Virus record (IMG/VR): IMGVR_UViG_3300021964_000346
Location: 1 to 29,499 of that record
Length of the DNA: 29,499 bases
Source: a virus
Direction: 5' to 3' (one strand)
The notes under the pieces are model-generated. The model was given only the letters and a program-made list of their open reading frames with translations. It made no database searches and was not told the origin of the DNA. Below are positions 1 to 29,499 of the stretch, in pieces. Position numbers and translations under genes: made by a program. Within the stretch, counting starts at the first letter, position 1; each line of letters opens with the position of its first letter.

Positions 1-41
1 TCACGCTTGAATGAAGAACACATTGCAGTTGTACTAGCCAT
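1..41 (-). CDS. Start of a phage structural gene (cut by the window edge)
   Basis: Only the first 13 codons are present, reading MASTTAMCSSFKR. The ATG overlaps the stop of the upstream 74-residue gene in a TAATG junction, which supports translational coupling. The opening residues resemble a short phage virion protein that commonly begins with an AMCxSFK motif. That assignment is from memory of the family and the body of the protein lies outside the window, so the function is only suggested. Confidence 0.5.
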   Translation of the reverse strand, partial: MASTTAMCSSFKR

Positions 42-265
42 TAGCTTTTAGTCTCCTTGACCAAGTAATTTAAATTGGAATCTAAAGCACGTTGAATGTA
101 TTTCGCTACAACTTGCTTAACATGTCCTTGGAATAAGTGTGCCTGTTCCCTCAAAGGGGCAGGGGCGGTATCACTGATCTGTATAATTTCGCTAGTTGCT
201 ATTTCAGCTAACTGCTCAACAGAAAGTGGTCCGTTAGTCGATGTGTGTACTTTAAAATTAATCAT
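41..265 (-). CDS. Small conserved phage protein, unknown function (74 aa)
   Basis: I do not recognise a named family. The product has no membrane segment or signal peptide. Its middle is likely helical, with an EQLAEIATSEIIQISDTAPAPLREQAHLF stretch described here only in part: residues 17-45 are rich in Ala, Glu and Ile. The gene sits between the decoration-like gene and another structural gene on the same strand, and its stop overlaps the next ATG. No clear Shine-Dalgarno precedes the ATG at 265; the C-rich strand of the 278-293 hairpin lies there instead. It may be a minor virion or head-completion protein, by position only. Confidence 0.6.
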   Translation of the reverse strand: MINFKVHTSTNGPLSVEQLAEIATSEIIQISDTAPAPLREQAHLFQGHVKQVVAKYIQRALDSNLNYLVKETKS

Positions 266-277
266 TGGGGAAAGTCA

Positions 278-293
278 GGGGGCCGAAGCCCCC
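278..293 (-). other. GC-rich UUCG-type hairpin between virion genes
   Basis: Read on the minus strand, a 6-bp stem GGGGGC/GCCCCC encloses a TTCG tetraloop, the extra-stable C(UUCG)G type. It lies just after the 137-residue gene and 12 nt before the next start. No T-run follows it, so it is not a standard intrinsic terminator. It could protect the 3' end of upstream capsid-gene mRNA or damp expression of the next gene. Confidence 0.55.
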
Positions 294-307
294 ATCCTTA
301 TTGTTGC

Positions 308-721
308 TTATGCAAGCTGATCACGAGCAACTTCGTCAGCACCTAATGGTGTTTCAGTTACGTCAACAATGATTGCCCACACACGAGCAGTCGATGTAGC
401 AGATGGTGCATCAGTAACAGTTACTGTTGCATCAATTGTGTCGTCAACAGCGATGACACCCTGCGTTTGAGTACCGAACACGTAAGAGCCAGCGGCCAAA
501 GCGTCGATGGAAGTATCTGCCATAAAGTCAGTTGAACCATCAGTTACTTTGAGATCCATGTCAGTTGAGTCGTTAGTGTCGAGCAATTCAACACCTGCGG
601 CAAGAACAAGAGTACCTGCTTTTACCGCTGGACCAGCGACTGTACCTGTTGCGACCGGAAGCTCAACTTCCGCTTGCACCATGATTGCTTGTGAAAGCAA
701 CGATTGAGATTTAGTAGCCAT
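308..721 (-). CDS. Probable head decoration or head-fibre protein (137 aa)
   Basis: The product is rich in Ala, Val, Thr, Asp and Gly and poor in Lys and aromatics, as expected of a beta-structured capsid-surface protein. It has no Cys and no membrane segment. The start at 721 follows a strong AGGAGG ribosome binding site. The gene lies 15 nt downstream of the major capsid gene on the same strand, the usual place for a decoration or stabilising protein. The function is inferred from composition and position; no specific family signature was recognised. Confidence 0.6.
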   Translation of the reverse strand: MATKSQSLLSQAIMVQAEVELPVATGTVAGPAVKAGTLVLAAGVELLDTNDSTDMDLKVTDGSTDFMADTSIDALAAGSYVFGTQTQGVIAVDDTIDATVTVTDAPSATSTARVWAIIVDVTETPLGADEVARDQLA

Positions 722-736
722 TGATAAATCCTCCTA

Positions 737-1810
737 TTAATAGCCAGTTTGGTAACGTAAAGTTACGAGTGACTCTGGACGAAGGATCTTACGACCATAC
801 AGGTGCATACCACGAACGATGTCAGCAAAGCTGTCTGGATCACGGTAAGTTTCAGTCTTGTTGATCTGCTGAGCAGTAGCAACCGCTGAATCGTGACCAG
901 CTACGATTACACCGTAGTTAGTGTCCTGTGGAGTCGTAGATGCGACAGCAGGGCCTGTACCTACAGAAGGAAGGTTATTAGAAACATATACACGGAAGCC
1001 GTGCAAGTTGTTAATAACAAGACCATTCTGGAGTCCACCAGTTTGTCCACCGAAGTCAGAGTTGAACAAGTTAGATTGCTCGTCCTTCAAAGTCTCCATG
1101 AAGACAGGGTCAATGACCAACCAACGACCGCTAGTATCAACAAACTGCTGATCCAACAAACGGCTCATGCGAGCAATCGCTTGGATTGGAGAAACAGAAG
1201 CGGCTGAAATAGCATTCGCACCCGGTAAACGTGGAACGATGTCTACAGCTTTACCTGCGCCATTGTCTGTAACGCCGAAGTCAGTTGAGTCTAACTTCAT
1301 AGAAGCCAACAACTCATCAGTACCAGCAGTTGCGACAGCAACAGTACCGTTTACTTGATCGTTAACAGTGCCAGCGGCTGTGTGCAGTGAAGACTGCTTG
1401 TAGCCAGCGAGGTAGCCAAGGACTTCTTGGTCATACTGGTCACGTAGGCGATACGCCGCACGATCAGTAGCCATTTGCATGAAGTTCACATGTGAATGTG
1501 CTTCTTCAATGTCGTCCATCTTGAAAGCAAAGTAGTTAGCTTTGTCGATGTTCAGAGTGAAATCTTCGTCGTCAAGATTCTGCGCAGTGATCTGTGATCC
1601 ACGAGCATATGACTGGACTGAAATTTCAGGCTCTTTGATGATCTTCACTGAATCACCCATCTGAGCGATTTCACCGAAGTAATCGTTGTTAGTGATATCT
1701 TCTACAGTAGAAGACTTACGGAAAGCAAGCTGTACCTGCTTTGAGTAGATTACGGGGCTAAAGTTACCATTAGGTAGGTTACCGTAGCCCGCCGCACTTG
1801 TAAATGCCAT
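737..1810 (-). CDS. Major capsid protein (357 aa)
   Basis: The length, the N-terminal segment on FSPVIYSKQVQLAFRKSS and the later LRDQYDQEVLGYLAG and RWLVIDP parts fit major capsid proteins of podoviruses (HK97 fold). It would form the icosahedral shell. The start at 1810 is preceded by AAGGAG at a good distance. The gene follows the scaffold gene but is separated from it by a 281-bp leader with its own promoters, which fits a need for high expression. The C-terminal part (MHLYGRKILRPESLVTLRYQ) is typical of phage capsid proteins. Confidence is high for the role, lower for the exact subfamily. Confidence 0.88.
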   Translation of the reverse strand: MAFTSAAGYGNLPNGNFSPVIYSKQVQLAFRKSSTVEDITNNDYFGEIAQMGDSVKIIKEPEISVQSYARGSQITAQNLDDEDFTLNIDKANYFAFKMDDIEEAHSHVNFMQMATDRAAYRLRDQYDQEVLGYLAGYKQSSLHTAAGTVNDQVNGTVAVATAGTDELLASMKLDSTDFGVTDNGAGKAVDIVPRLPGANAISAASVSPIQAIARMSRLLDQQFVDTSGRWLVIDPVFMETLKDEQSNLFNSDFGGQTGGLQNGLVINNLHGFRVYVSNNLPSVGTGPAVASTTPQDTNYGVIVAGHDSAVATAQQINKTETYRDPDSFADIVRGMHLYGRKILRPESLVTLRYQTGY

Positions 1811-1959
1811 GATGACATCTCCTTGGTTGCTTGGGGTTAAGGTTATGTGTAACTTCGCAAGAGGCCATCTAGCATCAGGGTGGTAAGCTCACCGGCCAAA
1901 GTGAACATACGGCCTGCGTAGTTTGGGTGTTCTGTGAAGGTGGAATTAGGATTCGTGTC

Positions 1960-1989
1960 ATTATAAGAACTGGCAGGAACTTATAACAA
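1960..1989 (-). promoter_or_regulatory. Candidate promoter P2 of the capsid gene
   Basis: On the minus strand, TTGTTA (1989-1984) is separated by 18 bp from a perfect TATAAT (1965-1960). The predicted transcript would begin near 1953 and run into the capsid gene at 1810. The element overlaps an inverted repeat at 1961-1986. Confidence 0.5.
1961..1986. promoter_or_regulatory. Inverted repeat over capsid promoter P2 (possible operator)
   Basis: TTATAAG (1961-1967) and CTTATAA (1980-1986) form a perfect 7-bp inverted repeat with a 12-bp spacer. The arms cover the -10 box and part of the -35 box of P2, a classical place for a repressor or activator site. It may also be partly a by-product of A/T-rich promoter sequence. 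Confidence 0.4.
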
Positions 1990-2059
1990 CACGCTTCCAT
2001 ACTCCTGTATTACTGCGGGTGTCCTTGCGGAGGCCGCATATTAATGTTTTGTGGACATA

Positions 2060-2087
2060 GTTATATCCAGAAAATATTATTTGTCAA
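2060..2087 (-). promoter_or_regulatory. Promoter P1 of the capsid gene (TTGACA-16-TATAAC)
   Basis: On the minus strand, TTGACA (2087-2082) is separated by 16 bp from TATAAC (2065-2060), followed directly by TATGT. The same arrangement recurs at 12353-12326 and, without the TATGT, at 12585-12558. Transcription would begin near 2053 and give an untranslated leader of about 243 nt. That leader contains a small TGCGG-CCT-CCGCA hairpin and no convincing long gene. Confidence 0.65.
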
Positions 2088-2091
2088 CACT

Positions 2092-2985
2092 TTATCGTGC
2101 TGAACCAGATAAATCGTAAATGAATTTACCTGAGCGCATAGCTTCTGCAATGGCATCAGCATTCTTTTCATACTGTTGAGCAGTCATACGGTTAACATCT
2201 GACTCCTTAATGTATGATTTAGTTTCATCGCTCTCAGGAGAGGAACGCTCAGAACGTGTACCAATCGCCTTAGCCGCATCCTTGTTACTAGATGACTTAG
2301 CTTTTGCTGTGATACCCATGTCTGCTTTGTACAAATCAATTGCACGTGCGGCAGATACTGCATCACTATCGTTATCATACAGCGCATCCATTACCCACTT
2401 AGGTTGCTCCTCAACCCAGTTATGGAATTCATCGCTGTCACGAATCTCATCAAAGTCCGGATGCAACCGCATGAGTTCAGCTTCCGCTTTCTCTTTCTGT
2501 GCTTCCTGCTTCATCTCATCAATTTGTCTGAACTTAGATTCAAACTCAGAGGCTTGTTCCTTAGCTTTCTTCATTGCGATTGTTTCTACAATCTGAGCAA
2601 CATCAGGATACTTCTCCATCCAAGAAGCTAGTTCTTCCTCTGACTTTGGGTACTTAATTTCTTTCTTGGTCGACGCTTCTAACTGCGCTTTAAGATCATC
2701 AATTTGTTGTTGAAAGTCTGATTCTTTCTTTTGAGCATGTCTACGAAGATCACCGTATCGTTTCTTAAACGTCCTTTCTTCAGCAGAATCAGGTTCAGGG
2801 CCATCCTCTACTTGTTCTTCTTGTAGTTCGCTAGATTCTTCTTCTTGCTGTTGTCCTTTCAGCAAAGCCTCTAACTCGGCTTCCTCTTCTTCAATACGCT
2901 TTTTATTAGCGTTACGCTTTGCAAAGCCAGATGCGACTTTTACTTGTTCGACTTTTTCAGTCATTTCAGTTGTAGTTGTTGACAT
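2092..2985 (-). CDS. Capsid scaffold (assembly) protein (297 aa)
   Basis: The protein is extremely rich in Glu, Lys, Gln and Asp and is predicted to be mostly helical with coiled coils around residues 30-60 and 85-175. It has no Cys, no membrane segment and a flexible Ser/Lys-rich region near residues 225-260. Such composition and its place between portal-side genes and the capsid gene are typical of scaffolds, which guide shell assembly and then leave. The start at 2985 follows AAAGGA. The role is inferred from these features, not from a sequence signature. Confidence 0.8.
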   Translation of the reverse strand: MSTTTTEMTEKVEQVKVASGFAKRNANKKRIEEEEAELEALLKGQQQEEESSELQEEQVEDGPEPDSAEERTFKKRYGDLRRHAQKKESDFQQQIDDLKAQLEASTKKEIKYPKSEEELASWMEKYPDVAQIVETIAMKKAKEQASEFESKFRQIDEMKQEAQKEKAEAELMRLHPDFDEIRDSDEFHNWVEEQPKWVMDALYDNDSDAVSAARAIDLYKADMGITAKAKSSSNKDAAKAIGTRSERSSPESDETKSYIKESDVNRMTAQQYEKNADAIAEAMRSGKFIYDLSGSAR

Positions 2986-3052
2986 GTTTTTTCCTTTATG
3001 TCTGGGGCTAACGGTAGCTTTTTAGGGCGTTAGGTTTGCCAGTTTAGTGGAC

Positions 3053-5248
3053 TTATTTTTTAGAAGCAAGCCCACCTCGCTTCATGTTGGGTTTGCGTTT
3101 AGCCTTTACTTTTGGTGAGGCTAAGCCGCCCTTGCTGAATGGTCCGGAGAGTCCTCCTCCTTGTCCTCCTACTGTTCCTCCTCCTACGTCTTGAGCGGAG
3201 TCCCCTCCTGCTCTGTCTGAAGAATCGTACCCACCGGAATAGCTAGGTCCACCGGGAGAGTAAGCACTTGCCTCATCCATTGCGGCTTGCCTCTCAAGGT
3301 CTTCTCTTTCCTGTTTGCTTTTAGATAAAGCCAAAGCTCGTTGATATGCCGCACCGGGTACATTGGGAGATAAATCGGCTGTTGGTGATATTCTAGATAC
3401 TTCAGGGGTTGCAAACGATCTCGCACCGATGTTGTAATCATCGTAAAATTTACCGCCTATAGGAGCAGAGGAAAGTTTTCCAGTAGTTATTCCAGATTCT
3501 TTTCTCAGTGCGTCTCCTGTATATTTAACGCTGTAGTCATCAACTGGAATACCATTGACAAATCTTTGCTCAGGAGCGGTCGGTGCAGTCGGCGCAGTTC
3601 CTGCTACAGTAGGATCTCTGCCAGCATAAAAGTCCGCACGATCTTTCTCTGAGTCAAACAGACCAAAGTCTTGCTCTGATAACATTGCTGTTTGTGCAGA
3701 TCCGGGAGTTAATCCAATTGAGTACGTGCCACTCTCATCATTAAATTCAGTGCTGAAGATATCAGTAGTTTGTTTTTCAAACGAAGCAAGATCTGTATCT
3801 GGAGACACTTCAGAGAAAGCACGACTAGATGTTGTAGCTAACGCCGCCGCAAGGGCTGGAGAGGCACCTGCCTTAGTAGCATTTGTAAAAGTCTCTTGTA
3901 CCGCTTTTTCTGTAAATCTATCGGAGCTTAGCTTTCCTGCGTCTGTAATTATGTTAGTGGCGGCAGATCCTAAGTCCTCCATTAATGCGGCACTTAATTT
4001 ATCATTTAGTTCTTGGGCCGCTTTATTATACTTGTATCCTGTGTAAACTGCTCCAACAATACTTAATGGTCCGCCGCCGAACAAGAGGCCAGCCATGCTA
4101 AGAGCCATGCTTTTTTGGAATTTGTCATCCAGTACTTCAATTTCTTTTACAAGGCTGGCAACTTTTCCGTCTGGTTTAGCTTCGGCTACAGACTTAGCGA
4201 TACCGGAAACAGGGTCTACCTTAGCAGAAGGCATGTCGTCAGGACCATCCCCGTCGCCCCCCTGTTCAGTTACCTTTGCAGTAGGAACGCCAGTTTTAGC
4301 CTCTGGTATTTTAGAAGGGTCGTATAAAGCAAATCCTTCTGGGATAGGATTAACAGGCTCGCCGTTAACGAAAGTGAAGTTGCGAATCTCTCCATTTGGC
4401 CCTATGTATTGTTTAACTTCATAGGTGGGGATGCCCCCCGGTCCTTGGCCCGGAGTAATGACAGGTGCTTTAGGTAGGTCAATTGCTGTTCCCGGAGGTG
4501 ATACACCCGGTGGCAAGAAACCTAGACCCCCAGTCATCTGGGAGTAAATTTGACCGGCCTGTTGTTCTGGGGTGGTAGGCTGTCCCGCTAATCCACCGAC
4601 TTGGAACTCAGCTACTTCATCATCTTTATCTAAGTCTTCAATAAAGGAATCAATGTCGGAATCAAAATCTGTTTCATCATCCATGGTAGCTTCTTCAGAG
4701 TTACCCATCTGTCCCATAGCATCCATCTTAGCCAGACCTTCTTTCGCCATGTCTCGCATCTTCATGATGTTCTCAAGGCCGATGTATCTTACGACATCTG
4801 CGGGAAGTACAAATTCACCTTCACTAAGTTTAGCGTCAATGTCATCACGGACTTCTTCTTTAAGTGCTCCATTAGGTACATCATTGCCGGATACTAGATC
4901 GACTGAACCACCTTCGTCTTTCAGTCCGCCCATTTCAAACATATCCATTTGTGACTCCATGCTACCGCCTCTATCTAATAACTTTGGACTACGTGCCTTT
5001 GCGGCTTCAATTGCCTCTTCCATGGAATCGTGCACACTCGTAGCTTCAATTTTATTGTCCTTGAGCATATCTATGATTTCATCTTCAGAATACTGAACGC
5101 CATCATGAATAGATGGGATGTTTATAAACTTTGTTCCCATTGGAATTGTCACAGATTTCTCTGACACTAATTCCCCTTCAGGCGTTTTGAACACGGGTCG
5201 TCCCGCTCCACTGATCTGTCCCGTTGGTACTCCGACTTTTTCAGCCAT
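3053..5248 (-). CDS. Large virion-associated protein of unknown function (731 aa)
   Basis: Residues 18-91 resemble a short module found in many phage proteins (IPMGTKFINIPSIHDG, then an HDSMEEAIEAAKARS helix). Residues 116-187 form a second module known to me from marine phages, with SGNDVP, EEVRDDI, LSEGEFVLPADVVRYIG and MGQMGNS. An acidic linker (188-215), a Pro/Gly-rich stretch and a hydrophobic segment at about 381-403 follow; the C-terminus is Gly-rich and then strongly basic with two KGGLA/RGGLA motifs. The gene lies between portal-side genes and the scaffold, and its ATG overlaps the upstream stop by 8 nt after a GAGG site. An internal virion or DNA-ejection role is possible but unproven. 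Confidence 0.7.
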   Translation of the reverse strand: MAEKVGVPTGQISGAGRPVFKTPEGELVSEKSVTIPMGTKFINIPSIHDGVQYSEDEIIDMLKDNKIEATSVHDSMEEAIEAAKARSPKLLDRGGSMESQMDMFEMGGLKDEGGSVDLVSGNDVPNGALKEEVRDDIDAKLSEGEFVLPADVVRYIGLENIMKMRDMAKEGLAKMDAMGQMGNSEEATMDDETDFDSDIDSFIEDLDKDDEVAEFQVGGLAGQPTTPEQQAGQIYSQMTGGLGFLPPGVSPPGTAIDLPKAPVITPGQGPGGIPTYEVKQYIGPNGEIRNFTFVNGEPVNPIPEGFALYDPSKIPEAKTGVPTAKVTEQGGDGDGPDDMPSAKVDPVSGIAKSVAEAKPDGKVASLVKEIEVLDDKFQKSMALSMAGLLFGGGPLSIVGAVYTGYKYNKAAQELNDKLSAALMEDLGSAATNIITDAGKLSSDRFTEKAVQETFTNATKAGASPALAAALATTSSRAFSEVSPDTDLASFEKQTTDIFSTEFNDESGTYSIGLTPGSAQTAMLSEQDFGLFDSEKDRADFYAGRDPTVAGTAPTAPTAPEQRFVNGIPVDDYSVKYTGDALRKESGITTGKLSSAPIGGKFYDDYNIGARSFATPEVSRISPTADLSPNVPGAAYQRALALSKSKQEREDLERQAAMDEASAYSPGGPSYSGGYDSSDRAGGDSAQDVGGGTVGGQGGGLSGPFSKGGLASPKVKAKRKPNMKRGGLASKK

Positions 5249-5483
5249 TGGCTAAAGCCTCGTCTCTCAAATATTTAAGTGAGCGCAGGATTTGTATTGC
5301 ACCCTGTGCTTGGTGAATAGATACTATGTTATCTGATTGCTCTAGTTTTTTATGTTGTTCAGATATCATGATGTCCAAATACTCAGTGTATGCATCCCAC
5401 TGCCTATTGTTACTGCATAGGGGCTTGAGCTTGCTGACCACCTTCTGGCGATGGTTGCTGTCCTGCTGACTGCTGTTGTTCAT
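5241..5483 (-). CDS. Small conserved protein overlapping the portal gene (80 aa)
   Basis: I do not recognise a named family. The body (WDAYTEYLDIMISEQHKKLE, then IHQAQGAIQILRSLKYLRDE) is helical and resembles short proteins that often lie beside the portal gene in podoviruses. I place the start at the ATG at 5483, after AGGA; an in-frame upstream codon at 5525 would only add portal-overlapping residues. The first 74 nt lie inside the 3' end of the portal gene in another frame, and the stop overlaps the next ATG. The function is unknown. Confidence 0.65.
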   Translation of the reverse strand: MNNSSQQDSNHRQKVVSKLKPLCSNNRQWDAYTEYLDIMISEQHKKLEQSDNIVSIHQAQGAIQILRSLKYLRDEALANG

Positions 5484-7548
5484 TTCCTGTGAATCCTTGT
5501 TCGCCCGGTACTGGGGCTTGTCCAATGCCTATGTTGCCACCGCCTGTTCCTGCGGTATCCGCTACTCCCGGTACGCCTTGTGCCTGTGGAGGAGCAGGTG
5601 GAGCATTCTGTTGTAAGATCTGAGCCTGTAACATTGCTTCGCTCATATCGTTAGTTACCTTGTCTGGATCAAGATCCATTGACTTAGCAATCTCACGAAC
5701 GATGTATGGGAACTTAGCGAACGGTGCAAGTGAAGGATTAGATGCAACTTGTAAGAACTGCATCAAGCGTTGGCTACGAACTTCATTCGCCATGAGTGAT
5801 TCAGTACCACGTGCCTTGATTTCTAAGTCGCCTTTAATCTCAGCATCAAAGTCAAACTGCATATTGAATGAGAACATTGCCTTACCAATAGGAGCCAGCA
5901 AGTAATCATCAACATTCTTAATGACAGTCTTGATGCCACCAGATGCGGCATTCATCAACATAGAGATACCAGATGCTGTGCGGCCTACGCCTGACACACC
6001 TGTCTGTCCATGAGCGAATGATGGGAAGCCTGTTGACTCATCGGCAAGTACACGTGCCTTGTCAAACAACTGCATGTTCTCATTAGATACATTCGGGAAC
6101 TTCGTACCGAAGATAGCTTGACCCGGTGCACCGCCTTGACGACGGAATACTTTACCCGGATACACTGAGAGATCTTGACCGGGCACTAGGTTTGTCTCAT
6201 CAATCTCGATGAGCAAGTTCCCTGACAAGACTGCATTGTCCACAGCCATGCGCATGAAACCGTTCATCAGTGTTTGGGTATCGTCCATGTTTTCAGCGAT
6301 ACCTACACCGAAGAATGAGTATGGATTTAACTCATACGGTACAGCATAGTATGGAATGCGGGCAGGCTTAAACGGATTCAATACTGCACGTAACACACGG
6401 CCATTGCAGTACCAGATATTTGCTTGTACTTCATCTAGGTCAGACATATCGTCTGGGATATCTACGCCAGCTTCCTTGAGGATTTCACTGTCGATAGTTC
6501 CCCAGTACTCAAGTACTTCAAAACGATCAATGTCATAATCAGTCTGATAATCACGGAGGTCATCTTCCCAGTACTTCTTAACGTAACCTTCACCCATGTC
6601 GATGACTTCATTGATTACATTAGACCGGAAGAAAGGACGCTTCTTCAGTGACCGCAGTTGTGAACGTGACATCTTATGTCTTTCAACTACATACTGTGCT
6701 TCATCCATATTAGAAGCATCTGGGTCAGGGAAGAAGTTCCATACAGAAACATGGGAGGTCGAGGGGACCGTTTTAATGACTGGATTGTATCCCCCTTCCT
6801 CATCCCAATTCGGATACTCTTTGTCTATAGCAAATGGTCCCTTCATGATACCTGTTCCGAAGAGTGCCATCTCAAAGGCAGTAGAGCGTAATTGTTTAGA
6901 TGCGTGTGCTTCTTCAAGCTGATCGTGGATCTTCTTTTGCATCTTCTTTGCGGCAACCATCGCAGGATGGAATGTCACAGATGATGGTGTAGTACCTTGT
7001 CCTGATGTCAATCCCTCAACATCTTCAAGCTTATCTTGTAATGGGCCAAGGCCATTCTGAGTTAATGATGTAAGTGTCGCACCCGGAGGTAAGTCATTAC
7101 CGTCACCCGCAAAACCATATGGAGAGATAGGCGCACCCATCTGCTTATCCATTTGATTTTTCTGTGGATCAAAGCTAACTGCTTCTTCTACACCTTCAGG
7201 TAATCGTGTTGGTTCTACAGTGAGAGGGAAAGCATTGTTAGCAAAGAGTACGTCAATGATCTGACCATAAGCCGCTAGTGTCTTTGTCTTAGTAACCTTA
7301 ATGAATACACGAGACTTCTCAGCGGAAGTGAACTGTACGTCCGGTCCATAGATGCCACGGTAGTTACGATACGCTTGTAACCAACGATCCTCATCCTGAC
7401 GGCGGGTGTCTTCTGCCTTACGGTAACGCTCCATTACGTAGCGAACAAGATTAGATATCTCTGTATCTTCTGTCGTCTTCTCAGGCAAATCATCCAGTGT
7501 GATCTGGACTTCACCTGATTCAAAAATATCTTCGTCTTTATCAGCCAT
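5410..7548 (-). CDS. Portal protein (712 aa)
   Basis: This is the dodecameric ring through which DNA enters and leaves the head. The length, position directly after the large terminase and the motifs RQDEDRWLQAYRNYRG (about 49-64), a VIKTVPSTSHVSVWNFFPDP segment, ending near residue 277, and a later VPYELNPYSFFGVGIAENM segment fit P22-like portals of podoviruses. The last roughly 65 residues are Pro, Gln and Gly-rich and probably disordered; the next gene starts within them. The ATG at 7548 lies 5 nt after the terminase stop without a strong ribosome binding site, so coupling is likely. Confidence 0.88.
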   Translation of the reverse strand: MADKDEDIFESGEVQITLDDLPEKTTEDTEISNLVRYVMERYRKAEDTRRQDEDRWLQAYRNYRGIYGPDVQFTSAEKSRVFIKVTKTKTLAAYGQIIDVLFANNAFPLTVEPTRLPEGVEEAVSFDPQKNQMDKQMGAPISPYGFAGDGNDLPPGATLTSLTQNGLGPLQDKLEDVEGLTSGQGTTPSSVTFHPAMVAAKKMQKKIHDQLEEAHASKQLRSTAFEMALFGTGIMKGPFAIDKEYPNWDEEGGYNPVIKTVPSTSHVSVWNFFPDPDASNMDEAQYVVERHKMSRSQLRSLKKRPFFRSNVINEVIDMGEGYVKKYWEDDLRDYQTDYDIDRFEVLEYWGTIDSEILKEAGVDIPDDMSDLDEVQANIWYCNGRVLRAVLNPFKPARIPYYAVPYELNPYSFFGVGIAENMDDTQTLMNGFMRMAVDNAVLSGNLLIEIDETNLVPGQDLSVYPGKVFRRQGGAPGQAIFGTKFPNVSNENMQLFDKARVLADESTGFPSFAHGQTGVSGVGRTASGISMLMNAASGGIKTVIKNVDDYLLAPIGKAMFSFNMQFDFDAEIKGDLEIKARGTESLMANEVRSQRLMQFLQVASNPSLAPFAKFPYIVREIAKSMDLDPDKVTNDMSEAMLQAQILQQNAPPAPPQAQGVPGVADTAGTGGGNIGIGQAPVPGEQGFTGNEQQQSAGQQPSPEGGQQAQAPMQ

Positions 7549-7553
7549 GGTTT

Positions 7554-9164
7554 CTAATATCCAAATTTAGAGTCTGAGGGTACATATGATGATGGGCTTT
7601 GATGTGTTGGGTCAAAGTCCCAAATAGAGAAACGTGGTCTGGACATGATGCCATAACGCAATGCGTCATACAGGTGGTCTTCAGACTTCGTATCAATATC
7701 TTCTGGATTCTTTTTGTCCAGTGGGATAATCGGTAGTTGTGCAATCAAATTAGTACACGTGTTAAAAAATATCAGTCGGGGTTCTTCTGTGTACTCATCA
7801 ACTTGTAGTCTACGGTGCATCTCATTCTTACCTGATACACGAGAACCTGCTGATCTATCTGAAGGTCTCCAGCGGCATCCCTTCTGTATCATCTGTTCAG
7901 CTAGCGATGGACCTGTGTCCCCACGCTTATGCCAGCACGAACTATCTAACACCCCGTACTTGAGATTGCCATCGCCCGCTTCAAGTTCAAGCACCATATC
8001 TGCGAGATCAGTTGCCAAGACTTTACTAACGTATAACTCACGATAGACAATAAGCTGTTCATCAGGAGAACAGGCAATCCATACAACAGCAGAATAAGAA
8101 CCGTACCCATAATCGCAGGCCCTAAACTTAACCCAATTATGAGGTATGTCAAAAGGATCAACAACATGTACTTGTCTGTTGAACTCAGGAAACGCCGCAC
8201 CTTCTGCAACATCCCAATTACCCTCTAGTAACTGTTTACGTTGATGCTCAGGTAAAGACAAGAGCATCGCCTCATAGTCCCCAGCATCATACAGGTGTGG
8301 GTTATCAACTAGCATTGCAGGTATAAACTTACGTTTAAACAATGCTTGGCCTTCTTTGGAATGGCCCTTCGGATAAGCTAAGGTCTTACCACTTTCAATA
8401 TCTGTTGCGTTAAATGCACTGCCGGGTGGAGAAGGATCAATAAACATCTTCTTCACCCAAGCATGTCCCGGTCCACCGGGGTTAGTAGTAGCTCGCATAT
8501 AGACCGGTAGATCAGGTGCTGTACTACGCAAACGAGATCTCATGTAGTCCCACGCAAATGGCGTATGCCACTGTGTCAATTCGTCGAATCCAATCCAACT
8601 AAACGCCTGTCCTTGGTAACGTAATACGTCATCGTCCCTGTCGAGGTACGAGAACCATAGCCTAGCTCCACTAGGTGCAGTCCATTGCATCTTACGCTCT
8701 GACCATTTAATACCGGGCCAGATCTTCGGATACATCTCCTGAGACTTCCAAACGAGTTCTCTTAGTTCCTCATTCGTATGTCGTAGTAGCAGTCCACTGA
8801 AAGAGGGATGACCCATAAATCGTAACGGGTCAGCCAACATTGCATAAGACTTACCACCGCCTGCGGCACCTCCATACAGAACCTCCCGTTCCCCTGCGGC
8901 CAAGAACTCTGTCTGTGGACCAGCGTTAGGCTTAAATATTACATTGTATTCTTCTTCAGGGCGTATCGGCTCAAACTCATCTGGAGCTTGAGGATCTTCC
9001 TTTACTTCAATGTTCGGCTGTGTCTGGGTCTGGCTCTTCGCTGATCCTCGACTTCCTTGCGCCGAGCCTCGACCTTTCGAGGGTTTCCGCTTTGGAGATT
9101 GCCGTTTCGTACCTTCTGGCCCATTCACGGAGAGTAGAAGCTTTTCTTTTGTGGGATTGCTCAC
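7554..9164 (-). CDS. terL: Terminase large subunit (536 aa)
   Basis: This is the ATP-driven DNA-packaging motor and nuclease. A Walker A motif GGAAGGGKS lies at residues 98-106 and a Walker B ending in FDE at 193-195. The C-terminal nuclease acids are visible as D351 (ACDYG), D407 (VLDSS) and D496 or D500 (EDHLYDAL). The first 53 residues are a basic, Ser/Gln-rich tail and overlap the upstream gene by 158 nt. The start used here is a GTG at 9164 without a clear ribosome binding site; no in-frame ATG exists before the Walker A motif, so the true start is uncertain and may depend on coupling. Confidence 0.92.
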   Translation of the reverse strand: MSNPTKEKLLLSVNGPEGTKRQSPKRKPSKGRGSAQGSRGSAKSQTQTQPNIEVKEDPQAPDEFEPIRPEEEYNVIFKPNAGPQTEFLAAGEREVLYGGAAGGGKSYAMLADPLRFMGHPSFSGLLLRHTNEELRELVWKSQEMYPKIWPGIKWSERKMQWTAPSGARLWFSYLDRDDDVLRYQGQAFSWIGFDELTQWHTPFAWDYMRSRLRSTAPDLPVYMRATTNPGGPGHAWVKKMFIDPSPPGSAFNATDIESGKTLAYPKGHSKEGQALFKRKFIPAMLVDNPHLYDAGDYEAMLLSLPEHQRKQLLEGNWDVAEGAAFPEFNRQVHVVDPFDIPHNWVKFRACDYGYGSYSAVVWIACSPDEQLIVYRELYVSKVLATDLADMVLELEAGDGNLKYGVLDSSCWHKRGDTGPSLAEQMIQKGCRWRPSDRSAGSRVSGKNEMHRRLQVDEYTEEPRLIFFNTCTNLIAQLPIIPLDKKNPEDIDTKSEDHLYDALRYGIMSRPRFSIWDFDPTHQSPSSYVPSDSKFGY

Positions 9165-9450
9165 TATCTATTCGCTTTTTTAAACCCATGTGAGAGATGC
9201 TACGACCTGTCTGTTTTGTTAGCCAGTTAGAAACTTCTCTATAACTGTACTGTTTCAAGTACTCTTTTGCTTTCTCTAGTGCCCGTAGTTCTCTTGGTAC
9301 GGGTAATAGCATGTCTGGATCTTCAGGGTCTTCTGTATAACCAAATGGAATGGTTCTAGCTATTCGTGGTATGGATAAGAAGTCATCGTCCTGAATTACA
9401 TCTTTAGGCTGTGGTAAGATCCACTTACCTGCACTTCTAGTCGCTGTCAT
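9007..9450 (-). CDS. HTH-like protein overlapping the large terminase (147 aa)
   Basis: A segment from about residue 75 to 110 (LKQYSYREVSNWLTKQTGRSIS, given in part) reads like a helix-turn-helix, with a basic tail behind it. The protein lies between the two terminase genes and may help recognise DNA during packaging, or it may be a second small terminase. The ATG at 9450 overlaps the upstream stop by 14 nt. Its last 158 nt encode the first residues of the large terminase in another frame. The function is inferred from context. Confidence 0.6.
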   Translation of the reverse strand: MTATRSAGKWILPQPKDVIQDDDFLSIPRIARTIPFGYTEDPEDPDMLLPVPRELRALEKAKEYLKQYSYREVSNWLTKQTGRSISHMGLKKRIDSEQSHKRKASTLREWARRYETAISKAETLERSRLGARKSRISEEPDPDTAEH

Positions 9451-9820
9451 GTTCCTCTGCACGTTTTGGTGGAAGTATCATTACACCGCCCGTCGATTCA
9501 ACTTGGATCTTCTCAGACTTAATAATACCTACACGATCCATCACTTCTTTAGCCGCTTGCATCTTTTCTTTGATACCAAGCTCAGTAGGATCTTGTAGTG
9601 CACCTACCATTGCCATTGCCGCACGTGGGGCTGACTGTGCTAGGTACATATTAGTGCGCTCTAAGATTTCATCTTTCAGTGATTCAACAATACCAGCAGT
9701 ATGCTGTGTGGGCGAATAGCCTGCTAGCTTCTTAGCTTCCACCATACTACCACGTGCTTCTTCAAATAGCACGTCTAGAAACTTCTGTTGCTTCTCTGTG
9801 AGTTGGCGTTTACCGGCCAT
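9437..9820 (-). CDS. terS: Probable terminase small subunit (127 aa)
   Basis: The N-terminus (LTEKQQKFLDVLFEEARG, then AKKLAGYS) matches the helix-turn-helix that opens many small terminases, where it binds the packaging site. Residues 50-105 are helical, as expected for the ring-forming part, and the tail ends in an ESTGGVMILPPK stretch common in such proteins. It lies two genes upstream of the large terminase. The ATG at 9820 comes one base after the previous stop. The HTH protein that follows is an alternative candidate for this role. Confidence 0.7.
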   Translation of the reverse strand: MAGKRQLTEKQQKFLDVLFEEARGSMVEAKKLAGYSPTQHTAGIVESLKDEILERTNMYLAQSAPRAAMAMVGALQDPTELGIKEKMQAAKEVMDRVGIIKSEKIQVESTGGVMILPPKRAEEHDSD

Positions 9821-9821
9821 C

Positions 9822-10076
9822 TTACTTTACCTTCCTGTGTGGTTTTACTTTCTGCGCTACCTTCTTAGGCTGTGCGGAAAATTGTTTGCCTGCTTTCGTG
9901 GCCTTGCGCTTGGCTTTCGTAGTAGCCGCATACTCTTTGTCCGAAAGACTTGTAATTGCTTTCGCCGGGAGATATCGCTCCCCTGTAGCTTTGGGGCCTT
10001 GAGTAGAGGGCTTCCCACTTTTGGTACGCCACTTTTGTTTTGTCCAAGCTTTCAGACTGCGTTGTGGTGCTTTCAT
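9822..10076 (-). CDS. Small basic phage protein, DUF5872-like (84 aa)
   Basis: The pattern RSLKAWTKQKWRTKSGKPS, a GERYLPAKAI motif and an EYAATTKAKRKATKAGKQF stretch resemble the DUF5872 family seen in marine phages and large viruses; the family name is from memory. The protein is very rich in Lys and Arg, so nucleic-acid contact is plausible. The ATG overlaps the preceding stop in a TAATG junction. Its function is unknown. Confidence 0.68.
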   Translation of the reverse strand: MKAPQRSLKAWTKQKWRTKSGKPSTQGPKATGERYLPAKAITSLSDKEYAATTKAKRKATKAGKQFSAQPKKVAQKVKPHRKVK

Positions 10077-10432
10077 TATGACTTGTACCCACCACCTTTT
10101 TGTTTGTATAACAAGGCAACACGTTGTGCTTTTCTAGCAGACCACTGTCCGGGTGCACCACCTTTACCGCTGGCTTTGACTTGTTCAAATATTCGTTTAC
10201 GTAATCCGGGCTGAGTGTAGTTACCTGATTCATTAACAGTGCTTCCACCTTTTGCCATTTTTACTGGCCTAGCTTTTTTCTGTGCTGTTTGGGATAGCTC
10301 ACTATAATGATACAAATACTTACTATTTTTTGTATGTCTTGCACCAGACATCAGCTTGCCTTTAGGATCCTTGTGAGTAGCACCAGTGTGCTCCGTACCA
10401 TCTCTAAAGTAATGTTTTACACCTTTAGCCAT
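10076..10432 (-). CDS. Small conserved basic phage protein (118 aa)
   Basis: Two parts are recognisable as common in marine phages: an N-terminal region with KHYFRDGTEHTG and HTKNSKYLYHYSELS, and a C-terminal region with ESGNYTQPGLRKRIFEQ followed by GKGGAPGQWSARKAQ. A KMAKGGS motif links them. The start is the ATG at 10432, which overlaps the upstream stop (AATGGCTAA); a longer TTG-start reading would run into the upstream gene. The protein carries many Lys and Arg and could bind DNA. The function is not known. Confidence 0.68.
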   Translation of the reverse strand: MAKGVKHYFRDGTEHTGATHKDPKGKLMSGARHTKNSKYLYHYSELSQTAQKKARPVKMAKGGSTVNESGNYTQPGLRKRIFEQVKASGKGGAPGQWSARKAQRVALLYKQKGGGYKS

Positions 10433-10799
10433 TTGGCAGGAACACTTCTTCAACAGTCACGATAATACTGACATCTGGGTTATTACCACCGGCAGTATTC
10501 GCTGTAGTCATCTTTACTGTATCGCTTTCTTCTAACACGAGAAAAGAACCTGACAACTGAATGAACTCGCCAGATGCTAAGTTCTTACCGCCGATAATTA
10601 CAATCGGTGTCCCGCTGTCGTCATCATCCCACTCAACGCTGACATCAGACGCACTAGCACTTGCATTAGATACAAATACGAGTGACATGTACGCTACAGT
10701 GTTTGGTGGACATGTATATACAGTATATGCCGTATCATCAAGTACAGCGTGTAAGCCATAGCTTTTGAAGCGACTAGGACGTGTGACGTTTACCGCCAT
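10425..10799 (-). CDS. Beta-rich probable virion protein (124 aa)
   Basis: The product alternates Val, Thr, Ser and Asp in the manner of a beta-sandwich, with no charged helices and no Cys motif beyond one residue. Parts such as YMSLVFVSNASASASDVSVEW, cited only in part, and SGEFIQLSGSFLVLEESD look like surface or neck proteins. It contrasts with the basic proteins around it. A GGAGG lies rather far (13 nt) from the ATG at 10799. It is likely structural, but no family was recognised. Confidence 0.62.
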   Translation of the reverse strand: MAVNVTRPSRFKSYGLHAVLDDTAYTVYTCPPNTVAYMSLVFVSNASASASDVSVEWDDDDSGTPIVIIGGKNLASGEFIQLSGSFLVLEESDTVKMTTANTAGGNNPDVSIIVTVEEVFLPNG

Positions 10800-10802
10800 T
10801 GA

Positions 10803-11096
10803 TTACTTCTTACCTCCAAGGTGATCTACAACACTACCGCCTGTTGCGTAGTTATGCTGATACATCTTGCCGCCACGGCCACGGGCCATACCGCCATCTG
10901 CCATCTCAGTACTACCGGATGGGAAGTTCTCTTGTCCTTCCCTACCACCACGATCTCTGAGTGCAACACGAGCGAGCATTGCATCACGGTCTTTACCGTT
11001 TGCCATTGCACGGACTTGACTCAAGCCTTGCTCTGTTTTTGTTTTCGCTTTTAGTTCAGCGAGGCGAACGTCATCGGGTTTAGTTTCTTCAGCCAT
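10803..11096 (-). CDS. Small Gly-rich phage protein with GG motifs (97 aa)
   Basis: The N-terminal half is charged and helical (AELKAKTKTEQGLSQVRAM); the C-terminal half is Gly-rich and basic with ADGGMARGRGGKMYQ, YATGGSV and LGGKK. The Gly-Gly-hydrophobic motif is shared with several neighbours and with the end of the 731-residue protein. The ATG overlaps the upstream stop (TAATG). The function is unknown; an internal virion protein is a guess from position and composition. Confidence 0.62.
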   Translation of the reverse strand: MAEETKPDDVRLAELKAKTKTEQGLSQVRAMANGKDRDAMLARVALRDRGGREGQENFPSGSTEMADGGMARGRGGKMYQHNYATGGSVVDHLGGKK

Positions 11097-11263
11097 TACG
11101 CTTTACTCTTTCCGTTTGGTGCAACTGAAGCTCCGCAGTTAGCGTAGCCACCTTTGTTGTACGCTTTCTTAGTCATACCGCCTTTGGACATGTACCCCAT
11201 CTTGTTACGCACTTCTGTAGGTAGCTTCTTCAAACCAGTATTCTCTTTAGGTACAGATTTCAT
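11096..11263 (-). CDS. Small basic KGG-motif phage protein (55 aa)
   Basis: This gene is short and easily missed. It begins MKSVPKENTGLKKLPTEVRN and continues with KMGYMSKGGMTKKAYNKGGY and an ANCGAS motif. Similar short proteins with LPxEVRxKMGYM and NCGAS are familiar from marine phages. Its ATG overlaps the upstream stop (ATGA) and its own stop overlaps the next ATG (TAATG), so it fits the coupled series exactly. The function is unknown. Confidence 0.72.
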   Translation of the reverse strand: MKSVPKENTGLKKLPTEVRNKMGYMSKGGMTKKAYNKGGYANCGASVAPNGKSKA

Positions 11264-11832
11264 TTCTTAGTCGCCTTCTTGCCTTTAGCATTAAGATAAG
11301 CCTGTAATGTCTTGTGACCTGACTTCTTCAAGTCTTCCCTAGTGACAGCCGCTTTCTTCTTGCCATCCTTACCGATGAAGTACGACTTACCCATGCGCTT
11401 CGCTTCAGCGATAGTGCTAGGTTCTTTAGGTGCTGTTGTCTTAGCCTTCGCTTTAACCTGAGCTTGATTCTTCTTGGCCGCTTCAGTACGAGCCTTGGCA
11501 CGATCTACCTTGCCTTGCTCAGTGCTTACCCTGTCCATGGCCTTGCGCTTAGCACGTGCCTTAGCCGCATCTGCTTCAGTGCTCTTTGCATTGGCATTAA
11601 CAGCATTCTTAGCGGCACGGCTATACGCACCTGCACCAAGTGTCTTTAGAAAAGCATCTGCCTTGCGCTGAGCATTCTCTGCTGTAGGCAATTGCTTCTC
11701 AATTGTCTTCATGAAGGCGGCGGCTTTACGCTTCGCATTTTCTTCATTGGGAATATTTCTATTAATGAAGCCACGAATCTTCTTAGCTACATCAATACGT
11801 GTTTGATCTTTTTTCTCAGCCATGATTACCAT
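11260..11832 (-). CDS. Lys/Ala-rich histone-like phage protein (190 aa)
   Basis: Residues 27-67 hold two copies of an ENAxRKAxAFxKT repeat. The middle (75-140) is almost wholly Lys, Ala, Arg, Asp and Gln, as in histone H1-like or DNA-condensing proteins. The C-terminus (SYFIGKDGKKKAAVTREDLKK, given in part, then LQAYLNAKGKK) is a module I have seen in other phage proteins. Two starts are possible: ATG 11832, 4 nt after AAGG and overlapping the upstream stop, or ATG 11823, which opens MAEKK. A DNA-binding virion role is inferred. Confidence 0.66.
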   Translation of the reverse strand: MVIMAEKKDQTRIDVAKKIRGFINRNIPNEENAKRKAAAFMKTIEKQLPTAENAQRKADAFLKTLGAGAYSRAAKNAVNANAKSTEADAAKARAKRKAMDRVSTEQGKVDRAKARTEAAKKNQAQVKAKAKTTAPKEPSTIAEAKRMGKSYFIGKDGKKKAAVTREDLKKSGHKTLQAYLNAKGKKATKK

Positions 11833-12119
11833 TTCACCTTATGAGACCAGTACTTTGCAGATAGCTTACTGGTGGGTTTACCTTGAGCATTATGACGGGC
11901 ATAATACGATTTCTTACGTGCTTTATCTTTTTCGGATGAGGGAGACTTACCTGCCCCCTTTACCCCTTGCTGACCAAAGCGGATGAACTTATATGTCTCA
12001 CCTTCTTTAGCCATCACCTTATGTGACTTCGTTGGATGATCAGGATCTCTCTTTGGCTTGTTCACGCCATCGAGACCTTCCTCCTTCATCTTGTTCTTAA
12101 CTCTTTCAGGTACTGCCAC
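11826..12119 (-). CDS. Conserved phage protein, DUF6321-like (97 aa)
   Basis: The pattern PERVKNKMKEEGLDGVNKPK, then HPTKSHKVMAKEG, IRFGQQGVKGAGKSP, ARKKSYYARHNAQGK and AKYWSHKVKW is a widespread small phage protein, which I associate with DUF6321 from memory. It is strongly basic. Translation appears to begin at a GTG at 12119, overlapping the previous gene by 14 nt. Its role is not established; context points to the virion or packaging module. Confidence 0.72.
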   Translation of the reverse strand: MAVPERVKNKMKEEGLDGVNKPKRDPDHPTKSHKVMAKEGETYKFIRFGQQGVKGAGKSPSSEKDKARKKSYYARHNAQGKPTSKLSAKYWSHKVKW

Positions 12120-12324
12120 TATCTGTCCAACCTGCTTCTTTCATGTACTCTTCTACCTGCGACAAAGAAAGCTCGCACATAAAGCGAGCCTCTAATGCCT
12201 CTCGCACAAAGAATACATCTGAGTGCGGTATGTGAATGCTACTGAGTGGGGTGTTGTCTGTGAGGCACGAATAGACTTGCTCTATCAGACCCTCCCGACT
12301 TCTGGGTTCATTTAGATCGTACAT
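12106..12324 (-). CDS. First gene of the minus-strand module, small conserved protein (72 aa)
   Basis: The sequence (LIEQVYSCLTDNTPLSSIHI, PHSDVFFVREALEARF, SQVEEYMKEAGW) resembles short conserved phage proteins with an IHxPHxDVFxVRE core. No function is known to me. The likely ATG at 12324 lies directly behind a TATAAC box, so a transcript from that promoter would start just inside the gene. The gene therefore needs an upstream promoter, such as 12436-12408, or a start further in. Reading further upstream from 12390 would only add promoter sequence. Confidence 0.6.
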   Translation of the reverse strand: MYDLNEPRSREGLIEQVYSCLTDNTPLSSIHIPHSDVFFVREALEARFMCELSLSQVEEYMKEAGWTDSGST

Positions 12325-12325
12325 A

Positions 12326-12353
12326 GTTATACTTCTGAGGATACAAATGTCAA
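12326..12353 (-). promoter_or_regulatory. Candidate promoter (TTGACA-16-TATAAC)
   Basis: On the minus strand TTGACA (12353-12348) and TATAAC (12331-12326) are 16 bp apart and followed by TATGT, exactly as at 2087-2060. Transcription would start near 12319, inside the 72-residue gene, so it would serve the genes after it. Confidence 0.55.
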
Positions 12354-12407
12354 GACATTTATATGATGGTGTACTACTAGAGTGTAGCACCTTGGATGGG
12401 AGTACAG

Positions 12408-12436
12408 ATTATATCACGTACTTTACTTGCAGTCAA
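12408..12436 (-). promoter_or_regulatory. Strong candidate promoter of the structural module (TTGACT-17-TATAAT)
   Basis: On the minus strand TTGACT (12436-12431) and a perfect TATAAT (12413-12408) are separated by the ideal 17 bp. The predicted start near 12401 gives a leader of about 77 nt before the first gene at 12324. A palindrome at 12447-12464 lies just upstream of the -35 box, a usual place for an activator or for looping repression. Confidence 0.7.
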
Positions 12437-12446
12437 TACATTTATA

Positions 12447-12464
12447 TGTACATTTAAGTGTACA
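12447..12464. promoter_or_regulatory. 18-bp palindrome upstream of the structural promoter
   Basis: TGTACATTTAAGTGTACA is palindromic except at one base pair: TGTACA arms flank a TTTAAG core. A degenerate second copy (GTTAAAGTGCA) follows at once. The core TTAAGTGT recurs in the site at 12527-12539. This looks like a binding site for a dimeric regulator. Confidence 0.5.
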
Positions 12465-12526
12465 GTTAAAGTGCATTTAACATCTTTATTTGCTTTTTAG
12501 TTTTTAGTGTAGGGCATTTGTCTGTA

Positions 12527-12539
12527 ACACTTTAAGTGT
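12527..12539. promoter_or_regulatory. Palindrome just downstream of a promoter start (possible operator)
   Basis: ACACTT-T-AAGTGT is a perfect 6-bp inverted repeat. It lies about 12-24 nt inside the transcript predicted from the promoter at 12585-12558, where a bound repressor would block elongation. It shares TTAAGTGT with the palindrome at 12447-12464. Confidence 0.5.
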
Positions 12540-12557
12540 AGGCTGGCTACGCCAGTA

Positions 12558-12585
12558 GTTATATGTAAAAGCAAAACCATGTCAA
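12558..12585 (-). promoter_or_regulatory. Candidate promoter (TTGACA-16-TATAAC), most upstream
   Basis: On the minus strand TTGACA (12585-12580) and TATAAC (12563-12558) are 16 bp apart, the same spacing and boxes as at 2087-2060 and 12353-12326. Transcription would start near 12551. The first bases include a CTGGC-TAC-GCCAG inverted repeat (12543-12555), and the operator-like palindrome at 12527-12539 follows. Confidence 0.6.
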
Positions 12586-13134
12586 GCTAAATCTCTCTAT
12601 CATACCGATAGATATATACTATCAATAAGCTAATACTATGATAGACACAAACTATGGTTGCTCATAGTCCATAGCTATCGTGTGTGGGATCATTTGAGTA
12701 CAGTGGTTTACACTTCAATTTTCCTAATCTGTGTATAACTCCATATACGTATACCGGCACACCCCCACCGGCCCACGCCCGCCCCCACATAGCGTGTCAT
12801 GTGACGCATCATGTGTGTCATCCGCCCGCATAATGCGTGATCACGTGACGCTGTGTGTGTATGTGTATGATTTTCTTACGAAAATGTGAGAGGTGAAAGT
12901 GATATGTAATCATTTGACACCATAAAACCATGAAACAGACAGCGATTTCGACAGACCGAGGCCGTGGAAGGTAGCAAGCATCTTTTGCTGTCCAGACTAT
13001 ACCCTACCAAAGTCGATGGTCACCTCGCATGATGCACACGCTATGCGATCACGAGGCAATCTATTCACGCAGGGATGCACATGGTGCGTCATGATGCACA
13101 TCATGTGTGGCTGACGTGCGACCCCCAAACTGCC
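12586..13134. other. Palindrome-rich divergent intergenic region (candidate origin or switch)
   Basis: No convincing gene lies here. Three zones can be told apart. 12595-12680 is A/T-rich with repeated CTATC/GATAG and CTATG/CATAG half-sites, including ACTATG-N6-CATAGT (12651-12668). 12744-12850 holds TATACGTATA (12744-12753), a C-rich run and overlapping palindromes CGTGATCACG (12836-12845) and TCACGTGA (12841-12848); ATTTTC-TTAC-GAAAAT follows at 12870-12885. 13023-13105 holds nested inverted repeats: CCTCG/CGAGG (13023-13056) around CGCAT/ATGCG, three GATGCAC copies (13031, 13074, 13093), and CATGATG-CA-CATCATG (13090-13105). Repeats next to an A/T-rich zone between divergent modules fit an origin or control site. 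Confidence 0.5.
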
Positions 13135-13154
13135 GGTTTCGGAGTTCCGAGACC
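13135..13154. repeat. Boundary hairpin repeat, copy 1
   Basis: GGTTTCGGAGTTCCGAGACC. This copy has a full 8-bp stem (one G-T wobble) and an AGTT loop. It precedes the first plus-strand gene's promoter leader by about 40 bp. It belongs to a family of eight with consensus GGTCTSGGAATTCCGAGACC. Confidence 0.85.
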
Positions 13155-13159
13155 GAAAA

Positions 13160-13173
13160 TACCCTTTAGGGTA
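13160..13173. other. Second small inverted repeat in the early leader
   Basis: TACCCT-TT-AGGGTA is a perfect 6-bp inverted repeat, flanked by A-runs on the plus strand. Read on the minus strand it is followed by TTTT, so it could end leftward readthrough; it may equally be an operator near the early promoter. Confidence 0.4.
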
Positions 13174-13195
13174 AAAAATAAATTGAAAAAAGTTC

Positions 13196-13240
13196 TGGAC
13201 ATTTGGTTCCAAGGTCTGCAAAGTGGAAAGCGTCAACACC
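13196..13240 (+). promoter_or_regulatory. Degenerate copy of the repeated promoter leader (copy A)
   Basis: TGGACA lies 17 bp before CAAAGT, both weak promoter boxes. The flanking sequence GGTTCCAAGGTCTGCA and then AAAGCGTCAACAC matches the leaders at 14610 and 16063. The match extends to the ATCAAATGGAG ribosome-binding region shared with copy C. The boxes are poorer than in the other copies, so this copy may need an activator or serve as a leader only. Confidence 0.5.
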
Positions 13241-13270
13241 GACAGCAACGATCAAATGGAGATCGAAATC

Positions 13271-13876
13271 ATGAAAAATTCACTAGCGCAAGACTTGACT
13301 AAAATGGCACAGCAACGCAAGCCTTCTACTAATGAAAAGAAGGCTACTGCTCAGAATATCCCTGACATCATGAAAGAAGAGAAGGCAATGAATCTCCCTG
13401 AAAGGGAGACAGCGGCCTTGAAGACTTGGAATCGTATCAACGATTACGCTAAAAAGTCTTTGCCTCAGCTTGCTGAGATTGGACAGGTAGTTCTTGACAA
13501 GCGTAAAGCTTGTACTGATGACCAGTCATTCGCTAAAGCGATGGAGTCTTCGCCACTTGCCAAGATCCCCTACGGTCAGCGCAAGATCTGCATGGATCTG
13601 GCCGAGTACTGGAGCAAGCTTGAGCCTCTGCTTGGAACCGAAGGTTACACTTCGACATCGGCTGATCTTCTTGTACGAAAGTACAAAGCTGACAACGGCA
13701 TCGGTAAGAAGCGTGGTGCTCAAACACCGAAGGGCAAGTCTACGAAGACAAAGTCTTCTCCTGCGAAGTCTGGTGTCACGAAAGCACAAGTGCTTGCCAT
13801 GCTTCAAGCGTCAATCAAGTCTGGAGTGATCGTCAAAGACGATTTGAAAGACCTCGACTGGACTGTTACGAAGTAA
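13271..13876 (+). CDS. First rightward gene, possible DNA-binding or regulatory protein (201 aa)
   Basis: No family was firmly recognised. The N-terminal half is helical and charged. Residues 50-120 (LKTWNRINDYAKKSLPQLAE, then IPYGQRKICMDLAEYWSKLE) loosely recall DUF3102-type proteins of phages and plasmids. A Lys, Ser and Thr-rich linker (about 150-175) leads to a short helical C-terminus. I chose the ATG at 13271 because AATGGAG precedes it and the same leader layout is used at 16135; the frame stays open upstream through the promoter leader. The stop codon lies inside a hairpin and a terminator follows. As the first early gene with its own terminator it could be a regulator. Confidence 0.75.
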   Translation: MKNSLAQDLTKMAQQRKPSTNEKKATAQNIPDIMKEEKAMNLPERETAALKTWNRINDYAKKSLPQLAEIGQVVLDKRKACTDDQSFAKAMESSPLAKIPYGQRKICMDLAEYWSKLEPLLGTEGYTSTSADLLVRKYKADNGIGKKRGAQTPKGKSTKTKSSPAKSGVTKAQVLAMLQASIKSGVIVKDDLKDLDWTVTK

Positions 13877-13880
13877 CAGT
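13862..13880 (+). other. Hairpin over the stop codon
   Basis: ACTGTTAC-GAA-GTAACAGT forms an 8-bp stem with a 3-nt loop, and the stop codon TAA of the preceding gene sits in its right arm. It lies 18 nt before an intrinsic terminator, so the mRNA 3' end would carry two hairpins. Confidence 0.55.
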
Positions 13881-13898
13881 TTGATGCCTGACACACTG

Positions 13899-13919
13899 GG
13901 GAGCTTTATGCTCCCTTTT
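13899..13919 (+). terminator. Intrinsic terminator after the first early gene
   Basis: A stem GGGAGC/GCTCCC with a TTTAT loop is followed by TTTT. The T-run is short, so termination may be partial. It would separate the first rightward gene from the small-gene series. Confidence 0.7.
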
Positions 13920-13930
13920 GTCGGTTAAGA

Positions 13931-13950
13931 GGTCTGGGAATTCCGAGACC
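13931..13950. repeat. Boundary hairpin repeat, copy 2
   Basis: GGTCTGGGAATTCCGAGACC, AATT loop, with one G-G mismatch inside the 8-bp stem. It is followed by a mini-hairpin TTACC-GGA-GGTAA (13958-13970) that contains the ribosome binding site of the next gene. Confidence 0.85.
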
Positions 13951-13975
13951 ACATAAATTACCGGAGGTAATGACA

Positions 13976-14194
13976 ATGAAATTCTTATTTGGTTTCTTAG
14001 GTATGGCGGGAGTGATCCTGCTATTCGGTGGCGTGAGCATCATAGATGCTTCACATGACGTGTTCTCTGCTGGCATAGGCTTTGCCATATCTTTGATTGG
14101 CTTGCTGAGCATAGCAGTGTTCGCCTTGTGTCCTGCGTATGTATCAATCCGGTTTCGGAATTCCGAGACTGACACTATTACCGGAGGTAATTAA
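13976..14194 (+). CDS. Small two-segment membrane protein (72 aa)
   Basis: Two hydrophobic segments are clear, at about residues 3-24 and 30-54, with a short loop between, so the protein should sit in the inner membrane. No holin family was recognised, though size and topology would allow one. GGAGG is 8 nt before the ATG at 13976; the ATG at 13970 is too close. The last 14 codons are read from hairpin copy 3 and its ribosome-binding mini-hairpin, so the original stop may have been lost when the repeat arrived. Confidence 0.7.
   Translation: MKFLFGFLGMAGVILLFGGVSIIDASHDVFSAGIGFAISLIGLLSIAVFALCPAYVSIRFRNSETDTITGGN
14151..14170. repeat. Boundary hairpin repeat, copy 3 (inside a reading frame)
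   Basis: GGTTTCGGAATTCCGAGACT, AATT loop; pairs at both outer differences are G-T wobbles, so RNA pairing is kept. It codes for the end of the membrane protein and is followed by the mini-hairpin TTACC-GGA-GGTAA at 14178-14190. Confidence 0.85.
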
Positions 14195-14195
14195 T

Positions 14196-14546
14196 ATGAG
14201 CTTTATTGTATTTCAAATTCCATTTGAGTCCATGCAGAAACTGGGTGCGATGCGCTCACCATTCTTGTACGGCATGAGTAGTGCCTTCACGATCAAGGAT
14301 GTGCGTGAGTTGCTCAAGTCAGGCGACTATCAGCCTGTGTGCTATGCACATGTGAACACTCTAAATGAAGTGTTTGAGGCATCCAATAGGCCGGTCGAGG
14401 ATAAGCTTGAGCACATTGAGCGGATGCACTCTGTATCCGTAGGTGATGTGATCGTGGATGCTGAGGCTGATGGTGCTGTCTGGGTAGTAGCACCCGATGG
14501 GTTTGATGCACTAGGCGAGACGCTTGAGCAAGTGTATATGTCGTAG
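14196..14546 (+). CDS. Unknown phage protein, faintly YodL-like (116 aa)
   Basis: The ATG at 14196 follows GGAGG and lies one base after the previous stop. The C-terminal half (IERMHSVSVGDVIVDAEADG, then a VVAPDGFDAL stretch) recalls the YodL-type domain of phage and mobile-element proteins, where an HSxSxGDVI motif is seen; this is a weak likeness by eye. There is no membrane segment. An in-frame upstream ATG would read through hairpin copy 3 and was not used. Confidence 0.65.
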   Translation: MSFIVFQIPFESMQKLGAMRSPFLYGMSSAFTIKDVRELLKSGDYQPVCYAHVNTLNEVFEASNRPVEDKLEHIERMHSVSVGDVIVDAEADGAVWVVAPDGFDALGETLEQVYMS

Positions 14547-14562
14547 GCACAGGGAGAGTGTC

Positions 14563-14582
14563 GGTCTGGGAGTTCCGAGACC
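14563..14582. repeat. Boundary hairpin repeat, copy 4
   Basis: GGTCTGGGAGTTCCGAGACC, AGTT loop. It is followed by a changed mini-hairpin TACC-GTA-GGTA (14589-14599), in which GGAGG has become GTAGG, and then by promoter copy B. Confidence 0.85.
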
Positions 14583-14609
14583 GGCATCTACCGTAGGTAA
14601 ATATGGGGC

Positions 14610-14639
14610 TTGACATATGGTTCCAGAAGTCTGCATACT
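14610..14639 (+). promoter_or_regulatory. Repeated promoter leader, copy B
   Basis: TTGACA (14610-14615) and CATACT (14634-14639) are 18 bp apart. The sequence between and after (GGTTCCAGAAGTCTGCATAC) closely matches copy C at 16063. It lies directly after hairpin copy 4 and 30 bp before the next gene. Confidence 0.65.
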
Positions 14640-14668
14640 GTAAATCGTTAAACGGCAGGAGGTTAGCC

Positions 14669-14869
14669 ATGTCAGGTGGTGCAACAGCAAAAGAATTCGC
14701 AGAGTGGACAGCGAAAGCTAAGACTCTGTCAGTGGATGCGCTACGGTATGTAGTGTGGGATTGCAAGCAGTCAATGTGTGCAATGCGTGGACATAACCCA
14801 GAGCGGGAGTGCTACTACGCTGACCAAGCAATGACATTCGGGGACGAACTACGTAGGAGGGTTAAGTAA
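14669..14869 (+). CDS. Small unknown protein (66 aa)
   Basis: The frame is open from 14603, but that stretch is promoter copy B. The true start is the ATG at 14669, after a strong AGGAGG. The product is charged and likely helical, with three Cys (in WDCKQSMCAM and RECYYA) but no clear zinc motif. Its stop overlaps the next ATG (TAATG). No family was recognised. Confidence 0.68.
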   Translation: MSGGATAKEFAEWTAKAKTLSVDALRYVVWDCKQSMCAMRGHNPERECYYADQAMTFGDELRRRVK

Positions 14870-15150
14870 TGAATGCACCAAAGATTGAGCAAGTAGGCGA
14901 GTGGGTTATCGGGTGGCGTGATGGCATGATCGGTGACATGGGTTGGTCTATGTGGTGGGGGCATGAGTCCACGGATGAGGAGCTAGGCTGTGGCAATCTC
15001 ATGCTGTCTGATGAAGGATTGATCATCGACTATGACGGCTTCGGTGAGCCTACCGTTGAGGTGTGGGAGGCTGTGCTTGAGGCAGGCTATGGGCTAGATG
15101 ATGACATGAAGGCTTATGTCATGCCCAAGATGAAGGCTAAGTACCTATAA
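14869..15150 (+). CDS. Small acidic Trp-rich protein (93 aa)
   Basis: The product is acidic and unusually rich in Trp and Gly in its first third (GEWVIGWRDGMIGDMGWSMW). No membrane segment, signal or known motif is visible. It is coupled to the gene before it by a TAATG junction and preceded by AGGAGGG. Hairpin copy 5 lies just behind its stop. The function is unknown. Confidence 0.68.
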   Translation: MNAPKIEQVGEWVIGWRDGMIGDMGWSMWWGHESTDEELGCGNLMLSDEGLIIDYDGFGEPTVEVWEAVLEAGYGLDDDMKAYVMPKMKAKYL

Positions 15151-15160
15151 CAATCCGGTC

Positions 15161-15180
15161 GGTCTGGGAACTCCGAGACC
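15161..15180. repeat. Boundary hairpin repeat, copy 5
   Basis: GGTCTGGGAACTCCGAGACC, AACT loop. The flanks CCGGTC before it and GG after it extend the pairing a little. It lies 25 bp before the next ATG. Confidence 0.85.
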
Positions 15181-15205
15181 GGCCAACTCACTAAGGGGAT
15201 ACGAA

Positions 15206-15424
15206 ATGTACGTAAGAGAATCAGTGCCTACGTGTGATATCACAGGCAAGAAGTATGAGTCTAGTGTGCAGGGTGCATACGCTGTGGCGCAGGGTGCGAC
15301 AGGCAGATGGTGCTGTGTCATGTACATCGGGCCTGAGTACATAGCTGAGCGTGGGCTGACTACGATCTCTCGTGATGAGGCATATGCTTTGATCGAGAAG
15401 CAAGGCGGATGGGCTGAGTTCTAA
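15206..15424 (+). CDS. Small unknown protein (72 aa)
   Basis: The start follows AAGGGG. The product begins YVRESVPTCDITGKKYESSV and has Cys at 10, 36 and 37, too few and too scattered for a zinc ribbon. It is soluble by composition. No family was recognised. Confidence 0.65.
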   Translation: MYVRESVPTCDITGKKYESSVQGAYAVAQGATGRWCCVMYIGPEYIAERGLTTISRDEAYALIEKQGGWAEF

Positions 15425-15435
15425 GGAGGTATGAA

Positions 15436-15630
15436 ATGGTAGGGTTCGTATACATGACACCACTGCAACAGGCACAGGCATTGTACGTTGATGCGTACCG
15501 TGATGCATGGGGCTGTGAGCCTAAGCATCTGTCACCTGAGAAGTGGCAGGACATTCGGTATCTTGAGGCTAGCACAGAGGGCCTCATTGATATTGCAATT
15601 GATCGTAAATACAGGGAGCAAACAGCATGA
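15436..15630 (+). CDS. Small unknown protein (64 aa)
   Basis: AAGGAGG precedes the ATG at 15436 by 6 nt; an ATG at 15431 would give only three codons. The product is helical (LQQAQALYVDAYRDAWGCEP, then SPEKWQDIRYL). Its stop overlaps the next ATG (ATGA). No family was recognised. Confidence 0.65.
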   Translation: MVGFVYMTPLQQAQALYVDAYRDAWGCEPKHLSPEKWQDIRYLEASTEGLIDIAIDRKYREQTA

Positions 15631-16034
15631 AAGTTGAAGTGTACCGCAACCTGAACAATGGCAGGTTATCCATTCGTGATGCGAAGACTAAGCTCGTGAT
15701 AGGCCATGCGGATCGTGTCAAGTTATTGGACGTGACATTCCATGTGTCACAGGCAGGGCGTGAGCGTGTGCTCCGTGAGAAGCGTAAGAATGTGCATGCC
15801 GTAGTGCGTGGGTACATGGTGAGTGCGCTGTTCGGTGAGAGCTACAAGGGCAGGAGTCTTCTTGAGTATGCAGGGTATGGTGACCCGATGAAGGTTCGTG
15901 CGTATCATGAGGTCGAGCCTATCAAGTACAACCCATACAAGGCAGGTGCATTCATGTACAAGGATAAGCCCGTGACCAAGACGCAGGCAGTAACCATTGG
16001 GCTTGGTGGAATCCTTCCGTCATATGTTGAATGA
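15627..16034 (+). CDS. Unknown basic phage protein (135 aa)
   Basis: The N-terminal part (VYRNLNNGRLSIRDAKTKLV, then IGHADRVKLLDVTFHVSQAG) is beta-rich and may form a small nucleic-acid-binding fold; the middle is basic with REKRKNVHAVVRG. This likeness to conserved phage hypothetical proteins does not give a function. The gene is coupled to the one before by ATGA. Hairpin copy 6 begins right after the stop. Confidence 0.68.
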   Translation: MKVEVYRNLNNGRLSIRDAKTKLVIGHADRVKLLDVTFHVSQAGRERVLREKRKNVHAVVRGYMVSALFGESYKGRSLLEYAGYGDPMKVRAYHEVEPIKYNPYKAGAFMYKDKPVTKTQAVTIGLGGILPSYVE

Positions 16035-16054
16035 GGTCTAGGAGTTCCGAGACC
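16035..16054. repeat. Boundary hairpin repeat, copy 6
   Basis: GGTCTAGGAGTTCCGAGACC, AGTT loop, with an A-G mismatch at the same stem position where other copies have G-G. It directly follows a stop codon and precedes promoter copy C by 8 bp. Confidence 0.85.
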
Positions 16055-16062
16055 GATGGGGG

Positions 16063-16092
16063 TTGACATATAGTTCCAAAGGTCTGCATACT
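16063..16092 (+). promoter_or_regulatory. Repeated promoter leader, copy C
   Basis: TTGACA (16063-16068) and CATACT (16087-16092) are 18 bp apart. Behind it, TGTAAAGCGTCAACAC and ATCAAATGGAGG repeat the leader of the gene at 13271. It drives the gene-88-like gene. Confidence 0.7.
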
Positions 16093-16134
16093 GTAAAGCG
16101 TCAACACAAACCAAGCATCAAATGGAGGTGCAAC

Positions 16135-16851
16135 ATGAGCAAGTTACTCAACACAAACGGTGGCAACACCAAGGTACTCAAGTCAATGAAGACTAAGCTA
16201 GGTACGGATCTGATTCGTATCGCATCACTCAGCATGATGCCTAACAACACACTGTGTCCATCCCGTGGTATCGCAGGGTGTGAGGAGCCATGCCTGTTTA
16301 CATCTGGCCGTGGCGTAATGTCTAACGTAGCCGAAGGTCGTAAGCGTAAGACTGATTGGTTCATGTCTGATCGTGAGGGATTCCTTGTACAGCTACGCAA
16401 AGAGATGCACTCGTTCATCCGTACTTGCAAGCGTCAGGGTGTCAAGCCTGTGTTCCGCTTGAACACGATCAGCGATGTGCAGTGGGAGAACTACATCGAC
16501 ATGGAAGGTGAGTTCGGCGAGGCGTTCTTCTACGACTACACAAAATTAGGTAGGCGTCTGCATAAGCGTATGCCTCGCAACTACAAGCTGATGTTCAGCT
16601 TCTCGCCTAAGCCTGAGTTCTGGGGGCAGGTTGACCTTGCTCTCGCTACCGATGTGCCGATGGCTGTCGTGTTCCGTGGCGGATTACCTGAGACATACTT
16701 GGGACGCAAGGTCATTGATGGTGATGTGTCTGACATTGCCAATGTCCAAGCAGGCAAGGTGATCATCGGGCTACGTGCTAAGGGTGACGCATTGGGTGAA
16801 GCTGGTGACAGCTTTGTAATTGACAGCACAGACCTGATCGCTTCGGCGTGA
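16135..16851 (+). CDS. Mycobacteriophage gene-88-like protein (238 aa)
   Basis: The opening MSKLLNTNGGNTKV, the cysteine motif CPSRGIAGCEEPCLFTSGRG near residues 43-62, the KTDWFMSDREGFLVQLRKE helix and the FRLNTISDVQWE motif match a family I know from mycobacteriophages (gene product 88) and other phages. Its function is unknown. The clustered Cys residues could bind metal. The true start is the ATG at 16135 after ATGGAGG; the frame stays open upstream through promoter copy C. The gene is a single-gene unit with its own promoter, bounded by hairpin copies 6 and 7, like an independently acquired cassette. Confidence 0.78.
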   Translation: MSKLLNTNGGNTKVLKSMKTKLGTDLIRIASLSMMPNNTLCPSRGIAGCEEPCLFTSGRGVMSNVAEGRKRKTDWFMSDREGFLVQLRKEMHSFIRTCKRQGVKPVFRLNTISDVQWENYIDMEGEFGEAFFYDYTKLGRRLHKRMPRNYKLMFSFSPKPEFWGQVDLALATDVPMAVVFRGGLPETYLGRKVIDGDVSDIANVQAGKVIIGLRAKGDALGEAGDSFVIDSTDLIASA

Positions 16852-16852
16852 T

Positions 16853-16872
16853 GGTCTCGGAATTCCTAGACC
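16853..16872. repeat. Boundary hairpin repeat, copy 7
   Basis: GGTCTCGGAATTCCTAGACC, AATT loop; here the mismatch lies at the opposite side of the same stem pair (C-T). It starts one base after a stop codon and is followed by AGGAGAAATAAA and the next ATG. Confidence 0.85.
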
Positions 16873-16889
16873 GACAGGAGAAATAAACT

Positions 16890-17114
16890 ATGTATGGAAT
16901 ATATCGTTACATCAACGGCATCTCTCTGAATGGTGCAGAGTGGATACTAGACAGTGAGGATGGAGACATCCGCACATTCCCCCATAAGGATGAAGCAGTG
17001 GCGTTTCTAAATTCCAGTGGAGTGTATGGGGACGAGGAAGACATTGAGGAACAGGGATTGTTCATTGGTGAATTAGATACTGGGATGAAATCAATAGGAG
17101 ATTACGATGAGTAA
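16890..17114 (+). CDS. Small acidic protein (74 aa)
   Basis: AGGAG precedes the ATG. The product is acidic, with an N-terminal beta-like part (YGIYRYINGISLNGAEWILD) and an FPHKDEAVAFLNSS helix. The leader AGGAGAAATAAACTATGTA is nearly the same as that of the gene at 18741. Its end overlaps the next gene by 8 nt. No family was recognised. Confidence 0.66.
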   Translation: MYGIYRYINGISLNGAEWILDSEDGDIRTFPHKDEAVAFLNSSGVYGDEEDIEEQGLFIGELDTGMKSIGDYDE

Positions 17115-17331
17115 ACATATTCGTGTGAAAGTAACGTGTGAGATTGAGTTTGGCTTAATGGATCTTCATGAGAATGTAGCGTATGAGATTCGTGAGGCTG
17201 AAGGACTCGATGAGTTTGATGCGATTGAAGATGAACAGATCATCCGATACATTGAGGCTCAGGATGTGTATGAGTTGAATGATGTATTCGGCATCGTTGA
17301 TGCTGACATTCAGGAGGTAATCGTAGAATGA
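17107..17331 (+). CDS. Small acidic protein (74 aa)
   Basis: The product is very acidic (about a third Asp and Glu), with an N-terminal beta strand pair (IRVKVTCEIEFGL) and helices after it. Such small acidic phage proteins are sometimes host-enzyme inhibitors or DNA mimics, but nothing specific supports that here. Overlaps of 8 nt before it and 4 nt (ATGA) behind it show tight coupling. Confidence 0.66.
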   Translation: MSKHIRVKVTCEIEFGLMDLHENVAYEIREAEGLDEFDAIEDEQIIRYIEAQDVYELNDVFGIVDADIQEVIVE

Positions 17332-17504
17332 GTAACACAGTTGACATGACTCCAACGTGGAGTGCAACAATGGACATCCTCATCATGATCTTTGAGAATG
17401 GTGACGATGGGGGTAAGGCACTTGCTAAGCAGGAGTTGCGTGACATTGGCAAGATGTTGGATGAATTGAAACAACAGGAGGTGAGCAATGGAGACAGTCA
17501 ATAG
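17328..17504 (+). CDS. Short conserved protein (58 aa)
   Basis: This short gene begins MSNTVDMTPTWSATMDILIM and continues GKALAKQELRDIGKMLDELK. The pattern TPTW, a hydrophobic helix, a Gly turn and an A-x-EL-x-x-(I/M) helix recalls a small protein family spread among phages and mobile elements, of unknown function. It overlaps the genes on both sides (ATGA before; 17 nt after). Its first codons contain an inverted repeat ACTCCA-ACG-TGGAGT (17349-17363). Confidence 0.68.
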   Translation: MSNTVDMTPTWSATMDILIMIFENGDDGGKALAKQELRDIGKMLDELKQQEVSNGDSQ

Positions 17505-17706
17505 AGAGTTAGTGAAAGAGCTAGAGAAAGCACTGGACGCTACGTTCAGTGTGTGGGGTGACGTGCAGAACACTGGCGATTACGAGAGTGAGGATCTCGA
17601 TGAGGCTAGCAAGGCACTGGACACAGCCATGCGTAAGATAGCATTCGCTTTGTATAGTCTCGATGGTAAGCATCGGAATTATATGAACATCAAAAGAATT
17701 AGTTGA
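17488..17706 (+). CDS. Small helical protein (72 aa)
   Basis: CAGGAGG lies 6 nt before the ATG, inside the preceding gene. The product is acidic and helical throughout (NRELVKELEKALDATFSVWG, then DEASKALDTAMRKIAFAL). Its stop codon TGA lies inside the TTGACA box of the next promoter. No family was recognised. Confidence 0.66.
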   Translation: METVNRELVKELEKALDATFSVWGDVQNTGDYESEDLDEASKALDTAMRKIAFALYSLDGKHRNYMNIKRIS

Positions 17707-17731
17707 CAGGTATTTTTTTAATCCTTATAAT
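17703..17731 (+). promoter_or_regulatory. Perfect-consensus sigma70-type promoter before the DUF932 gene
   Basis: TTGACA (17703-17708), exactly 17 bp, then TATAAT (17726-17731). All twelve box positions match the consensus. Transcription would start near 17738 and leave a leader of about 36 nt before the ATG at 17774. A T-run lies in the spacer. Confidence 0.85.
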
Positions 17732-17773
17732 TGTAAACACAATATTATCACTTAGCTAATGGAGCAAGTAACT

Positions 17774-18682
17774 ATGAGCGTATATCAAAACTTTGACCAC
17801 ATCCCTACACTTTCTGAAGTTGCACCATCACTGGTGTTTGAGCCTAAGCGTGAGGCACTGCGTCACAATGGCCTGCTTGTGAAGGATAAGTTCGCAATCA
17901 TCAACCCTATCATTGGTGACATTGATCCACTGACTGGTCTGCCAAAGGGTGAGGTCATGCAGGTTGTAGGCAAGAGCCATGTCGCTACGCCATACAATGT
18001 CATGTGGGATTCTATGCGTGAAGGCATTGAGTTGTCTGGCTTGGATACATCACAAATCCAGATCAAGTTCATCGTCGCACCAGATGGTGGATCGTATGCG
18101 ACTGACATCATCTTCAAGCAGTACGAGTTTGAGCCTGCTGTGGGTGACGTACACTCAATGCGTTTCCGTATCTATGATTCACATGACATGACGTTCAAGC
18201 ATCACATCCAGTGTGGCCTGTTCCGCTACTGGTGTAGCAATGGGCAAGCGTCTATCGCTGAGAAGCTTGAGGTGAAGGCTAAGCACACACTTACTGCTGA
18301 CCCAGAGAAGCTAGGTCGTATCGTGGCTGACTTCCCTGCTCGCCTTGAGGCGGAGGCTGAACTGTACAAAGACATGATGGCAACACCATTGTCCAAGGAT
18401 CGTGCTGTTCAGTTCATCCGTGAGAACGTAGCTACCTATCGCATTGCATCTGGTATCAAGATCAATGAGAAGACAGTCGAGGAAGGTGCACGTATCTGGA
18501 ATATGTACAACAACCTTGGCGACACAGGGTACCGCTTGTTCAATGTCATCACTCACATCGGCACTCATGTGACTGGCCGTGAGGGTACGAACATGGCACG
18601 GAAGCAGGCTCGCATTGAGCAACAAGCACAGGCTGTCGTTGACATGCCTGAGTTCAAGCAACTGGTTGGCCTTGCCGCTTAA
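17774..18682 (+). CDS. DUF932 phage/plasmid-like protein (302 aa)
   Basis: The length and the pattern VVGKSHVATPYNVMWDSMRE, FKHHIQCGLFRYWCSNG and KAKHTLTADPEKL place it in DUF932, a family spread over phages and plasmids whose function is not settled. In some systems the gene lies beside replication or recombination genes. GGAG precedes the ATG at 17774 by 9 nt, so this start is preferred to the ATG at 17759. It has its own perfect-consensus promoter and is bounded behind by hairpin copy 8, so it should be expressed strongly and early, perhaps as an anti-host or DNA-processing factor. Confidence 0.83.
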   Translation: MSVYQNFDHIPTLSEVAPSLVFEPKREALRHNGLLVKDKFAIINPIIGDIDPLTGLPKGEVMQVVGKSHVATPYNVMWDSMREGIELSGLDTSQIQIKFIVAPDGGSYATDIIFKQYEFEPAVGDVHSMRFRIYDSHDMTFKHHIQCGLFRYWCSNGQASIAEKLEVKAKHTLTADPEKLGRIVADFPARLEAEAELYKDMMATPLSKDRAVQFIRENVATYRIASGIKINEKTVEEGARIWNMYNNLGDTGYRLFNVITHIGTHVTGREGTNMARKQARIEQQAQAVVDMPEFKQLVGLAA

Positions 18683-18696
18683 CTTAATCGGTGGTC

Positions 18697-18716
18697 GGTC
18701 TGGGGATTCCGAGACC
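18697..18716. repeat. Boundary hairpin repeat, copy 8
   Basis: GGTCTGGGGATTCCGAGACC, GATT loop, flanked by GGTC before it and GGCC after it. It lies 14 bp after the DUF932 stop and 24 bp before the next ATG, with GAGGAGAAATAAA between. Confidence 0.85.
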
Positions 18717-18740
18717 GGCCTTAATGAGGAGAAATAAATT

Positions 18741-18953
18741 ATGTACTACAGTGATAAAGAACTATTAGAGATGGTTGAAACCCTTCAGGTTAGAACTAAG
18801 CTTGAGCGAGAGAAGAAACATGATGTCGTTGAAATGCTTAGTGAACGCTTTACACAGAAAGATAAGCAACGTGAGTTTATCAGTGCACGTCTCAATGAGG
18901 CGGCTAATATCATTGGGCACAACACAATATCGGAGAGCATGCAGTATGAGTGA
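18741..18953 (+). CDS. Small helical protein (70 aa)
   Basis: GAGGAG precedes the ATG, in a leader nearly the same as that at 16876-16892. The product is charged and coiled-coil-like (DKELLEMVETLQVRTKLERE). It overlaps the next gene by 8 nt. No family was recognised. Confidence 0.66.
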   Translation: MYYSDKELLEMVETLQVRTKLEREKKHDVVEMLSERFTQKDKQREFISARLNEAANIIGHNTISESMQYE

Positions 18954-19140
18954 TCTACATGACATGGCGGATGAGCGTAAGCGTAGCGACACATCACTGA
19001 TCAACTTCATGCACAACCACAAGGTATCTGTGCGTTGGGTTGGTCGGTCATGGACAGCTTCAACTGAGGACTACATGGGTGTGGGTAGTAGCATTCGCTC
19101 TGCCCTACTCAATCTTGAAAGGAGTATGTATGGTAGATAA
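18946..19140 (+). CDS. Small unknown protein (64 aa)
   Basis: The ATG at 18946 overlaps the previous stop (ATGAGTGA) and follows GGAG. The frame is open upstream, but only as a shadow of the preceding gene. The C-terminal half (HKVSVRWVGRSWTASTEDYM, then RSALLNLERS) is beta then helix. No family was recognised. Confidence 0.62.
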   Translation: MSDLHDMADERKRSDTSLINFMHNHKVSVRWVGRSWTASTEDYMGVGSSIRSALLNLERSMYGR

Positions 19141-19285
19141 CGTAGGAAGAGAGGTGCACTGCCTAGCATGTGACCATGTGTACCCTGAGACATGGCCGTT
19201 AGCTAGGTCTTGCCCTGCTTGTGACAACAGGGACATGGAGAATACAGTGTACCTACAAACACAGGAAGATGGTGATGGCCTTTAA
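19130..19285 (+). CDS. Small zinc-ribbon protein (51 aa)
   Basis: Two CxxC pairs, CLAC and CPAC, lie 14 residues apart in HCLACDHVYPETW and SCPACDN, the pattern of a zinc ribbon. AAGGAG precedes the ATG at 19130. Small zinc-ribbon proteins in phages often contact RNA polymerase or nucleic acid, but the target here is unknown. It overlaps the genes on both sides. Confidence 0.68.
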   Translation: MVDNVGREVHCLACDHVYPETWPLARSCPACDNRDMENTVYLQTQEDGDGL

Positions 19286-19454
19286 GACAGGGGCGGAGCA
19301 TTACAAGTCTAAGCTCACTGATGATGACGTTCGTTTGATTCGTGAGCTTAAGGCTGAGGCTATCCCTATCCGCCAGATAGCAAAAAAGTTTGAGGTATCA
19401 CATCACTGCATACATCAGATCAGTACGTACAAGACATGGAAACACGTGAGGTAA
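19275..19454 (+). CDS. Small helix-turn-helix DNA-binding protein (59 aa)
   Basis: The segment KLTDDDVRLIRELKAEAIPI, RQIAKKFEVSHHCIHQISTY and KTWKHV is a typical compact helix-turn-helix, of the kind also attached to phage HNH nucleases. Here it stands alone, so it is likely a regulator. The ATG at 19275 is preferred after AGGAAG; 19269 is also possible. It could be the factor that binds one of the palindromes in this genome, which is an inference. Confidence 0.72.
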   Translation: MAFKTGAEHYKSKLTDDDVRLIRELKAEAIPIRQIAKKFEVSHHCIHQISTYKTWKHVR

Positions 19455-19458
19455 CAGC

Positions 19459-19650
19459 ATGTATCACACTCGCCCTATCAAAACATATGACATGATCACT
19501 GCACTGACAGATCGTGTCACTAAAAGTTTGTCGTACCAAAACGAGGAGTACGATGACGTGCTCAGTAACGTAAGCCCGGAAGCACGTAAAGAATTTCTGA
19601 AGGCTCTGATCAAATTCAATGAGACATTTCTGGAGGGACGAGATGGGTAA
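19459..19650 (+). CDS. Small unknown protein before the integrase (63 aa)
   Basis: GAGG precedes the ATG by 7 nt. The product is charged and helical (MITALTDRVTKSLSYQNEEY, then PEARKEFLKALIKFNETFLE). It overlaps the integrase start by 8 nt. It has the size of an excisionase, but no such motif was seen. Confidence 0.64.
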   Translation: MYHTRPIKTYDMITALTDRVTKSLSYQNEEYDDVLSNVSPEARKEFLKALIKFNETFLEGRDG

Positions 19651-20530
19651 GCGCATCAAAGAAACATTCAATGAGCTTGTAGATTTATATAAAGGTTCTA
19701 ATGAATTCAAGGACTTACAGCCAACAACTCGACAGCAGTACACGTATTGGTTGCGTCTCGCATCGGAGGCATTGCCTTCTGATGTTGGGTACAAAGAGAT
19801 CACTGGTGCGATTGCTAACAAAACATTTGAGACTATTGATGAGGGCAAGGGCACAGTGCTAGCCAATCGTGTGCTCGCTGTGTGTCGTAGGTTGTACAGC
19901 TACGCTATCCGTATGGATGTGATCGACACCAACCCATGGCGTAAGGTGAAGACTAAGCGTGAGGAATCCCGTCGAGTTCTTTGGACACGCAGTCAAGTGT
20001 CCAGTTTCTTGGACGTTGCGTACTCCGATTGGAACACCCGATCAGTAGGGCTGATTGCACAGATGTGTTACGAGTGGTGCCAGCGTGTGGGTGACATGCG
20101 TACCCTGACATGGGATGCCATTCACTTTGAGGATAAGTACGTCAAGCTTGTTCAGTCTAAGCGTAGGGCACAAGTCAAGGTACCGATCAGTGAGAACCTA
20201 TTGTCCATGCTCACTGAGCAGAATGGTGCGCTAGACTTTCAGGATTATGTTGCACCTAATGTTGTAGATAACATGAAGCCATTCAACATGTACCGTATCT
20301 CCGGATGGGTGAACAAGATCAAGAAGAAGGCAGGCTTACCTGATGACCTACGTCTTGCAGACTTACGCAGGACAGGTACAACCGAGATGGTTGAGGCAGG
20401 GGTACCCTTACCACAAATCATGGCGGTGACAGGGCACAGCACACCTGCTAGTGTCACACCCTACATGAAAAATAGTTTGACAAGTGCGACTGAGGCGTGT
20501 ACGCTCCGCTCTGTCTACACCGGCAAGTGA
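19643..20530 (+). CDS. int: Tyrosine recombinase / integrase (295 aa)
   Basis: The enzyme would cut and rejoin DNA at specific sites through a tyrosine. An N-terminal core-binding domain (1-105) is followed by the catalytic domain. Visible residues are R148 (CQRVGD), K173 (QSKRR), R242 (ADLRRTGTT), H265 (TGHST) and the nucleophile Y274 (TPYMK). The usual His of the HxLR motif is Ala at 239. GGAGGG precedes the ATG at 19643. It lies at the entry to the replication module; no attachment site could be identified. It may support lysogeny or resolve replicated genomes. Confidence 0.9.
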   Translation: MGKRIKETFNELVDLYKGSNEFKDLQPTTRQQYTYWLRLASEALPSDVGYKEITGAIANKTFETIDEGKGTVLANRVLAVCRRLYSYAIRMDVIDTNPWRKVKTKREESRRVLWTRSQVSSFLDVAYSDWNTRSVGLIAQMCYEWCQRVGDMRTLTWDAIHFEDKYVKLVQSKRRAQVKVPISENLLSMLTEQNGALDFQDYVAPNVVDNMKPFNMYRISGWVNKIKKKAGLPDDLRLADLRRTGTTEMVEAGVPLPQIMAVTGHSTPASVTPYMKNSLTSATEACTLRSVYTGK

Positions 20531-20549
20531 AACATTAGAGGTTGAGACA

Positions 20550-20609
20550 ATGATAATTGAGATAGTAATAGTAATCATTGCATACGAAATACTATGGCAG
20601 GTAATGTGA
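20550..20609 (+). CDS. Possible 19-residue hydrophobic peptide
   Basis: The short frame reads MIIEIVIVIIAYEILWQVM, a single hydrophobic helix, and ends 1 nt before the primase ATG. A GAGG lies about 9 nt upstream. It fills the only gap between integrase and primase. It may be a real membrane peptide or a leader for primase coupling. Confidence 0.35.
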   Translation: MIIEIVIVIIAYEILWQVM

Positions 20610-20610
20610 T

Positions 20611-21405
20611 ATGTCTAAGATCAGTGACTTCATCGACACGTTAGATTTATATGTCGATCAGACGTACAGAGGCAACTGCCCCATCTGTTATGGCAAGAAC
20701 ACATTCACAGTTACACGTGACCACAGTAATGTTATCTACAATTGCTACAAGAATAGCTGTGGCATTTCAGGTAAGCGCAGGCAACTGTTACATGCTGATG
20801 AGATCATTGCCCTACACCAGAGAGAAGATGCCCCTGAGAGCTATTCTGAGCAGGATCTATGTACCTATACAGTGCCTGCCTTTATGGTCCCCTACACAGA
20901 GGTGTATGCCCCCATAGATCCTACGTTTTTAGATAGGTATGGCATTGACCCACACACTGTGCGCTATGATGTCAGGCAGGACAGGCTAGTGTTTCTTGTC
21001 TACACTAAGCAGGGACTACTTGTTGATGCAGTAGGCAGAGCATTGACCAAGCGCATTCAACCCAAGTGGATACGATATGCGGCATCCCCTGTGCCATACA
21101 CCAATGGAGATTCTAGTAAGTACGCAGTGATTGTTGAGGATGCAATCAGCGCATATGTTGTAGGTGAAATGTTCGGTGACATCTGTACTGGCGTAGCTCT
21201 GCTTGGCACACAGCTAACAGATTTTCACAAGCGGTATATACAAAAGCATTATGACAATGCTATCGTGGCACTCGATCCCGATGCACGAGACAAGACCATC
21301 AAGATTGCAAGGGAGTTAAACTGTAAGGCATTGAACCTTACTGATGACTTGAAGTACAAACGAACTGAAGACTTAGATAAGTTAGCGGAGATGTTATATG
21401 CATAG
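20611..21405 (+). CDS. DNA primase with zinc finger and TOPRIM fold (264 aa)
   Basis: It would make RNA primers for lagging-strand synthesis. The zinc-binding domain uses C23 and C26 (CPIC) with C45 and C50. The TOPRIM acids are visible in VIVEDAISAY (E176, D177) and VALDPDARDKT (D222, D224). Unlike T7 gene 4 the helicase is not fused; it is a separate gene at 23589. The length is short for a full primase but usual for such phages. Its end overlaps the next gene by 8 nt. Confidence 0.85.
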   Translation: MSKISDFIDTLDLYVDQTYRGNCPICYGKNTFTVTRDHSNVIYNCYKNSCGISGKRRQLLHADEIIALHQREDAPESYSEQDLCTYTVPAFMVPYTEVYAPIDPTFLDRYGIDPHTVRYDVRQDRLVFLVYTKQGLLVDAVGRALTKRIQPKWIRYAASPVPYTNGDSSKYAVIVEDAISAYVVGEMFGDICTGVALLGTQLTDFHKRYIQKHYDNAIVALDPDARDKTIKIARELNCKALNLTDDLKYKRTEDLDKLAEMLYA

Positions 21406-21706
21406 GCGAGGCGGTTACAATGTTCCTTGGACTCAGGAAGAGATCGAGACAACGGTCAAGATGTACAAAGAACACAAGACCAACCATGAGATTGGTTGTG
21501 CCATTGGCAAGACAGGGGATGCTGTTAAAACTAAGCTAGGTAAATTGCGTAAGCAGTTTGACTTAGCTCCAAGGAGTCAGGCCCTTCTGAAAAAAGGAAA
21601 TAAAAAAGGCCCTCCGAAGGGGGTGTCACCATTTGAGCGTGACTGGCAAGGCTCCGTGCCATGCGGTCACTGGATGATCACTAAGGCTTGGAGGAAAGCA
21701 TCATGA
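21398..21706 (+). CDS. Myb/GcrA-like DNA-binding protein (102 aa)
   Basis: The N-terminal WTQEEIETTVKMYKEHKTNH, then EIGCAIGKTGDAVKTKLGKL, is a Myb/SANT- or GcrA-like helix-turn-helix with the WTxEE start. A basic linker (KKGNKKGPPKG) follows, and the C-terminus has a PCGHWMITKAW motif. It overlaps the primase stop and the next start (ATGA). It is likely a regulator; GcrA is a cell-cycle regulator in alphaproteobacteria, so the likeness is interesting but unproven. Confidence 0.68.
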   Translation: MHRRGGYNVPWTQEEIETTVKMYKEHKTNHEIGCAIGKTGDAVKTKLGKLRKQFDLAPRSQALLKKGNKKGPPKGVSPFERDWQGSVPCGHWMITKAWRKAS

Positions 21707-22047
21707 GCTTTGAAGAAGAAATGAAAGCGGGTCAAATAAAAAGAACAGGTGAAGAATATTATTTTTATGAGGAGTTCAAGCAACACTATACCCCTGACAT
21801 TCAATTCTTTAGGTCACCGCAGGATGTGCACAATGCGATAAGCAGAATATTCTGGCTGGACGAAGATGGTATGGAGAACGATTACATAAAAGTTCTTGAG
21901 GACATTGACGATGACAACAGGAAAAGTCTTGGTGCTTCAGATGCTATGGTCGGTGCTTGTTACTACAATGTTCTAAACTTGATTGCATCTGTTCAGTTGC
22001 TTGTTGAGGAGAGAGATCTACTAAAGAAAAAACTGGAGGCATCATGA
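21703..22047 (+). CDS. Unknown acidic protein (114 aa)
   Basis: GGAGG lies before the ATG at 21703, which overlaps the previous stop. The product is acidic and largely helical, ending in a coiled-coil-like ASVQLLVEERDLLKKKLEAS. No membrane segment or known motif was seen. It sits in the coupled run between primase and helicase. Confidence 0.66.
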   Translation: MSFEEEMKAGQIKRTGEEYYFYEEFKQHYTPDIQFFRSPQDVHNAISRIFWLDEDGMENDYIKVLEDIDDDNRKSLGASDAMVGACYYNVLNLIASVQLLVEERDLLKKKLEAS

Positions 22048-22160
22048 GTTATCCTAAGACAAAATGTATGCAATGCAATAAAGATGCAGTGGCAGTTGAG
22101 GCAGACACATTCTTTTACTGTGCTGTCTGTTGGATTAAACAAATGAGGAAACAGGCATGA
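22044..22160 (+). CDS. Tiny zinc-finger protein (38 aa)
   Basis: This very short gene has two CxxC pairs, KCMQCNKD and FYCAVCW, spaced for one zinc ion. Its ATG overlaps the previous stop (ATGA) after GGAGG, and its own stop overlaps the next ATG (ATGA). The perfect fit in the coupled run supports a real gene. Confidence 0.7.
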   Translation: MSYPKTKCMQCNKDAVAVEADTFFYCAVCWIKQMRKQA

Positions 22161-22405
22161 GTAAAGTACCTTATGTTGAAAGGCCATTGGGATGGCAGGG
22201 TGCAGGTGTAGGATTAACTGGAGAGTGCGCTTACGTGTGGGCATTGTTCTTAGCCAATGAAGCCGACATGGCGGATGACACCTTTGAGTATTCCAAGTGG
22301 AAGTCGATGGCCGATGACCTCGCACCTAAGCAAGGTAAGCCTGTAGCCGCCGCTGTGTACTACGCTGAACTTGAAGAAGCGATAGCGAGATACACAAATG
22401 CCTAG
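22157..22405 (+). CDS. Small unknown protein (82 aa)
   Basis: The product has a Gly-rich start (RPLGWQGAGVGLTGECAYVW) and a helical end (AAAVYYAELEEAIARYTNA). The start has only a weak GAGGAAACAGG leader. It overlaps the genes before and after it. No family was recognised. Confidence 0.65.
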   Translation: MSKVPYVERPLGWQGAGVGLTGECAYVWALFLANEADMADDTFEYSKWKSMADDLAPKQGKPVAAAVYYAELEEAIARYTNA

Positions 22406-22679
22406 CATCGCTGAGTTCTGGAGAAACAGTTACAAGAATGACAGGGTGTCTTTCTGGTGTGAGTTAGTAGGGCTTGTACTTGCAGTGACTGCGAGCATGT
22501 ACCTAGCGATCAATGCCGGTGACCCTGACATGAGATACGTGTACCCAATCGCTTTTGTAGGTGCAGTCGTACAATCATATGCGAATTGGCGTAGAGGTTT
22601 AGCGTGGGTCATGTTGTTGACTACATACTTCTCCTGCATTAGCCTGTTCGGATTCGGTAGAGCAATGGGATATTATTAA
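22398..22679 (+). CDS. Small integral membrane protein (93 aa)
   Basis: Three hydrophobic segments are visible at about residues 19-37, 47-60 and 68-88, so the protein should be in the inner membrane. The topology and size would allow a holin, but its place among replication genes argues against that; it could anchor replication or block superinfection. No signature decides. It overlaps the previous gene by 8 nt. Confidence 0.68.
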   Translation: MPSIAEFWRNSYKNDRVSFWCELVGLVLAVTASMYLAINAGDPDMRYVYPIAFVGAVVQSYANWRRGLAWVMLLTTYFSCISLFGFGRAMGYY

Positions 22680-22694
22680 TTAGGAGTGAGAGAC

Positions 22695-23048
22695 ATGATT
22701 AAGTTTGAGTACAGACCTTGGACACCAGATAGTGACGTTGCTGAGTTATTTGATCCCCCTGTTGTAGAAATTGTGACCATGACATTGGGTGATGATCTAT
22801 CATGGGATGAGGCAGTATGTGAGTTCAAGAACTTCCTACGTGCATCAGGGTATGTGATCCCGTACGACTTTGAGGATGAAAGCAACGCAGATGTTGCGGA
22901 GAATCGTAAGCGTGACGCAGACCTCAGTATTGGTGCGTGGTTGTCTGCCGCACTGGAAGACCCAAGTACATGCCAGTCAATGAAGGATGACATCAACGAA
23001 TGGTTTGAATGTACACCGCAAGTGCATACAAATACTATGCAAACTTAA
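22695..23048 (+). CDS. Unknown acidic protein (117 aa)
   Basis: TAGGAG precedes the ATG at 22695; a GTG at 22686 is less likely. The product is acidic and soluble, with PWTPDSDVAELFDPP near the start and a helical C-terminal half. No family was recognised. A 117-bp gap with a direct repeat follows. Confidence 0.66.
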   Translation: MIKFEYRPWTPDSDVAELFDPPVVEIVTMTLGDDLSWDEAVCEFKNFLRASGYVIPYDFEDESNADVAENRKRDADLSIGAWLSAALEDPSTCQSMKDDINEWFECTPQVHTNTMQT

Positions 23049-23122
23049 CATGTCGCAAACCTTATGTGCGGAAAAGTGGAATAAGTTAACATTTAATGTG
23101 CATAAAAGTGGTGTTTGTGTAG

Positions 23123-23155
23123 ACTTAAATGAACAGTGTAAACTTAAATGAACAG
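23123..23155 (+). repeat. Tandem 14-bp direct repeat before the next gene
   Basis: ACTTAAATGAACAG occurs at 23123-23136 and 23142-23155, a period of 19 bp. The second copy runs into the AGGAG ribosome binding site. The gap before it (23049-23122) is A/T-rich with TTAACATTTAATGTGCAT, which recalls the control sites near 12450-12480. No promoter could be assigned. Confidence 0.65.
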
Positions 23156-23165
23156 GAGAATACAG

Positions 23166-23477
23166 ATGAAACTAAATGAATTGATCGACACCTTGAGTGA
23201 AAACGAGTACGTGCAAGATGCACTGTACGAAGTGGCAGATGCTGTCTTTTTAGAGAAGCTATTTGACATGCGTCAGAGATTCATCAACGATTACATTAAC
23301 GTCAAGAACGGGGTGACTTGTAACATCTTTGTATTTAATGATCTTGAGCAGGATGCATTTGAGATCAGCAGACGCATTGAAGCGACTGACATGTTGATTG
23401 ACCAGTTCATACCTGACCATCTACCATTCGACTTTGAAGGGTTCCCATGGTGGGATGATGAAGAAGGATTAAGCTAA
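23166..23477 (+). CDS. Unknown acidic protein (103 aa)
   Basis: CAGGAG precedes the ATG at 23166; an upstream in-frame ATG at 23148 lies inside the direct repeat. The product is acidic and helical and ends in an Asp, Trp and Phe-rich tail (FDFEGFPWWDDEEGL). Its stop overlaps the next ATG (TAATG). No family was recognised. Confidence 0.68.
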   Translation: MKLNELIDTLSENEYVQDALYEVADAVFLEKLFDMRQRFINDYINVKNGVTCNIFVFNDLEQDAFEISRRIEATDMLIDQFIPDHLPFDFEGFPWWDDEEGLS

Positions 23478-23623
23478 TGCCTAGAAAGAAGAATAGCCCT
23501 GCGTACGGGAAGGGCGATTGGAAGCGTCCCGTAGACGAGAAGAAGTTCGCTGAGAACTATGATCGTATTTTTAATAAGGGAGAGAAGAATGAAACCGGAA
23601 CTAATACAACTCCTCCTAAGTAA
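23477..23623 (+). CDS. Small basic protein before the helicase (48 aa)
   Basis: This short gene reads MPRKKNSPAYGKGDWKRPVD, EKKFAENYDRIFNKGEKNET and a Thr/Pro tail. Its ATG overlaps the previous stop, and its last 35 nt overlap the helicase start. The position suggests a helicase partner or loader, an inference only. Confidence 0.66.
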   Translation: MPRKKNSPAYGKGDWKRPVDEKKFAENYDRIFNKGEKNETGTNTTPPK

Positions 23624-24815
23624 GGAGTTCTTTACTAACAACAGGCATCGTATCCGTGCTTCCATGTTTGAGGACACGGATTACCTGCCAGTCTACAAAA
23701 GTATTATACGAGCACATGAGAAGTCAGAAGATGGAGACATTACTGTCCAAGATGTGGCTGCGCTGTACGACGTGGATAACCCCACGGAGAGCCGTTCAAA
23801 GAAAGAAAACGTACGTATACTATTACGTGAGTTGGCGGATAGGCCACCGCTATCGCTTGACGTTGCTGAAGAAGTACTCCAACAATCATGGCGGACTGAG
23901 ATCGGTAGGGATATTGCTCACCTCGGATCACAGATAGTCAATGGTGAAGTACAAGACCTAGTACCTCTCAAGCGACTTATAGAAAAGACACAAGACGACT
24001 TCATGCCTAACATAGAAGTCAAACCTTGTACTAAGGATGTCTTTGAACTACTCAGGGAAAACGAAGAGGATACCCGCTGGACGTTTAACGTACGAGCACT
24101 GCGGGACAAGCTTCCAGGGGTTGCCGGTGGAGAACTATGTATTATATTCGCAAGACCAGAAACAGGAAAGACTGCAAGCCACGTGTCCTTCTGCTACGGG
24201 CCAGACGGATTCGCAGAGCAAGGAGCCAGTGTCCACACCTTTGTGAACGAAGAGAAGGCAACACGGACGATGCTACGGGCCATGTCCGCATTCACCGGTA
24301 TTACTAAGGAAGAGATCTACGAAGACCCTAAGTTCGTCGCCAACGAATGGCGTACGATCTATGACAACGTCAACATGTATGACGCACAGGGTGTCACCAT
24401 TGAACAGATTGATGCCTACTGTGAAAACCATAAGCCAGACGTACTGGTTGTAGATCAGTTAGATAAAGTACAAGTGCATGGTAACTTCAGTCGTACAGAT
24501 GAGAAGCTACGTGAGATATACACACAAGCCCGTGAGATTGCTAAACGCCATGACCTTGCATTCATTGCAATCAGTCAGGCATCTGCAGACGCAGAGGGGA
24601 AGACACGGCTTAACCCATCCGAAATGGAAGGCAGTAAGACAGGTAAGTTCGCTGAGGCAGATATTATTATCGGTATCGGTAAGCATGATCAGTCAGGGGT
24701 AGATGATGAGCCAGACTACACTCGTCACCTTACAGTAGGAAAGAACAAGATCACGGGATGGCATGGCACCATTATTTGCGAAATACAACCAAAGCTATCT
24801 CGCTACGTTGATTGA
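23589..24815 (+). CDS. Replicative DNA helicase, DnaB/RecA-like (408 aa)
   Basis: It would unwind DNA at the fork as a hexamer. The RecA-like core starts near residue 165. Walker A is ARPETGKT (188-195), Walker B VLVVD (285-289), and a sensor-like AFIAISQASADAEGKTR follows. The first 150 residues are helical and may bind primase. GGGAGAG precedes the ATG at 23589, and the frame runs on upstream only as an overlap with the previous gene. Polymerase follows 10 nt behind. Confidence 0.87.
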   Translation: MKPELIQLLLSKEFFTNNRHRIRASMFEDTDYLPVYKSIIRAHEKSEDGDITVQDVAALYDVDNPTESRSKKENVRILLRELADRPPLSLDVAEEVLQQSWRTEIGRDIAHLGSQIVNGEVQDLVPLKRLIEKTQDDFMPNIEVKPCTKDVFELLRENEEDTRWTFNVRALRDKLPGVAGGELCIIFARPETGKTASHVSFCYGPDGFAEQGASVHTFVNEEKATRTMLRAMSAFTGITKEEIYEDPKFVANEWRTIYDNVNMYDAQGVTIEQIDAYCENHKPDVLVVDQLDKVQVHGNFSRTDEKLREIYTQAREIAKRHDLAFIAISQASADAEGKTRLNPSEMEGSKTGKFAEADIIIGIGKHDQSGVDDEPDYTRHLTVGKNKITGWHGTIICEIQPKLSRYVD

Positions 24816-24825
24816 TAGGTCCGAT

Positions 24826-26934
24826 ATGTATGTACTAGGAATAGACATTGAGACGACAGTACAGAAGGCTGAACGTGGTTTGGATGGTAGCCCCTTCAAT
24901 CCTAACAACCATCTAGTGTCTGTGGGTGCTCAGTTCTTACACGATGAAACAGGTGAGTACTTCTTCTTTAATCACAACAAAGTCGAGTGCAACCCAAAGG
25001 AAGCCCACTTCAAGCTACAGCAGATGATTGAGTTAGCAGATGTAATCGTAGCTCACAATGCTAAGTTTGATATCCTTTGGCTGCAGGAAACAGGATTCAA
25101 TATTGAGTGCGCTGTCTACTGCACAATGATTGGCGAGTACGTACTAGCCCGTGGGCAGAAGATGCCATTGTCGTTAGAAGAGACCGCCAAGCGCAGGAAG
25201 GTTACACTCAAGCGTTCTGACCTGATGGAAGAGACATTCAAGAAAGGGATCGGATACGAACAGATGGACCCAGAGATTGTAGAGACGTACGGACGGGGTG
25301 ACGTAATATCCTGTCTGGAAGTATACGAATCTCAGATGCATGACTACCGGCAACCTCACTTCACAGGGTTACGCAAAGTCAGGGACATGATGAACGAGAT
25401 GATGTTTGTCCTGTTGGAAATGGAACGGAACGGAATTTGCATTGATCTTGATTCACTGGACGATGTAGAGAAGGAATTCACTGAAGAGCGTAACAAATTA
25501 GAGACACGGCTACAGCAGATCGTTAGCACAGTTATGGGTGACACTCCCGTCAACCTGAACTCACCGGCACAGTTATCTGAAGTAGTCTACTCTCGGCGTG
25601 TACTGGACAAGAATAAGTGGCGTGAACTATTTAACGTAGGCATTGCCGCTAACGGCAAATCCTTGCCACGTCCACGTATGTCGCCTAAAGAGTTTGCGCT
25701 TGCAGTAAAGAACAACTCAACAATCCTCCACCGCACCAGAGGCGTACAATGTTCTGAGTGTAAAGGGGTGGGTACTGTCCAGAAGATCAAGAAGGACGGC
25801 AAGCCGTACAAGAATCGTAGCAAGTGTGTTACATGCAACGGTGTTGGGGCTGTCTATAAACCGACAGATAAGGTAGCAGGTTTCAAGCTGACACCTTCCT
25901 CTGTGCAGGATATATCTGCTAACGGCTTCAAGACAGAAAAGAACACCCTGCAGTTTTTACTGGCTCAAGCGCAACGTAAAGGCTCACAGGAGGCGATTGA
26001 GTTCCTACAAGGGATGCGTAGGCTCAACGCTCTAAACGTCTACCTGAACTCGTTCTGTGGCGGTATGAGGCGTAATACACGCAGTGATGGCGTACTGCAT
26101 ACGACTTTCAACCAATGCATTACTGCTACTGGACGCTTGTCTTCTTCTGATCCTAACTTCCAGAATCAACCACGCAGTGGGACATTCCCTATTCGTAAGT
26201 GTGTCGTATCACGCTTCGACGGTGGTGAGATTATGGAGGCTGACTTCAGCGGTCTAGAGTTTCGTGTAGCCGGTGAACTGTCTAAAGATGGTCAGATATA
26301 CAATGACATCATGACGGGTAAGGATGTACACAAGCAGACTGCTTCTATCATTAACCAGAAATCTTCTGAGGAGATTACTAAGGATGAGAGGCAACAGGCG
26401 AAGGCGTATACGTTTGCGCCGCTCTATGGCGGTCAGGGAGCGCAGGAGGCTCCACATGTTCAACAATACTTCAAAGAGTACTTCAACATCTACGAAGGAC
26501 TCGCAGAGTGGCACGACAGACTCAAAAGAGGAGTCCTAAGAAATGGTATAGTAACACTACCTTCTGGACGACAGTTCTACTGGCCTAACGTTGAACGTAA
26601 GCAGGGCGGTAGGATTTCGTACGCCACACAGATTGTAAACTACCCCGTACAATCTTTTGCAACTGCGGACATTGTTCCGTTGGCTTGTATACGTGTACAC
26701 GAAATGATGAAAAATCGACAGGTTAAATCGTTGTGTGTATTGACTGTACATGACTCCATCGTCATTGACGTGTATCCTGGAGAGCAGGAGATCATGAAAG
26801 ATATTCTTGCAGAAGGTATGGAAGGGGTTGCAATGGAAGTCAAAAAGAGGTTTAATTACGATATGGTAATACCACTCGCCATTGAAATAAAGAGTGGTTC
26901 AAATTGGCTAAATGGAAAAGTTATTTATGAGTGA
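24826..26934 (+). CDS. Family-A DNA polymerase with DnaJ-type zinc-finger insert (702 aa)
   Basis: It copies the phage genome and proofreads. The 3'-5' exonuclease motifs are D7/E9 (DIE), D82 (HNAKFD) and Y155/D159 (YGRGD). A zinc finger like the DnaJ central repeat is inserted at 309-345, with CSECKGVG and CVTCNGVG. Polymerase motif A has D473 (ADFSGLEFR), motif B R522, K526, F530 and Y534, and motif C H642-D643-S644. F530 matches E. coli Phe762. The ATG at 24826 is preferred because the exonuclease begins at once; an ATG at 24763 would add 21 residues from inside the helicase gene. The insert marks HMO-2011-type phages. Confidence 0.93.
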   Translation: MYVLGIDIETTVQKAERGLDGSPFNPNNHLVSVGAQFLHDETGEYFFFNHNKVECNPKEAHFKLQQMIELADVIVAHNAKFDILWLQETGFNIECAVYCTMIGEYVLARGQKMPLSLEETAKRRKVTLKRSDLMEETFKKGIGYEQMDPEIVETYGRGDVISCLEVYESQMHDYRQPHFTGLRKVRDMMNEMMFVLLEMERNGICIDLDSLDDVEKEFTEERNKLETRLQQIVSTVMGDTPVNLNSPAQLSEVVYSRRVLDKNKWRELFNVGIAANGKSLPRPRMSPKEFALAVKNNSTILHRTRGVQCSECKGVGTVQKIKKDGKPYKNRSKCVTCNGVGAVYKPTDKVAGFKLTPSSVQDISANGFKTEKNTLQFLLAQAQRKGSQEAIEFLQGMRRLNALNVYLNSFCGGMRRNTRSDGVLHTTFNQCITATGRLSSSDPNFQNQPRSGTFPIRKCVVSRFDGGEIMEADFSGLEFRVAGELSKDGQIYNDIMTGKDVHKQTASIINQKSSEEITKDERQQAKAYTFAPLYGGQGAQEAPHVQQYFKEYFNIYEGLAEWHDRLKRGVLRNGIVTLPSGRQFYWPNVERKQGGRISYATQIVNYPVQSFATADIVPLACIRVHEMMKNRQVKSLCVLTVHDSIVIDVYPGEQEIMKDILAEGMEGVAMEVKKRFNYDMVIPLAIEIKSGSNWLNGKVIYE

Positions 26935-27769
26935 AGTAGCACTTTATAATGGTATGACCCCAGAGCAACTATTGGCTGCGATGGGGGCAGGTGAACCTCA
27001 AGAAGCAACAGGCAATCGTCTGCCGTTGTTAAAGGTCAACTATCAGGATGAGGACGACGAGGGTAACACCTTGAAGAAGGGTTCTATCGTCTTGGCACTC
27101 CCGTCAGGTAACGTATACGGTACGTCTGTAAAGATCCGTGTGTTCGGTGATTACATGCAGTACATGGACTACGATGCCGCTGACAATGCTGTTGTCAATA
27201 AGACAATCATTCACCGTGCAGGTGATGAAGCGATTGACGAGACTGGTGGCGTACGTTGTGGTAAACCTGCGTCTAAAGACCTGCGTGATATGGATGACGA
27301 GGTCAAGGCAAAGTACAAGAGCATCTCTTGCTTCCGCTACCTGTTTGGTAAGGTAACAATGGAAGATGGCAAGACTGCATCTGGAGAAGCTACTGAGGTA
27401 GTTGAAGTCCCTTGTCTGTTCCGCCTGAAGGGTATGTCATTCATGTCGTTCTCTCAGGATGTGATTGAGCCTTCACGCAATCAGAAGCTCAAGTTCCAGC
27501 AAGTCACCAGTGCGATTAAGACAACCCGCCACAAGAACGGGTCTGTTACTTATTTCACTGTAGGCTTTGAGCCTGACTTCTCTAACATCACAGACATCTC
27601 AACGGATGATCTACAGTTTATGTCCAATGTACTGGACACAGTTAACGCTGAGAACAAGCAAGTCATTGCGAAGCACAACAGTGCATTGTATGGCAAGCAA
27701 GCAGACGTGCGTGACGAGAAGATCGTTTCTGAAGTCGAAGACTATTTAGAAATCGACGAGGCATCATAA
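26927..27769 (+). CDS. Probable single-stranded DNA-binding protein (280 aa)
   Basis: No family signature was recognised. The product is beta-rich with an acidic C-terminal tail (VSEVEDYLEIDEAS), as in T7 gp2.5-type proteins, where the tail contacts polymerase and helicase. It lies between polymerase and a RecB/Cas4-like nuclease, the usual place for such a protein. The ATG at 26927 overlaps the polymerase stop by 8 nt; its own stop overlaps the next ATG. The role is inferred from composition and position. Confidence 0.6.
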   Translation: MSEVALYNGMTPEQLLAAMGAGEPQEATGNRLPLLKVNYQDEDDEGNTLKKGSIVLALPSGNVYGTSVKIRVFGDYMQYMDYDAADNAVVNKTIIHRAGDEAIDETGGVRCGKPASKDLRDMDDEVKAKYKSISCFRYLFGKVTMEDGKTASGEATEVVEVPCLFRLKGMSFMSFSQDVIEPSRNQKLKFQQVTSAIKTTRHKNGSVTYFTVGFEPDFSNITDISTDDLQFMSNVLDTVNAENKQVIAKHNSALYGKQADVRDEKIVSEVEDYLEIDEAS

Positions 27770-28641
27770 TGTCCGAAATGCCTCATGAATACGAGGTTCG
27801 GATACGTGAATATCTATCTAAGTTGTCGGCGGGGGAAGCTCCCCCTGTCGATGACAAGTGGATAGACCAAGCATGTGAAGACTTTCGTAATGCCCTAGTT
27901 AAGCAGTTCACCCGTGATAACGGGCGTGAATTTACGGTACGTATGTCCAACGCAGGACGGCCTCGCTGTCAGTTATGGTGGCAGAAGAATCATCCTGAAG
28001 AGGGCAGTAAACCTTCTTACGACTTCATCATGAAGATGCTGTTAGGGGATGTTATTGAGGTATTGGCCTTGCTTTTAATGCGGGGTGCGGGTATACCAGT
28101 CCAGTCCTACCACGGTAAGGTAGAGCTTCAGCTTGACGACGATGCCACCATTCAAGGTGAGTATGATGTCGTTATCGACGGTAAGGTGTGGGATATTAAA
28201 TCCTCATCTCCGTTTGCCTTTGAGCACAAATTCAAAGACTTCAACGCTGTCAAGGATGACGACTCTTTTGGGTATGTCGCCCAAGGCTTTGGTTACGCTA
28301 AAGCTAATGGAATGCCGTTTGGCGGATGGATTGTAATCAATAAGTCTACAGGCGAATGGAAGTTCATTGAAGCAGATAACTCTGTAGCAGACGAGTACAC
28401 TGAAGTCATCAAGGATACCATTGACTACATTGCTACGGACAAACCGTTTGCTAGGTGCTTTGATGAAATTGAAGAAACATTCCGTGGTAAGGTCACCGGC
28501 AACAAGTACATCGCAAAGAACTGTATCTATTGCGACTACAAGTTCAAGTGCTGGACTACCCTGCAGTACAAACGAGTAGAGGCATCACAGGCTAAGAATA
28601 AGCCTTGGAGATACTACACGGTGTACAATGACGTTCAGTAG
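27769..28641 (+). CDS. PD-(D/E)XK nuclease with Cas4/AddB-like iron-sulfur staple (290 aa)
   Basis: The nuclease motifs are E96 (GDVIE), D133 (GEYDVVID), D142-I-K144 (DIKSSS) and Q172 (VAQGFGYA). Cysteines C67 (PRCQLWW) and C252, C255, C261 (NCIYCDYKFKC) are placed as in Cas4 and AddB, where four Cys hold a 4Fe-4S cluster linking the ends of the fold. A 5'-3' or 3'-5' exonuclease for recombination or host-DNA breakdown is likely. No CRISPR array or other cas gene is in the window. It overlaps both neighbours. Confidence 0.85.
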   Translation: MSEMPHEYEVRIREYLSKLSAGEAPPVDDKWIDQACEDFRNALVKQFTRDNGREFTVRMSNAGRPRCQLWWQKNHPEEGSKPSYDFIMKMLLGDVIEVLALLLMRGAGIPVQSYHGKVELQLDDDATIQGEYDVVIDGKVWDIKSSSPFAFEHKFKDFNAVKDDDSFGYVAQGFGYAKANGMPFGGWIVINKSTGEWKFIEADNSVADEYTEVIKDTIDYIATDKPFARCFDEIEETFRGKVTGNKYIAKNCIYCDYKFKCWTTLQYKRVEASQAKNKPWRYYTVYNDVQ

Positions 28642-29020
28642 GGCGGCTAGGAAATATGGATACAAATCAGGTCTTGAGAAAACTGTCGCAGATCAAATCA
28701 AAAAGCGGGGACTACGTGTCAAGTATGAAGATCCATCTTCACGAATTAGCTTTACACAACCCGCTACTGATAGAACGTATACTCCTGATTTTGTCCTGCC
28801 TAATGGTATTGTGGTTGAGACAAAAGGCCGGTTCACCTTAGAAGACCGCAAGAAGCATCTGTGGATACAGGAGCAAACAAACCAAGACATACGGTTTGTG
28901 TTCTCTAGTTCTAAGGCTAAGATACGCAAAGGATCAAAGACAACGTACGGTATGTGGTGCGATAAGCATGGCTTCCTGTATGCGGACAAACAAATACCAG
29001 AGGACTGGTTCAATGAGTAA
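28628..29020 (+). CDS. T7-type endonuclease I, Holliday-junction resolvase (130 aa)
   Basis: It cuts branched DNA and junctions before packaging. The order KSGLE (E17), TYTPDFVLPNGI (D54), VETKGRF (E64, K66), DRKKHL, IRFVFSSSKAKIRKGS and KHGFLYADKQIPEDW follows T7 gp3 closely and keeps all four catalytic residues. The length is slightly shorter than T7 gp3 because the basic tail is missing. The start overlaps the nuclease gene by 14 nt. Confidence 0.94.
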   Translation: MTFSRAARKYGYKSGLEKTVADQIKKRGLRVKYEDPSSRISFTQPATDRTYTPDFVLPNGIVVETKGRFTLEDRKKHLWIQEQTNQDIRFVFSSSKAKIRKGSKTTYGMWCDKHGFLYADKQIPEDWFNE

Positions 29021-29372
29021 AACAGTAAGTGTAGACTTGGAGCCGGGTGAAGCATTCTTCCGTGTTAGTGTAGACGAAGATGGTGTGACTAACTTTGCTT
29101 GTGGCCTCTACCCAACCAACATGAACATTGAGAAGGACTTCAACGGGGAAGAGGAGATTGACTACGATGATATGTTGGCAGTCTTCATGGCAGGGATTAC
29201 GCATATGGTCAGAGAAGACATGGACGCTATTCTGCATAGAGGTATGGAATCTATCATCAAGGGTAACAAGCCCTTTGATTTTATAGTAGACCCTGCAGAT
29301 CTGGAGTTCTACTCCGGATTATCAGACGAACAGTTAAGGCTATTGCGCATGGACACAGAGGGGGAAGCATAA
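29013..29372 (+). CDS. Unknown acidic protein (119 aa)
   Basis: The ATG at 29013 overlaps the previous stop by 8 nt. The product is acidic, with an N-terminal beta-rich part (VSVDLEPGEAFFRVSVDEDG) and helices after residue 50. It is soluble and has no recognised motif. Its stop overlaps the next ATG. Confidence 0.68.
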   Translation: MSKTVSVDLEPGEAFFRVSVDEDGVTNFACGLYPTNMNIEKDFNGEEEIDYDDMLAVFMAGITHMVREDMDAILHRGMESIIKGNKPFDFIVDPADLEFYSGLSDEQLRLLRMDTEGEA

Positions 29373-29499
29373 TGGCACAAAAGACTTGGAATTCATTCTT
29401 TGAGCAGGTAGCTGAATTACACGCTACCGACTTTCCTGACCTGAGACCAGACATGGTTAACTCACCGAAGCATTACATCTTGAATGACAAGTTAGAAGT
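29372..29499 (+). CDS. Start of a DUF3310-like gene (cut by the window edge)
   Basis: The visible 42 codons end in a VNSPKHYILNDKLE stretch. The motif NxPxHY followed by a short loop and Glu is the beginning of DUF3310, a small phage domain of unknown function often found near nucleotide-metabolism genes. The start overlaps the previous stop (TAATG). The remainder is outside the window. Confidence 0.6.
   Translation, partial: MAQKTWNSFFEQVAELHATDFPDLRPDMVNSPKHYILNDKLE

Follow-up and report, generated by a model that had tools for sequence, protein, structure and literature searches.

The family A DNA polymerase encoded by the virus record IMGVR_UViG_3300021964_000346 carries a DnaJ-like zinc insert, and its architecture and alignments place this insert almost certainly inside the thumb subdomain of the polymerase domain, at the thumb tip. 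The initial annotation of the window (the whole stretch of 29,499 nts that we analyze) put the insert between the exonuclease and polymerase cores, and papers on HMO-2011-type phages likewise describe it as lying between two domains. Alignments and a structure model locate it in the thumb instead. That HMO-2011-type phages have the insert is correct as annotated (PMC9038755, PMC6918029); these two papers and PMC8528129 report it and trace it to the publication of the HMO-2011 genome. It does not come up in PMC11348598 and PMC6302109, both about the diversity of phage DNA polymerases. In a search of the openly accessible literature, we found no report of a thumb placement, of a tree with the insert removed, of loci with a separate exonuclease, or of a gp32-like fold for the neighboring protein.

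Position of the insert in the polymerase

The polymerase and the insert have the following coordinates.

24763..26934, plus strand: family A DNA polymerase with 3'-5' exonuclease, 723 aa (ORF, Pfam, relatives, AlphaFold2 model)
25603..25917, plus strand: insert of ~105 aa, almost certainly in the thumb, aa ~281-385 (alignments to Vibrio phage 1.209.O, StenR_269 and bacterial Pol I; end of the Klenow alignment)

The Pfam match of the polymerase to PF00476 scores 216 bits against a cut-off of 34.3. The catalytic residues of the exonuclease (D28, E30, D103, D180) and of the polymerase (D494, R543, K547, F551, Y555, D664) are all present, and invariant or nearly so in a 72-sequence alignment; by sequence, this is an active-looking replicative family A polymerase. 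Because its relatives begin at M22, the true start is probably at 24826 rather than at 24763. An AlphaFold2 model of the whole protein, with the 72-sequence alignment as input, has a mean pLDDT of 89.5 and in a VIA comparison matches Bacillus Pol I with Z 35 and rmsd 2.6 over 548 residues. Outside the insert, the modeled fold is the usual one of a Pol I large fragment.

The zinc motifs occupy the middle of the longer insert. Klenow aligns to the polymerase without a break as far as aa 279, and the alignment picks up again in the palm, at aa 442. The last aligned block before the insert, NLNSPAQLSEVVYSRR in the polymerase and NLSSTKQLQTILFEKQ in Klenow, is in a thumb helix, and the insert adjoins the segment corresponding to Klenow NLSSTKQL. 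Relative to Vibrio phage 1.209.O, StenR_269 and bacterial Pol I, there are ~105 extra residues between the thumb helix and GFKTEKNTL. We assign the insert to the thumb and not to a linker because these alignments place it after the thumb helix. The site holds on average 107 residues in the polymerases that carry the zinc motifs, versus 15-21 in an insert-free sister clade and 5-11 in bacterial Pol I. The thumb placement is further supported by five loci (L211, L226, L233, L236 and L243) in which the exonuclease has an ORF of its own and the insert is in that of the polymerase. Together with the alignments, these loci rule out the linker between exonuclease and polymerase as the position of the insert. 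The five are HMO-2011-type contigs, as in L211 (2261-4395), where the exonuclease and thumb-palm ORFs are apart and the zinc insert is in the second.

The polymerases of the Zobellviridae are also encoded by two ORFs, but the split is further downstream, before motif A. They have 48-53 residues at the thumb site, Cys-free and with no CXXC pairs; L041, L042 and L047 are examples of this insertion of ~50 residues. That the same site is enlarged in this family too suggests that it is prone to expansion.

Zinc motifs and their conservation

The two motifs named in the initial annotation are found in the polymerase, and its interval 25750-25863 corresponds to aa 330-367. The module that contains them is given here as seen in the model.

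25729..25875, plus strand: putative zinc module, aa 323-371, with outer strands, two knuckles and an inner basic hairpin at 338-354 (DSSP of the model; loop charge)
25750..25773, plus strand: first CXXCXGXG motif, CSECKGVG, aa 330-337 (ORF translation, alignment)
25825..25848, plus strand: second CXXCXGXG motif, CVTCNGVG, aa 355-362 (ORF translation, alignment)

Scans of viral contigs, bacterial and archaeal genomes and cultured phages give 177 relatives with the site, and both CXXC pairs are kept in all of them; in this sampled set, no HMO-2011-type polymerase covers the site without having both. The two-CXXC unit is 29 residues long in 163/177 polymerases and 41 in the other 14, in which the inner hairpin is 12 residues longer. 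In the 72-sequence alignment, with a mean column identity of 51%, the four Cys as well as G346, G362 and G373 are invariant, and K343 is nearly so. For the double CXXC motif, this pattern of conservation excludes chance. The four Cys very probably form one putative Zn2+ site, judging from sequence and model together.

The module is also basic. Between the CXXC pairs, the net charge of the loop averages +5.7 (n = 177), and 98.9% of the loops have +3 or more; random stretches taken from the same proteins as a control average +0.2. The 50 residues that precede the loop have a net charge of +6.6. Since the thumb tips of insert-free relatives are also basic, the charge by itself does not call for a zinc arm.

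The insert could instead be a mere structural spacer, or a relic without specific function. The helical lead before the zinc module (aa ~281-322) does vary by ~13 residues in length between subgroups, as a spacer might. Against it speak the four Cys, which never vary in the clade, the Gly and Lys, which hardly do, and a dN well below dS for the insert among close relatives; we hold this explanation to be extremely improbable.

The resemblance to DnaJ is limited to half of a domain. The Pfam DnaJ_CXXCXGXG family (PF00684) matches aa 327-366 with an E-value of 9.7e-5 and 23.0 bits, under the 32.7-bit cut-off, and it also matches 70 of the 72 aligned relatives at E<=0.1. The match covers positions 15-55 of the 65 in the profile, which together with the spacing fits the central pair of motifs. 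The Cys-rich domain of DnaJ (Hsp40) shares the CXXCXGXG knuckles and has four motifs; the polymerase arm has two, thus one putative zinc site and not two, and it is located inside a polymerase. There is no J-domain (PF00226) in the polymerase or elsewhere on the record. Searching solved structures by sequence with the insert alone retrieves just a weak match to DNAJA2 (E 0.23). In a tblastn search of annotated phages with the insert region, only HMO-2011-type polymerases rise above noise; we did not accept the weak matches (E 0.05-0.1) in Aeromonas phages, MR14 and LR756504.

One could argue from this resemblance that the insert still works as a chaperone or in redox chemistry as DnaJ does, or that it brings in the host DnaK. 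DnaJ is needed in phage lambda replication, a link raised in PMC9038755, and a DnaJ-like zinc protein that has no J-domain can be a holding chaperone (PMC5818400). That protein, ZnJ2, does not cooperate with DnaK (PMC5818400), and the missing motifs, the score under the Pfam cut-off and the lack of a J-domain on the record all go against such a job, to which we attach hardly any probability. With half a zinc domain and no J-domain, the chaperone reading is ruled out as the main role, and for this insert the DnaJ name is misleading.

Modeled arm and origin of the insert

In the AlphaFold2 model, the pLDDT within the insert is 88-95, except for aa 291-300 at 81. DSSP assigns two helices (283-290 and 308-317) and then two outer strands (323-329 and 363-371), with the two Cys-bearing knuckles on either side of the inner hairpin. 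From the secondary structure and the DnaJ pattern, we read the outer strands as probably pairing into a two-stranded stalk. A predicted fold and a polymerase phylogeny had been proposed as checks on the annotation, and neither gives a refuting outcome: the model shows knuckles with the four Cys, the zinc being putative, and the polymerase falls inside the zinc-bearing HMO-2011 clade.

For the phylogeny, we built a FastTree maximum-likelihood tree from core columns with the insert removed. All 86 zinc carriers (86/86) form one clade with support 1.0, sister to the insert-free clade of 1.209.O and StenR with support 0.998; the Zobellviridae are outside. The polymerase under study branches deep, next to the subgroup III isolates, within the clade that has all the HMO-2011-type isolates. 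The simplest reading of the tree is that the insert was gained once, with no detected loss. To say that it was never lost may be an overstatement, because the group is defined by the insert and the sample was gathered by similarity to polymerases that have it.

The polymerases of the HMO-2011-type phages (HMO-2011, CRP-1, CRP-2, CRP-3, CRP-207, CRP-212, CRP-235, CRP-345, CRP-603, CRP-738 and HTVC033P) are the same enzyme, at 37-52% identity, with the same insert, two CXXC(XGXG) motifs and neighbors. Vibrio phage 1.209.O, StenR_269, related contigs and the Zobellviridae (ICP2, MEP402, QDWS535) have a homologous exonuclease-polymerase, mostly followed by a small protein with an acidic tail; they differ in having no zinc motif, and either the short site of the sister clade or the Cys-free insertion of the Zobellviridae.

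Group membership and an apparently mosaic genome

The insert was initially taken to place this genome in the HMO-2011 group. That placement stands, on other grounds as well. The published criteria for the group are a polymerase with the insert, the major capsid protein and the terminase large subunit (PMC9038755), and we find all three in the record, with the polymerase tree, capsid and terminase in agreement. Argued from the insert alone, the placement is partly circular, since the published definition of the group includes the insert. Replication and structural modules can also recombine in these phages (PMC8528129), and for both reasons we rest membership on the three criteria jointly. The same paper also places genomes that are at least 50% complete by whole-genome phylogenomics or shared genes; the record has 29.5 kb, versus 53-55 kb for the isolates. 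The relevant neighbors are as follows.

737..1810, minus strand: major capsid protein, group marker (72.9% over 99% to CRP-345; 72.5% to HMO-2011)
7554..9164, minus strand: terminase large subunit, group marker (75.5% over 100% to CRP-1; 76.8% to HMO-2011)
20611..21405, plus strand: primase (Toprim-like), in the same replication module (Pfam/PHROG, relatives)
23559..24815, plus strand: DnaB-like helicase, directly upstream of the polymerase (Pfam/PHROG, relatives)
26912..27769, plus strand: SSB-like protein, directly downstream of the polymerase, with an acidic C-terminal tail; alternative start at 26927 (model, locus comparison)

The closest relatives change along the record. Capsid, portal, terminase large subunit, integrase and primase (737-9164 and 19619-21405) are closest to HMO-2011, CRP-1 and CRP-345, of subgroup I. 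Helicase, polymerase and the SSB-like gene (23559-27769) are closest to CRP-3, CRP-212, CRP-235 and CRP-738, of subgroup III. CRP-3 is named as subgroup III in PMC9038755; for the other isolates, the assignment to subgroup I or III is our reading of the tree and of the counts of cultured members in that paper. Compared to the isolates, then, this is a polymerase that branches deep near subgroup III on a contig with subgroup I-like structural genes. The sequences suggest a subgroup I/III mosaic that may have arisen by recombination between 21405 and 23559, with unequal rates as the alternative.

The tyrosine integrase (19619-20530) has its closest relative in HMO-2011, which makes a temperate lifestyle possible. 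HMO-2011-type polymerases also occur on short contigs in genome bins of Flavobacteriales, Neomarinimicrobiota, Euryarchaeota and others (L127-L136). Contigs of the same name and equal length appear in two bins (L127/L128 and L131/L132); this suggests that they are phage contigs put in the wrong bins and not prophages.

The SSB-like gene downstream of the polymerase

The description of the neighboring protein as SSB-like is supported by its predicted fold. The product of 26912-27769 has no Pfam or PHROG assignment, and a profile search with its family finds no sequence match in the PDB. The model has a pLDDT of 86. The best of the VIA matches listed are T4 gp32 (1gpc, Z 8.0, rmsd 4.0, 167 aligned) and further gp32 entries, 2a1k from RB69 (7.7), 8gme of gp32-Dda (7.0) and 2atq (6.8); a chain of the phiC31 recombination directionality factor in a synapse (9teh_I) matches equally well, with Z 7.9. 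After the gp32 entries, the scores fall to 4.5. Foldseek gives no match at E<=0.001 for the same model, and for this reason we call the predicted gp32 core fold likely, short of proven.

Wherever the flank is long enough, a gene of this SSB-like family comes after the zinc-insert polymerase, mostly directly and at most ~1 kb away, and the last 25 residues of these proteins have a mean net charge of -6.3 (n = 104). An alternative for the arm is that it is mainly a protein-docking site, whose basic hairpin would bind the acidic tail of the gp32-like SSB, or another part of the replisome, and so couple the polymerase to the SSB-coated template. A basic hairpin would suit protein docking equally. 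The thumb tip is also where a C. perfringens polymerase-SSB pair is predicted to meet and where T7 polymerase binds thioredoxin (PMC10061031), and the model of the SSB-like protein best matches gp32 of T4 and RB69. On the tree, moreover, the next gene belongs to a different SSB-like family where the insert is present. Acidic tails, however, are common among SSBs, and as a control most insert-free relatives also have an acidic-tailed gene after the polymerase, of a different, unrelated family; we detect no remote homology between the two downstream families. An acidic tail alone, therefore, does not predict docking on a zinc arm, and is ruled out as proof of it. The co-occurrence of insert and SSB type is that of one clade and counts as a single event. 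The helicase is ruled out as the acidic partner, since helicase tails are not acidic. We regard docking as the main rival reading, possible and rather unlikely as the principal role, and one that could hold alongside a grip on DNA.

A proposed role at the thumb tip

The role that we favor, short of an even chance, is that the basic arm at the thumb tip serves DNA grip and processivity. The four Cys would hold a single Zn2+ in the manner of one of the two DnaJ zinc sites, with the metal doing no more than stapling the hairpin into shape. The basic arm would extend the thumb along the newly made duplex, raising DNA affinity and processivity, and so would take the role of the T7 thioredoxin-binding loop without a recruited factor. 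In addition, the acidic tail of the neighboring gp32-like SSB may dock on the positive face of the arm. The thumb is an apt site for such a role because E. coli Pol I with a truncated thumb is less processive and has a lower fidelity (Minnick 1996, as cited by PMC10061031), and because T7 polymerase binds its processivity factor thioredoxin via the thumb (PMC10061031). We find no thioredoxin-family gene on the record, a 29.5-kb fragment.

The thioredoxin-binding domain of T7 DNA polymerase, which we take to be residues 258-333, is, like the zinc arm, a large basic stretch inserted at the thumb tip of a family A polymerase from a phage. It differs in having no zinc and in using host thioredoxin as its partner. 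The T7 insertion precedes the motif FNPSSRDHI (from residue 334), while the zinc insert follows the equivalent NLNSPAQL; being on opposite sides of the same motif, the two are not the same insertion. We made this comparison by motif anchors because the automatic T7 alignment mis-registers inside the insert. The PolA-SSB pairs of mobile elements (Rice 2023, PMC10061031) likewise combine a family A polymerase with an OB-fold SSB, and for one of them contact at the thumb tip is predicted. They are putative primases of Bacillota elements, and the accessible part of that paper describes no zinc arm in them.

Another reading is that the arm acts on the template while it is single-stranded, or on the displaced strand, in the course of strand displacement or of lesion bypass. 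In favor of this, the arm is basic and its tip tolerates the 12-residue extension of the 14 longer sequences. The thumb position better suits the duplex product side than the template or a displaced strand, and a DnaB-like helicase next door leaves less need for strand displacement; we consider this use very unlikely.

Placing the insert in the thumb, as part of the proposed DNA-gripping arm, shifts the question from why a polymerase should contain a piece of a chaperone to how the enzyme holds DNA. If the arm does give processivity without a separate factor, it would also be of interest for enzymes used in DNA amplification. HMO-2011-type phages are reported to be dominant and broadly distributed in the oceans (PMC9038755). 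A wider picture, unlikely to hold in full, is that the arm is a self-contained processivity module on the thumb, with the gp32-like SSB of the phage itself as its partner in place of a recruited factor of the thioredoxin kind. It would then be an independent answer to the processivity problem of family A replicases, and it would have been gained once, along with the change of SSB type, at the base of this abundant group of ocean phages.
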